A DNA stretch of 64,000 nucleotides from Aurantiochytrium sp. KH105 (taxonomy: Eukaryota > Sar > Bigyra > Thraustochytrida > Thraustochytriidae): assembly GCA_003116975.1 (NCBI GenBank), contig BGKB01000010.1, positions 124,001 through 188,000 on the forward strand, given 5' to 3'. The notes beneath the pieces are model-generated. The model ran no database searches and was not told the origin of the DNA. It saw only the letters and a program-made list of their open reading frames with translations. Numbering within the stretch: the first letter of the stretch is position 1; every line of letters begins with the position of its first letter. Of the stretch, positions 1 through 64,000 are shown one piece after another. The position numbers and the translations under genes were made by a program.

Positions 1-423
1 TGCGAGCGGATCAGCATCACTCGCAGCTCGATTCTCAAGAAAAGATTGCGTGGACGTTTCGGGAATCTCATTACTGCCGCTGCCACTGCTGCTGCTCGAG
101 TGCGGTGCCGACGGAGTCGGCGAGTCTCCGCTGTCAGCGACTAAATCAAGTAATTCATGCGAAAGCTTTCGGTATTGTGCGATGAGTTTGCGCGCTTCGA
201 TTAGATTGTCAACTTCATCTGCCCCAGCTGACTTTTGTGTTTCTCCTCGCATGAACTCAAGAGCTCGGCGCACAAGGTCACTTTCTGCAGCCGTCGCCAC
301 CTTTAAACGAAGCACAGAGCTCGTAGATGGTCTCGGAACCACGACAGATGAACGCGCGCTTGCATTTGTCTGTTCGCCAAAGCTGATCTCGTTGCCGAGC
401 GGCAAGCTCGCAGATCCCCCCAT
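1..423 (-). CDS. Hypothetical protein, N-terminal part (runs off left edge)
   Basis: An open frame on the minus strand begins with ATG at 423-421 and stays open for 141 codons to the window edge, so the 3' part lies outside. An in-frame TAA sits a few codons upstream of the ATG, so this is the first possible start. The protein begins MGGSASLPLGNEISF. It then has a mixed helical stretch with LRLKVATAAESDLVRRALEF and EARKLIAQYRKLSHELLDLV, followed by a Ser/Gly/Pro-rich run (SSSSSGSGS). It looks like real coding sequence, with amphipathic helices followed by a disordered tail, but I do not recognise the family and assign no function. The plus-strand frame over 50-481 is its shadow. The gene shares orientation with the monooxygenase to its right. 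Confidence 0.5.
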   Translation of the reverse strand, partial: MGGSASLPLGNEISFGEQTNASARSSVVVPRPSTSSVLRLKVATAAESDLVRRALEFMRGETQKSAGADEVDNLIEARKLIAQYRKLSHELLDLVADSGDSPTPSAPHSSSSSGSGSNEIPETSTQSFLENRAASDADPLA

Positions 424-1098
424 GGATCGATTCTCCAGGCTTTACTTGCTTCACTGCAAGAGTCACGAGAGCGACCGATAATTATTTCGAGTTGCGTCGG
501 TCAGCCACTGGCCCGGGTGGACAATCAAGGTAAATTAGGTTTTAGATTGACTGATCGTGAATTTGCAAACGAGGAAAGAAAACAATCGGCCCGACCCGCC
601 GGAGCCGATGCCTTTTCGGGGCCTGCGCTAGCGTACGGAGCTAGGACGAGCGCGAGTTGAACTCATTGTCAGCCTAGATATAAGCTGGTCGAGACGCATC
701 CCCCGTGGCAAGACTGGGTTTATGGCTCAGTGCAGTGCCACTGTCAGTGCCACGAGGCGGCCCGGAACCCGATGTCCGTAACGGATCAATCCAACAATCT
801 CGTGCGCCATTACTGTAGCAGCTTTCGCTCTATTATTTCTGTGAGACTCAATAAGAAAGAATGAAGAAATGAAATGCAGAAATGCTGAAATGCAGAAATG
901 CTGAGATGCACAAATGCCGAAATGCAGAAATGCTGAAATGCTGAAATGCAGAAAGAAAGAAAGAAAGAAATGCAGAAAGAAATGCAGAAAGAAATGCAGA
1001 AAGAAAGAAAGAAATGCAGAAAGAAAGAAAGAAAGAAAGAAAGAGAGGTCGATTTGTGATTTTATTCCTACTTGGAGAATTTTGGGGGGCCAAGTTTT
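424..1098. other. Intergenic region with repeat tract
   Basis: No gene is supported here. The left half is presumed 5' flank of the truncated minus-strand gene. The right half is 3' flank of the flavin monooxygenase and holds the GAAATGC/GAAA repeat tract listed separately. Confidence 0.6.
864..1045. repeat. Interspersed GAAATGC / GAAA microsatellite tract
   Basis: About 180 bases alternate short units of the type gaaatgcagaaatgct with runs of gaaa. The units vary in order and number, as expected for a compound microsatellite. Both strands carry open frames here (Lys/Arg-rich on plus, Phe/Leu/Ser-rich on minus), but they are products of the repeat and not genes. The tract lies just past the stop codon of the monooxygenase gene. 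Confidence 0.85.
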
Positions 1099-2340
1099 CT
1101 AAATGAGCGACCTCCGATATGTATCATCTTGGGCAGGAAAAGGCGGCCGGATGTTGCCGACGTGATTATAAATTCGGCGAGCCTCTTCAAAGCGATCCAC
1201 GAGCACTGCGTAGTCATCGAGATGCGCCTCGCGTGCTAGGTCCAGCATGTACTCCCATTGATCTCGGAGAACGTGTGCAGAAGCTTCGGGTAGCTCGCCA
1301 GCAATCACGCGCGCATCCATAGAAAGCACACCTTTTTTGCGATCATCAAGATTTGGGACCTCGTCCCGATGAGTGATCATGTATGCGACCCAACGGGCCT
1401 GCATCTCGAAAAACGGGAAAGGAACGATTGGCTGGTTTAGCCCAACAAAGAAGAGCATCGGGTAATCGACGTGCATAAGATCCTTGTACACGGAGCGCAC
1501 GCGTTTCCCCGAGGCAGTAAGCTCCGGCACACCAGGAGGGAGAAAGGGATAGTCGAACTGGTATCCTGTGCAAAATATGACAGTGTCGGCCTCAAGCGGG
1601 GCGCCGCGAGAAAAATGTACAACTCGAGATCCGTGCTCGAGAGACTCGAGGCGTGGGCGCCAGCGAACGCACTGGGTGTTTGGAATCCGATAGCAGAATG
1701 GCCCCTCCATCTCGAACTCTACAAGGTTACCCTCACGATCTGTTGCACGCGGCTCCTTGGGGCAATCATCGTCGCACACGTGCACTTGCGATGCGATTCC
1801 GTCGAGCTCACGCGCGATATCTGTCCCCGAGCTCTGAGCTCCCACCACAACCACCACTTGGTCGCGATAATCTTGAGGCCGTCTGTAGTCTTTTGAGTGG
1901 ACCCAATGCCCCCCCCACTTTTGGGCGTCTGCGGCAAGTTGGCCCGGGATGAGTCTCTTATTGAAGTGCCCGTTGCAGACGACAACTGCGTCAAAGGTTT
2001 CCGTCTCAATCTCTTCACCCTTGTGCGTGACTTGGAACTCGCCAGATTCCATGATTGCAATGTTTTGGACTTGTCTGTTAAAGCGGATATATTGTACTAG
2101 CCCTTTGGCCGCGGCGAAGGCATGCAAGTAGTTCTCCATGTCACGACTGCCCACGAAGGAGGACAAACCCTTGGGAAAGGGAAAGTCAGAAAAGGCCATG
2201 AGTCGCGTGGGAAGATTGGTGCGAAGGCCATCGTAGAGCTGTGAGTCTGGCTGGCTCAGCGACCATGTACCGCCTACCTCGGAGTGCGCTTCGAGCACTT
2301 TGACGCTGGCGCCAGCTTTGGAGAGGGCCTCAGCGCATGC
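1099..2340 (-). CDS. Flavin-containing monooxygenase-like protein, 5' exon missing
   Basis: Flavin monooxygenases use FAD and NADPH to oxygenate soft nucleophiles such as N or S centres. The frame shows the substrate-side part of this fold: VLEAHSEVGGTW (the E that binds FAD ribose, then GGTW), the FMO fingerprint-like WGGHWVHSKDYR, an NADPH-binding glycine motif VVVVVGAQSSGTDIA, and the FATGY-like VIFCTGYQFDYPFLP. The N-terminal FAD-binding GxGxxG is absent. The frame opens with ACAEALSKAGASVKVLEA, normally the helix right after that motif, preceded by an in-frame TGA at 2344-2346 and by CAG, which could be a splice acceptor (exon start near 2340). No exon encoding a GxGxxG could be found on this strand up to the neighbouring URB1 gene. 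The first internal ATG would start inside the fold. Either an upstream exon is missed or the gene is broken. Confidence 0.72.
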   Translation of the reverse strand, partial: ACAEALSKAGASVKVLEAHSEVGGTWSLSQPDSQLYDGLRTNLPTRLMAFSDFPFPKGLSSFVGSRDMENYLHAFAAAKGLVQYIRFNRQVQNIAIMESGEFQVTHKGEEIETETFDAVVVCNGHFNKRLIPGQLAADAQKWGGHWVHSKDYRRPQDYRDQVVVVVGAQSSGTDIARELDGIASQVHVCDDDCPKEPRATDREGNLVEFEMEGPFCYRIPNTQCVRWRPRLESLEHGSRVVHFSRGAPLEADTVIFCTGYQFDYPFLPPGVPELTASGKRVRSVYKDLMHVDYPMLFFVGLNQPIVPFPFFEMQARWVAYMITHRDEVPNLDDRKKGVLSMDARVIAGELPEASAHVLRDQWEYMLDLAREAHLDDYAVLVDRFEEARRIYNHVGNIRPPFPAQDDTYRRSLI

Positions 2341-3078
2341 CTGTCACCGTTTTACGAAATTAGATGTTGAAGGAGTGGCGAAGACGACGTTGCAAAGCAA
2401 CACGATTGGAAAGAAGCACGTCGAGAGTGCCATGTTACGTACTCGGGAGGTTAGTTTCTTGCAAGTTGTTTCCTTTTAACTTTTAATTGCGCCTGCACGC
2501 CGTGAGTGCCTTGCGGACAAATTCGGCCTTAATTTTTTCTTTCCTTAGCCTATTTCCTCTTCGCTTTGCCCCCTTCATCTTGGTCTCGCGGTCGCAGAAC
2601 CAGCGGAGCACACGCAACGGACCATCCGCGAGGCCAGTGAGCCCCCACGCGTCACAAGTTGCGCGCGACTCCCTGCGCCTCGCGGGCCGCCGGGTCACCT
2701 GGCCTCAAGAAAGAGCATCACCACACATCGCAGGCAGCGTCCTGGTCCTCCCTCCTCCGTGGGCCGTCCGACTTCTGCCCTCTGCCTTGTGCCTTCGCTC
2801 GCGCGAAACGTACCAGGCCCGAGGCGCCCGCGCCCACGATGCAGGTGCGCATCATCCTCGTCTCGACGGCCAAGCCTGGCCTGATGGGGCTCGCTGTTTG
2901 GTCGCTGCTCGTCGCACCCGACTCGATGCTGGATGCTGAGAAGTTTATGCTGGGTTGTCGCAGTCAGTGCACACCTGATCTCGGGGACCCGGTGTGCACC
3001 AGAATCCCACGGCCCGGGGACCCCTGGGTCCGGGCGGGTGGGTGGTGGGCGCAAAGCGCGATTCTGGACGCGGCGAGG
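2341..3078. other. Divergent intergenic region between monooxygenase and URB1
   Basis: This head-to-head region should hold both promoters and the missing first exon of the monooxygenase. On the minus strand, ATG at 2433 opens a 29-codon hydrophobic, signal-peptide-like frame (MALSTCFFPIVLLCNVV) that ends at TGA 2346-2344, in phase with the monooxygenase. On the plus strand the URB1 frame is open from 2659, but its first codon is TTG, and the first ATG (2839) gives a proline- and tryptophan-rich lead without family character. I see no clear core promoter element. Confidence 0.5.
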
Positions 3079-6000
3079 ATGGCAGGCGAGCGCGCGACAG
3101 CGGGCAAAGACGCTGGCGCGCGAACGTCTGCGGACACGAAGATGCAGACGTCCGCGTCGTCCGGAGCGAACAAGAGCGTACCCGAGGTGAACGGCCCGCT
3201 CGAGGCGCAGGACTTCGTGGCCGCGCTCAACGCTGACGAGACGCACGTCGTCTGCGATGGTCTGGTCCGCTTTGTACAGGCAACGCGAGGCGTACAACCG
3301 GAGCAGGAGAATAGTGCAGTCAATGAGTATCTGAAGTTGTCTCCAGAGTGCAGCGAGATTTTCTCGTGGTGGGATGCCGTGCGAACAGGGCAAATGACGG
3401 TGGAAAAGGGCTCCGAAGGCAGCGTCATGGCCGCCATCTTCGACGCGTTTGCTGTCATCTTGTTCCTCGCGCATCCTGTCAAAACTACGACCTCGCAGAT
3501 CCAGGTCACCCGCAAGCTTCTTTCGCGGACTCGTTTCTTCAACAAATTCCTCGAGTCCACACGCGATCAAAAGCTGCTGCGCAACCTTCTCAAGCTTCTC
3601 GTTGCAATGGTCACGAAAGGAGCTGGGGTCGCTCGTGAGCTCTTTGGCAAACTCCCATTTTCCAGCCCGAACATGCTGCGTCTCGCTGACAAGGGCGATG
3701 TTGGAACTGGCAAGAATCGCACCAAGGGAGGCACCACTCGGTTTGGATCAACGCGTCACCGCTTCCTACAACTCACGCTCGCACTGCTAGAACACGGTGA
3801 CGTCACAACCAAGAAGCGAGTCATCGAACCCAAGGGCGTGGCACTGGCAGCCCTCCGTCGCATCGACGAGGACCCTACGGACATGGTGACTTTTTTCCTG
3901 ACTGGACTTAAGACCTTTGTTTTGCAGGACACCGCGATCGGGAGAAAGGCAAAGATCACATTTTTCGGACAGCCGCTCGTCCTTGAGTCCATGCTGCTCC
4001 CCTTGTACGACTCACCTCACAAGATGGTGCGAGACTGTGTGCACGACTTTCTCTTTGCTGCTGTAGTGCGTCCAGAGTCGAGCGTCTTTCCCGCTCTTTC
4101 GGACATTGCCAACGCAGACTCCCTCAAAGCGGAAAATGCTGCTTTCAACAAGCGAATCGAATCACAGCTTGCGCGACGAAACAGAATCATCGCTTCGATG
4201 GCTCGCTCGCTCAACCCCGTCAATGACCCGAAACAGCGTGAGCTTCTCTTGGCCATTCTCGAGCTCGATGACTCCCTTATGGAGGCCTTCTTTGCCACGA
4301 GCTGGAACAAAATCAATCTCGAGCCCCGGCCGTCCATTGTATGGGTACGAAATATGGTCTTTGTGCGCAAGTTGCTCAATTTTCCTCCGCCCAAGACGCA
4401 AAGCCTAGAGACCTTTCGAAATGTAACCGGCCAGACGAGTGGTGATGACGTCTCAGGCGAGACAAACATGCCTACGCTTAATAGCCCGGCGACATCCAAG
4501 CTCGATGCTCTCGCCAATACGGTGCTAGCATGTGCGCTTCCGAGCGCAACTGCTGTTTCACGCGCGATGCTGAGCAAGGGAATTCAACACAGCAGCAGTC
4601 TTGTTGTCGTTCACACACTCGATCTTCTTTCGCATTTGCTACAGCGTATCGTACTCGTCATGGAGGAGTCGCTTCGGAGAGATCAAGGAGGTGCGCCGCC
4701 GGACAGCGTTCCCCTGAGGGATACTGTTGGCCGCAAGCTCGTCCATCGCATCCCAGATGCGAGCGTTTTGATCACGCTCGTAATGACCGCAAGTCAGAAG
4801 CATAAATCATGGCAAGCCGAGGAAGCGGAGTGGGTCCTCTTCAAGGTGGCACGCGTTATGCACTGGTATGGGTCCCTCCTACCCGAAACACTCCATGGCA
4901 AGCTTTCCGTCGAAAAATTCTTGCCCCTGTACGACGCGCCGCCTTCGAGTGTATCTCTGGCGGCGCACATCTCGTTTGCGCGCATGTTTGACGCCGTGGG
5001 TGCAGCGAACCTTGCATGGCAGAGGGCCGAGGCCTTCTTGCGTGTTTGCCAACTTCGTTGCTTCTGCGCGCAAGACGTCAACACGATTGACGCGATCATT
5101 GAAAACATTTTCGTCTCGCTCGTGGCGACGTCCTCGTACGTGGCAGGGCGAAGGTCGAGCGAAAGGATTCACGCTAGGGCATGGGCCAAAGCAGCACATT
5201 CACTTGAAGACGCTACCTTTGTGGCTCGGACAATCACCGAAGCGGTGACGTCCAAGCCTTTTCCAAGCTGCGACGAAATTCTCCTTCTCGGTCTCGAAGA
5301 AGCTCGGCGCAGCGAATCAGCAACAGGTAGCAAGGTGTCTCGTGACGTCATGCACCGGGTCGTGGTTGAGCTCGTTCATACACTTTCAGATTTATCACAG
5401 CTCGTTCCCGTTCTCGTCGAGGCAAAACTAACCGACATGATTCCTGCAGGGGACTCCATTCTCAAGTATATTCAGCATGTGCTGGGTGTCCCTGTTCCTG
5501 GGGCTAAAAAGCTGAGCTCAAGTTCTGCGGCAGGGACCTTTGTACGTGAAGTCCTGGCTGTTGACGTCACTCCAAAGCGCTCTGCACTAGCATTTCGTAC
5601 GAACTTTGGCATCGCTTTGCAGAGCGCGTTCGAGAGCACGGACTATCAGCGGTCTGCCCTAATCCCACCCGAGCGTGTCCCCAACGCTCGTACGACGTTG
5701 CTTGACGCAGTCGATGAGGTGCCATCTGAGGATGTTAATGAGATCGCGCTTTTCGTTTCACGCGCGATTGGGGCCTTTCTTAATGCCGCCCAGGAGCCCC
5801 GGTCCTTGGATGCAGGACCTGCGCTTGAGTTATGCATGGAAATTTTAATCGCATGCGTGGACAAAGATCCCGAGTGTATTGTCGAAAGTTTGAGTGGACA
5901 TTCGGCTTTGCGCGAACTCGAGGTGGTTCCCCAAGCGGTGCAGGTTCGTTTGAGTCAGCTGTTTGATGCAGCTCGCGATTCGACGAAACTCTACGCGGCG

Positions 6001-9000
6001 TCCATTGGCGTTTTCACATCCTGGGTTGCTCTTTTTGAGAACAGCCCCAATGAAGACGTCGCCTACTGCCTGCTCCTCAGTCGCCACTGCCTGACGCAGA
6101 CGCGGCTTCAAGACGCTGCAATCAGCCTCCTCGACCGCATCTCCGCGGCGCATCTGGAATCCGAAAAGGGAAAACCACTATCGCGTGCTCTCGTTCTCTA
6201 CGCACTCTCACATGGCCCAGCGGATGCCCAAACCCTCCTCCGCCTCCTCCAAATGGCCGACCGTCAGCCAGGTCCAGACGTTGACGATGCGCTTGTGGGC
6301 TGCTGCGAAAAGCTTGTGCGCGAGCATTCGTTGACGACGCGCGCGAGCTTTGTAGGCGCGGCATTGCAGGATCCCACAAGCGCAGTGTGTGCTGCGGCCT
6401 CGGTGCTTTGGACTCAGCCCTCCTTGAAGCGGGTCCATGCGCTCTCGCTTTTGTCTGGCTGGACCTCACTCGCTGAGACAGCCCTCGCATACTTGTCTCG
6501 CGAAGGCGCCGACATTGCGCTTTTTTGGGAATTCTTGGCTCACTGTCCTCGTCGCGTCTGTGTTCAGCACTGCTCCTCGGATCTCTCGAAGCGAATTCGC
6601 ACGCAAACGATTCGTGGTGCTCCTTTGCCGCAACAAGCGTTTATCGCCGAAGCGAAACTAAATTTCGCACGAAAGGGAAAACAAAGCGATATCGAGAAGC
6701 TTGTGGAGGCTGCCCTCGACAGCACTGCAAGTGATCACGAGAAGGGGCTCGCTTTGGAATTGCTCGTCGGAGAAGGGAAGAAGGAAGCTGAAGAGATTGC
6801 TACTCAGCATGCTGGCCAAGCCCCAGACGCAGACGATGGCGGAGACAGTGCATCGGCCTTTCGCGAGGCGCTCTACGATAAATACGCGGGGCGTCTTGCA
6901 AGCGATTTACTGCAGGGCGCGCTGGACGCAGCGTCGGATGCTGCTCGCTTCAAGGACCTTCAAATGCTCGAGCGTCTCGTTGACATTGCAAACGGTCAAG
7001 CGCAGGGTCGCGTTCCTACGAGCGTTGTATCGCGCGCAATTCAGCGTGGGGCATCCGATGACAGAATAATGAAGGCCGTGCTTGGACTTCTCGAGTCTGG
7101 TCTTGCTTTTGCCGCCGAAGCGCACGTGGATGCTGTCTTGGCTTTCAAGGGGCTTCATGGTAATGAAGCGCTCGAGCGCATCTGGCTCAGCCTGGCGCAG
7201 CGACTCCCTGCTTCGGCATGCCCACATGGGCGCTTCGAGGGCCTGCTGGCGTCTTATAAGGGTACAATGGGCGCAGGAGACTGCGTGCGGCGATGCCTCA
7301 TTCAGATCTTTGAGGAGCAACGATCGGGTTCGCTTGACACCTTTGCGTACTGCATTGGCGAGAGGGCATCGCTGGACGCAGAGACAATTAATGTTCCCTG
7401 CGAGAACTCCACTGAGGCAACAGATCCAGTCGTTTTACGAACGCTTTTGACATCCCTCTTTGACTGGATCTTCACGGACCTCGATTTCCAGGGCAGTCTT
7501 TCAACTTCCTTCCCCATCTTCCGCAGCATGAGTCCACAGAGCCCACAGCCTTATTGTCTTTCTGCGTGGCGAATTTCGGACCTTGTCGACATGCACAATG
7601 AGGTCAATAAGCGTGTGCACGTGCCACAATCCACCAAGAAGAGGGCAAGACCACAATTGCAGCATGGAAAACCATCCTCCAGTAAGCGTGCCAAGCAACT
7701 CGATGCATCGTACGAGGAGCTCGGCTCCGACGGACCGGGGAGTGACAGCGACAGTGGCCATAGTAGCGACAGCGACAGCGAGTCTGGAGAGGAAGAGGAG
7801 GAGGAGGTTGTTGCCGAAGACATGGCGAGCGGCGATGAGATGGATTCGCATGCGGAGGCAGGCTCTTCTTTTGAAGATGGAATCGCCAAAGATCTTCATC
7901 AAGAGATTGAGGCTTTGGCTAAAAATGAGACGCATTCGGAAGCTGTCGACCCGAGCTTTGCGCTGCGAGTGCTTGACCGCTTCTTTACACTTCACGCTGT
8001 GCTTGCCGATTTGCCTGCCACATCTGCTGATGAAGATGATAGCGACGAAGACACGATGGATGTCGATGAGAACGCTGGTGAAGTTCAGAGGCGTCGCGAG
8101 ACCTTGGCGGTTGCCTTCCCTTCACGACGACTTATCGACAGCGGAGTCGCTGCGTTCTGTATCTGGGCTCTGAGTTCGTTTTGTGAAGACGTGCGCAAGA
8201 TAGCAGCCCGGTGTTTGCAGCGCTTTGGTCAGCTGCTGATGCGGGATCCCTTGTTCAAGGACAAAAAGCAGTTTCTTCTCGTGCTGCGATATTTGCGAAA
8301 CGCGCTCGAGACCGGTGTCTCGACGCGTGTGTCTGGAATCCATTGCAGCTTTATCTCTCACGCTCTTGACATCGTTGGCAAGCCTTCTCACAGCATGTAC
8401 GAACTCGTGTATCGCTTCCTTCTTCGCGCCCCTGCGATGGATCTTTCCTCTGTGCCATTGTTTTACCACACGTTCTCGAGCGGGACACCAAACTACCGCG
8501 TTGAGCGGAGCTGGATGGTCCGTGTCATGGAGCAAGGCATCCGATCTCGCTTTGACGTGGGCGTGCTGGTGAATCGCCACGTACCGAGCATCTTCATGTC
8601 CTTTGTGAGCTCGCCCATAGGCGACGTATACATGCACAAGCATGTGTTGGAGGTGCTCGTTAAGACTGCACGATCAGGACCACATGGTGCCCGCGAACTT
8701 GTGCGAGCTGGTGTGATCGGTTGGGCGACCCAAGTGTTGGCGCAGAGCCTTGAGCGAGACGATCTCGCGGCATCTGCTCTCGTCGACCTCATCGAACTGT
8801 TGTGGCACGCCGCAAAGGCCGCGGCTCTGCCCTCGAATGCTGGTCATCCAGGCAAGGGCTCCGACCAGGGGTCAGATGGGGTGGTCGCGGAGGGCGTCTG
8901 CGAGGCAATAGATATTGAGGCGGTATGTGCGGCATCTTGGCTAGTTGAGGAATTTCCGCGACTGTTGGTTTCCTTGGGGGAATACCAACCTCGCGCGCTT

Positions 9001-9540
9001 CGTTTCGCAGTCGACGCGCTCGTCCTGTGGAGCGGCATCGCGGGTGGATTGCATGCGATCGCAAGCGATCACAGAATTCTTTCGGTCTACTGCAAGCAGG
9101 AAGGCTCGCTTGAGATTGCCTGGACCGACATGGCAAGCTTTCTCATATCTTGCGAAAATCTGATTGGCCAGGAGCCGGATCTGGTTATAGGACTGTTTGC
9201 CATTGTGCTCCGCAACCGCAGCACGATTGTCTCGAAGAAAGAACGTGCTGCTCGACTCGATGTGGTTATGCGATGGTTGCTTGATCGCCTACTGCAATAT
9301 GAGCCGCAGGCGACGCCACACGAGCGTCTTCTCTCATCATGCTGCGCTGAGGCGTTCTGCGCCTGGGTCCGAGCGCACGATCTTGCGGCGGGAAGCGGCG
9401 ATGCTCTTAAAGCTCGTTTGCACTCTCTGATAATGGCGGACTACTTTGACGAGTCATCGGAAAGTACTGCGATTGTGCGGCAGCTTTCACGATCCTACAT
9501 GCTGGATGCTCGCAAATCTCTGCTCGGCGCACTTTTGTAG
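3079..9540 (+). CDS. URB1: URB1/NPA1-like nucleolar pre-ribosome assembly protein
   Basis: URB1 (Npa1) is a very large helical-repeat nucleolar protein needed early in 60S ribosomal subunit assembly, where it works with snoRNP-associated factors on pre-rRNA. This 2153-residue protein has the expected length and plan. An N-terminal conserved block lies at residues about 255-335 (MVTFFLTGLKTFVLQD, ITFFGQPLVLESMLLPLYD). A long helical middle follows, then an acidic serine-rich patch near 1550-1580 (SDSDSGHSSDSDSESGEEEE). The C-terminal URB1 block at about 1790-1880 includes VPLFYHTFSSG, RVERSWMVRVMEQGIRS and SPIGDVYMHKHVLEVLV. I chose the ATG at 3079 (MAGERATAGK, purine at -3 and G at +4); ATG 2839 in the same frame would add 80 residues. 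No intron is evident. It is head-to-head with the monooxygenase. Confidence 0.78.
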   Translation: MAGERATAGKDAGARTSADTKMQTSASSGANKSVPEVNGPLEAQDFVAALNADETHVVCDGLVRFVQATRGVQPEQENSAVNEYLKLSPECSEIFSWWDAVRTGQMTVEKGSEGSVMAAIFDAFAVILFLAHPVKTTTSQIQVTRKLLSRTRFFNKFLESTRDQKLLRNLLKLLVAMVTKGAGVARELFGKLPFSSPNMLRLADKGDVGTGKNRTKGGTTRFGSTRHRFLQLTLALLEHGDVTTKKRVIEPKGVALAALRRIDEDPTDMVTFFLTGLKTFVLQDTAIGRKAKITFFGQPLVLESMLLPLYDSPHKMVRDCVHDFLFAAVVRPESSVFPALSDIANADSLKAENAAFNKRIESQLARRNRIIASMARSLNPVNDPKQRELLLAILELDDSLMEAFFATSWNKINLEPRPSIVWVRNMVFVRKLLNFPPPKTQSLETFRNVTGQTSGDDVSGETNMPTLNSPATSKLDALANTVLACALPSATAVSRAMLSKGIQHSSSLVVVHTLDLLSHLLQRIVLVMEESLRRDQGGAPPDSVPLRDTVGRKLVHRIPDASVLITLVMTASQKHKSWQAEEAEWVLFKVARVMHWYGSLLPETLHGKLSVEKFLPLYDAPPSSVSLAAHISFARMFDAVGAANLAWQRAEAFLRVCQLRCFCAQDVNTIDAIIENIFVSLVATSSYVAGRRSSERIHARAWAKAAHSLEDATFVARTITEAVTSKPFPSCDEILLLGLEEARRSESATGSKVSRDVMHRVVVELVHTLSDLSQLVPVLVEAKLTDMIPAGDSILKYIQHVLGVPVPGAKKLSSSSAAGTFVREVLAVDVTPKRSALAFRTNFGIALQSAFESTDYQRSALIPPERVPNARTTLLDAVDEVPSEDVNEIALFVSRAIGAFLNAAQEPRSLDAGPALELCMEILIACVDKDPECIVESLSGHSALRELEVVPQAVQVRLSQLFDAARDSTKLYAASIGVFTSWVALFENSPNEDVAYCLLLSRHCLTQTRLQDAAISLLDRISAAHLESEKGKPLSRALVLYALSHGPADAQTLLRLLQMADRQPGPDVDDALVGCCEKLVREHSLTTRASFVGAALQDPTSAVCAAASVLWTQPSLKRVHALSLLSGWTSLAETALAYLSREGADIALFWEFLAHCPRRVCVQHCSSDLSKRIRTQTIRGAPLPQQAFIAEAKLNFARKGKQSDIEKLVEAALDSTASDHEKGLALELLVGEGKKEAEEIATQHAGQAPDADDGGDSASAFREALYDKYAGRLASDLLQGALDAASDAARFKDLQMLERLVDIANGQAQGRVPTSVVSRAIQRGASDDRIMKAVLGLLESGLAFAAEAHVDAVLAFKGLHGNEALERIWLSLAQRLPASACPHGRFEGLLASYKGTMGAGDCVRRCLIQIFEEQRSGSLDTFAYCIGERASLDAETINVPCENSTEATDPVVLRTLLTSLFDWIFTDLDFQGSLSTSFPIFRSMSPQSPQPYCLSAWRISDLVDMHNEVNKRVHVPQSTKKRARPQLQHGKPSSSKRAKQLDASYEELGSDGPGSDSDSGHSSDSDSESGEEEEEEVVAEDMASGDEMDSHAEAGSSFEDGIAKDLHQEIEALAKNETHSEAVDPSFALRVLDRFFTLHAVLADLPATSADEDDSDEDTMDVDENAGEVQRRRETLAVAFPSRRLIDSGVAAFCIWALSSFCEDVRKIAARCLQRFGQLLMRDPLFKDKKQFLLVLRYLRNALETGVSTRVSGIHCSFISHALDIVGKPSHSMYELVYRFLLRAPAMDLSSVPLFYHTFSSGTPNYRVERSWMVRVMEQGIRSRFDVGVLVNRHVPSIFMSFVSSPIGDVYMHKHVLEVLVKTARSGPHGARELVRAGVIGWATQVLAQSLERDDLAASALVDLIELLWHAAKAAALPSNAGHPGKGSDQGSDGVVAEGVCEAIDIEAVCAASWLVEEFPRLLVSLGEYQPRALRFAVDALVLWSGIAGGLHAIASDHRILSVYCKQEGSLEIAWTDMASFLISCENLIGQEPDLVIGLFAIVLRNRSTIVSKKERAARLDVVMRWLLDRLLQYEPQATPHERLLSSCCAEAFCAWVRAHDLAAGSGDALKARLHSLIMADYFDESSESTAIVRQLSRSYMLDARKSLLGALL

Positions 9541-10242
9541 TCACAGGATTACTTTTATTTTTTTTAAAGTTGTCTTCGTCCTTTCTTCTATCTTTTTACC
9601 ATTTTGTCCGCCGAGGCGGTCTGCTTCCCGGAGAAGCCGAAGACGAAAACGACGAACTCGGAGACCCCGAACCCCTCTTTTCGCGCTCACTGTGCTAGGA
9701 CAACCCATCTTACAACGGAGGCCCACCCGGTTACGTGACCCAGGCTCACGATCAGGCCACCTTCACCACGGGAGTCGAAGTGAGGCGCAGCAACGAAGGC
9801 ATGATGGGATCCAAGGTCCGCTTGGCGCCGGAGGCGAATCAACATGATCGTTTCGGGGTCGCATGCACAATCTTCGCCAAAGCCTTCGTGCGGAACACGC
9901 GCCCAGGGCTCGGGTCGCAAATATTATCTCGAGACTTGTCCACTTCGCACATGCCACGCTGCCCGGTCGCCAAGGCACGGTCTTCTCGCAAATCAACGGA
10001 GGCGCAGGCCCTGGCATCGTTGAGTACAGACGTGCGGCCGCGCTCGTCCAACTCGCCGCAGACGTGAAGGGATCGACGCAGGCGTCCTCGAGTCGCGCCT
10101 GACCCAGTATAACCCTTCTATTATCTCAACGTGCAATCGTCGTGCAGGCCATCAAGGAGGCGCAATCGTAGAAAGAAGCAAAAGCAAAAGCAAAAGGAAT
10201 ACAATAAATCATAGGTTTAACCTATTTTCCAGTCCCCATGAT
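9541..10242 (+). other. Possible small spliced gene of unknown product
   Basis: This 0.7 kb gap between URB1 and IRE1 holds gene-like pieces but no complete frame. A pyrimidine-rich stretch ending in TGTGCTAG at about 9695 would make a good acceptor, and the frame after it reads NPSYNGGPPGYVTQAHDQAT and continues for about 100 codons. A second frame from 9863 reads LPGRQGTVFSQINGGAGPG and QLAADVKGSTQA. A third acceptor-like site (CGTGCAG, about 10147) precedes AIKEAQS and TAG at 10168. AATAAA occurs at 10203 on this strand. These suggest a short plus-strand gene with small introns, but I cannot join the pieces with confidence or name a family. An imperfect palindrome (ATAGGTTTAACCTAT) lies at 10211-10225. 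Confidence 0.28.
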
Positions 10243-13200
10243 TCAGCTGAATGAGCGCGTGAACGAGGTCGACTCATCAGGCTTTGGACGAAGCTCACTT
10301 TCGCCGTGCGCGAAAAAGCATTGATCTCCCTTGAAACAGTCGGTACCATTCGAGGATTCCCAATTTCGGCACAATTTCGTCTTGTAGTTCGGATCTGCCT
10401 TGGGATCCCCCGTGTATTTTGGCTTCCTTGGGTGATGCGACTGGGTTGCCGCGTGGGGACCGCGCCAGTTATCGCGCGGGGCACGCGCTGACGAGGCGAA
10501 GCCCGAGCCCCGAGGCGGGGACGACGAGAGTGGCGACGGTGACGGGGACCGCGATCGTCCTCGTGCTGCCGATCCAGGTCCGCTTTGCGAATTTCGTCGA
10601 GGTCGTGTCCCTGGCGCCGAGCTCAGACTCCCACCACCCCCTCCGTTGCTCATGCCACCATTGCTGTTGAAAAGGTGTGGAGGCGCAATGATGGGGTCAT
10701 TGATGCCAGGGAATCGTGGTGGCGGCGACCATGGCTGCTGCTTGCGTGACTGCGGCGACCCTGTCACAGAAGATGATGATGTCATCGATGGCGAATCCCT
10801 CGATGAAGTCTCAAAGCCAGGTGGCGGCCCACGAGATCCAGAACGATGACGACTCGTTGCTGTCGCCGGATCAGAGGATGTCGAAGAAAAGTCTTCAAAA
10901 CCCGGCGGCGGCTCGACAATTACCGGGGGAAGAATGTCCTCTTGCGCCACGGTGCTTGACAGGTGACCATTTGAATTGTCCGGGTCCGACGAACCGTCAT
11001 TCTTGATCGAAGAATACCTCGCAGGTCTCGAACTAGATGCAATAGACGCTGTCTGTTGTGCAGCTGCAGACTGCTTCTGTTTGTTTTTTCCATGTTTCGG
11101 TGGTTTTCCTGACGAAGAAGTACCGCCGCTTGCGCTCTGGCTGTCTCCTTGCTGCTCGCCCAACGAATCCATGACACACTGCGGTCGAAGACGGAAAGGA
11201 CGTTCGCCCTCGGTTCCTTCAGCCACGCTTGTCAATGTGTCCATTCCATTCGACGGCGAGAAGGTGCCAAATTTCTCAGAACCCGCGGGCGCCTCCTTGG
11301 CACGCTTGGCGCATGCAGCAGCATCAGGGCCGTACTTGGCAACGGTGGACGGGCCAAGAATCTCAGCAAATTCGGGCTCGTGAGCGCAAAACTCGAGAAT
11401 GAAACGGTGGCACGACATGAGGAGTTTGGGGAAGCGATTCGAGCCAATGAATTCGTCTAGAAATCGATCCGGAAGAGGGGACAACAAGTCTCGAACCTCT
11501 GGCGTCGACTCACGGATATGAGAATACTTGTTACGCATGTAGCGCAATAAGTCCCGCAGTGAATGCGTCGTGTAGTAGCGCCGTTTGCTGTCGACAACGT
11601 CGTTGCGCAGACTCGGATGCAGGCGCTGAAGCCAGCCCTGCGAGCCAAAAACTTCGCGTGCATATTCCTCAAAGCGCTCGTGGAGGGTGGACTCAGGTAC
11701 GGAGAAGGGTCGTGGATCGCTACCGCTCGCCCGATCCTCTACGACGCGGTCAAGCTCGAGACGATCGCTCACGTGTTTCAAAAACTCGAGCTTGCGCGAG
11801 GCTGGCCACAGAAGCGGGTGCTCCATGCACTCCTCAATACTCGGGCGCAATTGCGCATCGTGGCGAATCATCTGACCGATCAAGTCCTGTGCCTCGGGAT
11901 AGTTCTTGATTCGCCCCAGATTTACCGGTGCGTCATCCATGATGTTCTTTTCCCGTTCAATGGCATCACCAAAAGGGTGGAATCCATTGCTCACCACGTA
12001 AAAGAAGACGCACCCCATGGAGAAAACGTCGACCTTGCGTCCGCAACGGATCGCCACGTCGCGCTCGAGCTCGGCGTCGCCTTTGCTCCGAAGAGACGAA
12101 AGAAGTTCGGGCGCACGCCAGCCTACTGTACCTGAGCCATGCATACTCGTGCCACCATATATGGAGCTCGTTGTACCTGAAAATTTGCGACCGAGACCCA
12201 TGTCTGAGAGCTTGGGCTCAAAGAACTCTCCAAGACCAGCAAGGTACGAGCTTCCACCGACACTGCGCGACCCTTGTGACTCTGCCTCGACCAAGGTATT
12301 CGAGCTCGCAGGGACCGATGATACCGAGACGGCCATGGCGCCGGTGACGAGGCTTGTGGGGCTCGATGCCGGCCCAGAAGGCCCAGGGGCGCCGCTGCTG
12401 ATCGCCGAAGGGTCCCACGACCCCTCGGCCACTTCTGCCTTGGCTGCGTCCACCTTCTTGGTTTCAATGACGAGAATATTTTGCGGCTTAATGTCGCAAT
12501 GAACGATGCATAGCGAATGCAGGTGTTTTGTTGCATCGGCAAGACTATGCAAAAAGGCAATCGTGGTGTCTGGCAATCGGACATTTTTCTTTGCGCTCTT
12601 GGGCACAAGTTCCCGACGACTTCGATTCAGATCGCGGATACTCTCCACGGCCTTTTCCAGCGTAAAGTCGCATAATTCGAGTGCAAGGTAAATAAATTCC
12701 CGCGTCTCCTCTTGCGTAAAGTAGCGCACGACGTTTGAGTGACCGTCTGAGCGAATGAGAAGGTCGATCTCCTTCTTTGCCAGCTGAAATTGGCTCGCCA
12801 CCACCTTTTTCACTGCAACAGGACGATCACGAAGCCGCCCTTTGAGAACCGTGGTGCCATGGCAGCCGCGACCAAGAACTGAGTCGAGCTGCACGGTGAG
12901 CTGACCCACACGCTCTGTCTCGGTAGCGGGGTCATACTGGACCTCGAGCTCTTGGGCCGACCCGCGTTTGTGACGCCGGATCAGATTCAGCCTGCTCGCC
13001 AAAAGAACAAGAACCAAAACTAAAAGAGCGCCAATGACGGTCTGCAGCGTCCGCTCTCGTCCCGCGTCCATAGGTGCAGGTGGATAGCCCGGGGAATCAA
13101 AGTGCGTATGCCTTGGGGTCTCCGAAGGGGTCGCTCCGTGGTTCGTTGTGCCAGCCCCAGGACTCGGCAGACCGCGCGAAGTAGGAGGAGCGCCAAGGCC

Positions 13201-14619
13201 TGGCCAACGAGGCGGCGAGGACGATTTAGTGACGCGGCCAGAATCTACTGGGGCGTCAGTAATGTCGTCTGCGTCGCCATAAATCAGGTGCTGGTCAGTC
13301 ACATGATATGGGCCCTGCAACGGAAAGTCCTCGTCGACGACCGTGCACTGTTCTTGGTCCATGGCAACGTCGGCCACGCCAGCATCACTTGAGCGATAGC
13401 CAATGTCCTCAGGGAAAACAGCATTGCTGCAGCGGATATCTCGTCCCGGGCGACTTGTTGTGGCGTACACCTGCACGTGGCCGCTCTTGTATTTAATACG
13501 TTGCAGATAAATGGGCTTGGCCTTGGGCAGATTTCCAATGACCGCCTGGCCTTCGTTTCCGATCGAGACCTCGGACAAAAACCGCCAGCTCTTCTTGGAC
13601 GACTGCGCCCGACTCACGCCAAATACCGCCGTTACAGGAACGCCTTCCCAGGTCGCGCGTTGCGACATGGCCGTGTCGATCTCAAGATTTCGCGGACTCA
13701 GACGAGGAACGTCGCGGTCGCGCGAGAGAAACTGGCCATATGTGAAATTCCAAACTTCCAGTCCCGACACCGCATTATACGCACGCACGTGATAGTCAAC
13801 GCGGCCGATCGTGAGAGGCGAGGCATCTGGAAAGTGCACATCTTTGTTGCTGAGCTCGGGTGGCTGAGAGTCACCAACAATTTCCCATCGCCCGTTCAAA
13901 AGTGATCCAGTATCTGAGGTAAAGACACGGAGGCGCCGACCTGTATTGGGATCAATCTCATAGTATGACGTTTTCCGCTGGCCGACCACGCGAATTTCAC
14001 CTTCTTCGCCTCCGAGTGTATCAGTGAGCGGGCAGCTATTGACAAGATCTGGGATAGAAAGAGGATGCAACGAAAGGTCATCCTCCTCTTCAGAAAAAAT
14101 GTAGAGTTGGCCGTCATCTCCAGGGACGACGCCACCCTTGAAAGAGGGTGCCTGGAAAGATTTGATGGTGGGTCCCCCGACTTCATCCGTCGTCCAGAGT
14201 TTCTCTCCATCCTCCACACGGACACCGTGCACTTCTCCATCTACGGTGCCGACAATCATAACTTCTGGCGTCTCTGCAACGCCGTAGTGAATTACCGGTG
14301 TATTGTCGGTATTCTCCCCGGACGCACTTTCGCCCGCGCTCCGACTTGTGGCAGATGCAGTCCCTACAGCGCCAGGTTTGATTTGTACATCGACCATAAG
14401 GTCGTCGGCACCATTGTCAACGTCAATGCCATCGTCTAAAGTGATACCGTCATCCAAAACGAGGTCACCATTCTCGTCACTCGAGACTTTGGCTGCGGTC
14501 GATGCCGATGCGCTGACAGCGCCTCTCCCTCGTCGAGGTCTTGCACCTGCTGAAGTCTGCTCCGATCCCACCAACAAAACCAGCACAAGCCAGAAGCTAA
14601 GCAGTCTGCTGGTGAGCAT
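10243..14619 (-). CDS. IRE1: IRE1-type ER stress sensor kinase/RNase with C-terminal CCCH zinc finger
   Basis: IRE1 senses unfolded proteins in the ER lumen and cleaves RNA on the cytosolic side. This 1458-residue protein starts with a signal peptide (MLTSRLLSFWLVLVLLVG). A luminal beta-propeller-like region follows (VMIVGTVDGEVHGV, KLWTTD), then one membrane span near 524-543 (LLVLVLVLLASRLNL). The kinase begins near 575: LGRGCHGTTVLKG, VAVKK, catalytic loop HCDIKPQNIL near 702, and DMG instead of DFG near 808 after an ~80-residue Ser/Ala-rich insert. The KEN RNase domain (about 940-1075) keeps LRDLLRYMRNKYSHIRE, with the Arg-Asn and His of the active site. A disordered tail of ~340 residues follows. 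The end (about 1415-1450) is a TIS11/tristetraprolin-like finger, YKTKLCRNW...CFFAHGESELR, spacing C-x10-C-x5-C-x3-H. No stop or frameshift separates the parts. The longest frame starts at GTG 14649; I chose ATG 14619. The gene is head-to-head with the Tectonic-like gene. Confidence 0.9.
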   Translation of the reverse strand: MLTSRLLSFWLVLVLLVGSEQTSAGARPRRGRGAVSASASTAAKVSSDENGDLVLDDGITLDDGIDVDNGADDLMVDVQIKPGAVGTASATSRSAGESASGENTDNTPVIHYGVAETPEVMIVGTVDGEVHGVRVEDGEKLWTTDEVGGPTIKSFQAPSFKGGVVPGDDGQLYIFSEEEDDLSLHPLSIPDLVNSCPLTDTLGGEEGEIRVVGQRKTSYYEIDPNTGRRLRVFTSDTGSLLNGRWEIVGDSQPPELSNKDVHFPDASPLTIGRVDYHVRAYNAVSGLEVWNFTYGQFLSRDRDVPRLSPRNLEIDTAMSQRATWEGVPVTAVFGVSRAQSSKKSWRFLSEVSIGNEGQAVIGNLPKAKPIYLQRIKYKSGHVQVYATTSRPGRDIRCSNAVFPEDIGYRSSDAGVADVAMDQEQCTVVDEDFPLQGPYHVTDQHLIYGDADDITDAPVDSGRVTKSSSPPRWPGLGAPPTSRGLPSPGAGTTNHGATPSETPRHTHFDSPGYPPAPMDAGRERTLQTVIGALLVLVLVLLASRLNLIRRHKRGSAQELEVQYDPATETERVGQLTVQLDSVLGRGCHGTTVLKGRLRDRPVAVKKVVASQFQLAKKEIDLLIRSDGHSNVVRYFTQEETREFIYLALELCDFTLEKAVESIRDLNRSRRELVPKSAKKNVRLPDTTIAFLHSLADATKHLHSLCIVHCDIKPQNILVIETKKVDAAKAEVAEGSWDPSAISSGAPGPSGPASSPTSLVTGAMAVSVSSVPASSNTLVEAESQGSRSVGGSSYLAGLGEFFEPKLSDMGLGRKFSGTTSSIYGGTSMHGSGTVGWRAPELLSSLRSKGDAELERDVAIRCGRKVDVFSMGCVFFYVVSNGFHPFGDAIEREKNIMDDAPVNLGRIKNYPEAQDLIGQMIRHDAQLRPSIEECMEHPLLWPASRKLEFLKHVSDRLELDRVVEDRASGSDPRPFSVPESTLHERFEEYAREVFGSQGWLQRLHPSLRNDVVDSKRRYYTTHSLRDLLRYMRNKYSHIRESTPEVRDLLSPLPDRFLDEFIGSNRFPKLLMSCHRFILEFCAHEPEFAEILGPSTVAKYGPDAAACAKRAKEAPAGSEKFGTFSPSNGMDTLTSVAEGTEGERPFRLRPQCVMDSLGEQQGDSQSASGGTSSSGKPPKHGKNKQKQSAAAQQTASIASSSRPARYSSIKNDGSSDPDNSNGHLSSTVAQEDILPPVIVEPPPGFEDFSSTSSDPATATSRHRSGSRGPPPGFETSSRDSPSMTSSSSVTGSPQSRKQQPWSPPPRFPGINDPIIAPPHLFNSNGGMSNGGGGGSLSSAPGTRPRRNSQSGPGSAARGRSRSPSPSPLSSSPPRGSGFASSARAPRDNWRGPHAATQSHHPRKPKYTGDPKADPNYKTKLCRNWESSNGTDCFKGDQCFFAHGESELRPKPDESTSFTRSFS

Positions 14620-15669
14620 GGGACCCGCAAAGGGTACCACCAGGCTCACACTACAACGCTCAACCTACTCCACTTGATCTTATTCTCGTAGCGTTTGAGC
14701 GAGCAAGTCAGCTCGCAGAATATTGCCCACGAACAAGCAGGCTTGCGCGTTGCTCCCAGACCGCGCTCGGTTTAGTCGGCGCGCCGCAACGCCCTTGAGC
14801 GTTCGAAAAGGTCTGTCGCCCCTTCCGTGCGCCGGTACGCGCCGCCTCGTTCTCCGCGCTGTGCTTTCGCCGGCTCCGTCGCCAGACGTTGGCGCGACTC
14901 CCGTCGCTATCGCAGAAGCCCACGACTTCCGTCCTCGCTCCTCCTCGCTGTCGCGGTCGCGGTCGCGGTCGGCGTCGGAGTCGGAGTTGTCGTCGTCCTC
15001 GACCACGTAGTCCAGATGGATTGATCGAGCGTGCCTCCCGAAGAACCGCTCCCTTCAGCAACACGCGGCGGCGCGAGGGCGTTCCCGCGCGGGCGTCGAC
15101 GTCTCGGGGCGCGGCGCGGCGCGGCGCAGCGCAGCTCGCGCGAGCCCGCCGCAGCCTTGGGGCTCGGACGGGGTCGCGTCGCGATTTTGCACGCAGATCG
15201 CCGCCGCCCGCTTTGCGTCCTCTGCGGTCCTAAAATTACCCCGCGGCGCCTATCGCCCCTATCGCGCTTAGCGCGCAGCGGCGTTCCCCCGAGTTCCCCC
15301 GCGGCCCTGGATTCAGGGCCGCAGAGCCCCGGTTCCGGGGCCGGGCGCGGCGCGCACGGCGCACGGGGGCGGCGGCAGAGGGCCGTTGGGCCACTTGATG
15401 GGCCGGTTTTTGCGGCGCGCGTGGTGATGGGGAATGGACGCTGCCGGCGGAGATGGCGGCGGTCGCCCGGGGCGAAAGTGGGACGCGGTGGCGCGGCAGC
15501 AGAGCTGGCTTGACTGCCTGGCTCGCGGCGAGCGTGCGCTGGGCGGCCGGAAGCGACTCCCTCCTTTGGAAGTGGAGCGACGTGCGTTGCCAGTCTCGGT
15601 CTCGGTCTCTTGGTCTAGGTCTTGCTTGGTCTAGGGCTAGGTCTCTGCGCTCGGCGAAGCAAGGAGAAA
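14620..15669. other. GC-rich divergent promoter region (IRE1 / Tectonic-like)
   Basis: About 1 kb of very GC-rich DNA lies between two genes transcribed away from each other. It includes GGCGC-rich short repeats near 15110-15130 and GTCGCGGTCGCGGTCG-type repeats near 14960-14980. Frames on both strands are Arg/Ser/Pro-rich and lack good ATG starts, so I read them as composition artefacts. The region presumably carries both promoters and 5' leaders. Confidence 0.6.
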
Positions 15670-17964
15670 ATGCAACCCGGGTCGGGCGTGCGCGCTGCGC
15701 GCAGAGAATACTGGGCTAGCGTCATGAGGGCAGCAGCCGTGGTGGTGGTGCTCGCGAGCGCTGCACCGGGAGGAGAGGCGATGACCTTTGCGTACGGGAA
15801 CGCATATGAGATGCTGACGCCCGGAACCGGCAACCAAGGTGTCGACGTGACGTGGGCTTCTGTGCCGCTCTTGTCAGAAGCGTCAACCGGGTACGTCCCG
15901 CTTCCAACGGGTTGCGAATGCCTTGACCTTGCGCAGACTGCCGAGACATGCACAGCGTTCACGTGTCACGAAACGTGCAATCTCAATATTGGCGAGTGTG
16001 ACGAATTTTGTTGCAGCGACCCGGACTGCACCGCCGATGATCTCGAACGATTCAACGCGCTGGGCGAATGTTTGCCCGATGGTAGCTCTACGGACAGCAA
16101 ATTATGCGTTGACACAACTTCGTTGGATCAGGTAAATGAAAAATACAACATGTATGTGGAACAGGATGACAACGCATTAGAAGGCCTCGTGTGTGTAAGT
16201 GTGGAGAACAACGCCATCGAGGGGGAGTTCTATTCGTCGCAAGCGGATCTTGTGAATAATTATGCCGTGTTGGACTCGGAAACGTATCAGCCATCCTATT
16301 CTTTCGCAATTAGCGTCGACTCTGACGCAGAGACGGGCAGCCAAGAGTACCTCTTTGGTGACAATCTCGTGGCTGCGATCCAGACAGACTCGTTTCGAGC
16401 TGCTTGGGGCGGCGTGCTAAGCTTGCCTACTGCGGGCGTCGACGGCACGTGCTCACCGCAAAACTTTGTGGAATTCGGCACGGATGTTCAAGTGAACGAG
16501 TGCCTTCTGCCCGTCGAGAACCTGGAAGCAACATGTACTCAGACACATGGTCCATTGTCTACAGCACTCTACGGGGAAGACCTTTACATTGGCACGAGAC
16601 CTTCTTCCGCCATCAACACCCCTTCGACCGATTGGGAAAGAGTCACGGTGCGAAGCTTGCTTTACAAGTCGCTGGAAACGGGAAGCGTATCAAGCTGGGA
16701 GAGCGGCAGTACCTTAAGCCCAACTGCTCAACCCACGTCAGAGCCCACAGCACTCTCAACTGCGTCTCCTACGGAATCTTCATCAGGCGCAAATTCTACG
16801 GTGAGCGCCAGTCCCACCGTCACTCCTTCTGCTTCGCCAACGGATGCGCCGAGCGCGAGACGTGCCTTGCAGGTCTCCAGCGTGCCGTCCACGACTTGGG
16901 ATGCAAGCAGCGGCACATGCGAAAACGCGGTTGTGGGCGTCAAATATGTGATTGAGCACAACGCCTTGGGCGTAATCACCAACGTTCAGGTAGACTTGAC
17001 ATTGTCAAACGTGGACTTGTCCAGTGCAGCGCAGACAGCTCAGCAGGGTCTGACACAAAGTTTTCATGTCTCCTTTGTCAATACAGAGTCTGTAGCGGAC
17101 AGTACTGCTCCAGAGCGCGTTGTGTCTGGCAACCCTGGCTACATTGTAGGGCTTCCGGTACAAGCAGGAAACCTTGTGCGCCAAAATGCTGGAACAGACG
17201 ATGAAAAGACGGCTGTCTCGTATCTGCCCGAGGGTCTGGCCTTGATGGCAGCAAGCGGCCCGCGGGGTGCCTGCTTCCCTTCCTCATCTTCGCCGTGGTA
17301 CAATTTTGTTTCCAGCACAGAGATGACGGCGAGTACGCCTGTATTATTTGGCGTCGATGCCTCGTCAGCTTGCTCTGTGACACTGACCTATGAAGAGTTC
17401 ACCGACTTGTCTTCATGGTGCATCGACCGGCGCAATGCTCCGCTCCTTGATTTGGGAGCCACCCGAGTAGGCATATACGGTAACGCCAACCCATGGAAGG
17501 CTTGGGAGTGGGTTTCATTGCATCGCGAAACCTCGCACTTGTCATCAACAGCGCAGTCGCCAGTGCCAGGTCAACTCGTTTGCCAGAACATGGTGGACCG
17601 CGTGGATCTTGAGGTGTTGTGGACCAAGTCGGGCGAGATCGACAATCCGCAGCCCATGATCTTAAGTGTTCGTGCCATGGTTGGTCAGTCAGACTGGCAG
17701 TGGCGCAAGACTGGCGCGAGTGCAAATACAACGCAGACATTTACATTCTCGCAGACCGTTACCTTTATCGAGCACAAGCTTACTGAGGCAGACTGGTTTG
17801 CGTACAAGCCTGAGATCCCGCCCATTATTCCGGCAATCCCCGCGGATGTATTTTATCCTTTTGACATTGCCTCAGCTGCCCAGGCGACGATTCACGGCCA
17901 GAAATCGGGTGGACACTTCGTCACTGCATTTCTCGTGTGTCTCGCAGGTCTTTTGCGGGCGTAG
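15670..17964 (+). CDS. Tectonic-like ciliary transition-zone protein
   Basis: Tectonics are secreted or membrane-anchored glycoproteins of the ciliary transition zone (MKS/B9 module) that help gate entry into the cilium. The 764-residue product has a hydrophobic N-terminal segment (RAAAVVVVLASAAPGG, just after a second in-frame ATG at 15724). It then has the Cys-rich Tectonic signature near residues 75-125 (CNLNIGECDEFCCSDPDC). Further family-like features are VLFGVDASSACSVTL and a late SVRAMVGQSDWQWRK. A Ser/Thr/Pro-rich linker near 347-397 (SPTAQPTSEPTALSTASPT type) divides the two halves. The C-terminus is hydrophobic (FVTAFLVCLAGLLRA) and could be a membrane or GPI anchor. The longest frame begins at TTG 15622; ATG 15670 (AAAATGC) is the first ATG. 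Its presence implies a flagellated life stage. I cannot tell which Tectonic paralogue it matches best. Confidence 0.75.
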   Translation: MQPGSGVRAARREYWASVMRAAAVVVVLASAAPGGEAMTFAYGNAYEMLTPGTGNQGVDVTWASVPLLSEASTGYVPLPTGCECLDLAQTAETCTAFTCHETCNLNIGECDEFCCSDPDCTADDLERFNALGECLPDGSSTDSKLCVDTTSLDQVNEKYNMYVEQDDNALEGLVCVSVENNAIEGEFYSSQADLVNNYAVLDSETYQPSYSFAISVDSDAETGSQEYLFGDNLVAAIQTDSFRAAWGGVLSLPTAGVDGTCSPQNFVEFGTDVQVNECLLPVENLEATCTQTHGPLSTALYGEDLYIGTRPSSAINTPSTDWERVTVRSLLYKSLETGSVSSWESGSTLSPTAQPTSEPTALSTASPTESSSGANSTVSASPTVTPSASPTDAPSARRALQVSSVPSTTWDASSGTCENAVVGVKYVIEHNALGVITNVQVDLTLSNVDLSSAAQTAQQGLTQSFHVSFVNTESVADSTAPERVVSGNPGYIVGLPVQAGNLVRQNAGTDDEKTAVSYLPEGLALMAASGPRGACFPSSSSPWYNFVSSTEMTASTPVLFGVDASSACSVTLTYEEFTDLSSWCIDRRNAPLLDLGATRVGIYGNANPWKAWEWVSLHRETSHLSSTAQSPVPGQLVCQNMVDRVDLEVLWTKSGEIDNPQPMILSVRAMVGQSDWQWRKTGASANTTQTFTFSQTVTFIEHKLTEADWFAYKPEIPPIIPAIPADVFYPFDIASAAQATIHGQKSGGHFVTAFLVCLAGLLRA

Positions 17965-18263
17965 AAGTCAAGGAGAAGTGATCAAATTTACTGTGACCTT
18001 TCTTTTCTTTTTTTTAAAGCGTGCGTTGGGAAGCAAGCAAGATGATGACGACCATGATGGCAATGTAAGCGTTCAAAATCTTCCCTGCCTCTTTCTCTTT
18101 CTCAACCAAGGCCTAGTACAACCACAATTTGCATTTTCGTTCGGAGTGTGCAAGTCTTTGATAAGTTGTGAGGAACCTCTCCGTTTTGGAAAATCCGGGA
18201 GAAAAGTATTCTCTTCCTCCGACCCGCAAGGAAAAAAAAATTTATAGAGTTTCTGTTCCTTTT

Positions 18264-19175
18264 TCACATAAAGTACGTGGGCATGGATGTCATCATCTGG
18301 TCGGGATCCCCGGCTTGCTCTCTGAATATTTTGAACTCGCGCTGCAAATGCTCATCAAGGCTTAGAATGGCAGCAATGTTTCCACAGCGGTAGCAGTAAT
18401 TGGGCGCGCTCCATACTGTGACAAGGATGCTGCCAAACTTGTAGTCAAACCCGCTCTGCTGCAGCTGATGCGCCCGCGCAATGAGCTCCAGAGAGTTGAT
18501 GTGGTTGAATTGTTTTGTTGGCGCCTCGCCAAAGAGAAAACCGGCGCCGCGCGGACTCACGCACCAGCCGTCAATATCTTCTGGGTCGGACCACATGAGG
18601 TCGCAAAAGGCGCCCCGTTGCGGGATTTCCTGCAGTCTGTCAAGTGTGCGGATTTGATCAATGGTACGCAGATCAGGACTGAGGCCGCCGTGCGTGGCAA
18701 GAACGCGGCCGTCCACAATGGCCGCCAGGCAGAGGTAGTCGAAAACCTCTACAGAGTACTTCCAGGCGTTGGCATGGCCGTACTTGCGAATGCATTCGTC
18801 GTAAAATCCATACACTTGTGTGATTTGACGGGACTCGTGGTTGCCACGCAAAAGGTAGACATGCTCGGGCCACCTCGCTTTTAGGCAGAGCAAGAGCTGA
18901 AAGGTCTCCACGGAGTGATGGCCACGGTCGACGTAGTCGCCCAGAAAAATGAACTTTGTGTCGGGCACGTCACCGCCGGTGCGAAAGAGCTCGAGGACAT
19001 CAAAAAACTGGCCGTGCACGTCACCACAGATTGTCACAGGAGCGGAAACGGCCACGACGTTACTCTCCTCGAGCAGGATTCCCTTGACGACCTCGCAGAC
19101 CTTGCGTAGGACGCTCTCCTCGAGAAACTCGCCTCGCTTGACCTTTTCGAGCGCTTCGTCAATGAGGCCGCCCAT
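18264..19175 (-). CDS. PP2A-family serine/threonine phosphatase catalytic subunit (PP4/PP6-like)
   Basis: This is a metal-dependent Ser/Thr phosphatase of the PPP family. All core motifs are intact in 303 residues: [60 protein letters not shown] and [12 protein letters not shown]. Length and the SPRGAG and YCYRCGN blocks place it in the PP2A/PP4/PP6 branch and not PP1. The end resembles PP4 ([20 protein letters not shown]) and the tail ends TYFM, close to the YFL tail that is methylated in this branch. PP4 normally acts with regulatory subunits in DNA-damage, centrosome and splicing control; PP6 in mitosis. I favour PP4-like but cannot decide by eye. The ATG at 19175 is conserved in position with the family. 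The gene is tail-to-tail with the Tectonic-like gene, 299 bp apart. Confidence 0.88.
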
Positions 19176-20010
19176 CTTGCTTCTGTCGCTGCTGCTGCTG
19201 CTCTAGCTCGTCGTGCGCAGGAGATGAGGGAGTGAGCGAGGAAGAGAGAACACCGCCGACGTCCCGCTCGCGCCCTTCGCGCTCGCGGCCGCCCTCGTCC
19301 TCCTCGGCTTTCCGATCGACGGCTTCCGAGTTTGCGCTGCGGCTGCTCGTCTGCTGCGACGACGAGGCGGCGACGCGACGCGATGAGACGCGCCCGAGAT
19401 AGGGGGCGCGAGCGTGCGTCGCGGGGTACCAGACGGGCCTGGCGCGGCCGGTCGGCGCGCGGACGACTGACTCTGGAGGCGCCGCGTCCTGGGGCAACTA
19501 GCTTTGCCTGCCTCGCTCGCTAGGAGTTTGGGCGGCGCTGCCCAGCCCGACTTTCCTATTTCTCAGAGATTTTCACAATCAAACTCGTTGATCAAACCCC
19601 AAAAGATGAGTCGGCGAAGTCATCGGCGTCGATGATACTATCTTGGGGGAAAGGGGGAAAGGGGGAAAGAGGAGGGGGGCTGTCGATCGTTTGTTGTGTG
19701 TGGCGAGGTGAATCTACCTTTGCCAGACAACGAGAAAGTTCTCCTTGATGTGCAAATACTTGCATGCGCACTGCAAGAAGATCATGTCTCTGATGTTCCT
19801 TCTCGTCGATCGTAGGATCCTGTGTGTATAGGCACGAAGAAAAAATAATGCAACCCGCTCTGAAAGATGGTGTATCACACGAGCCGACCTCTAACTGTAT
19901 AACTTTACAGGTATCGATCGCCACGCCACGCAACGCCACGCAACGCATCGCTTCGGTAAGATTTTACTTTACCATCTCTACTACGATTCTCAGGGCAGTC
20001 TAGCATGGCC
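19176..20010. other. Intergenic region with possible short minus-strand gene
   Basis: The left part is the GC-rich 5' flank of the phosphatase gene. The right part (about 19592-19948) may hold a short spliced minus-strand gene. A segment flanked by an acceptor-like ACACACAG and a donor-like AAAG/GTAGAT (about 19720-19820) reads DPTIDEKEHQRHDLLAVR then MQVFAHQGELSRCLAK, which looks like a helical exon. A later segment reads DSIIDADDFADSSFGV before TGA. The reading phases of these pieces do not join cleanly, so this is only a suggestion. Short repeats are present: GGGGGAAA units at 19644-19670 and CGCCACGCAA units at 19919-19946. Confidence 0.3.
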
Positions 20011-22947
20011 CTAGGAAGACTTTGCTGCGGACGGGAGAGTCATCGAGACTCCGCTAAGGAAAAAGGATGCGAGGGCGAAAAGCAGCGGAATAAAGATGAG
20101 CTGGCAGTTGACAAAGCCGTACTGAGAGATCGAATTGCCAATCTCAAGCCAAGAGCCCTCATCGCGAACCCAGAAAAACAGGTGGACTGCGAGAAGATCG
20201 CAGAGCGTGAGCACGAGGAAAAATAAGCGATGCGGCGAAACGGCCGAAACTCCCGCTGCGCGACGTTCTGCAGACACTATGGCGACCAAGGAAGTGACCA
20301 AAGTGTACGGCACCAATAACTTGATGACGAGGAGACCACCCATGAGAAAGGGTGAAAAGACTGTGGTGAAACGAAATGAAGAACTGATTTGGAACGAGCT
20401 CATCGATGCGATATTGCCTGTCCCGAAAAAGGCAATGTGCACAAAACAGAGGAACATGAACGCACTGCGCACGTCGTCGATCGAAACAGCGGCCTCTTGG
20501 CTGTCTTGACCTCGTCCCAAGTGACGCCGCGAGGCAGTGCCAGCGCCAGCGCTAGAGGTCTTATGAGCATAGAAGGTAGCTCGCTCAAGCACGAGCCATT
20601 GCATGAGCGTGAATCCGAGCGCGACGTAGAAAAGCACCTCGAAGTTGACGCTAAGAAGACAGTACGGCGTCGCGAGACCAGCAAAAATCGAGAGGTACCG
20701 TTTGTAAGGAGTCCGCGAAGAGAAGCGTGCGAGCACAGGAGAAACGAGAAAAGATATCCACGTAAGCACCTGGTTCACCAAAGGAAGGCCTGTCTTGGCA
20801 CGGAGACTTGCGTCGGTGGCGAGAGGCAAAGCGGTGCCGAGTGCAATGAGCGCGAGTTGAAGCTTACGCTGCGTGGTGAACTTATCGAGGTCCCCGCTAA
20901 AGAGCGTGCACATGAGCCCCAACATGAGAAGACCGCCCGCAAAGAGCAAGTAGGGCTGGTCATTGAGGTCAAGTGGGATGAGCGTGCAAGAACCGAGCAG
21001 CAAGCAACTGAGCGCCCAAGAGAGGCGAAGCTTGCGGCCCTCGCGAGCCTTGAGCTGCCCAGTATGCGACTCGTAGCGAATTATTTCGGCGTCCCACAAC
21101 GCAGGCACAGTGCATGGCCAGCAAGCCAATGCCAAAAAGAGCACGACATATATGTTGCGGTACGTGTAGCCGACAACGATGATTTGCGTCCCAGCAACGT
21201 AGACGAAAAGCATGACTGCTGCTTTAGGATGGGAGCAAAGTTTGTTCCACCACAAAGTCCATACGGCCTTGCGTCGCAGGACGAGCGTCCAAAACACTGC
21301 AGGAAAGAAGAGATAAGCATGGTACATGAGCGGACTCTCCTCAATGACCTGAGTCGCGAAGAGAAGAACAGAGAAAATGCACACGAGAACAGAAAGGGGC
21401 GTCCACGCTGGGTCAGCGCGGCCTTGCGGGCTGTCGCCTGGTATTGTGAGTTCTGCAGCCAGGAGCAAAATCCAGCCAAAGTAACCCGCAACGATGACAC
21501 TGCCAAGATAGAAGCGATCGTAGACTTGGTAGTAGCGCAAGGCCTCAATTGAGACGCGCATGGAGGCCCGACAGGCGGCCTCTGCGTGTTCGGTCTCGCC
21601 TTTCTTAATGAGGATATCAGCGTTTTGAAGAGCACGTCGTGCCTCATCAGTTGGGCCATACGGACGAAATCGAATGTGTCGCGCGCGTCGGGCAGCCTCC
21701 TTGTATTCGACCTGAGCCAGAAGCTGACGGGCGTTGCGGACGAGGGCCTCGGCCGTGTACTTGCCCGGTTCGAGAAAGTCTGCGGGGAGCCTGCCCACGG
21801 AATTAACCGGAACCGGAACGCCAATGAGTGAGGCTAATAGAGGGGCCAAGTCGGCCTGCTCGACATCGGTGCGCTCGAGGTGAGCGAGGCCCCAATCACT
21901 AGAGAATTCGCTTTCTGCCTGCGCCGTGAACCCTGTACTGATGCCAGCGCGGGGATCCTTTTGAAGGTCGGAGAGATGTGTTGGGCCGCGGATTCCCGAA
22001 CCCCACGCCACAAGTGGCGTGCGCGTATTCGTTGGGTGTCCATCGCCGTGGGCTCCTTGGTTGCCCATGCCGTGATCCGAGGTGAAGACGTAGGCAGTCG
22101 CGTTGTCATGAAAATAGCTTTCAAAGAGTGCGTGAATGCCACGCACGCCCTTGTCTACAGAGGCCATGTTTTGGTAGTACTCGGGCGCATGCGGACGGTG
22201 TGCATGGCCATTGGAGTCGAGTCCAAGGAGATGAAGAAAGAACACGACGCGATCCTCGTGCACCATTGCGCGAAGCGTGGCATTGGTTTCAGTTTCTTTC
22301 AGAAGCTCGCTGGCCTTGTTGAAGACCCATGTGTCGAGCATTGTGAGGTCTTTGGCGGCAAAATCCTCTTCTGCCGGGGAGTAAAACCAGTCTGTAACGT
22401 GCTCGTGGCGTTTGGCGAACATGCGCGTAATGTCTGGGCTTCCCCAGAGCCAAGTACGGCGGCTTTGATTGAAGACGTGGTCAAAGTCGACAGGATTGTC
22501 TTGCCAGCCTCGGGTGACGGCGCTGACGTCCTCGTAGAATCCAGCGATTACGGCTACATGTCCAGGTCGCGATTCTGTTGGCACGCGCGTGTGCGAGATG
22601 CCCCAACGGCCTTGGTTTTCGATCATTTCGCGCAAGAAGGACGTCTTGGCCGCGGGCCAGATGGTCGCGTCTGCTTCGTACTTGGCCTCACGCTTGTCGG
22701 CGCGTCCGCGGGCTCTGTCTGGGTCATGATAGCGGACGTCTCGCCCAAGAAACCTAAAGCATGTGTCGGCGCGCAGACCGTCTGCGACGAAGAGCACAAG
22801 TCTTTTCGCCGGGGCACGAGACGCCTCGTGCACGGCAACGGCCTCGAGGTCCGGGTCGATGGGCGATCGAAAGTAAATGTCAAAGATGCTGAAGAAGTAG
22901 CACACGTGGAAAACGAAACACACGGCCAGGAGCGTGTTGCGTCCCAT
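20011..22947 (-). CDS. PIGN: GPI ethanolamine phosphate transferase 1 (PIG-N/Mcd4)
   Basis: PIG-N adds phosphoethanolamine to the first mannose of the GPI anchor precursor in the ER membrane, using phosphatidylethanolamine as donor. The 978-residue protein begins with the typical short cytosolic end and membrane span (MGRNTLLAVCFVFHVCYFF, then DIYFRSPI). The luminal alkaline-phosphatase-like domain carries the metal ligand in VADGLRAD and the nucleophile threonine in VPTESRPGHVAVIAG. It also has WGSPDITRMF, DTWVFN, LGLDSNGHAHRPH and TSDHGMGNQGAHGDGHPT. Many membrane helices follow to the C-terminus. I chose ATG 22947, which has A at -3 and G at +4 and matches the family start; the frame is open to ATG 23154, which would add 69 unlikely residues. 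No intron is seen. All catalytic residues I can check are present. Confidence 0.92.
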   Translation of the reverse strand: MGRNTLLAVCFVFHVCYFFSIFDIYFRSPIDPDLEAVAVHEASRAPAKRLVLFVADGLRADTCFRFLGRDVRYHDPDRARGRADKREAKYEADATIWPAAKTSFLREMIENQGRWGISHTRVPTESRPGHVAVIAGFYEDVSAVTRGWQDNPVDFDHVFNQSRRTWLWGSPDITRMFAKRHEHVTDWFYSPAEEDFAAKDLTMLDTWVFNKASELLKETETNATLRAMVHEDRVVFFLHLLGLDSNGHAHRPHAPEYYQNMASVDKGVRGIHALFESYFHDNATAYVFTSDHGMGNQGAHGDGHPTNTRTPLVAWGSGIRGPTHLSDLQKDPRAGISTGFTAQAESEFSSDWGLAHLERTDVEQADLAPLLASLIGVPVPVNSVGRLPADFLEPGKYTAEALVRNARQLLAQVEYKEAARRARHIRFRPYGPTDEARRALQNADILIKKGETEHAEAACRASMRVSIEALRYYQVYDRFYLGSVIVAGYFGWILLLAAELTIPGDSPQGRADPAWTPLSVLVCIFSVLLFATQVIEESPLMYHAYLFFPAVFWTLVLRRKAVWTLWWNKLCSHPKAAVMLFVYVAGTQIIVVGYTYRNIYVVLFLALACWPCTVPALWDAEIIRYESHTGQLKAREGRKLRLSWALSCLLLGSCTLIPLDLNDQPYLLFAGGLLMLGLMCTLFSGDLDKFTTQRKLQLALIALGTALPLATDASLRAKTGLPLVNQVLTWISFLVSPVLARFSSRTPYKRYLSIFAGLATPYCLLSVNFEVLFYVALGFTLMQWLVLERATFYAHKTSSAGAGTASRRHLGRGQDSQEAAVSIDDVRSAFMFLCFVHIAFFGTGNIASMSSFQISSSFRFTTVFSPFLMGGLLVIKLLVPYTLVTSLVAIVSAERRAAGVSAVSPHRLFFLVLTLCDLLAVHLFFWVRDEGSWLEIGNSISQYGFVNCQLIFIPLLFALASFFLSGVSMTLPSAAKSS

Positions 22948-23371
22948 CTTGCTCTGTCGCGGCCTTGGCCCCCACCAGGACTGTCCGGCTGGCTGGCTGG
23001 CTACCTGGCTGCCTTGCCTGCCGGTGGCTGCCTGACAAATCACAACGCAAAAGTTGGAAAAAAGAGAATCTGCGGCCAAACGAGATAGTAAAATAACTGT
23101 GAACGTCTTATCGTGCACGTTATGAAAGAAAGAATTAGGATAGGCCTCCTTCATGATCAGTTAGTTGGTCCAGCTTGTCCAAGAAAAGTCAGAGGCCATT
23201 TTGGTTCGCTGCAAGTTTGACCCACTCCACGTCGCACATCGCACAATGCGGATATCTTCATCTCGCACGGCCGTCCGTCCCCTCCCTCGCAAGAATTGGC
23301 ACCATTATATATCACTGTCAAACATTCATTCATACAAACCACGACCTAAACGCGCCCTCCCGCACAGAGAT
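22948..23371. other. Short intergenic region upstream of PIG-N
   Basis: This is 424 bases between PIG-N and BCS1-like copy 1, both on the minus strand. It holds the PIG-N promoter and the 3' flank of copy 1. An AT-rich ATTATATATC at 23303-23312 is TATA-like but about 350 bases from the ATG. I see no other feature. Confidence 0.4.
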
Positions 23372-25231
23372 TCATTCATTAACCAAAGGACGGGACCGCA
23401 TGGCCACAGCAGCGCGCTCGAGATGACCGACAAACTCCGACTCGGTGTCGGCCTCGGCCGCGATGCTCTCAATCATGGCTGGCGTCAAGAGAACGTCCTT
23501 TTGAGTAAAGAGTGACTTGAGACGACGACGCGACTCGGTGGAAGCGGCGCCAAAGTACAGCTTGGTCATTTCGATCGCGGCGTCGGCGCCCACGTAGGTA
23601 AGGTGGAAGATCTTGTCAATACGACCAGGACGAATAAGCGCCTCGTCGAGGCGCTCAGGATGATTGGTAGTCATGATTACAATGCGACCCTCCGTATCAA
23701 GAATACCATCCATGACTTCGAGGAGACCGGCCAAGGATAACTTGTCGGTCTGCGAAGCCCATGAAGAACGCGTTAGCGGTCCCTGTTCCTTCTTGTCCCC
23801 GGATCCGCCAACAGGCGTGGCCAGACTCGCAAAGATGGCGCCCAAAACATCGGCGGCACCACCCCCGGCGCCGCCAAGGCCACCGTTCTGACTTGCGTCC
23901 TCGTCATCTTCGCCGAGACCGAAGCCAAGCGAGTCATCGTCATCGTCGCTTTGCACCTCGCCTACCGGCGAGTCAAGCGCGCTCGAACCTTCGCTATCAA
24001 GCGTCTCCGCATCGAGAGCGGGATCTTCCGACGAAGTCCGCCGAGGCTTGCGAGCCTTGCCAGCGCGGCGATGCACAATCTTGGTAGCGGCGTCAACGTC
24101 CTCGAGAAGAAAGATTACATCCTTGAACTGCAGGCTCACAGGCATGTCCTCGCCGGGAACGCTGTAGCGGCAATCGATCATGGCGCGCTGAAGGTCCTCG
24201 TTGGTGCGGATAGCACCCAAATTGATCGACACAATATGGCGGCCCGTGTACTGCGCCAGAGCCTTGGTGACCGAAGTCTTGCCGGTGCCGGGCGGCCCAT
24301 GCATGAGGATACCGAGCTTATGCGGGTAGCCCTTGATCTCATACTTGCCACGCTTGTGCATGAAATTGTCGAGCACACGAAGCAGAGAATCCTTTTGCGG
24401 GAAAAAGATGGAATCAAAGGTCTTGCGGCCGCTCAGTGCATAGCGGCGCGCGGGCATACCCACACGGATGTTGTCGTCGTTTTCGTTGTTTTCGTCACTC
24501 TTGGACTTTTTGTTGTTGAGGACGTAAAGGTACTTTGTCTTGTCGTCGGTCGACGCGCGGATCTGCTCCTTGTACCAATCAAAGGCTCGCACGAGAAAGG
24601 ATTCGATGTGCTCCGGACCGTCCTTGCGCGTGGACTGAAAGGTGTACGTGGTTTGTTTGGTCTTGCGCGAGAGCGAGTTTCCATTGCTGTCCTCCTGCTC
24701 GACATTGATCGACATGCGGAACTTGAGGCCTTCCTCGAGGGTCGCCCACTCGTTCATGTTGGGAAGGTTGACCAGCTGGTACGCGGCCAGCTGCTCCACG
24801 GTGGACCCGTACTGAGCCTCCCAGACGTCGCGATTCATCGTGTAGGATTCACGCACGGCCATGAGGTTGGTGCAAGCGCGATCGTACTCGATCTCGTCCT
24901 TGAGCTTGCCAATGTACATGGAGATGGCCTTTTGCAGAATGTTGTTGCGCGTGTCGGCGTGCGAGTTGCGTCCATATCCAGTGGTCTCCTCGAAGACGAT
25001 GAGCCGCTCGAAGGGAGCCTTTTCATCAAAGAGGAACGCCCACACCTTGCGCAGCCGGATGCGCAACGACCGCTGGTACCAGCCGATGAGTGCCTGCACG
25101 AGGAGGGGCAGCATCATGGCCACCAGCATGTCGAGCATCGGATTCCCGGTCCTGAAGACGTTCAGCATGCCCGTGGCCAGGCCAGGATGCGCCTGCATCA
25201 CGTTCAGGTTCACGTCCTCTTCGGCGCCCAT
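23372..25231 (-). CDS. BCS1-like AAA ATPase, copy 1
   Basis: BCS1-like proteins are membrane-anchored AAA ATPases. Mitochondrial BCS1 moves the folded Rieske protein across the inner membrane, but relatives in plants and protists act at other membranes. This 619-residue copy has an N-terminal hydrophobic segment (MLDMLVAMMLPLLVQALI) and a BCS1-specific middle region with FEETTGYGRN and ARRYALSGRKTFDSIFFP. The AAA core follows: Walker A GPPGTGKTS near 311, Walker B VIFLLEDVDAA near 372, and TTNHPERLDEALIRPGR with the arginine finger region. A ~100-residue acidic, low-complexity insert sits between Walker B and DKLSLAGLLEVMDG, as in plant BCS1-like proteins. ATG 25231 opens the frame. Bases 24143-24349 are nearly identical to copy 2. 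It is head-to-head with copy 2 across 1.8 kb. Confidence 0.85.
   Translation of the reverse strand: MGAEEDVNLNVMQAHPGLATGMLNVFRTGNPMLDMLVAMMLPLLVQALIGWYQRSLRIRLRKVWAFLFDEKAPFERLIVFEETTGYGRNSHADTRNNILQKAISMYIGKLKDEIEYDRACTNLMAVRESYTMNRDVWEAQYGSTVEQLAAYQLVNLPNMNEWATLEEGLKFRMSINVEQEDSNGNSLSRKTKQTTYTFQSTRKDGPEHIESFLVRAFDWYKEQIRASTDDKTKYLYVLNNKKSKSDENNENDDNIRVGMPARRYALSGRKTFDSIFFPQKDSLLRVLDNFMHKRGKYEIKGYPHKLGILMHGPPGTGKTSVTKALAQYTGRHIVSINLGAIRTNEDLQRAMIDCRYSVPGEDMPVSLQFKDVIFLLEDVDAATKIVHRRAGKARKPRRTSSEDPALDAETLDSEGSSALDSPVGEVQSDDDDDSLGFGLGEDDEDASQNGGLGGAGGGAADVLGAIFASLATPVGGSGDKKEQGPLTRSSWASQTDKLSLAGLLEVMDGILDTEGRIVIMTTNHPERLDEALIRPGRIDKIFHLTYVGADAAIEMTKLYFGAASTESRRRLKSLFTQKDVLLTPAMIESIAAEADTESEFVGHLERAAVAMRSRPLVNE
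24143..24349 (-). repeat. Inverted near-identical segment (copy 1 arm)
   Basis: Read on the minus strand, these 207 bases over the Walker A region match plus-strand 27875-28081 in BCS1-like copy 2 at all but one position by my alignment. Similarity continues at a lower level for about 70 more bases past Walker B. Confidence 0.85.
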
Positions 25232-25666
25232 GGTCCTTGGCTTTGTTTACTTGTGACTGATGTACGAATCTCCAAGTCCCTCTACCTGCCCAGCCCTTGA
25301 GCAGTCTTTCTTGTTCTTCTTCTTCTTCTGATTGAAGTTCAGGTTTTGCTGCTGCCGCGGCGCCGGCGCCGCGGCCTCGGTTGCGAGCCCCAGCCAGCGC
25401 GGCCTCGTTGGAGAACGTGCTCGTCACTCTCCGGGTCCGAGCGGCCTCTGGCACGAGGTGCGAAACCCGTTCCAGCTGCGTTCTGGTACTCTCTCACTAG
25501 TAGTATCCTAGGCCAACCTAAGACCGTCCTACTGTGGAAAAACTCTGAAAAAAGGGGGCAGGGGGGGGGGCCACAACGCGTGTGTCTCCACCACCAACAA
25601 AATCAGTGTACACCAGCCGCGCCGCTCAGAGCCAGCGCGCGTGGGTTGGAGAGCACACGTGCGGCC

Positions 25667-25720
25667 GGGGTGGAGAACTCCTTGGGCCTGGCTGGGGTGG
25701 AGAACTCCTTCGGCCTGGCT
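25667..25720. repeat. 27-base unit repeated twice in tandem
   Basis: Two adjacent 27-base units contain TGGAGAACTCCTT and GGCCTGGCT and differ at one base. They are followed by a GA dinucleotide run at about 25780-25805. Confidence 0.8.
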
Positions 25721-26924
25721 GGGAGAGCTCTGTTGGAGAAGCGCGCCATTCGAGAAAGGGAAAGTTTCGAGAACGCAGCGAGAGAGAGAGAGAGAGAGAG
25801 AGAGAAAACGAAGGGTTGCGGGGCAATTGGTGCTGGAACTTGGAATGCTCGCTATCCTCTCGAAACACAAGAAGAAAAACGGGGACCTTCGGATGTTGAT
25901 CCTGCTTGCTTGCTGCGAATCAGAATAATTTTGATCTGTTTCACGATTGTGCGAAGCGTTCGTTCCTGCAGTCAATGAGGTCTCGTTTGAAAAAAACATT
26001 CATTCATTTCCAAGGCTCTCGAAGCACTAGCACTTCAGCAGCTCCAGCACATAGCGTCCGTCGGTCCGGGTCAACAAGGAGACTCGTGGCCGTGTGGGAA
26101 CGGGAATCCATCCTGCCGTGCACACGCTCCTTGCCAGACATACTCTTATATACAATCTAATTTTTCTCTTTTCTCTCTGCGTGCAAAAAAATTGTGTTTG
26201 CATGTCGATTGTCGTGCTTGCACGTCTTGTGCCTTATCTCCATCACGTTCTCCATTCGCTACCACTCGCCTTGATGGCCCGGAGTCGCTGCTATCGACCC
26301 AATCCCACCGTTTTCGCGACTCTTCTTGAGTTGTTCCGGGGCCGGTCCACGGCTGCCGCACGCGCCGCTCTCTTTTCGCAAGTTCTCTTCACACGCGCGA
26401 GACGTGACGCAGCGGCGGCAACAGCTACCATTACTGCGGCATCCTCCGCGTTCTCCAACATAGCGCCCCGAGCGCTGTGCTGCTGGCTCGAGCCCGCTGC
26501 TTCGCGCGTCATGCGAAGGCTCTTCGTCCCGGTTGCCGGCCGAGTCCGAGCTCGCGTCCGAGTATGAGTCCGAGTCCGAGTCGGCGATGATGCGCGTCCC
26601 ACCCAGCATGACGGCCTTTGTCTCCCTCCATCTCGTTTTTCTCCAGGTCCTGTGGAAAGCAGGAGGCGGCCAGCGCGGGGGCGCGCGCGTGGAGAACAAC
26701 TGGCCAAGAGACCGTTTCCGCGGCCTTCTCCCGCTCTTCCCCCCCCCCTCGCGCGCGCCTCGTCCAGTTCGCGCGGCGGGACGGAGAGTTTATGCACCAT
26801 CTTCTTGGAATGAAATCGAGCAACGAAGTGCCACAAACCCGAGGTGCGGAGAACAACACTCGTCGCACCCGGCGGGCGCTGTAGCCAGCTGCAGCGAGCA
26901 AGCAAACCAGAATCGCAACGAGAG

Positions 26925-27016
26925 TGGACGAGACGAGACGAGACGACGAGACGTAGGGGGACGAGGGGGAGACGAGGCCAGACGAGACGAGGCCAGACGA
27001 GACGAGACGAGGGGGA
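26925..27016. repeat. GACGA-type purine-rich minisatellite
   Basis: Repeats of gacga and agacgaggcc fill about 90 bases and end three bases before the ATG of BCS1-like copy 2, so they make up the end of its 5' leader. Confidence 0.85.
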
Positions 27017-27019
27017 GGC

Positions 27020-28753
27020 ATGGAGCTGATGCGCGCGTACCCGGGTCTGGCCAGCGGCCTTACGAACCTGTTCAGGACGGGAAATCCGTCGCTCGACATG
27101 CTGGCGGCCATGTCGATGCCCATGCTTGTGCAGGCACTTGTCAGGCTGTATAGAAAGTGGCTGCGCAAGCGGATCATTGCGGCCTGGGAGTTCATCCTCG
27201 GCCGGCGCGGGCGCTTCGAGCGCGTCATCATGTACGAGGAAACGACCGGGTACGGACGCAAGCTTCACTCCAATGCGCGCAACAACATTTTGCAGAAAGC
27301 CATCTCCATGTACCTTGGCAGTCTCAAAGACAAAATCACTTATCCTCGCGCGAGCACCAATCTAATGGCGGTGCGCGAAAAGAGCACCGTGGACAGACAC
27401 ATGTGGACGACAACCTATGGCTCGACCGTTGATCAGCTCGAAGCGTACGATCTCGTCAACCTGCCGAGCTTGGATGACTGGGTCTACCTCGAGGACGACC
27501 TTCAGTTTCGCATGTCCACACGCACCAAAGGCGGAGAGAATGATTCTCCGCAATCGCGCATGCTCAAGCAGACGTTTTATGAGTTCCGCTCAACGCGCAG
27601 GGACGGCGCCGAGCATGTCGAGTCTTTTATCCAACGCGCCTTTGCGTGGTACAAGGAGGAAATGCGACTTTGTACCGACGACACAACAAGATACCTGTAC
27701 ATGCTCAATAACGGCAAGGAAAGCAGCGAAAAGGACAAGCGAGGCGGCTCGTCGAACACCGAGGCCTTGCCTGCGCGCCGCTACGTTCTGAGCGGACGCA
27801 AGACCTTTGACACGATCTTCTTTCCGCAAAAGGAGGAACTGATGCGCGTGCTTGATAACTTTGTAAACAAGCGCGGCAAGTATGAGATCAAGGGCTACCC
27901 GCATAAGCTCGGTATCCTCATGCATGGACCGCCCGGCACCGGCAAGACTTCGGTCACCAAGGCTCTGGCGCAGTACACGGGCCGCCATATTGTGTCGATC
28001 AATTTGGGTGCTATCCGCACCAACGAGGACCTTCAGCGCGCCATGATCGATTGCCGCTACAGCGTTCCCGGCGAGGACATGTCTGTGACCCTGCAGTTCA
28101 AGGACGTTATCTTTCTTCTCGAGGACGTTGACGCCGCTACCAAGATTGTGCATCGACGCTCCAGCGCAGCGCGGCCGGTGACGACATCATCATCGGAGGA
28201 ACTGGGCACGGATACTTCAACGGTGAAAAGTGACGGTTCCGCATCTGTTGAATCGGCTGGCGGCGACGTCGAGAACGATGGTACACCAGAATCCGCAACA
28301 GAGGCCACGCAGGTTCTTGGTGCCATCGTCGCAAGCCTCGGTTCCAATGACAAGAAAGATAATCCTTTGTCGTTACCGTCGTTGCAGACTGACAAGCTGT
28401 CTCTGGCTGGTTTGCTGGAATGCCTTGATGGCATTATTGAGGCTGACAATCGGCTGCTGATCATGACTACCAATCACCCCGAGCGTCTTGACGAGGCGCT
28501 CATTCGTCCCGGACGAATTGACAAGATCTTTCACTTGTCCTATGTGGGTGTTGAGGCTGCGATCGAAATGACAAAGCTGTACTTTGGTGCCGCTTCCGCC
28601 GAGTCTCGGCAACGTCTCGAGTCACTGTTCGGTGACGGCAAGGTCCAGCTGACGCCGGCCAGGATCGAGAGCATTGCGGCCGAGGCTGAGACCGAGTCGG
28701 ACTTTGTGCAGCGTCTTCAGGCTGCCGCGGCTGCTTGTCTTCGGAAAACGTAG
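27020..28753 (+). CDS. BCS1-like AAA ATPase, copy 2
   Basis: This 577-residue paralogue has the same plan as copy 1. A short N-terminus (MELMRAYPGLASGL) is followed by a hydrophobic segment (LDMLAAMSMPMLVQALV), the BCS1-type middle with YEETTGYGRKLHSNARNN, and ARRYVLSGRKTFDTIFFP. The AAA core has Walker A GPPGTGKTS near 306, Walker B VIFLLEDVDAA, and TTNHPERLDEALIRPGR. The insert after Walker B is shorter and differs fully in sequence from copy 1, rich in Ser, Glu and Val. Bases 27875-28081 are almost identical to copy 1, although the flanking protein sequence has diverged widely. ATG 27020 lies directly after the GACGA minisatellite. The gene is tail-to-tail with copy 3, 233 bp apart. The target membrane and substrate are unknown. 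Confidence 0.85.
   Translation: MELMRAYPGLASGLTNLFRTGNPSLDMLAAMSMPMLVQALVRLYRKWLRKRIIAAWEFILGRRGRFERVIMYEETTGYGRKLHSNARNNILQKAISMYLGSLKDKITYPRASTNLMAVREKSTVDRHMWTTTYGSTVDQLEAYDLVNLPSLDDWVYLEDDLQFRMSTRTKGGENDSPQSRMLKQTFYEFRSTRRDGAEHVESFIQRAFAWYKEEMRLCTDDTTRYLYMLNNGKESSEKDKRGGSSNTEALPARRYVLSGRKTFDTIFFPQKEELMRVLDNFVNKRGKYEIKGYPHKLGILMHGPPGTGKTSVTKALAQYTGRHIVSINLGAIRTNEDLQRAMIDCRYSVPGEDMSVTLQFKDVIFLLEDVDAATKIVHRRSSAARPVTTSSSEELGTDTSTVKSDGSASVESAGGDVENDGTPESATEATQVLGAIVASLGSNDKKDNPLSLPSLQTDKLSLAGLLECLDGIIEADNRLLIMTTNHPERLDEALIRPGRIDKIFHLSYVGVEAAIEMTKLYFGAASAESRQRLESLFGDGKVQLTPARIESIAAEAETESDFVQRLQAAAAACLRKT
27875..28081 (+). repeat. Inverted near-identical segment (copy 2 arm)
   Basis: Partner of 24143-24349 in inverted orientation, about 3.5 kb away. 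I count one mismatch in 207 bases. The third paralogue encodes nearly the same protein here but differs at many third codon positions. Confidence 0.85.
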
Positions 28754-28986
28754 ATACATGTTCATATGTCAGCGCCAATTTCGATTGGTCGTTCTTTGCT
28801 CGATGATTGATTTCATTCTGAAAGCGAACTTTATTACATCTCTAAAAAAAAATGTGTTTTTTCTTTTCAAAAAAGAGAGAATGAATGAGAAGGTGGCTTG
28901 TTCATCTCCATCATAATACCATCAAGCTTACAGCAAATGACGACTGATTGATTTATTCATTCATTGGTTTATTCATTGGCTGGTGA

Positions 28987-30738
28987 TCAACTAGTCTTGA
29001 TCCCAAGCCTAGACACAGCAGCGGCGCTTTGAAGACGTTCCATAAACTCTGCCTCTGTGTCAGCCTCCGCCGCGATGCTCTCGATTCTGGCCGGCGTCAG
29101 CTGGGTCTTGCCGTCTGCAAAGAGAGACTCGAGGAACTCACGAGACTCGCTCGAGGCAGCACCAAAGTACAGCTTGGTCATTTCGAGTGCAGCCTCGACA
29201 CCCACATAGGTCAAGTGAAAAATCTTGTCGATACGCCCGGGACGAATGAGCGCCTCGTCAAGGTGCTCGGGATGGTTCGTTGTCATGACCACAAGTCTGT
29301 TCTCAGCGTCGACCAAACCGTCGAGAACATTGAGAATCCCAGCCAATGACAGCTTGTCCGAGGGCGACGAGGTCAGCGATGACCACGAAAGTGGGTTGTC
29401 CTCGCTATCGCAGGAGCTCAAACTTGCGACGAGGGCGCCGAGAACTTGGGTGGCCTCCACAGCAGCGGTAGCTGCTGCTCCTGCGCTGACATCTGCATCA
29501 TCTCTGCTGGACGTGCCCACCGACACACAGCCCTCGCTATTCAGCATCGGAGTCTCGACGCCAGTGTCTTCCGACGAAGATACGGTCGCTTGCCGCGCAG
29601 CATTAGAGCGTCGATGAACAACCTTGGTGGCAGCGTCAACATCCTCGAGGAGAAAAATGACATCTTTGAATTGCAAGCTCACGGACATGTCTTCTCCAGG
29701 AACATCATAGCTGCAGTCCATCATGGCCTGTTGCAGCTCCTCATTGGTTCGAATCGCGCCAAGATTAATCGACACTATGTGCCGCCCCGTGTATTGCGCC
29801 AGAGCCTTGGTGACTGAGGTCTTGCCGGTACCCGGTGGGCCATGCATGAGGATGCCAAGCTTGTGCGGGTAGCCCTTGATTTCGTACTTGCCGCGCTTGT
29901 TCGTAAAATTATCGAGCACGCGCAATAGCTCTTCCTTTTGCGGGAAAAAAATCGTGTCAAATGTCTTGCGATCGCTCAGAGCGTAGCGGCGCGCAGGAAG
30001 AGCTTCAAGAGGCGCATCGCTATCATCGCTGTCCTTGTCGCTACCTCTCTTATTCTTGTTGCTCAGAACATAAAGGTATCGAGTCGTGTTGTCGGTTCGC
30101 AGACGCATTTCCTCCTTGTACCAATCAAAGGCACGCTTCACAAACGAAGCGATGTGTCCCGCGCCATCTCGGCGAGTCGAGCGGAGTTCGTAAATGGTTT
30201 GTTTGAGCATACGCGAGTCATTGCGTCCACCCTGAACATCGATTGTCATGCGAAATGTGAGACCATCTTCAAGATTGACCCAATCGTCCTCACTGGGAAG
30301 GTCAATGAGATCGAAGGCGTCGAGCTGATCCATCGTGGAGCCAAAGGACACGTCATCATAATAGCTATCTTCATCAATATCTCGGACCGCCATTAAATTG
30401 GTGCTTGCGCGAGGATAAGCAATCTTGTCCTTGAGACTGCCAATGTACATGGAGATGGCTTTCTGCAGGATCTGGTTGCGCGCGTTGGAATGCGGATTAC
30501 GTCCAAATCCAGTCGTCTCTTCGTACTTGATAATCCGCTCAAAGGGCGCGCGAAGGCCAAGGATGAACTCCCAGGCCTTGATGATCTTCTCGCGCATCCA
30601 CTGCCTGTAAAGGCGGATGAGCGCTTGTACAAACATGGGCATGGCCATGGCCGCCAGCATATCGAGCGACGGATTTCCCGTTCTGAACAAATTTACAAGA
30701 CCGCTGGCCGCGCCAGGAAACTCGTGCATGAAGTCCAT
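28987..30738 (-). CDS. BCS1-like AAA ATPase, copy 3
   Basis: The third paralogue is 583 residues from ATG 30738 (MDFMHEFPGAASGL, aligned with the copy 2 start); the frame is open further upstream but without a better start. It has the hydrophobic segment LDMLAAMAMPMFVQALI, YEETTGFGRNPHSNARN and ARRYALSDRKTFDTIFFP. Walker A GPPGTGKTS is near 301, followed by Walker B VIFLLEDVDAA and TTNHPEHLDEALIRPGR. The insert between Walker B and DKLSLAGILNVLDG is Ser/Ala/Val-rich and unrelated in detail to the other copies. The region around GRNDSRMLKQTIYELRSTRR resembles copy 2 more than copy 1, so copies 2 and 3 look like the closer pair overall. In the Walker A segment copy 3 has its own synonymous changes and does not share the copy 1/copy 2 tract. 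Confidence 0.85.
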   Translation of the reverse strand: MDFMHEFPGAASGLVNLFRTGNPSLDMLAAMAMPMFVQALIRLYRQWMREKIIKAWEFILGLRAPFERIIKYEETTGFGRNPHSNARNQILQKAISMYIGSLKDKIAYPRASTNLMAVRDIDEDSYYDDVSFGSTMDQLDAFDLIDLPSEDDWVNLEDGLTFRMTIDVQGGRNDSRMLKQTIYELRSTRRDGAGHIASFVKRAFDWYKEEMRLRTDNTTRYLYVLSNKNKRGSDKDSDDSDAPLEALPARRYALSDRKTFDTIFFPQKEELLRVLDNFTNKRGKYEIKGYPHKLGILMHGPPGTGKTSVTKALAQYTGRHIVSINLGAIRTNEELQQAMMDCSYDVPGEDMSVSLQFKDVIFLLEDVDAATKVVHRRSNAARQATVSSSEDTGVETPMLNSEGCVSVGTSSRDDADVSAGAAATAAVEATQVLGALVASLSSCDSEDNPLSWSSLTSSPSDKLSLAGILNVLDGLVDAENRLVVMTTNHPEHLDEALIRPGRIDKIFHLTYVGVEAALEMTKLYFGAASSESREFLESLFADGKTQLTPARIESIAAEADTEAEFMERLQSAAAVSRLGIKTS

Positions 30739-31604
30739 GATAGCCCTCCAAGTCCTTCTTCTTCTTTCTCTCAATGTCCGCTTCTTTCCTCACTCTGACG
30801 CTGCGTCCTTCGTCCTTCGTCTCAGCAGTTCTTCTTTTGAATTTGCCAGTATCGGTATATGCCGCCGCATTCACCTGGATGTCGTTGCTGCCATAGATCA
30901 TGGGCCTTTCCGCAGTCTTGGGGATCCACAAAGATGAGAAGGTAGGCACGACTTGCAGAGTGATGACCGTTTAGCACGTTCTCATACGGAACAAAAGAAA
31001 AGGTATAGAAGGAAGAAAGAAGCAGTAGTGATTGGATCGACGCCACCTCGCTGCAGCGTGTTTGAATTTTCTAAAGATCTCGCTCCAGGCTTGCAGCGAG
31101 AAGCCGTCGCGTCGCGTCGCGTCGACCCCGTCAGTTCTCGTCGGCTCTCGTCGGATGGCTGGACGCCCTCTGGGAAGGAGCAATTATTGCACTGTTTCCG
31201 GTAGTAGGCCGGTGTCTGCGCTGATTTCTCAAATTGGAGAACGATAGATAGATCTAAGATCCGAAGAACTTGTTGCGCGCGCCGCGTACCCTTCGGTATG
31301 AGGAGACATATTAGCCTGGTCCCCAGTCTTTTTACCCTCTCTATCCTTTTTTTTTGGGGGGGGGGCAAAGGGGGGGGGGGCTGGCACTTGCATCTAACTC
31401 TCCCATCGTGGCCTGCCAGTTCGCGCCGCTAGGGAGGCGAGCATGTTGTGAATTTCACACAAATGCTCATGCAATTTCAGAGAGAATTACAGAATGTTTG
31501 CGCTCTTCTGGGCCCGCCACGACTGAAGAACGCTCCGCCTGCCGTCCGACTCAGATTCTGACGCTCCGTTAGGTGATATGACTTTTGTCGACAGCGACAG
31601 GCCG
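30739..31604. other. Intergenic region, no gene seen
   Basis: This lies upstream of BCS1-like copy 3 and downstream of the amidohydrolase-like gene. Frames are short and unconserved-looking. It contains a T9 run followed by two G runs (about 31346-31380), and a TCGCGTCGCGTCG repeat near 31110. Confidence 0.5.
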
Positions 31605-32930
31605 TCAAGTGCGCGGCAAGTAAAGTGCTTGCGCATTCATTGCAAGGATGGCTCTTTGCTCGTCGAGTCCCATGACCTCTTTTTGGACAAGAATTCGGGC
31701 GGCCGACCAGAAAGCGCTCAACGACATAGCAGCGCCGTCGAGAGGAAACCCAGAGCCGAAGAGAAGACGATGCGGCCCGAACCAGTCGAGAGATTTACGA
31801 AAAACCTCTTGCCAGTCGCTGACGAGACTAGAGCTTGATGCTGGTCGTGAGGCGCTATATCCAAGTCCCGTACTAAAGGCAGCAAGCCGGCTAAACTTTA
31901 GATAAACATTGTGTTGCTGCGCAAGGGTCTCCAGGCCGCGCATGTACCTTGTGCAGTTTGCAAGGGGCCTTCCACAATGCTGAGGGCCTCCGGCGTGCGT
32001 CACGACAAGCTTAGCAGAAGGCACGCTTGCGGCAATATCAGAAACTTCTCGCAACTCCGACGCTGGAACCGCCACCTCCAGAGTGAGGCCGAGCTTTGAC
32101 GCAATCACTGCAGCCTCGGTCAGCGCAGCCGCGTTGATGCGGCCTGAAGGATCAGCAACGACCCAGCGAAACGCCCGAACACCTTGAATGCCATTTAAGG
32201 TTTGCGCATGTTGCAACAGTGCGTTCTTGCGGGTGAAAAGATCCTGGCCGAGAAGGCCTGATACAGTAGCAAGGGGCGAAACCTTTGCAACCATGTCTCC
32301 AAGCCTTTGTCCTGCAAGCCAGCGTGCCTCGATGATGGCAACCGATGCCAGATTGCTCAGACCCTGAGGACCAAGCATGCTCGTGGATTCTGTCCAGAGT
32401 GCGCCCGATACATTAAGCCCCTTTGCCAGTCGATAATAGTGTTGGCCATCTAAGGGATCAATAATCATAGCGGGATTTTCGTCAACATTCAACGCAACAA
32501 GCAAACTACGTGGATATGCAAAGAGCGCCACTAAATGTGCACGGATGGTTGCGCTTGGGATCCACTGCAAAAGTGCAGCGACCACTGAGCCTCGCCGTGG
32601 TACCTCGTGCACATTATGTAGATGGACTTCTGCGTCGAATATTTCTGGCAACCACGACGCCGTGTGACAAGTTGCGATGAGCCCAGTGCTGATACCCTCG
32701 GGTTCGTTTTCCACAAGCTGTTTACCCTCGGAATCCTCCGGGTCTTCAGCCCATGCTCCTTCGGTGCATTGTGAAGCGTCTATCCACCTATTTCCACTGC
32801 CGCCCGTGCGTATGTCGACCGCATTGCCCTCCCTCAAGGTCTCGAGCGTATTGCTCGCGTAGTCCGCGTCCCCCTGGATGCCAACGGCGAGCAACGCCAC
32901 AATGACCACGGTCAACAACGGCGCCACCAT
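31605..32930 (-). CDS. Secreted amidohydrolase-2-like protein, altered catalytic site
   Basis: The 441-residue protein starts at ATG 32930 with a signal peptide (MVAPLLTVVIVALLAVGIQG). It then shows the outline of the amidohydrolase-2 TIM barrel (the group that includes lactonases and decarboxylases). An HxH-like FDAEVHLHNVHE lies on the first strand, ASVAIIEARW in the middle, and SAKLVVTHAGGP carries the usual His. The fingerprint end is RLLFGSGFPLDG...MNAQALYLPR. Most members have FGSDWP here, where the Asp is the catalytic metal ligand; this protein has Gly at that place. It may therefore be inactive, or may use Asp a few residues later. No substrate can be proposed. The longest frame begins upstream at 33047 without better family support. 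It is head-to-head with the TrhO-like gene, 327 bp apart. Confidence 0.62.
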   Translation of the reverse strand: MVAPLLTVVIVALLAVGIQGDADYASNTLETLREGNAVDIRTGGSGNRWIDASQCTEGAWAEDPEDSEGKQLVENEPEGISTGLIATCHTASWLPEIFDAEVHLHNVHEVPRRGSVVAALLQWIPSATIRAHLVALFAYPRSLLVALNVDENPAMIIDPLDGQHYYRLAKGLNVSGALWTESTSMLGPQGLSNLASVAIIEARWLAGQRLGDMVAKVSPLATVSGLLGQDLFTRKNALLQHAQTLNGIQGVRAFRWVVADPSGRINAAALTEAAVIASKLGLTLEVAVPASELREVSDIAASVPSAKLVVTHAGGPQHCGRPLANCTRYMRGLETLAQQHNVYLKFSRLAAFSTGLGYSASRPASSSSLVSDWQEVFRKSLDWFGPHRLLFGSGFPLDGAAMSLSAFWSAARILVQKEVMGLDEQRAILAMNAQALYLPRT

Positions 32931-33257
32931 TCTTTGCCGGAAACCTCTCGAAAGCTCTGCAAAAGAGCAAGCTACAAGGAAGTCTTTCCTCCTTGCGACA
33001 CGCATGCACACGGGGCGAACGGCGTCGCAAGGACGTTTCCTGTCCAAGTCCAGAGTCCGGAAGCTGCTGCTGCTCGCGGCGCTCGCCCGTCACCAGTACG
33101 CCGCCATTTGCAGAAGGCCTACACTAATACTAGCCTAGGCTAATAACCCGTACTATACTACGTATACATGCCCAAGCCTTGAACTCACTGGTTTGTTGTG
33201 TGGTCTTTGCAGAGCGGATACGCAGCTCGCGACGCCTCTGGCGCGAGGCGACCCACG
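32931..33257. other. Short divergent promoter region
   Basis: A 327-base gap between the amidohydrolase-like and TrhO-like genes must serve both promoters. A pyrimidine-rich TGTGTGGTCTTTGCAG ending at about 33212 looks like a splice acceptor and may mark a 5'-leader intron of the plus-strand gene. Confidence 0.4.
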
Positions 33258-34472
33258 ATGGACGCTCAGGTTCTCTTGTACTACTGCTACTCGCAAGTGG
33301 CCGACGCGTCTGTCCTTGCAAGCGCGCAAGAGTCGCTCATGCGTGACCTCAACCTCAAGGGCCGCGTACGAGTGGCTCGGGAGGGCATAAACGGGACCTT
33401 GGCCGGCGCCGCGCAAGACCTCGAGAGGTACAAGCGCGAAACTGAGCAAGCGCTTGGGCGTGACGATATTGACTGGAAGACGTCGCCTGTCAACGCCGCC
33501 GCGAACCTCGTCCAAGAGGGTCAGGACCGCACCGATGACGTCTTTGAGGGCGTGCTTGTCAAGGTGGTCGACAATCTCGTCGCAGCCAAGGGAACACGCA
33601 TGGGCGAGGGAGATTATTCTCCAGAGAGCACCGGGGTGCATTTGAGCCCCGAAGACTTTCACGCTACAATTTCTGCGGCTGCACCAGAGGACATTGCTTT
33701 GATCGATGTTCGCAACCAATACGAATATGAGGTCGGCCACTTTCGAGGTGCAATCAATCCGTGCACAAGGAAGTTTAGTGATTTCGAGACATGGTTTGTT
33801 TCCGAAGGTGCACGTCTTGTGCAGAATAAACAAAAGGTGCTCATGTATTGTACAGGAGGAATACGTTGCGAGACCGCCAGCATCATGGTGAAGGAGGTTC
33901 TTGAGCGAAACGCCGCGCGAGAAAGCCAGGATAATCATCAGCATCAGCTCGATAAACAGCAAGACCGGAAACAAGGCCTGCCAAGTAGAGACTCGGATTG
34001 TAGTGCTTCAAAGACACCCGCTGTCTTTCAGCTCAAAGGGGGCATCCATCGATATCTCGAGACCTTTCCCGAGGGACATTTCGCTGGTCGCAACTTTGTG
34101 TTCGACGGTCGAATCTTGCAACCAGCGCCCGGAACAGGCGGGAAAATCGTGGGCAAGTGTGCCTATTGCCGCGATTCGTGGGACAATCATCTGGAAGACC
34201 GTCGATGCAAGAAATGCCGCATGCTCGTGCTCGCCTGTGATCGATGCGCTCATCACGACGCAGGGCTTTGGTGCGCACAGCATGTCTACCTTGATCCACG
34301 ACGCACATCTGAACGAGATCTGCAGAAACGCCGTTCGTCGCTCGAGCATCGCCTTTCTAATCTTCAGGGCCGTGGTCTATCGCGACAGCGACGCAAGGTT
34401 CGCGCCCAACTTGCTGAGCTCGACGACGCCCAAATGCAACTGCAGACCTTGGCAAACGTTGAAGTTTCATGA
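33258..34472 (+). CDS. TrhO/rhodanese-domain tRNA uridine hydroxylase-like protein
   Basis: TrhO (YceA, UPF0176 family) hydroxylates uridine 34 of certain tRNAs in bacteria, and eukaryotic relatives are known as rhodanese-domain sulfurtransferase-like proteins. The 404-residue product starts at ATG 33258 (MDAQVLLYYCYSQV). It has the N-terminal ferredoxin-like part with VAREGINGTLAGA, and then the rhodanese domain: ALIDVRNQYEYEVGHFRGAI and the active-site loop MYCTGGIRCETAS with its Cys. A ~35-residue His/Gln/Ser-rich insert follows, then FQLKGGIHRYLETFPEG and NFVFDGRI. The C-terminal Cys-rich end (GKCAYCRDSW, RRCKKCRMLVLACDRC, LWCAQH) probably binds zinc, as in the family. The insert is the only odd part. 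It is tail-to-tail with the disordered coiled-coil gene, 174 bp apart. Confidence 0.82.
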   Translation: MDAQVLLYYCYSQVADASVLASAQESLMRDLNLKGRVRVAREGINGTLAGAAQDLERYKRETEQALGRDDIDWKTSPVNAAANLVQEGQDRTDDVFEGVLVKVVDNLVAAKGTRMGEGDYSPESTGVHLSPEDFHATISAAAPEDIALIDVRNQYEYEVGHFRGAINPCTRKFSDFETWFVSEGARLVQNKQKVLMYCTGGIRCETASIMVKEVLERNAARESQDNHQHQLDKQQDRKQGLPSRDSDCSASKTPAVFQLKGGIHRYLETFPEGHFAGRNFVFDGRILQPAPGTGGKIVGKCAYCRDSWDNHLEDRRCKKCRMLVLACDRCAHHDAGLWCAQHVYLDPRRTSERDLQKRRSSLEHRLSNLQGRGLSRQRRKVRAQLAELDDAQMQLQTLANVEVS

Positions 34473-34646
34473 CTTCTCTTCCCGCCCCATTTTTATACCC
34501 AAACGAGCTCGCAACGTCCGTTCAGAGTTCTTTTCTATTCAGGTGGCACCGCGATACATCGTCTCTACTTTGGCTCACGGGCGTGTGGACGTACGAGTTC
34601 AATGTTGCCTCGGACCGTTTGCAGATTCTCGGAAAAGAAACTCGAA

Positions 34647-36341
34647 TCATGGATTGCACAGCTTTTCCAATTCCGCTTCTTCGCGTTCAATCTCACGCAA
34701 ACGAGCTCGTAATGCCTCAAGTCGTTGCAGGAGCGCTGCGCGCTTTTCATCTTTGGCACATTGGCTCATGGGCGACGTAGCCGCTTCCTTTGCGCTATGG
34801 TGTTCAGACGAGCCTGCCGCTTCTCTTACGTGTTGTTTCACTGGCGAGGTTGCTATTTCGGCAACCTCGATCCCCAACGGCGATGCCGCTGATTCCATGG
34901 TCTTGCAAGGAAATGGCACAATGGATGCATCCACCATTTCAGAGACTTGAAGAGGCGAAATTGCAGAGTCTCTCGTCTTCTGAGCGATCGGCGATGTCGC
35001 TGTCTCGGTCTCATCGCAACGTATCGGTGAGAGTGCCACTGCAGCTGCTTGCTGTCGCGGAGGCGACGTCGCAGTGTTTGCTGTGTCCACATGAGCTGTA
35101 CTACGCGCGACCTCTTCGGCTGTTTTCGGACTCGCCACGCCATTGTCTTTTTCTGTAATGTCAATCACGGTCTGCAAAATTGTATCCAAGAGCTCGTTCA
35201 CTGACACCTGGTCGTCATCATCAGATTCCATATTTCCTTCGTTTACCACCTCTGTCGTGCGTTCGGTGATGTCTTGCTCCACCCCGACAATGAGTTGTTG
35301 ATCAATGTGCTCATCTTTTTTGTTGGCGTAAAGAGCTTGCGCGTTTTGTTTGCTCGTAGCTTCCTCCTCGCACTCCGCCATCGGTTCGCTTGGACCTGGG
35401 TTCGCACGGAGCGGTTTATCTAAATGTTGCTCAACTGCTTGCGAAAGATGCGAAGGACTTTCAGAAGCAGAAGCGCTCACAGGATGCAGAGCATCAATGC
35501 GATTGTCTTGGGCATCGAGGGCGAGCGGCGTCAAAAGTCGTCTAGAGTTGGGCACGGTTGTTGTTGGCTTTACAGGATCGACGTGGACAAAGACATGCAC
35601 ATGACTTTCTGCAAATTGGTCAGAACCTTGCACTCTGTTTTGACGACGTCGACGATGGCCCGATGAAGGTGGCAATGGGGCCGGCGGCGGGGGTGGAGGG
35701 GGAGGCGAAGGGGGAGGCGATGAAAGTCTTGCACACCGAGACGTTGGTGGTGGAGGCGATGGCGGAGGCGTCCACTCGGAGGGGTTCTCCGCATCTACAA
35801 AGGCAAGGCCCAAAAAGTTGTCGTCTGAGGAAGCTTCAGAATACACCAAGCTATCAGCCGCGTTGCTTCGTCGAGATGCAGTGCTTGCGCGTGACAAGAG
35901 GCTTGTGTTCAACGGGATGTCATCACTCGGACGACTGTTGCCATGTCCTTTATTCACTGCTGTAGGACTCGAACCCAAGGGCAAGCGAGGCGAACGACCT
36001 CCTGGAGATCGTGCACAACTCTTGCAGTCTTCTTCCTCGTCGTCTGCCCGCTCCAAGAGGTGTTTGTGTCGCGCGAGAATCTCGTCAGCGCGACGGTTGA
36101 GTTCATCGACATTAAGGAATTCATCGCCGAGGTCTTCTACGAGAAGCTCGTGCGAAGCACGGCTTGCGGGGTATTCATCGACCTCCGCATACGGCTGTGC
36201 ACCCTGCTTGCTCGAATCCTGCCACCAAAAGAGGTCCTTATCCTCCTTTGCGCGTGCACCACGCTCCTCGCGGCTTCGAGGAGGCTCGCGTCGAAAGCGC
36301 TCAATGAAGCTTGCAATCGTGGTGTTTCCGGACGACTCCAT
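34647..36341 (-). CDS. Disordered SP-repeat and coiled-coil protein, unknown function
   Basis: This is 564 residues from ATG 36341 (MESSGNTTIASFIERF); the longer frame starts at GTG. The N-terminus has the motif FIERFRREPPRSREER followed by LFWWQ, a short pattern I associate loosely with centrosomal or ciliary proteins but cannot assign. A likely helix follows (NVDELNRRADEILARHKHLL), then long Ser/Pro-rich disorder with polyproline runs (SPPPSPPPPPPPPAPLPP) near the middle. The C-terminal quarter repeats a degenerate unit of roughly 17-20 residues ending in TATSP or similar (TATSPPRQ, TATSPIAQ, SAISPLQV, SAASPLGI, IATSPVKQ, AATSPMSQ). These are candidate proline-directed kinase sites. It ends with a charged coiled coil (LQRLEALRARLREIEREEAEL). 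It is head-to-head with the AlkB-like gene. Confidence 0.7.
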   Translation of the reverse strand: MESSGNTTIASFIERFRREPPRSREERGARAKEDKDLFWWQDSSKQGAQPYAEVDEYPASRASHELLVEDLGDEFLNVDELNRRADEILARHKHLLERADDEEEDCKSCARSPGGRSPRLPLGSSPTAVNKGHGNSRPSDDIPLNTSLLSRASTASRRSNAADSLVYSEASSDDNFLGLAFVDAENPSEWTPPPSPPPPTSRCARLSSPPPSPPPPPPPPAPLPPSSGHRRRRQNRVQGSDQFAESHVHVFVHVDPVKPTTTVPNSRRLLTPLALDAQDNRIDALHPVSASASESPSHLSQAVEQHLDKPLRANPGPSEPMAECEEEATSKQNAQALYANKKDEHIDQQLIVGVEQDITERTTEVVNEGNMESDDDDQVSVNELLDTILQTVIDITEKDNGVASPKTAEEVARSTAHVDTANTATSPPRQQAAAVALSPIRCDETETATSPIAQKTRDSAISPLQVSEMVDASIVPFPCKTMESAASPLGIEVAEIATSPVKQHVREAAGSSEHHSAKEAATSPMSQCAKDEKRAALLQRLEALRARLREIEREEAELEKLCNP

Positions 36342-36658
36342 GGCTTCGAGTGCGCAAGGAAGGCCCCACACAGGCAGCGGGCTTGCGTCCCGCCCTGACA
36401 GCACCTCCTTCTCGCTCTCTCGGGCGCGCGCGCGCGCGACGAGCGCTCGCTCGCTGGGCGTCTGTCTTGCTGTTTGCTTGCGACGTTGGCCCCTTCCATT
36501 CACTCATTCATTCACTTCAAGTGGGCCTTGGGTTTGCCTGCTTACTGTTAGACAGACGGAGGTCTTGCTTGCTTGGCCGAGTCGTCCGGTCTCACCAACC
36601 AAGCTGTGGCAGGCTGCCAGAAAGCAAACACCGCCAACTTGCGTGTCCGGCGGGCAGG
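36342..36658. other. Short divergent promoter region
   Basis: This 317-base gap between the SP-repeat gene and the AlkB-like gene includes a CGCGCGCGCGCGCG run at about 36426-36440. Open frames crossing it start at non-ATG codons. Confidence 0.4.
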
Positions 36659-37519
36659 ATGGCCGAGGCGAGCGCGGAAGAAGGCACGGGGTCTGCCCGC
36701 GTGCGCTTCGCACGCACCGAGGATGGGACCCGTTTACGGCCGCTTTGGGTGCTGCTCCCGGGCCACCTCGATGAGCACGCCATGGACGCGCTACTCGAGA
36801 GCGTGGACACACGCGTCGCAGCTGCGCGGGAAACGCAAGCTGGTCGTCTTCTTGGTGAAAGCTTGCGCGCGGTCGGTCTCGAGATGCAGGCTATCTCACA
36901 GCCTGTTTGCAAGCTGCCGCTGCTCGTCAAGTTTGCGCATACGGCCTTTGCCGCTGCCACGAATGCGTGCAAAATTGCGTACGCAGCGCGGCACGGCGCG
37001 GAGCAGCAGAAGAGTTCGATTTTAGCAGAGCTAAGCTCTGACGTGAACGCTGCGCGAGACCTTGATCTTGATTTGGATATGTCAGGTCTCGATCGTGAAC
37101 GCGAGGCCCTCACCTCGCTGGGTTGGCTTTATGGCCCAAAGTCAAGCATGGTCGCTCACCATGACACGCCAACCTTTGCTGGTTCTCAGGACGAGTGGCT
37201 CGTGTCCTTCAATGCAGGTTTGACCATGATCTTTGAAGCTGACGGCGAGGAGTTGCCTCTATCACATGGCGATGTTGTGGTCATGGACACCCTCGCAGTA
37301 AAGCACGGTGTCCGTCGCATCATTCCCGATTCGGCCCCGTCAAATTGCAGTCTTCAAGACGCGCGTCTGGGACTTTTACTCTGGTCTTCGTTTAATCCCG
37401 ATGTCGAGGCGCGTGCAGCCCTCGCTGCGGATGAGATGGCCGCCGCGGAGGGCGTATCAGGCCTCTTTCCGAGCGATTCAGAAGATGACGAAGTTGACGA
37501 GGAGGGCGAGGATATCTGA
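36659..37519 (+). CDS. AlkB-like 2-oxoglutarate/Fe(II) dioxygenase
   Basis: AlkB-type enzymes use Fe(II) and 2-oxoglutarate to oxidise alkyl groups, usually on nucleic acids. The 286-residue protein from ATG 36659 (MAEASAEEGTGS) shows a degenerate form of this core. The iron ligands fit H-x-D in MVAHHDTPTF (about residue 164), where the second His is two residues before Asp, and the later His in VMDTLAVKHGVRRI (about 215). The 2-oxoglutarate-binding Arg fits RLGLLLWS. The strands VSFNAGLTMIFE and LPLSHGDVVVMD have the expected spacing. The N-terminal half is helical and lineage-specific, and the C-terminus is acidic (DSEDDEVDEEGED). The substrate is unknown. A more general 2OG dioxygenase role is possible. 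The frame is open upstream to 36311 without an acceptable start. Confidence 0.68.
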   Translation: MAEASAEEGTGSARVRFARTEDGTRLRPLWVLLPGHLDEHAMDALLESVDTRVAAARETQAGRLLGESLRAVGLEMQAISQPVCKLPLLVKFAHTAFAAATNACKIAYAARHGAEQQKSSILAELSSDVNAARDLDLDLDMSGLDREREALTSLGWLYGPKSSMVAHHDTPTFAGSQDEWLVSFNAGLTMIFEADGEELPLSHGDVVVMDTLAVKHGVRRIIPDSAPSNCSLQDARLGLLLWSSFNPDVEARAALAADEMAAAEGVSGLFPSDSEDDEVDEEGEDI

Positions 37520-37929
37520 AAAGGAATTCGCAAGTGCAACACATAGGCCCAAGAGCCTTTCGGGTGCGGGAATGATGGAAGAACTATGTATGGCGGACGA
37601 CTCTGTTGAGTTTCGTCCATCGTTCACCTATGTATGTAAACCTACTGTTAGGTTTTTGTCAGACTTTTCACGTGACATGGACCCGGTTTCCCAACCAGCA
37701 TGAATAAGCTGAGGAAAAACAACCATCTTCTGTTACGTTCCGTACCAATACAAAGCAAAATGAAGACTAGTTTAGCACGACGTATTTTTTTGGTGTTGTA
37801 AAAATTATTCGTCTTGAGATAGATGCTGCAGATGCGTCAGCGATAAAGACAGAATATATGTTCATGGAAAGTAACAAAGAAGAAGAGAAGACATACTCCT
37901 CAGCTGTGTGTAATTTTAAATGACCTTTT
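37520..37929. other. Tail-to-tail intergenic region
   Basis: This is 410 bases between the stop codons of the AlkB-like and Sec14-like genes. It is AT-richer than its surroundings and should hold both 3' ends. No gene or strong terminator signal is seen. Confidence 0.5.
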
Positions 37930-39981
37930 CTAGTGGATCTCAGCGTGGGGAAAATGATCCCGATTCTTACCACCATATTCTTCAAAGAGGACATCCTCGT
38001 CCATGTGCTCGAGCAATACATTTGTTGCCGCGTTTGGATGCAACTGAATCTTGGCCAGAACCACGGGGTCGAGGAATTGCTTGGCAAGCTTCCACGCGCT
38101 ATGCACCACCGAGGGCGTATTGATGAGAAAGACGGGACCTGCCTGCTCGGGAAAGTGCACTTCGACCTCCTTGGCAAAGGCCTTGAGTAGATTGATGGAG
38201 CGAAAGGCTTGCATGAACTTGACGCCCCGCATGTCGGCAATAAAAAGCATCTTCCACTGCACATTACCCTGCGCTGCCCCCTTTCTAAATTCAAGAATAA
38301 GGCCAGCCATCTCGTACATGTAGCAGTCGAGCCAGTCCTGGACCGTCATGGTCTTGGCCAGATCCGAGCTCAAAGAGGTGATGAACTCGCCAATGCGCTC
38401 CACGAAAACAGGCATGCCCTGCTTCGACCACCCCATGCACTTGCGAACGCGCAGACGCCGATATGTTTCGAGCTTTTCCGGCGCGGTGGCCACGAGCTCG
38501 TGGAGCTTTTTCTTCTGGCGCCAAACGAGCGTGCCTAGCAATCGTTCGCTTGCCATCGTTTTGCTGTACTTGTCAGCTTGGAGAAAACGCATAATGCTAA
38601 AATCGTCGGGCACAGGGTATGGCAAGCGACGATCCAGACCCTGGAAGGTGCCCAACTTTTGCAGAACTTCCTTTCGGAACTCCCGAAAGATGCGAACCTG
38701 ATCGGGTGTCATTGCCTGATAATGTACACAGTCCTCCAAAGGAACGTCCATGCCGTCAAAGTGGTTGAGCCAGACCTCGTGGGAGATGCCGTACTCACTA
38801 CTCACGTGCATGGCGTGCCCGCCAGAGGGACATGCGTCTTGTCCCGAGCCTTCGCGTGTGCTCACGTCTGCGCCCAGATCGAGTCGAGAATTTCCGGAGA
38901 CCAAAGGTTGCGAGTCGCGCCGACTTCCGTCTTTAACCTTGCGCGACCGACTTGTTCTGTGACTCGCGTTAGAGCTCTGCGATGCATCAGTGGCCACTGC
39001 GACAGGCGTCTTGGTTGTGGTGGAGTGGTTCGACCCTGCGTTCGTGGGGTCGGCCTCCTTGGCCGTCTCCTGACTTTTGGCTTGGGGCTGGGCCTGAAAT
39101 TTGGTTCTCGCAACGTACAAGAGGCCAAGCACGAGCCAGACCAAGCCCACAGAAAGCGCCAGCCTTCTTGCATCGCCAGCGAAGAATCGACGCATCGATT
39201 CATCAGCAAAAAAGCTGGCACACATACTGTGTTGTGAGACCACATAACCGACTGAAGCAGTGACGAAGCAACCCAGACCAACGGCGGCAAGATGGCCTGC
39301 AAAGGCACGATCATTTGCGGTTTGCTCTGCGAGAGCACGCTGTTGCTGCGCCAGCTCGCGGAGACTGGCGCGCAACGAGGCGACCTCGCTGAGAGCTGAT
39401 GTCTGCCGCGAGGCTTGGCTTTCCAGCAGAGTTTCCAGTCGGGCCATGCGGTCTTGCTGTTTCTGCTGAGTGTGCAGGAGCATCTGTTGTTGCTGCTGAA
39501 GAACGAGTTGCTGCGCGCTGTTGGATTTGCGTCGCGAACGGGGGGATGTAAGTCCGCTCGTGGGGCTCTTGCCGGGAGAAGTTAATGGTGACCTGATCTC
39601 GAGACCCTCTGCCAACGAGGCGGTTTGCACGGCTTCTGCGTCAAGATACTGCTGGGCAGACATTGAGGCCGTCGAGCTGCCCGAGACCGAGTCGTCCGAG
39701 GTGGTTGACCGGTGTTTCCCCTTTCCAATGCCTGCAATCTTTTTGAGAAACCCTGGTTTCGAGCTGCGCCGCTTCGAGCTCCCCGTCGAGGTCAAGGAGC
39801 GCATGGTCATGCTGCCGCCCACATCGAGACTCTGACTGCGATGGCTACGAAGTCGAGCTGGGCTCTGAGCCTCGATGAGCGAGCGCGATTCGATGATCGG
39901 TTCCGACGCGAAGGGCACGCCCACGTTGCGCGACGACCCATCCTTTTGCTCCTCCTCGACCATGGCGGCCGGAATCGACAT
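37930..39981 (-). CDS. Sec14-like (CRAL-TRIO) lipid-transfer protein with membrane spans
   Basis: CRAL-TRIO proteins bind and exchange lipids such as phosphatidylinositol between membranes. The 683-residue product starts at ATG 39981 (MSIPAAMVEEEQ). A Ser-rich disordered region with a Gln-rich helix (QQLVLQQQQQMLL) comes first, then a coiled coil. Two hydrophobic segments follow near 227-246 (LAAVGLGCFVTASVGYVV) and 274-292 (VGLVWLVLGLLYVA). The C-terminal half carries the N-terminal CRAL-TRIO helix block (FSIMRFLQADKYSKTMASER) and the lipid-binding domain with GMPVFVERIGEF, KMLFIADMRGVKFM, PVFLINTPSVVHSAW and PVVLAKIQLH. The linked membrane spans are less usual; most Sec14 proteins are soluble. 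This suggests tethering to an organelle, with the lipid domain in the cytosol. Right of it lies the long gene-free block. Confidence 0.83.
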   Translation of the reverse strand: MSIPAAMVEEEQKDGSSRNVGVPFASEPIIESRSLIEAQSPARLRSHRSQSLDVGGSMTMRSLTSTGSSKRRSSKPGFLKKIAGIGKGKHRSTTSDDSVSGSSTASMSAQQYLDAEAVQTASLAEGLEIRSPLTSPGKSPTSGLTSPRSRRKSNSAQQLVLQQQQQMLLHTQQKQQDRMARLETLLESQASRQTSALSEVASLRASLRELAQQQRALAEQTANDRAFAGHLAAVGLGCFVTASVGYVVSQHSMCASFFADESMRRFFAGDARRLALSVGLVWLVLGLLYVARTKFQAQPQAKSQETAKEADPTNAGSNHSTTTKTPVAVATDASQSSNASHRTSRSRKVKDGSRRDSQPLVSGNSRLDLGADVSTREGSGQDACPSGGHAMHVSSEYGISHEVWLNHFDGMDVPLEDCVHYQAMTPDQVRIFREFRKEVLQKLGTFQGLDRRLPYPVPDDFSIMRFLQADKYSKTMASERLLGTLVWRQKKKLHELVATAPEKLETYRRLRVRKCMGWSKQGMPVFVERIGEFITSLSSDLAKTMTVQDWLDCYMYEMAGLILEFRKGAAQGNVQWKMLFIADMRGVKFMQAFRSINLLKAFAKEVEVHFPEQAGPVFLINTPSVVHSAWKLAKQFLDPVVLAKIQLHPNAATNVLLEHMDEDVLFEEYGGKNRDHFPHAEIH

Positions 39982-40440
39982 GAACAAGTCTAAAAGCCCG
40001 CTCGCTCTTTGGCTCCTCAAGCCAACCTGCGTCTGTTTTCCTGCTCTCGAGTGGCTCCTCGACTCCTGGCGGATGAAGAGAGTGCGTAGCTCTTCCCCTG
40101 GCTGTCTATCTGTCTATCTTACCGCGTCGCTCTCGGGGAGCGAGCGACTACGCTTCGCTCGCTGCGCGCCGCCTTGCCGGGTCTGAACTACCTCGGTCTT
40201 GCTGGCCCGGCCGAGCGCGGCGGGCCCCTGCGTCGGGACGAAGGCGCGCCTGCCGCGAGGCCGCGCCGCCTGGACTCGCCGCGCGGTGCTGGCCGGCCTC
40301 GAGGAGGCCTGCACGGACCGAGCAGGAGCGGTCGGGGCGGCGAGAAGAGTGCGCGAGGCGAGGAAATGGAGCAGCGAGGCGAGGCCTCGGACGGTCCTGG
40401 CCGCGTTGCACGGGGCGACGGGAGCGGGGCGGGGAGAGGG

Positions 40441-40441
40441 A

Positions 40442-40477
<36 letters not shown>

Positions 40478-40550
40478 CGGGGCCCCGGGGGGCGCCGCGG
40501 CCGGGCCCGGGGGGGGNNNNNNNNNNNNNNNNNNNNNNNNNGGGGGGGGG
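40441..40550. repeat. Long G homopolymer flanking a 25-N gap
   Basis: A G run of nearly 40 bases (about 40441-40478) is followed by GC-rich sequence, six G, 25 N (40517-40541) and nine more G. The gap is most likely a sequencing drop-out in a G-tract, so the true length is unknown. Confidence 0.9.
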
Positions 40551-40842
40551 AGGGAGAGGGGAGAGGTCGGCCGGGCCCTCGCGCGTCGCGTCCGCGCTCG
40601 GCTCCGGAGTGGGCGAGAGGCCGCGAAGGACCTCGCCGGCCTCGGTTTGAGTTTTGAAATCGACTGTACTACTGGTATACTCCGCAATGACGCGAGGCGA
40701 GGCGAGACGAGATGGACCGCTGCGCGAGGCTGCTCTGCTCACCTCACCCGGGGACTCCTCGCTGCCGTTCTGGCTGCCTCCCTTCCTCCCTTGGCGGCAC
40801 GCTCCGCTGCGCTGCGCCTTCTGCACGCGCGAACGCAAGCAG

Positions 40843-40875
40843 GCAGGCAGGCAAGCAAGCAAGCAAGCAAGCAGG
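40843..40875. repeat. GGCA/AGCA tetranucleotide repeat
   Basis: Tandem gcag and gcaa units occur here, and a similar array recurs at about 41493-41519. Confidence 0.8.
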
Positions 40876-41169
40876 GCACGCTCGCCTCGGCGCCGCGCCG
40901 CTTCGATTCGCCCACGAGCGAAGGAGGAACGCAACCAACGCTACGCAATTTGCGACCAGCGCCGCTCTCCTGGCCGCCTCGAGGGAGGCGCCTGCCCGCT
41001 CGGCTCCGCTCGGCTCCGCTCGGCTCGGCTCGGCTCGCGCTCTGCTGCCTGCCTGCTGCCACTGCCCGTGCTCCGCCGCCCGTGCCGCGGAGAACCGCGC
41101 GTCTTTTGGCCCTCGCGTTGCGCGTCTGCTCGAGGTTCGCGCGAACAGCGCTCCGGCGGAGCCTTCCCT

Positions 41170-41200
41170 CTTTCTTTCTTTCTTTCTTTCTTTTCTTTCC
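41170..41200. repeat. TTTC tetranucleotide repeat
   Basis: A short run of ttctt units, a smaller version of the array at 42155. Confidence 0.8.
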
Positions 41201-41350
41201 TTGCGACCCGCCGCTGCACTGCCGCGTGCGAGGCGAGCGATGCGGCCTCTGCGCGGCGATCGAGGAATGCTCGCTCGAGGATCGAACGCGTGCGGCGACC
41301 TTGGAAGACAAGGTCGATCGATGGATGGGCGATCGATCGAAACTTGGTGT

Positions 41351-41387
41351 TCGATTGATCGATCGATCGATCGATCGATCGATCGAT
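41351..41387. repeat. GATC tetranucleotide repeat
   Basis: About nine tandem gatc units, a self-complementary repeat that can form a hairpin and carries a dense set of GATC sites. Confidence 0.9.
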
Positions 41388-42154
41388 GGCGAGCGAGCTG
41401 CCAAAAGCAAGCTGTGAACACGCACTGACGAGAGACCGTCGAGCGACGGTTCCTTACCCGCCTGCTAGGCCTCCTGCTAGGACTCCCGCTCGCCCAAGCA
41501 AGCAAGCAAGCAAGCAAGCCACACGCGACCGGGATGCAAACCTGGGAGGCAAAGCAGAAAAGCCAACGCGAACTCGCGAACGTGTCGCGAAACTCGCGAA
41601 CGTGTCGCGACTCTTGAGCTCGAACTTTCCAGGCGGCACGGGCCCGCTGCAGTGCGGGCAGGGCCGGGCGGGGCAGTGCAAGCTGGTTACGGCCGCGCGC
41701 GGAAGAGCACGGCGGACAGAGGAGGAGGGACCAGCGCAGGGCCCCTGATTCCGTTGGACGCCCCGATTGGGGGCCCCACCTTCCTCGCTCTCTTCGAAGT
41801 TCTCCCTTCCCTCAGGCACCTGAAAGACAGGACGCCGGGCACCAGAAAAAATTAGGACAAGCCTTCTTCTTTTCCCGCGCGACAGCGAGCTGGGTCTTGT
41901 CTACGAGCGAGCAAATAAGTTGCGCCTTCTGCCTGGTGAGGCCTGGGCCCGAGAACGAGGGACTCGCGCTTGTCGCGGCGGGCGCTCGGCTCCGCGCAGC
42001 GAGTGGTCCGCGGTGGCCGCCCGACTCCGTCCTTCCGCGCCGGCTGCTGCGGCACGCGAGGCGGACGCAGGGACGCGCGCGGCGTGCGCACTTGCGCGTC
42101 CTCGAGTTCCCTCTTCTCTCCCAAGAGCCTTGTGCACTTCTATTCTACTCGGCC

Positions 42155-42157
42155 TCG

Positions 42158-42244
<87 letters not shown>

Positions 42245-42272
42245 CTATCTCTCTCTCTCTCTCTCTCTCTTT
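42155..42272. repeat. CTTT array followed by CT run
   Basis: More than 20 tandem cttt units (about 42155-42244) run straight into a CT dinucleotide tract (42245-42272). It is the longest uninterrupted microsatellite in the window. Confidence 0.95.
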
Positions 42273-42779
42273 CGTCCCTCTTCTTTCCCTCTTTCCCCCT
42301 CTTTCTGTGCCTGGCTGCGCGAAAGCTGCGGCTACAGAACTACTCGCTCGGGCTCTGCCGCACAGGCGCTGGCTTGAGACACCGTCCGCCTGAGCTGCCT
42401 CGGCCGCGACGCAGCTGGTCAGCCAGCCAGCCAGCTAGCTGGCTATCGCTCGCGGCGTCTGACTGCCTCCCGCCTGCCTTGCCTGGCTCGAGTCGCGGGG
42501 ACGACCGCGTCGTACCTGCGCCCCACCCGATCGGCGCGCTGCGCTCTTTCGAAAAGGGTCACGCCGCCGCCGCCGCCGACCTGCTCGTTGTCAAGCCAGC
42601 CAAGTCGGGTTCTACGTTCGAGGTCTGCATGCAGGGCAGCATGCAGTGCTTGCACAGCCGCGCCAGCATAGGCTTCCTTTCTGGCGCACGCGTGCCATAA
42701 TCAATGTCACACGTCGCTGGTCATCATTGGGTTGGACACAGCGACGCTGTGACATCCACCCACCGACCTCACCTGCCGC

Positions 42780-42790
42780 TCAGGCAGGCA

Positions 42791-42832
<42 letters not shown>

Positions 42833-42834
42833 CT
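42780..42834. repeat. GGCA tetranucleotide repeat
   Basis: About 13 tandem ggca units with one early variation, lying about 80 bases beyond the C2CD5-like stop codon. Confidence 0.9.
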
Positions 42835-42911
42835 TACGCTGCCATCAACGAACAAAAACATACCACGTACACCAGGCCCAACAAAGAGGATGTTTGGTGG
42901 GTATTCTATTA

Positions 42912-45900
42912 CTAAGCGTGTGCAAGCGAGAACATGCCCGAGGAAGGCACAATGATCGCAGCGTCTCCAGAGATAGAAATCATGTTGTAGACAGACTTGA
43001 GCGACTTGACGGTCGACTGCCGCGGTGTGATCTTGTACGAGAGCAGAACGTTGCCCTGCAGCGCAGCTACGTGCGCGCGCGCAATGGCTTGCGCCTCATT
43101 GAGAAACTCCTGGAAAAACTTGCCCATACCACCCCCGCCCTCGCGCACTGCCCATGATTCGCGAATAAAGTGCAAATTGATGCGCCCCAAGTAGCGAACG
43201 ATCGTGTGTTCGGGTACAAAGGGAAGTGGCGTGACATGAATCATTACATGCAGAGCGCCATGCTCGCGTCCCCCTTGTAGAGGCTCCAAAGCTGGCTTCT
43301 CCGGGGCAATCATCAGTTCGCCCATATTGCTTGCAGAGTGCTGCACTTGAAGGCTCGAGGAAAACGAGCCATCCCGATCGTCCGAGCTATCCATCGATGA
43401 GCTACCGGCGCGCTGCAAGGGCGTAACCATATCATTCTGGTCCCATGACGATGTTTGGCTCGCAACCTCAGGTCTTGAAGCGTCATCTTCGGCTCCACTT
43501 GGCAATGTTGAGGTTCCGGTACCCGGTTCTCTTGTTGCCGTCGACGATGGAAACGGCGCTCCACCAGACGTATCGACCAGAGCTGTGTCGCTCGATCGAG
43601 CAACGATCATCGGTGCACTTGCTTCAGATATGGCCAACTGCCGCGATGAACTCGCATCGCCTCTCTCCACGTCTGCATATGGGGCCTCCGAACGTATGTG
43701 CAGCGTTGTCGACATCCCGCCTCGCAGCAACGACTGATCCGTCAACGGGGAGCCATGCAGACTTCCCACAGATCGGCGAAAGTTCAAGTGCGGAAGATGC
43801 GGCAAGGGAACGTGCAAGTGACGCTTGATTCGCGGAAGATGAAATCGCGAGAGCAGCGGGGAGGCGCGCCGCCGTTGCTCAACGACGGGCGGTACGCTAC
43901 TCAGTAGCTCGAGATCCGCGCCCGCGTGCGACGCTGGATCAAGTCCACCACCAAGCGCTGCACCATCCTCGGCGAGATAAGTACTTCGCTCTTTTCTTGC
44001 CCAAATCTCTTGCTCCGCCATCTGCAGCTGCAAATCTTCTGGATGCGCATTCAAAGCCCGTTCCGAAACAGGGTCCAGCACAAGGGTGTCCGGCAGTCCG
44101 TAATAACCACGCGGCGTCGGTGCGGTCATGGCGTTTCCTGGTAGCAACGCCTCCGAAAGCTCAAAGGACCCCTCCTCTTCGGGAGCCTCTCGCGCCGGGA
44201 CCATGCGTGATTGCAAAAGCTTCTTCATCATCTGTTCAATCGTTGAAGGCACTACCGTCGGCAAACCTCCCACAGAAGGCTCAAACTTCCACAAATTGAC
44301 AAACATCGAGCTTGGTTCCTGCAACATCGCTTGCGTTGGTATTTCCGCGCGGTGAACCACGGCAGTAAGCATCACCTCCACCGTGAACTCACTTGGGATT
44401 GAGAGGTCGCAGCGAATTCCACGCACCTCGCACGGGACCATAGCCATCAATTTTACCGCAAGCATGCCGTGCAACTCCTGGAATAGCTCTGCAAATTGGG
44501 TGTTAAGACGCGCCACACGCGTCTCATCCATGCTTTTGCGAACGATCATCATCACCATGTGCGGCTTTCGCACAGACGTCATCGCGCGACCACCGCCACC
44601 TCCGGCGAACCCGACTCCACCTTGAGGAAGAATCTCCGTGTTACAGACGGCAATGCCCGGAGGAAGCTGCTTGTCCAATATCACAGCCATGACGTCCTCA
44701 TCTGTCTCATCGTCGACTTCAATCACAAACGTGTTTCGCGTGCTTCTAACTTCTGATAATAATGCTTCTGCCTGACCCACTTCCATGTCGCTGTCCTCGC
44801 TCGACGACGACGAAGATGACGATGACGAAGACCACGACTCTTCCTCGCGCGCTTCATCGTCGGAGTCACTGAGCAACGGCACGGGGTCGTTGACCGCGTC
44901 CAAATGCTGCCCAGCCCATGTCCACGAGAGCGACGAAGTTGATCCCGACGAAGAAGAGCTCGATGAAGAAGAAGAAGAAGAAGAAGAGGAAGAGGAAGAG
45001 GAAGAAGAAGTCGACAAGGACGATGGTGACGAAAGCGCCGAAAGCGCAGAACGCATCGACTTACGAGACCGAGAACTCTTTGATGAGGACGATTCCGATG
45101 CAGACGAAGAGGATGACGCCGCCCCTGCCGAGGAGCCGCGCGAGCGACGGCGCTGAACCGGTTCGTGCGCAGGATTCCCGCCTCCTTGCGCACCATTGGG
45201 AGGCACTGGCCGCGTCCGAGACTTGGCAGAGGCCGACGACGAGACTCGCGATCTCGCGCTCGAATCGCCATCTGAACGATTGCCGTTCCGCCGTGATCCG
45301 TACTCGCCTGCATTCCGTCCATGATCCGTTCCGCGCCCCGATCGCTCCCCGCGCCCTTTGCTGCTTTGCTTCTTGTGCGAGCGATGCTTCTTGCGCGACG
45401 ATTTGCTTGGTCGACGCGCAAGACTCGGACGACTCTTTGAGCTGCGCATTTTCCCTTTCGGGGTGGCTTGGTGGGAACCAAGCTCCCCTGCGCGGTGGCC
45501 ACTCTTTGACTTGCTTCCCGCAGGCGGCTGATAATCGTGATCTTCACTTTCTCCGATATCTTCCGCCTCATCATCACCGCGATAATCAATATCCCGCGAG
45601 GCAAGAATGTCGCGCTTCCGTGTTGCTCGCGATTCGGAGTCTCGGTCTTGCCCCGACAGCTGTCGCCGTTGAAGCTTTGCAATCAGATTCTTGCCCCCGG
45701 TGGATCTTTCTTTGCGTGATTTACCCTCCCACCCACGACTCGAACGCGCTCGCGAAGAATTCATCAAACTCCCTCTGCCTTTTTGCTCCGTTCCACTTGC
45801 TCCTGTCCCATTGTTCAGCGATGCAAAAGACGACGTGACATTCGAGGTTGATCGCGACATCCCATCTCCTGCTCGTCGCGTACGTGAAAACGGTGCGAAC

Positions 45901-48900
45901 ATGGTCTTTGCTGCAAGGGCAAAGCCTGCATTCTCCGTGTCTCCTCCGGTCCCTGCATCGATAGCGTCCAGACCGTCTTTGCCGGCATCGGTAGCAAGCT
46001 TGGCGTGCCGGTGCGCTCCGCTTGATGACTTGGCATCAGAGTGATGCGCTTCCAGATCATCCTCCGCAGCATCGCCCTCTCCTCCTTCCGTTTCGCGAAT
46101 GCTTTGTGGAATCACGTGCGAATCGGAATTGAACCGATGCCGCAAGGCTCGATGCGGTGTCCGCGAAGACGACTTGGTGGGACTTTCGTTATCCTTGTCT
46201 TCACCAAGATCCGACGTTGCATGGTGAAAGGGCTGTTGTTTGGACGAGGAAGGCCGGTTGAGGTCCCGCGTCTTGGCACGAAGACGCTTCCACACCGAAA
46301 CGGGTTGGGATCCTTGCAAAGAACGACCGCGAGCGGCGGCATGGTCTTCACCAAAGGTTTTGGCCCGATGCGCTGTTGCCCCATCCTCGCTGCCGCCGTG
46401 GGTACTTTCTCCCTGATCCTCCCAATTGCGTTCATGCTTCGTGGGGAAGTCTCCTCCGTTCTCTTCGTCTTCCTCTTCTTCGTCCAGCGTGGGTGTCGCC
46501 ACAGGCGTTGGCACCTCAGATGCCTCGCCCTGTCGCAATTCACTCACCGCACCTTCGGAAGGATGCCCACGCCTCCGCGCGAGACGTGCAATGACCGCGA
46601 CAGGATTCCGCGTCTTGGCTGTGCTACGGGATGAAGGGCTCCGATGCGACGAAAGCGCTCGTCCAATACTCCGATCCTTTTCTGTATCGTGATCGTGCCC
46701 GTGTTCCGCATCGGCAGCGTCCTCATGGTGACTTTGCTCTCCACGTGACCCGTGCAGATCCCCGCTCCCGTCAGGATAACCCGAAAGGTCTGCGTTACCG
46801 TGCCCGTCGAGGCCAAGCGAACGCGCCGAGCTGTACGTGGGGTCGTCCGTATCCATGCCGCTTTCGCCGGTTCGAAAGCCGCCAAGCGGGATCACATCGA
46901 CGGTCAAATGCTCGTCGACCACGGCGTCAGCGCTTCGCCCCGATTCGCGCGAGCGACGAGAAAGTCGATACGCAGCCTCGCGGCCGCGCTTGCGGCGTTT
47001 GCGCTGCCGTTTGCGTGCACGGCGCTTACGGGCCTCAAGGAGATATTCTTGCTGCCAACGACGGCGCGTCGCTCGTGTTGCTCGCTTCATGCGCCGCTTT
47101 GCTGTCGCGATAGCTTGCCGATACAGCCGAGCCTCGCTTGTGGCCATAGTGAGCATGCGGTCGCGATTTGCTGCGGCGATTCGCTCAATCTCCTTTTGAA
47201 TGCGAACGTGCTTGCGATCGTCTTGGTCCTCGACCTCAAGACTGCGATGAATGCGCAAGACGGCCGGCGGTGGCAAGGCAGGCGAGTGCACGGCCGTGGC
47301 CGTCGTCACACCAATCATCAAGCTTGAACCGATTTGGACCTGGGATCGCAACCCAAACGCAGCGTTCATTCCCATGAGCTTGAGCTTGAGCATGAGCTGC
47401 TTGTGCAGCTCAATCTCCAGGAAAATGAGATTCTCGGATACGGCTGAGGCGTCCACCTCGCGACTCTCCGCCTTGGAGTTGAGTTTAGGCCGAACGCGGC
47501 AGATTCGCGCCTCCACGAGAACACCGTGACCTGTGACGGGCAACAGGGGCGGCACCTCCGTCGTGGCAAGGATGACTTCAGGAACCCACTTTTTTCGGCA
47601 AAGTCCGCACGGTACAAGACGCATGTTTGCAAAGGGCGCATTTTCACGATGATAAGGGGCGTGCACAATGGAGCATGGCAGAACAGGCTTAGTTTCACGA
47701 CGCCGCTGCTTGCGCGCCTCAACATGACTCATCCCTCGAGGCCTTCCTCCAGCAGCAGCGGCCGCGCCACCGAAAGTTCCGGTTACGTTGGTGGCATTGT
47801 TGGCGGCAGAAGTGGCCGTATTGCCTCCTGCACCAGTCGTCAGGCCATCTCCATCCTCATTGTCCCCAGGCGCCCCGGGGCTCTGGGTGCGGTGCCCGTA
47901 CGCGCCATTTGGATCAGGGTCCATCGAGCTCGTTGGCTGCGGTGACGGTGATGAAGGATGCTGCAGCACTGAAATGGAATTCCGAGGCGAATCCGATTGC
48001 GATTGTTTCGGACTACCCATGCGATGGGCCTGCCTTTGACGCTTGATCGCTTCGGCCCGTTTACGATGCTTTTCACGCTGACGCTGGTCGTGTCTTTCCT
48101 TCGTCTTGGTCTGCCACTCGTCGAGGTGCAGTCGCAGCTGCTGGTAATGGCTAAATTTGTTGCTCCCCGGGGGCGCAAGTTCCATGACGACCATCTCTTG
48201 TGAGGTGTTGGCGTCTGGATCACTGCCATGGTCGGCCTCGGCAGCGGCTTCATTACCGTCTACAGAATAGCCTGCGGCCCACCTGGCAGAATCTCCGCGG
48301 CCCCCACTGCCCTTTCCGCTCATGAACCCGCGAGACACGAGTAGACTTGCGACCACTCCTCCGCCGGTTGACCCAGCGCCAAGCGCATGATGGTCGCCTG
48401 CGAGATCATTGGAAGTTGTTGACGAGGACGCTTCATCACCGTCTCTTTCTCGCAAGTTGTCGTGAATGGCCAAGGCGCGGTTCTGCTGAGCTCGCGACCT
48501 CCGTGCGCGATCGCGGACGGCATCAGACGCTGCAGCAACACTCCAAATGGGGCGGTCCGAAAGGATTGCTGCTGCAGTCCCGGTGGCCTGCAATATGCAT
48601 ACGTCATCGTGTACGACGCACTGCTCTTTGTAGCCGAGAACGTAGCGGCATCGAAGTGATCTGGCGTGGGAGCGAATTTCCTCGCGAATTTCAGCCCACC
48701 ATTCGTCACGGGTTTCCTGATCCGAAATTTTGGCGGCAAGACGTCCCAGAAACTTTACAGAACGCGTTGCCACGACCCCACCGAGTCGCACGCGTACATT
48801 CATGGGAAGAACCGTAATTGTGAGCAACGTTACCTCACGCTCGAGACCAGGCAACTTGCGAATGTATTGCGTAGCGGACCCAGTACCACCGCCACCGCCG

Positions 48901-50462
48901 CCGCCTCCGCCACCACCCGGTCCGCCGCCACCAACGGAGTTTTCGTCATCGCTGGAGCTCCCCGCATCGTTGGCCCTCTCAATTACCTCCAGACGGCGCG
49001 GCGCGGATGGAACACTGCGCACAAGCTCGCTTGAGGTCGCTCCGAGTCTGGGACTAAGATGTCGCGCAGATTGAGAGCGCGCGCCTCCGAAAGAAAATGT
49101 GCGACGGTGGTGATTCGGGCGAGGGTCCAACGATACAACTTTGATTCCGCAATGAACAAAGGCGAGCGCCGGGAAATTAAGATTTCGGATGGTCTCCAGT
49201 GCGCCGACGCCACCAGGCATGCCATCCGAAGGGGGAAGGAGAGGTATCGCGCTTGCGATGGGACGCGAAAGCGGTCCGACGGATCCAGGCAAGACCACCG
49301 CGTCTTCGTAGACATGTCCAACAACGGGCTCGACAATGCAGGCTGTCCCAGACCCACGAGCAACCATGCCCGAGTCGCCCTCAACATCAAAGGTTTGGTG
49401 ATAGCCAACGACGGCGTTGCCTCCGAGTTCGAGGACCTTTTTCCCGATTTGGCGCCTCACTTGGCTCGACAATTTATACAAGAGGTTCTGACGTGACTCG
49501 TTGCTCTTGCGCGCAGTGCGAAAATTGTCAATGAGCTCGAACTCCGGGTCAGCCTCGACAACGAGCTCCTCTACAAATCCGAGCAAATGTTTTACGGTCA
49601 TCACAGACTGTTCAAGGGATGATGCAGCAAAAAAACGGACTCCTGCGGAGCTGTCCTTCCATGGGTTCTCATCACCGTAAAAAGTGATCTTTACTGCCAC
49701 ATGGAGCTCGCCGCGGATCCCATTCAACGTGTCGTAGATCGGAAACCAGCCCGACAGCTGGTCCTCTTCAATCCGAGGGTAGGTCGCTTGCGCTTGATTC
49801 TCTGTCGCGTCAGAAACACCGAAATTGGCGCCTGGTCCTGCAGCATAATTTTTGCCCATGTCATTTCCCGGTATCCGCTCGTTGCTGCTTGTGCTGTTAT
49901 GGTTGTGGAGTCCGTGGCCTGCATTCGCGTTAGCACCAGCTTCGAGTGCAATATTCCCGCTCTCTGGTCCCATCTGTCGCTGTCCAGGTTGCTCTCCGAT
50001 AGCTCTTGAAGGGCCTTCGTCTGCTGCGGCACCGCCATCATCAAGGGATCCTTCACCGCTAAGGGCCGAGGCAGGGAGCGAAGTCGATCGCTGTAGAGGA
50101 GGGCTCTGATCGGCCCCGGCCACGACTGCAGCAGCGCCACTCGTTCGATCGGCGCTGTCGACGGCCATTTGCAGCAGCGGGCCGAGGCCGATGGACACAG
50201 TGCCAATGAGATCATCCGCGCTGTAGACATCGTGGTCTAGCACCCGAAAGACGAGCGGCTCATTTTGCAGATCCGAATCGTCGAGGACCTGAAAGCGATG
50301 GTCTTCCTTCCATGACGGGTCGAGGGTTTTGCGAGCGATTTGCGTCTGGAACAATTGGTTCGCGAAGCGGACCTCGACGAAAGCGTCGGTGAGGTTCGAG
50401 GTGCGGTCCATGACCGGGAGGTCCCTGGCCTCCAGGACACGAAACTTGAGAAAGGAGGGCAT
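42912..50462 (-). CDS. C2CD5: C2CD5-like C2-domain protein, greatly enlarged
   Basis: C2CD5 (CDP138) is a Ca2+- and lipid-binding protein that in mammals aids vesicle fusion at the plasma membrane. The N-terminal C2 domain is clearly this family: MPSFLKFRVLEARDLPVMDR, NLTDAFVEVRFANQ, DLQNEPLVFRVLDHD, YSADDLIGTVSIGL. The C2CD5-specific blocks follow: GWFPIYDTLNGIRGELHVAV, LLGFVEELVVEADPEFELID and QIGKKVLELGGNAVVGYHQTF. The C-terminal block is also present (VRYLGRINLHFIRES, ARAHVAALQGNVLLSYKI, ISISGDAAIIV). Between them lie further beta-rich blocks (LRCRYVLGYKEQC; MIVRKSMDETRVARLN). Very long disordered inserts include polyglycine near 48900, an Arg/Ser-rich stretch over about 45150-47250, and a polyserine run near 44940-45010. 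At 2516 residues it is about 2.5 times the usual length. ATG 50462 matches the family start. It is head-to-head with the duplicated-domain secreted protein. Confidence 0.88.
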   Translation of the reverse strand: MPSFLKFRVLEARDLPVMDRTSNLTDAFVEVRFANQLFQTQIARKTLDPSWKEDHRFQVLDDSDLQNEPLVFRVLDHDVYSADDLIGTVSIGLGPLLQMAVDSADRTSGAAAVVAGADQSPPLQRSTSLPASALSGEGSLDDGGAAADEGPSRAIGEQPGQRQMGPESGNIALEAGANANAGHGLHNHNSTSSNERIPGNDMGKNYAAGPGANFGVSDATENQAQATYPRIEEDQLSGWFPIYDTLNGIRGELHVAVKITFYGDENPWKDSSAGVRFFAASSLEQSVMTVKHLLGFVEELVVEADPEFELIDNFRTARKSNESRQNLLYKLSSQVRRQIGKKVLELGGNAVVGYHQTFDVEGDSGMVARGSGTACIVEPVVGHVYEDAVVLPGSVGPLSRPIASAIPLLPPSDGMPGGVGALETIRNLNFPALAFVHCGIKVVSLDPRPNHHRRTFSFGGARSQSARHLSPRLGATSSELVRSVPSAPRRLEVIERANDAGSSSDDENSVGGGGPGGGGGGGGGGGTGSATQYIRKLPGLEREVTLLTITVLPMNVRVRLGGVVATRSVKFLGRLAAKISDQETRDEWWAEIREEIRSHARSLRCRYVLGYKEQCVVHDDVCILQATGTAAAILSDRPIWSVAAASDAVRDRARRSRAQQNRALAIHDNLRERDGDEASSSTTSNDLAGDHHALGAGSTGGGVVASLLVSRGFMSGKGSGGRGDSARWAAGYSVDGNEAAAEADHGSDPDANTSQEMVVMELAPPGSNKFSHYQQLRLHLDEWQTKTKERHDQRQREKHRKRAEAIKRQRQAHRMGSPKQSQSDSPRNSISVLQHPSSPSPQPTSSMDPDPNGAYGHRTQSPGAPGDNEDGDGLTTGAGGNTATSAANNATNVTGTFGGAAAAAGGRPRGMSHVEARKQRRRETKPVLPCSIVHAPYHRENAPFANMRLVPCGLCRKKWVPEVILATTEVPPLLPVTGHGVLVEARICRVRPKLNSKAESREVDASAVSENLIFLEIELHKQLMLKLKLMGMNAAFGLRSQVQIGSSLMIGVTTATAVHSPALPPPAVLRIHRSLEVEDQDDRKHVRIQKEIERIAAANRDRMLTMATSEARLYRQAIATAKRRMKRATRATRRRWQQEYLLEARKRRARKRQRKRRKRGREAAYRLSRRSRESGRSADAVVDEHLTVDVIPLGGFRTGESGMDTDDPTYSSARSLGLDGHGNADLSGYPDGSGDLHGSRGEQSHHEDAADAEHGHDHDTEKDRSIGRALSSHRSPSSRSTAKTRNPVAVIARLARRRGHPSEGAVSELRQGEASEVPTPVATPTLDEEEEDEENGGDFPTKHERNWEDQGESTHGGSEDGATAHRAKTFGEDHAAARGRSLQGSQPVSVWKRLRAKTRDLNRPSSSKQQPFHHATSDLGEDKDNESPTKSSSRTPHRALRHRFNSDSHVIPQSIRETEGGEGDAAEDDLEAHHSDAKSSSGAHRHAKLATDAGKDGLDAIDAGTGGDTENAGFALAAKTMFAPFSRTRRAGDGMSRSTSNVTSSFASLNNGTGASGTEQKGRGSLMNSSRARSSRGWEGKSRKERSTGGKNLIAKLQRRQLSGQDRDSESRATRKRDILASRDIDYRGDDEAEDIGESEDHDYQPPAGSKSKSGHRAGELGSHQATPKGKMRSSKSRPSLARRPSKSSRKKHRSHKKQSSKGRGERSGRGTDHGRNAGEYGSRRNGNRSDGDSSARSRVSSSASAKSRTRPVPPNGAQGGGNPAHEPVQRRRSRGSSAGAASSSSSASESSSSKSSRSRKSMRSALSALSSPSSLSTSSSSSSSSSSSSSSSSSSSSSGSTSSLSWTWAGQHLDAVNDPVPLLSDSDDEAREEESWSSSSSSSSSSSEDSDMEVGQAEALLSEVRSTRNTFVIEVDDETDEDVMAVILDKQLPPGIAVCNTEILPQGGVGFAGGGGGRAMTSVRKPHMVMMIVRKSMDETRVARLNTQFAELFQELHGMLAVKLMAMVPCEVRGIRCDLSIPSEFTVEVMLTAVVHRAEIPTQAMLQEPSSMFVNLWKFEPSVGGLPTVVPSTIEQMMKKLLQSRMVPAREAPEEEGSFELSEALLPGNAMTAPTPRGYYGLPDTLVLDPVSERALNAHPEDLQLQMAEQEIWARKERSTYLAEDGAALGGGLDPASHAGADLELLSSVPPVVEQRRRASPLLSRFHLPRIKRHLHVPLPHLPHLNFRRSVGSLHGSPLTDQSLLRGGMSTTLHIRSEAPYADVERGDASSSRQLAISEASAPMIVARSSDTALVDTSGGAPFPSSTATREPGTGTSTLPSGAEDDASRPEVASQTSSWDQNDMVTPLQRAGSSSMDSSDDRDGSFSSSLQVQHSASNMGELMIAPEKPALEPLQGGREHGALHVMIHVTPLPFVPEHTIVRYLGRINLHFIRESWAVREGGGGMGKFFQEFLNEAQAIARAHVAALQGNVLLSYKITPRQSTVKSLKSVYNMISISGDAAIIVPSSGMFSLAHA

Positions 50463-50835
50463 GGCGACCAGGTCCCCGCGGCCGGCCCTGCCTCTCTACC
50501 CTCCCACCTCCTCGCCTTGTCGCGGCCGCCCTCGCGCGCAGGGCCGCGCTGCGCCGCCGCCCAAAACCCTTTGGGTCGTCATCCATCCCAGCGAGGCGCC
50601 GCCGTTCGCACTCGAGCGCGCGCACTGCGCTCGCTCACTGGTCGCGCGCCGCCGCGCCGCGATGAAAGACACGAAAGACGCGGGTCTAACGTGCGCGTCT
50701 TTCAGCAGGCGCGGCGCGCGCAAGTGCCTATCCTCGGGAATAGTTTACTTACGCAAGTGCGGTAAAGAGTGAACGGCCAGTGCTCGAACGGTCGAGGCAG
50801 ACCGCCCGACGTGGAGTTGTTGAAAAGTAATAAGG

Positions 50836-50878
<43 letters not shown>

Positions 50879-50987
50879 CGAGGGAGATCGATCCGAGGAG
50901 CAAAACCCTCGACGGGCAGAAATCAAACGACAGGAAGCGAGGGGCCCTCTTGCGAGCGACGAAGGGGAGATACGGCCTGCGACCACG
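50463..50987. other. Divergent promoter region with GA repeat
   Basis: This 525-base gap between C2CD5-like and the secreted protein contains a GA run at 50837-50876. The plus-strand frame is open through the run (Arg-Glu repeats), but its start at 50769 is not a credible ATG context. Confidence 0.55.
50837..50876. repeat. GA dinucleotide repeat
   Basis: About 20 tandem GA units in the presumed 5' leader of the downstream secreted-protein gene. Confidence 0.95.
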
Positions 50988-52499
50988 ATGCTCGCCGCGA
51001 CGATCCTGCGCCACCTGCTTGTGGTCGTGCTCGCCCTCGTGGTCGTGGCGGCTGCAGCCGGCCAGGAGGCTAGCGATGCCGCCGATGCGGCATGGGAGAT
51101 GGACGGCGGCGCCGCGGGCCTAGCGCGCGGCGAGGTCAACGCGGACGCGGGGCGCGAGGAGACGCACGGTGCCGACGCCGCGAACGCTTCTGCTCTCAGC
51201 GCGCTCGACGAAGACGAATCCTGCGAGGACAACGATGATACCGGCATGGAAGTGACCGACGCGGCGAACGTTGACTCTCAGGACGGCGAGGGAATCCTCA
51301 TGAACGAGGGTGAGGAGGAGATGGAGGAGCAGGAAGATGTGCCATTCGAGGACATCACGGGAAACTTGACCGTCGTCAAGCCTCTAAACGGAAGCGAAAC
51401 CGAAGGTCGCGCTGTGGCAGTCCAGCTCAACGTAAACACGAACTGCATCAATGTAACCCGTTTCCAAGAAAAATACAACACGTCCAACATTTGCATCTCG
51501 CTTGATGACAGTGACTTTGCTTGCTGGCCCATTTTCGGCCTTTCACGCTTCCCACTGTACACGAATTTGACTGAGGGCGCGCACCATCTCGTGGCTAAGC
51601 TCGTGGATCCGTTGACAGGCGAAGAGCTCATTGACGAAAGTGTAGCCGAGTCTACCTTTTTCATGGTACCTGTCAACGAGACAGCCATCGCAGAGGCCGA
51701 GGCCGCAGCTGCCGAAGAACGTGCACGCGCTGAGGAAGACGAAGACGCGGAAGATCAGGAGGAACCCGCTGAGCCTGAGACCGAGACAATTCAGATTCCC
51801 CAAGTAGGCATCGAGTATCCTGCAACAGAGTACGCAGTGCCAGGAACCTTCGAGGTGCGGCTTCATATTGTCACGGCGACTAATTTGACGCAGTTTCGGC
51901 GCTTGTTTCAAAACTCCTTTATTTGTCTTGCATTGGACGAGGCCTTGCACCAAGTCTGCTGGCCAATCTTCGAGGAGACCTACTACCCCAAATTTTTCAA
52001 TCTCAAGCCCGGTGCGCACACTCTTGTGGCGCATCTCTCGCACCCCAACACGCTCGAGATTATCCCAGGTACAGCAATGGAAATTCGCACCTTTTGGGTC
52101 ACGGAAAAGAACCAAGGCATGATCCCCATGACGCTTCGCGCACCGTCCGAAGGGTCGAATGCCTTTGGCGAGAGCACCCAAGCAACGACGACGCAAGAAG
52201 CAGACGTGCAGCCCTCGCAAGAGACCTCATCATCATCATCATCATCATCATCTGTCACCATGGACTCAGAGGACGAGGCGCAGTCTGACAAGCCTCACGT
52301 GTCACTTCAGATCAACGTTGATGGCCAGCGCCATGTCCTCCTGGCCTTTGAAGGCGAGGACCCAGTCACAACGGCGGGTCAATTTTGCGTCGAGAAAAAA
52401 ATCTTTGGCCAAAATTGCGTGTCTTCCATTTCTCGCCTCATCGAGGTCGAGTGGCAAAAGCTCCGAGATATCCCTCACATCGAGCTCTTCTCCACTTGA
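50988..52499 (+). CDS. Secreted acidic protein with a duplicated CWPIF domain
   Basis: This is 503 residues from ATG 50988, opening with a clear signal peptide (MLAATILRHLLVVVLALVVV, then AAAAG). An acidic, Ala-rich spacer follows. Two copies of a roughly 100-residue domain come next, at nucleotides about 51355-51680 and 51785-52115. Shared features are LNV or LHI, SNICISLDD or SFICLALDE, CWPIF in both, NLTEGAHHLVAKL or NLKPGAHTLVAHL, and TFFMV or TFWVT. An acidic EEDEDAEDQEEPAE linker separates them. A polyserine run encoded by an ATC/TCA repeat (52227-52252) precedes a shorter third beta-rich block (VSLQINVDGQRHVLLAFEG). Several N-x-S/T sites fit passage through the secretory pathway. The conserved Cys pair and GAHxLVA pattern suggest a small beta-sandwich, but I do not know the family or function. 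Confidence 0.72.
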   Translation: MLAATILRHLLVVVLALVVVAAAAGQEASDAADAAWEMDGGAAGLARGEVNADAGREETHGADAANASALSALDEDESCEDNDDTGMEVTDAANVDSQDGEGILMNEGEEEMEEQEDVPFEDITGNLTVVKPLNGSETEGRAVAVQLNVNTNCINVTRFQEKYNTSNICISLDDSDFACWPIFGLSRFPLYTNLTEGAHHLVAKLVDPLTGEELIDESVAESTFFMVPVNETAIAEAEAAAAEERARAEEDEDAEDQEEPAEPETETIQIPQVGIEYPATEYAVPGTFEVRLHIVTATNLTQFRRLFQNSFICLALDEALHQVCWPIFEETYYPKFFNLKPGAHTLVAHLSHPNTLEIIPGTAMEIRTFWVTEKNQGMIPMTLRAPSEGSNAFGESTQATTTQEADVQPSQETSSSSSSSSSVTMDSEDEAQSDKPHVSLQINVDGQRHVLLAFEGEDPVTTAGQFCVEKKIFGQNCVSSISRLIEVEWQKLRDIPHIELFST

Positions 52500-52773
52500 T
52501 TTTACATAGGAGAGGGACAGTCTTCGTTCACGCGAACGAGTGACAAGTCTTTGTAAGACAAGATTCCATGCATGCAAGCACTTATTTTTTCTTTTTCTTT
52601 CCTTTCCTTTTCTCTTTACTTTCTTTCTGCTACCTTGTGCTTGGCGCCGTCGCCCGTTGGCTGGCTAATTGGCTCGCGATGGGACTTGTTTTCTTTCTAA
52701 TAGGTAAACTCTCTTTTAACGCTTTGACGGGATTGCTTTTGTTGGTTTGCAATTCGCCAAGACTGATGACTCA

Positions 52774-55014
52774 TCAGTCAGTCGCCTTGCTTTGGCTTGC
52801 CCGAGACTCAGACACAGAAACCCATCCAGTACGTTGCTGCTTGGCAGGTGCCCACAGGTGCAAGAGCTTTCCGGGGCCAACACCAGCAAAAGGTTCAGAA
52901 ACCTTTGCACTTTCGGTATCTGGAATCTTTGGCGTTTCGTGCACGTCTTGCTGGTCGGCACCAGGGCTGGCTTCACCATCTTCTGGAGCAATCGTTGCAC
53001 TTGCTGCGATGCCAACTTCGGGCGCCGAGGCCTTGGGCAGCTCCGCTTTCGGAAGAGGGTTGAATCGGGCGTGCGGCAACATGGTTTCAACCATGTTTTG
53101 CACGTAGCCATGGGCATACAAGTGGGGCCCGCCATCAGGTTGCTCTCTGCGCAAAAACTCAAAGTGCACGTCTGAAGTACGCTGGTGGCGAATTTCGACC
53201 TTGGACCAGGCGATTTTCCCGGACTTGTTCTTTTTTCCTTTGCGACAAATCAACAGGGTATCCTTGGACTGCCGGAAGTACGGACTTGCCTCGCAGTAGA
53301 ACTCGTTGTGCACATGCTGCTTGACGTAAACTGCGTTCTCCACGTAGTGAAGATCCATCTTTTCCAGAGCACGCAGCACGCGCAAGATCAAATGCTTGGG
53401 TGTCCAAATGTACACAAAACCAGAAGGAAGCAGACCTTTGCGATTAAGCTTCAGCCGCAAAAGGTCCTCTGGCTCAATGCCGTACTCTAGATTGTTTGGA
53501 TTGCTGTCCTCGATCTTGCCTGCTGTTGAGCTGTGGACGAGTTTGCGGGCATGCTTCCAGGGAGGGCTCAGAACGATCCCCTCGAGTGGGGCGCGGTTAC
53601 CGAGAATTCCGAGAAGGTCCGCGTCGAGGACACGATCTACTTGGACGTGCTTGGAGCAGGGCGGCGTCTCGGGACTCATCGAAAAGGTGTCCTCGTCAAG
53701 GCAGACCTCGTCGGGCCGCCACTTGGTGTGTCGGTGCACCGCGCCCTTGGGGCGATAAGGCGCGACGCGCTTGGCCCAAGAAGGCGTAATTTCCTTTGGA
53801 ATGCGCGTGTACATGATGGCGTTGGGATCATACATGCGAATCTTTTTCAGTCCAGTAACGAAGCGGCCAGAGGTGTCCGCGACAAAGGCAATGTGCATGA
53901 CGCCGTTGGCGACAATTTTGGAGACCGATGTCGTTCGATTTGAAAGTTGAGGTGCGCGTGCAGTACGACCCTTTTTCTTCTTGCCAAAAAGTTCGTCCCA
54001 TAGCTCATCGTCGGTCCCATCACCAAAGAGAAAGACGCGTTCTCCGGCATTTGTTTCGTGCGTCGTTACGTGGCCCATGTCCCAGCCATCGTCGTACATG
54101 TACTCATCGCCCATTTCATGCTGACGTGTTGCGTTTTCTACGGTAAAATTTGACGTTTGCTTGAAGACCTCGAGAAGAGCAGCCCTATCGAGAAGGACGT
54201 CTGCATCTGCATCGGCGCCGCTGGGACCGGCAGAGTTCGTTTCAGCGTCGTTGCCACTTCCGGATGATTCGGCGTCTACATTCTCTGCCACAGCCCCCGC
54301 GCTCTCGCTGGCTTGGTCTTGCGAGACAGAAGTTGGTGGTGGCGACGGGGTCGCTGCCCTTCCGGGTGTCGGAACGCTTCCTGTGGCGGCAGCGGCGGCC
54401 TTTTCGCGATCTCGCTTGAGGCGCTGCTCGATTTCCTCCAGCTTTTTGAACTTCATTTCGATCATTTCTGGAGTCTCAAATTCCTCCACGTAGCCCACAA
54501 AAAGCGTGGGGTCAAGGACTTGCTCTGCTTGCCGCCGGCGTCGTTTCGGCGCCCTGGCGCGTCCTGACACCCTCCTCGAGGTTAGGGCGCTGGTCGTTTG
54601 CCGCGCTCTCGCAGCTGCGGCTCTCCGCGGTTTCTTGGCAGGCGCCTGCACGACGGATGTTTGCACAACGGTCGCATCTACAGCGGGAGGTGGGGCTTGC
54701 ACTTGATCTTTTTGCGCTTGGCCTGTCTTGTCGTTGTGCTGCGTCTCGACGGCCTTGGCAATTTTCGCAACCACCTTGAGGTGCTCGCGGCCATCCTGCG
54801 GCGTCATGGCAGGTTTCTTCTTTTCAACCGCTGGTTCTGCGATCACCGCCTGCTTGAACGGGGGCACCGCGTCGGCCCCGGTAGCAGCAACGCCAGCAGT
54901 CGTCACGGTCGCGACGGCGGCAGCAGCAGCAGCGTCGGCGCTCTCGTCCTCGTGGGTCTCGGCGATGATGCTCGCACCGAGCGCTGCGTCGGGGGCGTCC
55001 ACGCGCTTGCTCAT
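52774..55014 (-). CDS. MT-A70-like methyltransferase-family protein with altered DPPW motif
   Basis: MT-A70 proteins methylate the N6 of adenine in RNA or DNA, or act as inactive partners of such enzymes. The 746-residue protein has a Lys/Arg/Ala-rich N-terminus, the acidic linker VGYVEEFETPEM, and a conserved-looking block (DEYMYDDGWDMGHV; RVFLFGDGTDDELWDELFG). The MT-A70-like domain holds VLSPPWKHA near residue 480 where active enzymes have DPPW. Further strands are GFVYIWTPKHLILRVLRAL, MDLHYVENAVYVKQ and SKDTLLICRKGKK, and the later EFLRREQPDGGPHLY. Change of the catalytic Asp to Ser suggests a diverged or partner subunit, comparable in logic to METTL14 or ciliate MTA9. The C-terminus is Pro/Ala-rich. 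ATG 55014 opens the frame. It is head-to-head with the CAF-1 subunit gene. Confidence 0.7.
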   Translation of the reverse strand: MSKRVDAPDAALGASIIAETHEDESADAAAAAAVATVTTAGVAATGADAVPPFKQAVIAEPAVEKKKPAMTPQDGREHLKVVAKIAKAVETQHNDKTGQAQKDQVQAPPPAVDATVVQTSVVQAPAKKPRRAAAARARQTTSALTSRRVSGRARAPKRRRRQAEQVLDPTLFVGYVEEFETPEMIEMKFKKLEEIEQRLKRDREKAAAAATGSVPTPGRAATPSPPPTSVSQDQASESAGAVAENVDAESSGSGNDAETNSAGPSGADADADVLLDRAALLEVFKQTSNFTVENATRQHEMGDEYMYDDGWDMGHVTTHETNAGERVFLFGDGTDDELWDELFGKKKKGRTARAPQLSNRTTSVSKIVANGVMHIAFVADTSGRFVTGLKKIRMYDPNAIMYTRIPKEITPSWAKRVAPYRPKGAVHRHTKWRPDEVCLDEDTFSMSPETPPCSKHVQVDRVLDADLLGILGNRAPLEGIVLSPPWKHARKLVHSSTAGKIEDSNPNNLEYGIEPEDLLRLKLNRKGLLPSGFVYIWTPKHLILRVLRALEKMDLHYVENAVYVKQHVHNEFYCEASPYFRQSKDTLLICRKGKKNKSGKIAWSKVEIRHQRTSDVHFEFLRREQPDGGPHLYAHGYVQNMVETMLPHARFNPLPKAELPKASAPEVGIAASATIAPEDGEASPGADQQDVHETPKIPDTESAKVSEPFAGVGPGKLLHLWAPAKQQRTGWVSVSESRASQSKATD

Positions 55015-55239
55015 GGACTTTCGCTTCTCCGCTTCTCCGCCCGTCTGCCGGCGCTTCTGCGTTTGCTCGCTCCGCCCCGCTCCCGTTCTTCGCGTCCCGC
55101 TCGCGTCTCAGGCCGCGCGCCGAGCTCTCGCGCCGCGCGTTGCAGTAATTTAATTGCCGTCTGCCTCGCGTCGCCAACGGGAAAAAACCCTCTCGCCAAT
55201 CCTCGCCAATCCTCGCCTCGCCAATCCTCGCTGCTCCGC

Positions 55240-55277
55240 ACGCGCGCGCGCGCTCGCTCGCTCGCTCGCTCGCTCGC
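55240..55277. repeat. CG and CTCG simple repeats
   Basis: A CG dinucleotide run is followed directly by about six CTCG units. Confidence 0.9.
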
Positions 55278-55445
55278 AGGCTCGCGCGCACGCGGGCCCA
55301 CGCGCCCTCGCCTCCGGCCCCTCGCTCGCGCTCGCTCGCGGAGGGCGGGGTGGTGGTCGCCGGTTAGGTCGATCGGTTCGAGCATTGATTGCATGCAATC
55401 TCTCCGATCGATCGCGATCGGCATCAAGAGGCACTATGCGACGAG

Positions 55446-55472
55446 GCATGCATGCATGCATGCATGCATGCA
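55446..55472. repeat. ATGC tetranucleotide repeat
   Basis: About six tandem units of the self-complementary atgc; it resembles the GATC array near 41351 in being able to fold back. Confidence 0.9.
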
Positions 55473-56268
55473 CGGCCTGGGATGCCAGGCCACTCCTTGC
55501 CCGCGCCACCCCGGGCCATGCCGGCGACGCCGGTGCCGGGCTCGCGGCCCTCCCCGCGCGGCCGAGCAGCGCCGCCCGCGCGCCGGCCGACGGTCTGGTC
55601 TGGTCTGGAGGCGCGCGCGCGAAGGTTGCCTGCAGCAGCAGAGCGCGCGATGTCTGTCTCAGATGTCAGTCAGTCACTTTGGGGCGATCGAGGGGAGAAG
55701 ATGATTCTGGGAGAGGAGACGAGGATGAATGCCGCGGGGCGGGGATCATGACGGCGATGCCGGCCGCTGCCGAGCGAGGAGCGAGATGATCAGGACGGAG
55801 GCGAGCAAGAGGCCGGCCGGCGCACGGGCCAGCCTCGCTCGCCGTCGTGCCGCCGTCCAAGGCACGCTAGGCCCGGCAGCCCGATCCTATGTTCTTCAAG
55901 TTCAAGTTGTAAAACCACCTAACCGTCACCGCCCCAAACTCTTTTTTTTTTCTGTGTTTTGAATTTGAATCTCGCCTAACCACCGCTGTAGCCACCTTAA
56001 CTGATAGGCGGAGGAAAACAGTATCAGCAGGTACGGTTTAGGCGGTTCGAGGAGGCGGTGGTTAGGTGGGACGAGCACGGAGAGAGAGATCGCGCATGAA
56101 GGCTTGCTGCTGCGCACGAACAGGTTGCAAAGCGGCACCGCGTCGGCGAGCGGGCAGGCAGGCGAGCGGAAACAAGAAGTGCGACAGCGCGGCGCCAAAA
56201 GCGCGTTGGTGGAGAAGCTGACTCGAGCAGCGCAAGTTGGCCCGGCGGCGAGGACAGGCGAGGAGAGG

Positions 56269-59200
56269 ATGCCGCGCATCCCCAAGGCTGTGCAGAATGC
56301 GGCCAAGAAGAACGCCGAGGAGACCAAGCACAAGGACGGCGATGGGACGGCCGCGGCCACGCCGGCGATCAGCGGCTCACCAAAGCTGACGAGTACAAAG
56401 GACAAAACGGAAGGTCCGCCGACAGCAGCTCCGAGCGGCGCAAAGCGCAAACCACCCCAGGCTGAAATGTCTGACCAAGATGTCGTCGAGACAGCCTCGG
56501 AGATCTCCCCGCCGCGACCCGCCAAAAAAGTTAGACCCATCACAGCCTTTTTCCAGCAACGTAAAGCTGACGCCGTTCCCGCTGCGACGAAAAAGATCGT
56601 CTCCGCGCGCAAAGACGACGACGGTGATCTGAAAATGCGCGAAGCTGATCATCTTACAAAAATCAGCGAGACCAAATCTCCTTCGCAAGCGATCGGCCCA
56701 GAAACTTCTGTTTCGCGAAATGATGCTGTCAGTAATGACGATGTAGATGAGAACGATAAATGCATCAAAGTCGACGAGAGCAGCGACGGCGCAGATGATA
56801 GCAACAACGATAACGAGGACAGCGACGAAGACGAAAATGACAATGACAACAATGACGTCGACAATGATCTGGATGAGGATGAGGATGATGAGGACAACGA
56901 AGACGAGGATAACGAAGACGATGACGACGGGGACGGCGGCATTGACGACCAGGAAGTCGAAAGTGACGACAAGGACAGTCACGAGGGCGAGGAAGCTGAT
57001 CCGGATGATGAGGACGACTCGGTCGAAGTGGTGGAGAACAACGAAGAAGAGTCGAAGACCAAAGGGAAAGGCCAAGGCAGGGGAAAAGCAAACAGCAGCG
57101 TCTCCGACCTTTTGGCTCCAGGCGTCAAGGCGAATAAAACCGCCTTGAAGAAGCTCGCGAATATCATTTACCAAAGCCAGCCTGCCGCCAAGCTCAAGCC
57201 CGCTATCGTACGCGCTGCGCACAAACCAAGCAAAATGAGCATTAGAGATCTAAACACGCAGCTCTCGTATATGGCTGAACACGTTCGTAGGGACAACGAT
57301 TCAACGAGACGCTGGTGGCTCAAGGAAGACTTCAAGCACCTCGTGAGCGACAAGGTTGCCGCGAAAGTAGAAAAGGCACTCGCAGCCCACCTCGACGCGC
57401 TCTCTCGCAATCAAGAAGCTGCCAAGGGAAAGCGTCGCAACGCTGATGCTGCCAAGGCTGGAGCGCCCTCTCCTAAGCGCCAAAAAACGACTGCCAAGAC
57501 CAAGGGCGAGGCTGCGGCGTCTTCACCTGCCGACATCACCGAAGAGGAAGACCCCCGCATCGCGACGCAAATGAAGCACCGCGAAGCATGGCTCGACGAA
57601 GCTCGCGCGCTTCATGCCAAAGGTGGCGTCCGCGCTGACGAGATGCCCGCCATTCCAACCGAGGTCCCAGACGATTTCTCCAGCGAAGAGGCACAGGTGT
57701 ATTTGGCGTCCCGCATGCAGGGCCGAGGCGAGCCACTCGAAGACCTCTCCACCGAGATCGCTACTGCGCTTGGCAAGGAATGCAATCCTGAGCTCCACGA
57801 ACAGATGCTTTTGCTTGCAGAGCGCAAAGCCCTCGGGGAAAAGCGAAAGAATGCAATCGCCAAGTCTGACACCACACCCGACATGTTGTGGCGCTGGGAG
57901 GTGGCCTCGCAGAACTTGCTCCCGGAGAAGTCGCAAAAGTCCGTCATCGAGAACCGTAGACTTCTGGCCCATCTCACGAAACGCATCGGCGCCACGCAAA
58001 AGGTCCTCAAGAGCTTGCGCACAAATCATGGACAAGCCAAAGAGACTCGCATCGCGCGCGAGCTCGAGGTCGTGGAAAAGTACCTTCGTGAAGATGCCGT
58101 CCAGCGCCAACGTGAGCGCGAGCGCCAGGAACGCGCCGCTGCGCGCGAGCAGGAAAAGGAACGGCGTGAACACGAAAAAGAAATGCAGCGCAAAAGTCGC
58201 GAAGAGGAAAGGGAGACTGCCCGTCGCGCTCGTGAGGAGGCCAAAGCCCACGAGGAAGCCAAAAAGCAACGCAAAAAGGGGGTCCCCCTCACAAACTTTT
58301 TCTCCGTCAAGGCTCCTCCCGCCTCTCCTGCCCAGACAGGCCCACGCCGTGCAAGCGCCATGGCGCCATCGCCTGCACTTGCTCTTTCGAGCCTCACGGA
58401 CAGTTCGGCGGAGAAGGAACGTGCGCGCGTTGCTGAGGAGATTGATCGTTCTCTCCGTGAAGACGGGCCTCTTGTCCTGACTGATTGGGTCACGCGTCTT
58501 CGCGACGCCCGGGTGGCGAAAACCAAGGCAGCAAAAGCAAATCCCACACCACCAAGTGACAACGCCAAGACCGGCGGCACTACCAACGAGGACAAGGAAG
58601 ATCCGGTCGCCGTAGCCAACAAGTGCCGCAAGAAACTCTTTCACTTTGGGGAAAACCGAAGACCGCCTTATTTTGGCACCTTTCGCAAAAAGAGTTCCAA
58701 AGTCTCGGGCCGAAGGCCCTTTGCCCAGGACAAAACCTTGGACTATGAGGTGGATAGTGACCTCGACTGGCAAGACGACCCTGATGATGCAGAGAGTCTA
58801 GGAGGCAGCGACGCTGCTTCCGAAGACGATAAGGAACTCGACTACCAGGACGGTTGGCTCTTGCGCGATGATGAAGTCGAGTACGCCTCGGACGCCATGA
58901 ATGATGAGGATGGGGAGGATGAAGAGGAACCGGGTTCCCACACAGCAAGACCCTCGGGCAGCATTGCTCGTCGTTATGCTGTAGGCATCGTTTACGATCG
59001 CGAGCGCATCGAGGCCGAGTTCAACCAAGGAAAGGATTTCGTCGACGACGACGTTGATGACGACGCTCGGAATCTCAGCGCCTATCCTGTCGTCGCGCTT
59101 CCTCCCGCTAGCGTCACGACATACGAGCAGTCGGTCATGTACTTTCAGGATCCAATCTCGCTCGAGCCTCCGTCAGCCTTGGAAATCGAGCTTGAGCTGC

Positions 59201-59760
59201 TCACCAAGGCCGACTACAAAAAGCTTGACGCGCAGCAACAAGAGCTTGAGAAGCGCCGCAAGAAGGAGGAGCAGCAACGTCAGCAACAAGAGCAGCAACG
59301 ACTCAAGGAGCAGGCCAAGGAAGAAGCGAAACGGGCCCGACAGGCGGCCGCAGAGGCGAAACGCGAGGAGAAGAAAAAACTGAAAAAGCAAAAGCAAGTC
59401 CAGCAAACACTCCTCAATGTCAAATCTAAGTCAAAATCGCAGTCGGATGCAAACGTGTCGGCTAGTGCAGATAAAGACTCTAAAGCGGACGAGTTTCCAA
59501 CTCGTTTCATGCCTCTTCTCGTGGCCAACGTGCACGAGTCCGACCAAGGCATTCACATTCTCAGCAAACTCGTCTGTGAAGAGATTGACAAGGTTCTTAT
59601 GAAAGCATACGTGGAGAATGATTTCAAGGGTGACAAGGGCGAGCCACCCAAGCTAAAGAGTATTCGTGAGGCTATCCGCGATGTTGCGACCAGGACTCGC
59701 AAAAGTGAACCCTGGACGGTCTCTGAGGCCGTGCGACAAATGTATCCCTTGTCGTCGTAG
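56269..59760 (+). CDS. CHAF1A: Chromatin assembly factor 1 large subunit (CAF-1 p150/Cac1-like)
   Basis: The CAF-1 large subunit brings newly made H3-H4 to replicating DNA through contact with PCNA. The 1163-residue protein (ATG 56269, MPRIPKAVQNAAKKN) has the full plan. A PIP-like ITAFFQQ lies near residue 90, and a very acidic ED region at about 157-265. The charged KER helix near 610-670 (RERERQERAAAREQEKERR) is followed by a second PIP-like PLTNFFSV. The family's diagnostic block comes near 785-860: KLFHFGENRRPPYFGTFRKK, RRPFAQDKTLDYEVDSDLDW, DDKELDYQDGWLLRDDEVEY. A second basic coiled coil (QEQQRLKEQAKEEAKRARQA) lies near the end. The C-terminus could hold a winged-helix (VRQMYPLSS). The first ATG is used; the frame is open from a TTG at 56104. 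It is tail-to-tail with the RGS-containing gene. Confidence 0.88.
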   Translation: MPRIPKAVQNAAKKNAEETKHKDGDGTAAATPAISGSPKLTSTKDKTEGPPTAAPSGAKRKPPQAEMSDQDVVETASEISPPRPAKKVRPITAFFQQRKADAVPAATKKIVSARKDDDGDLKMREADHLTKISETKSPSQAIGPETSVSRNDAVSNDDVDENDKCIKVDESSDGADDSNNDNEDSDEDENDNDNNDVDNDLDEDEDDEDNEDEDNEDDDDGDGGIDDQEVESDDKDSHEGEEADPDDEDDSVEVVENNEEESKTKGKGQGRGKANSSVSDLLAPGVKANKTALKKLANIIYQSQPAAKLKPAIVRAAHKPSKMSIRDLNTQLSYMAEHVRRDNDSTRRWWLKEDFKHLVSDKVAAKVEKALAAHLDALSRNQEAAKGKRRNADAAKAGAPSPKRQKTTAKTKGEAAASSPADITEEEDPRIATQMKHREAWLDEARALHAKGGVRADEMPAIPTEVPDDFSSEEAQVYLASRMQGRGEPLEDLSTEIATALGKECNPELHEQMLLLAERKALGEKRKNAIAKSDTTPDMLWRWEVASQNLLPEKSQKSVIENRRLLAHLTKRIGATQKVLKSLRTNHGQAKETRIARELEVVEKYLREDAVQRQRERERQERAAAREQEKERREHEKEMQRKSREEERETARRAREEAKAHEEAKKQRKKGVPLTNFFSVKAPPASPAQTGPRRASAMAPSPALALSSLTDSSAEKERARVAEEIDRSLREDGPLVLTDWVTRLRDARVAKTKAAKANPTPPSDNAKTGGTTNEDKEDPVAVANKCRKKLFHFGENRRPPYFGTFRKKSSKVSGRRPFAQDKTLDYEVDSDLDWQDDPDDAESLGGSDAASEDDKELDYQDGWLLRDDEVEYASDAMNDEDGEDEEEPGSHTARPSGSIARRYAVGIVYDRERIEAEFNQGKDFVDDDVDDDARNLSAYPVVALPPASVTTYEQSVMYFQDPISLEPPSALEIELELLTKADYKKLDAQQQELEKRRKKEEQQRQQQEQQRLKEQAKEEAKRARQAAAEAKREEKKKLKKQKQVQQTLLNVKSKSKSQSDANVSASADKDSKADEFPTRFMPLLVANVHESDQGIHILSKLVCEEIDKVLMKAYVENDFKGDKGEPPKLKSIREAIRDVATRTRKSEPWTVSEAVRQMYPLSS

Positions 59761-60141
59761 TTTTGTGAAGGATCGAAGGTCAGCTTGACTTGAAAATGAG
59801 CACCGCCTGCTTGTCTTGGCTTCTTTCTCCTCGAAAAAAAAGGACAGCATGATAAATCGTAAATATTTTTCTGGTAGATGCCTCTTCACTGCAGTGCCTA
59901 CCTGTAAGCGAAATCAGCAGTTCCCTCCATCTCGTTTTCTGTTTTTACTGAAACATTACGCAACGTGACGCAACACGCCTCACTGACTGACAACGTAATG
60001 AAGACAAATATTCCTTCTGTATTGCATCGGGCACGTCAAGGGGACACCACCAACGTGTAATTGATGGACCTATATACGTCCAGTCCCCTGTGAGTATGTC
60101 CGAGCTTATACTATGCCAATAGCCGACTCCTCAAAATTTGG
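59761..60141. other. Tail-to-tail intergenic region
   Basis: This is 381 bases between the stop codons of the CAF-1 and RGS genes. It is AT-richer than the flanks; an AAATAT-rich stretch near 59850-59870 may help form the 3' end of the CAF-1 mRNA. No gene is seen. Confidence 0.5.
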
Positions 60142-63100
60142 TCATGCCTCACAGTACTGTGAGGAGCGTAAATAACGCCCAAGAAAGTTCTTGTCAAGGT
60201 AGTCCAGCGCAAGTTTGAGACCTTCGTCAAAAAGGCCCTTGCCGACCCCTTCCTTGGCTTCAATGGCCTGTTCCACCCTCTCCCGTACCGTGTCGGGTAC
60301 GTCAATCGTGTCGAGCCCGTCGAGCACCAGGAATTGGTTAAAGACGGATTCTGCAGTTTCAGTCATGGGATTGCGCTTAAAGTCAATGACTGCGAGCGCG
60401 AACTCGAGCCATGAGGTATCGATTGCTGGCTGTTGCACGATAAAGGTTTCAATCTGCTTGTGATTCGTCTCATTGGCGAGAAGTTCTTCCAAAAAGCTTC
60501 TTCGCATCACTGCTGATTGCTGCTCGGCGGTCGTTCCATCCTCCATTGATCGATACCGCACCAATCGAATCGTCCCGGCCGCGCGCCCATGTCGTCTTGT
60601 CCCTCCCCACGCGATCGTGCCCTCGTCGTGATGAGAATCGTTTCCTTCTCCATCGGACCCGCTTTCGCATCCGTCTTTGCCGAATGCGCTGTCGTCATCA
60701 TTGTCGTCTTCGTGGTCATCGTCCTCCGAATCACTGGCGACACCAAGCATACGCGAAAGATGACGTGCGCTCGAGGACCTCCGCCCCCCCCCGTTGCCTG
60801 CTTCTAGACCACGCTTGGACGTCTCAAAAGAGGCGACGCCCCCAATCTCGAACTCATCAAGAGCCGTACTGGTAGCCCCAATGCCGCGGCTTCGTGGCTC
60901 AAGGTCCTCGGAAATGCCGGTTTTCACCGTCGTCCCGGTTGTGGGTTCAAACAAGTCTCCTCCCCCTCCTCCTCCTCCGAGCCCGCGGCCCAGCGAGGGC
61001 GAGGAGCCCCCTGTCCATGGCTCGCTGCCATCTCCCGAAGAAGGCAGTTTCAATTCGTCTTCGCTCGCATCTGGGTCACGGCTCCGTACAACGTTTAGCT
61101 GCGGAGGCGCATCGACGCGGCGCCGCCAGCGTGGCGTCGTGACCGGCGATCGCGAGCCTTCCATGAACGGCGAAAGAGTATCCTCCAGATCACAGGCGTC
61201 CACGCGAATGAGATCTGCCATCAGAGCAAGCGCCTCACCGCAACGAATCTCAGCACTTACGCTCGGGCCAGCTGTCGAATCGCCGCCCCACGCCATCTGT
61301 ACACCGAAAGCGCGCAAAGGCGATCGTGGCGACGCCCCCTGTCTCGGAAGGGACGACCCTCCCGATGCCTTGTGTGCAGCCTTGAGCAAGTCCTCTACAG
61401 CCTCGCTCATGACTCCCGCACCTTGCTCAGACTCGAGCAAGGTGGCCTTTCGCACGATCGGTATGAAAAATTGGAGACACGGCGATGATGCTGTGACAAC
61501 GCACGAAATGACGCGGTAGACCGCAAGAAGATACCGTTCTGCATCAACAGGCAGCCCAGACGCATTTCCGTCTTCGAGCACCTGAATTTGACGCGTGCAG
61601 CATCGAGCAAGTGCCAAGGCAAATTCCACAGCACCGAAAAAATCCATCGCTGCCAGACATGCGTTCTGAAGGCACTCCTCGTCCGTTGGACGGAAAATGA
61701 ATTCGTGGAGCGCCTCGCGCATCTTGACGGGTAGATCGAGATGGCCCACAGCATCATCAACAAACGCGCCAGGGGCCAACGCTCCTGTCGCGAGGACAGG
61801 AAACCACGAACACACCAAGTCGACGCGAAGGACGCCGCAGTGAAAGAGCCGAATGCACAAGGACAGCAAGGCCGAGGGGTCGTCGCCATCCTCTGTGCCT
61901 TCGTATTCCTCCGAGAGTTCGTCTTCAGCCCTCGCGTCGCAAAGCAAAAGCTGCGTTGTGAGCCGATCTTGTGTTTTGCACCGCAGTGCATCCACGTCCA
62001 GATCCTCGGCATCAAGCTCCTCCGGTAGCGCGCTCAAAAGGAGATCGAGACAGAGATCCTCCGCACGTTTCGAATGCGCCACGGAAGCATAAAAGTTGAG
62101 GAAAAAATTGCAAAGTGACGCGGACATGTGTCGCAGGTCAAGGCGGCCGAGGCAACGAAGTGCAATCTCGACGAGGGCGAATGCCTCGTTGTGCATAGCC
62201 TGATGCGCGATGCGAAGCAGCGCCAAGATCTCGATGCGCCACGCCACGCTTTCATCCACCTCGGCAAAGCCTCTAACCAAATACAAAGGGCCCTCAATCT
62301 TGGCGCGAAGCTTGGCATAGACAGCAAGACACCGATGCATAAGCTCTGGTTTCCAGCGCATTTGTTGCTGATAAAGTCCAAGGCCGTTGAGCAAAAGACA
62401 CTGGCACCACAAATGCAAGAGGTCGCCGTCCGGGCTGCAGAGAGTCAGTAATTCGGCCATCGAAGACACAACCTCTTCCAGCACTTGGTCCGTGTACGAG
62501 GAAGGGTCGAGTCGCGCGAGTTCGACAAGTCGAGCAGGCGAGGGTCCCAATAACTGCGATGGCAATACCATGGCGAGCGATGGGTCAGAAGAGGTCCTTT
62601 GCGAAGCTTGACGAACCAAACGCTCGTGCGATAACGAACGGAGTAGCATGGCAATGCATTCGCCTCCAGCTCCATAGCGATGGCGTGGTGAGGACGAGTG
62701 CAGACCAAGCGTCGAGCAAAGGCCATAGGTAATCATTTGAGGAAATGCCATGGCGCAATCCTTTCGCGCTCCGGCCGCGCACAGGGACAAGGCCTTCAAC
62801 GCGCTTGCCTGCGTGCGTAAAAGCGAACGCATTTCTTCCTTCAGTCCATCTTTGTGCGTAATATAACCGCAAGGGTCTGCATCTTGAGCGAGAGCGAGCT
62901 TGATCCAGGACTGCAGCACGCGGGGTCGACGCGAGGTTGGCGAGGCCGCCGAAGACGCGTACAGACCACGCGCGATCGATTCCACGCGCACCCGGTAAAG
63001 AACCCCGAGCACCAAACTGTTGACAATAATGCTGGGAGACGCTGCAAAAATGTCTGGCGCGATCGACGTCAAGAAAAAGGTCGCGATTTCTAGCTGCTTC

Positions 63101-64000
63101 ATCTCGCCCTGCGCCGCACTGTTCTCCACAATGCGCGCCAGCAAAAAGTCAACCACCGTTGGCGCGTGGTGGTCGCAGAGGGCGCGCCACAGGGGAAGCG
63201 TCAGGTCGAGAGCATTTCGCTGCTCGTCGCGAACGAGAGTCCGTACGCACTCCCATAACTCTTCCAGATTGAAGTGCGTCTTTTGCGCTCGTCGAATATC
63301 CTTTTGCACGCTTTGACGCATTTGAAGTTCCATTGTCCCGTGAGCCATGCGCTTCGAGCCGGATGCACTCTCGGCTGCGACGCCTGCGAGCTCGTTGGCC
63401 TCTGGGCCACGCTGCAAGCCGCGTGCGCTGTTGCTGCGCGACTTTCGGTTTCGCACAAACTGTCGCGGGGAGTCTACGCTGACGCTCTCGCCAGAAAGTC
63501 CTCCCGCATGGGCGACGGCTCGAGTTGACGCACTCTGTGCAAAGGCCAGACATGCCTGCACAGTGCGTGGGCCCAGGCCGGCGCTCTCGAGCACCGGGAG
63601 GCGCTTGCAGAGAATGCTTAGCACACTGGGTCCGAGTCCAGGGCAACGATTGGCGAGAATGATGGACGCTTGCGTTGCAGTTTGCTCGATCGTGCGCGAG
63701 TCGCTGGCCCACGTTTGTTGGCCGAGCAGACTGGCGCTATGAAGCTCAAAAGGCGTCGAGCTTCCGTCCAAGTTGCCGGTCGAAAGGGCTGCCCACGAAT
63801 CTGACCGCTCCACCACATCGAGCAAGCCAAATGCCCGCGCGCGCACTTCGGCCGATGCATGGCTTGCAGCCTGCACGAGCGCAAGCAAAGCAACTAACGC
63901 CATCGCGCTTGGTTCAAGGGGACGAACCATATTGCGCTCAGGCCCTCGAAACAGCCATACATCCACCGCATCTGCGAAGGATGCAAAAATGGCGTCTGCT
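60142..64000 (-). CDS. Large helical-repeat scaffold (Furry/Tao3-like?) ending in an RGS domain, 5' end outside window
   Basis: The frame is open across the right edge: upstream of GTG 63966 it continues as DAIFASFADAVDVWLF without a start, so the N-terminus lies outside. About 1285 residues are visible. The first part is HEAT/ARM-like (ALVALLALVQAASHASAEVRARAFGLLD, given here in two parts: ALVALLALVQAAS and HASAEVRARAFGLLD). Blocks such as ILANRCPGLGPSVLSILCKR and LEELWECVRTLV recall Furry/Tao3 cell-morphogenesis scaffolds, but I am not sure of that family. A disordered Ser/Gly/Asp region follows (DSEDDDHEDDNDDD). The C-terminal ~125 residues (60142-60520) fit an RGS domain, which speeds GTP hydrolysis by G-alpha subunits: FLEELLANETNHKQIETFI, DTSWLEFALAVIDFKRNP, ESVFNQFLVLDG, VRERVEQAIEA, LFDEGLKLALDYL and FLGRYLRSSQY. 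Confidence 0.65.
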   Translation of the reverse strand, partial: ADAIFASFADAVDVWLFRGPERNMVRPLEPSAMALVALLALVQAASHASAEVRARAFGLLDVVERSDSWAALSTGNLDGSSTPFELHSASLLGQQTWASDSRTIEQTATQASIILANRCPGLGPSVLSILCKRLPVLESAGLGPRTVQACLAFAQSASTRAVAHAGGLSGESVSVDSPRQFVRNRKSRSNSARGLQRGPEANELAGVAAESASGSKRMAHGTMELQMRQSVQKDIRRAQKTHFNLEELWECVRTLVRDEQRNALDLTLPLWRALCDHHAPTVVDFLLARIVENSAAQGEMKQLEIATFFLTSIAPDIFAASPSIIVNSLVLGVLYRVRVESIARGLYASSAASPTSRRPRVLQSWIKLALAQDADPCGYITHKDGLKEEMRSLLRTQASALKALSLCAAGARKDCAMAFPQMITYGLCSTLGLHSSSPRHRYGAGGECIAMLLRSLSHERLVRQASQRTSSDPSLAMVLPSQLLGPSPARLVELARLDPSSYTDQVLEEVVSSMAELLTLCSPDGDLLHLWCQCLLLNGLGLYQQQMRWKPELMHRCLAVYAKLRAKIEGPLYLVRGFAEVDESVAWRIEILALLRIAHQAMHNEAFALVEIALRCLGRLDLRHMSASLCNFFLNFYASVAHSKRAEDLCLDLLLSALPEELDAEDLDVDALRCKTQDRLTTQLLLCDARAEDELSEEYEGTEDGDDPSALLSLCIRLFHCGVLRVDLVCSWFPVLATGALAPGAFVDDAVGHLDLPVKMREALHEFIFRPTDEECLQNACLAAMDFFGAVEFALALARCCTRQIQVLEDGNASGLPVDAERYLLAVYRVISCVVTASSPCLQFFIPIVRKATLLESEQGAGVMSEAVEDLLKAAHKASGGSSLPRQGASPRSPLRAFGVQMAWGGDSTAGPSVSAEIRCGEALALMADLIRVDACDLEDTLSPFMEGSRSPVTTPRWRRRVDAPPQLNVVRSRDPDASEDELKLPSSGDGSEPWTGGSSPSLGRGLGGGGGGGDLFEPTTGTTVKTGISEDLEPRSRGIGATSTALDEFEIGGVASFETSKRGLEAGNGGGRRSSSARHLSRMLGVASDSEDDDHEDDNDDDSAFGKDGCESGSDGEGNDSHHDEGTIAWGGTRRHGRAAGTIRLVRYRSMEDGTTAEQQSAVMRRSFLEELLANETNHKQIETFIVQQPAIDTSWLEFALAVIDFKRNPMTETAESVFNQFLVLDGLDTIDVPDTVRERVEQAIEAKEGVGKGLFDEGLKLALDYLDKNFLGRYLRSSQYCEA

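Follow-up and report, generated by a model that had tools for sequence, protein, structure and literature searches.

An open thraustochytrid IRE1 frame ending in a TTP-type CCCH finger: a candidate ER-stress RNase with its own RNA-holding arm

The window analyzed here is the whole 64,000-nucleotide stretch of Aurantiochytrium sp. KH105 (contig BGKB01000010.1, positions 124,001 to 188,000, forward strand), in which one long reverse-strand frame encodes an IRE1 protein that ends in a CCCH zinc finger. The features considered below are as follows, with positions counted along the window:

10243..14619, (-): IRE1-CCCH open reading frame of 1458 amino acids, no intron required, from the ATG at 14619 to the stop at 10243
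14545..14619, (-): hydrophobic N-terminus read as a putative signal peptide, residues 1-25 (hydropathy only)
13240..14544, (-): luminal domain region, residues 26-460 (phmmer, IRE1 luminal domain 2hz6)
12992..13222, (-): counterpart of the first intron in the deposited Hondaea model (GT-AG, 231 nt); excision would delete the span; open in the window
12973..13056, (-): putative single membrane span, within residues 522-549 (hydropathy only)
11800..12891, (-): protein kinase domain, about residues 577-940, with a low-complexity insert at 728-800 (Pfam and IRE1 match)
11362..11793, (-): KEN RNase domain, residues 943-1086 (Ribonuc_2-5A, E 2.7e-23)
10611..11254, (-): counterpart of the second intron in that model (GT-AG, 644 nt); excision would shift the frame and remove the finger; open in the window
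10894..10911, (-): PPPGFE motif 1, GYF-domain ligand type (motif scan)
10810..10827, (-): PPPGFE motif 2, GYF-domain ligand type (motif scan)
10285..10386, (-): CCCH finger YKTKLC-x10-C-x5-C-x3-H, TTP finger-1 type, residues 1412-1445 (80-residue piece search and alignments)

A gene for a Tectonic-domain protein adjoins IRE1 (15622-17964, + strand), and one for an Npa1/NopRA1 (URB1-like) ribosome-biogenesis protein (2659-9540, + strand) is convergent with it.

The whole 1458-codon frame is uninterrupted, and the same intact frame, free of indels, is found in the second haplotype (contig C7), the gene being present as two haplotype-like copies in the 76-Mb assembly. IRE1 is the only KEN gene of this assembly (two matches, one per haplotype). 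The two alleles differ at 32 residues. As the KEN domain shows 0 replacement and 9 silent codons between alleles, compared with 16 replacement and 9 silent codons in the tail, the KEN domain is held and the tail loosely constrained. The finger stretch shows 1 replacement and 2 silent codons, counts that are too small to stand alone, and its sole replacement (N1411H) lies just N-terminal of the finger core. Searching a plasmid collection gave no match. We also observed, on another contig (L022:3179-3299, G000:C79), a 121-bp copy, 98% identical, of IRE1 luminal coding DNA (window about 13585-13705).

The original prediction had read the frame as a single polypeptide with signal peptide, luminal sensor, membrane span, kinase, KEN RNase and one finger, and this reading stands: we found a luminal domain, a kinase before the KEN domain and a KEN domain with the catalytic Y/R/N/H, as looked for in an IRE1, together with a signal peptide and a span as judged by hydropathy. 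The luminal part (residues about 118-235) matches 2hz6 with an E of 1.8e-6 (phmmer), the next matches being IRE1 6shc, IRE2 and PERK chains. The kinase lies directly N-terminal of the KEN domain, both score above the Pfam cut-offs, and the pair matches IRE1 2rio with an E of 1.2e-70. The catalytic residues Y1016, R1029, N1030 and H1034, which we take to be yeast Y1043, R1056, N1057 and H1061, are kept and are invariant in 35 of 35 aligned sequences. In the kinase, HCD replaces HRD and DMG replaces DFG.

An 80-residue piece containing the finger matches 9y10 (a 'C3H1-type' protein, E 1.2e-10), TIS11d (1rgo, entered as butyrate response factor 2; 3e-8) and TTP (1m9o; 1.6e-7), which confirms the predicted TIS11-like finger in the same polypeptide as a true IRE1. 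The Pfam CCCH models place the window's finger under their cut-offs (zf-CCCH, E 0.4). When six finger-bearing relatives were compared with PF00642, P0004, P0006 and P0007 passed and P0003 and P0005 were below the cut-off, and for P0009 no match to any Pfam CCCH model was found. Across seven representatives, there are eight invariant residues in the finger as compared with zero in the preceding tail.

Three protein searches yielded 85 homologues besides the query. These searches drew their words from finger-containing regions and scored only the roughly 8000 candidates with the most shared words. No finger-less stramenopile IRE1 was found in searches biased in this way; such proteins, those of oomycetes above all, could be missed, because the search words came partly from the finger. 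P0002 (a near copy with a cut gene model), P0012 and P0077 were dropped before the tree, leaving 83 rows; P0012 and P0077 have other architectures (leucine-rich and ankyrin repeats), and none of the three has a CCCH match. A complete TTP-type finger stands at the end of 54 of the 83 rows, the window included, and a 55th row, P0084 (Symbiodinium sp. KB8), holds the first half of the finger, after which the gene model runs on. The search of related IRE1s for a C-terminal CCCH domain, which the original prediction had proposed as a check, thus revealed the finger in 54 other homologues (53 complete, one cut in the gene model). A further seven of the 83 rows carry, at their end, one or two fingers of another CCCH class, the only named one being the green alga Astrephomene (P0070), and 21 have no finger (plants, animals, fungi, Galdieria, Pelomyxa, a Closterium and others).

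The TTP-type rows comprise the window's clade (6), an ochrophyte-type group (41) and a third group (8). In the window's clade, the finger is found in 6 of 6 IRE1s (P0001 and P0003-P0007, the cut P0002 left out). The 'ochrophyte' label is based on the four members that carry a name, Chrysoparadoxa, Epithemia, Amphora and 'Staur' (probably Staurosira), and the third group is unplaced, its one named member being the Symbiodinium sp. KB8 record. This record (P0084) is identical to P0083 over the aligned kinase and KEN domains, and it may be a contaminant. Open reading frames from transcript assemblies of relatives (P0004 and P0025) span both KEN and finger; these, the other relatives and the two haplotypes rule out the finger as a separate gene or an artefact. 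Since the finger is present in related IRE1s, the two doubts raised with the original prediction, that it might be absent from all relatives or belong to another gene, do not hold. Every IRE1 in the clade of the window (6 of 6) has the HCD motif, that of a non-RD kinase, compared with 0 of 79 proteins outside it (P0002 aside); by kinase motif, the 55 TTP-type rows divide into 47 RD, 6 CD, 1 ND and 1 without a reading. Given the non-RD HCD, the kinase may be activated without need of loop phosphorylation.

In a quick tree of the kinase and KEN domains (438 columns, finger excluded, root not inferred, with flags on five long terminal branches and on nine rows of unusual composition), the TTP-type rows lie on one side of a branch with an SH-aLRT of 81, and the corresponding value for the green rows is 92, neither being starred. 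Two changes suffice for the three finger states on this tree. A single origin of all CCCH-bearing IRE1s, with both groups as one clade, was rejected (p-AU 0.005), as was a grouping of the window's clade with the green-algal rows (p-AU 0.002), and the window's IRE1 has neither the finger class nor the branch position of the green-algal proteins. As the common clade is rejected and the finger classes differ, two acquisitions are the simplest reading, such that IRE1 probably gained CCCH fingers twice.

When compared with the two fingers of the tandem TTP-like protein encoded in this genome (L017, G000:C25), all 54 complete fingers score closer to the first; the 809-residue part of that protein that was read holds no PPG-Phi motifs. 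TTP/TIS11 (ZFP36) has tandem C-x8-C-x5-C-x3-H fingers about 18 residues apart, and each finger of TIS11d has two RNA-stacking aromatics. The window's protein has the TTP-type finger sequence in a single C-x10-C-x5-C-x3-H finger rather than in a tandem, and 39 of the 54 fingers have C-x10-C-x7. The first stacking aromatic of TIS11d is Y170. At the second position, 53 of the 54 fingers have F and the remaining one has Y, selection having been on C, C, C and H only. At the first, R is the commonest residue among the 13 fingers with an x5 loop (7), followed by K and M (2 each) and by F and H (1 each); within the window's clade, it is K in P0001 and, from P0003 to P0007, M, F, M, H and K; the 41 remaining fingers have a longer loop, where this position is without sure placement. 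The two stacking aromatics of TTP/TIS11 are thus reduced to one in the window's finger, which has K at the first position and keeps the second. RNA binding by the finger is likely, judging from these residues. As the first TIS11d stacking aromatic is replaced in 12 of 13 placeable fingers, the specificity of the finger may differ from that of TIS11d, and an AU-rich preference should not be assumed.

A disordered tail of some 340 residues had been predicted between KEN and finger; the tail is indeed of low complexity, although its length is about 325 residues. Of 86 proteins, 6 carry PPGF[ED], and these coincide exactly with the window's clade, the window's protein and P0004 having two copies each; no other finger-bearing IRE1 among the 86 has it. 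The motif arises in a given shuffled tail with a probability of 0.00005 to 0.0018. Genome-wide, PPPGFE is encoded at 9 sites and the reversed pattern at 4, which is only a small excess; the two IRE1 motifs, in two haplotypes, account for four of the PPPGFE sites, and the rest lie in unrelated genes, presumably E2-enzyme-like, BUD31-like and repeat-protein genes, as named by our reading of their sequences. According to the accessible parts of PMC12249416 and PMC9476947, Smy2-type GYF domains recognize PPG-Phi and TTP binds GIGYF2 through such motifs, the accessible part of PMC12249416 giving the PPG-Phi preference and the GYF signature GPF-x4-M-x2-W-x3-GYF. GYF domains have 17 matches in the genome across both haplotypes, and one of the proteins, L009, is large, Q/E-rich and carries the full signature, from which we read it as GIGYF-like. 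Its upstream part may resemble a 4EHP-binding motif. By sequence, the PPG-Phi motif of the IRE1 is thus accompanied by a candidate Smy2-type GYF partner in the same genome. As tethered-mRNA decay rates were unchanged upon mutation of the TTP tetraproline motifs (PMC9476947, accessible part), GYF recruitment may serve translation only.

The sequence preceding the finger differs among groups. In the ochrophyte-type rows, and in P0007 too, the finger lies within a conserved block with GW-x6-W about 30-45 residues upstream; by a looser pattern, GW-x6-W is found in 43 of 54, including the doubtful P0005. In the third group, all 5 scored rows show W-aromatic ... W about 70-80 residues upstream of the finger, a count that excludes P0080, P0083 and P0084. 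A Trp motif common to all tails was ruled out, as GW-x6-W is absent in the window's protein. Because it also occurs in P0007, which the tree places as sister to the thraustochytrid rows, GW-x6-W is probably ancestral and was probably then lost in the window's lineage. The C-terminal 90 residues of P0013-P0051, P0009, P0085 and P0007 form a conserved block, mostly with W-x-GS, GW-x6-W and the finger, and this block may be a larger, undescribed domain.

We propose, with a probability of about 0.55, that the single IRE1 of this thraustochytrid is an ER-stress-activated RNase with its own RNA-holding finger arm and with GIGYF-type recruitment by PPPGF. The model builds on what is directly seen, that is, the domain order, the intact RNase residues, the type and conservation of the finger, the conservation of the motifs and the presence of a GIGYF-like protein. 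Stress would be sensed by the luminal domain, upon which IRE1 would cluster in the membrane, the kinase and KEN domains would pair and the KEN active site would form. The finger, on its long flexible tail, would hold RNA near this site, such that held messages with a suitable, probably U-rich, element would be cut more readily. As one finger would bind weakly and TTP uses two, clustering could act as an affinity switch, setting two fingers side by side and giving tight binding only under stress. Through its PPPGF motifs, the tail would recruit a GIGYF-type repressor to the message so held. A broader and doubtful version would make stramenopile IRE1 a membrane-anchored, stress-switched TTP, in which each protomer contributes half a tandem finger, clustering completes an AU/U-rich reader beside two KEN sites and, in thraustochytrids, PPPGF brings the GIGYF-type repressor, with CCCH readers gained independently in stramenopiles and green algae. 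If true, sequence-guided ER-stress decay evolved at least twice.

As the main alternative, the finger could instead dock a single bZIP mRNA, the HAC1/XBP1 equivalent, on clustered IRE1 for splicing, with no general decay reader involved. Such a role would agree with the splicing of bZIP1 mRNA by Chlamydomonas IRE1 (PMC11062448, accessible part), with the presence of CCCH fingers in green-algal IRE1s and with the very basic and strongly conserved ochrophyte-type fingers, as expected for a fixed RNA partner. However, a sense-strand pair of CNGCNGN-loop hairpins was found in 0 of 38 bZIP locus entries (20 of the 30 matches to PF00170 and all 18 to PF07716, the two sets overlapping), under a strict rule (CNGCNGN loop, stem of 4 or more, pair within 400 nt, both strands) that would overlook a diverged target. 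A HAC1-type target was rejected for the loci read. On the antisense strand only, a hairpin pair is present in one locus and its repeat entry. Also, RtcB ligase was not found in this genome, the control being matched in 9 of 14 genomes; for two Trl1-type ligase families, neither the genome nor the control gave a match. The hairpin and RtcB negatives are weak arguments that favor decay over splicing, and we consider the docking role unlikely. We would give little weight, too, to a finger that serves as a protein-protein or localisation module (for the ribosome, the translocon or IRE1 itself) with no direct choice of RNA, although there is only one finger, one RNA-stacking aromatic is mostly lost where placeable, and the ochrophyte-type finger belongs to the larger block with GW-x6-W, which could be a protein-binding unit. 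The closest relatives of the finger are the RNA-binding fingers of TTP/TIS11, and the second aromatic is kept in 54 of 54; moreover, another CCCH class occupies the same end of green-algal IRE1, which suggests a shared pressure for a CCCH function.

The deposited model of Hondaea fermentalgiana (P0002) raises the question of whether the finger is translated at all. Over their common parts, P0002 shares 98-99% identity with the C7 allele and 97-98% with that of the window, which places the source of the window in or near Hondaea. P0002 has no membrane span, finger or hydrophobic N-terminus. Its GT-AG sites exist in the window, and removal of both stretches from the window's DNA gives nearly the P0002 C-terminus, which stops before the finger. 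Were the actual mRNA spliced in this manner, the IRE1 would be without span and finger and the open frame would be incidental. Against this, P0002 also lacks the span and the hydrophobic N-terminus, both haplotypes keep the frame open, and span, tail and finger are encoded in relatives, including the transcript-assembly frame P0004. The spliced form, whose two introns remove span and finger and are not required for the frame, was rejected, and we regard it as highly improbable. Public gene models may hide fingered IRE1s, Hondaea being an example.

An IRE1 with its own finger of RNA-binding type bears on how IRE1 picks mRNAs for decay, for which fingered IRE1s offer a natural experiment. The finger is retained across a group to which diatoms belong, green algae having a counterpart of a different class, and such sensors may carry their own device for selecting the messages to be destroyed. 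IRE1, TTP-type recognition and GIGYF-type repression would here be joined in one chain. A C-terminal tandem zinc finger in Chlamydomonas IRE1 was reportedly described by Yamaoka et al. in 2018. The original claim that no IRE1 of such a layout had been described is too strong, as green-algal IRE1s carry a C-terminal CCCH and the accessible part of a 2013 survey (PMC3710099) lists KEN fused to kinase along with ankyrin repeats, and CCCH in some. In the accessible part of PMC11062448, a commentary on Chlamydomonas IRE1, no mention of zinc was found, and PMC12898128 is unrelated in its accessible part. Among the titles and abstracts listed in our literature search, with most subscription journals outside its coverage, none reported the stramenopile IRE1 finger, its TTP finger-1 type or the GYF motifs. 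CCCH on KEN proteins being already known, these three are what we consider new, and the comparative case is strong.

Compared with canonical IRE1 (yeast Ire1, human ERN1), the window's protein has the same luminal sensor, span, kinase, KEN domain and catalytic residues and adds the long tail, the CCCH finger, the PPPGF motifs and the HCD/DMG kinase motifs. RNase L is similar in its kinase-like and KEN domains, and has an ankyrin sensor, is soluble and is not known to carry a CCCH finger. TTP/TIS11 shares with the window's protein the finger-1-like CCCH with its YKTxLC lead-in and FAHGxxELR end, as well as the proline-glycine-hydrophobic GYF ligand motifs, whereas the window's IRE1 has one finger, x10 spacing and an attached membrane RNase, with the first stacking aromatic mostly replaced. 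Green-algal IRE1 (Astrephomene P0070) likewise has CCCH finger(s) after KEN but differs in finger class (FYxKTGxCKFGxxCxFxHP, which we label 'ZFN-like'), in having one or two fingers and in occupying a separate branch of the IRE1 tree.
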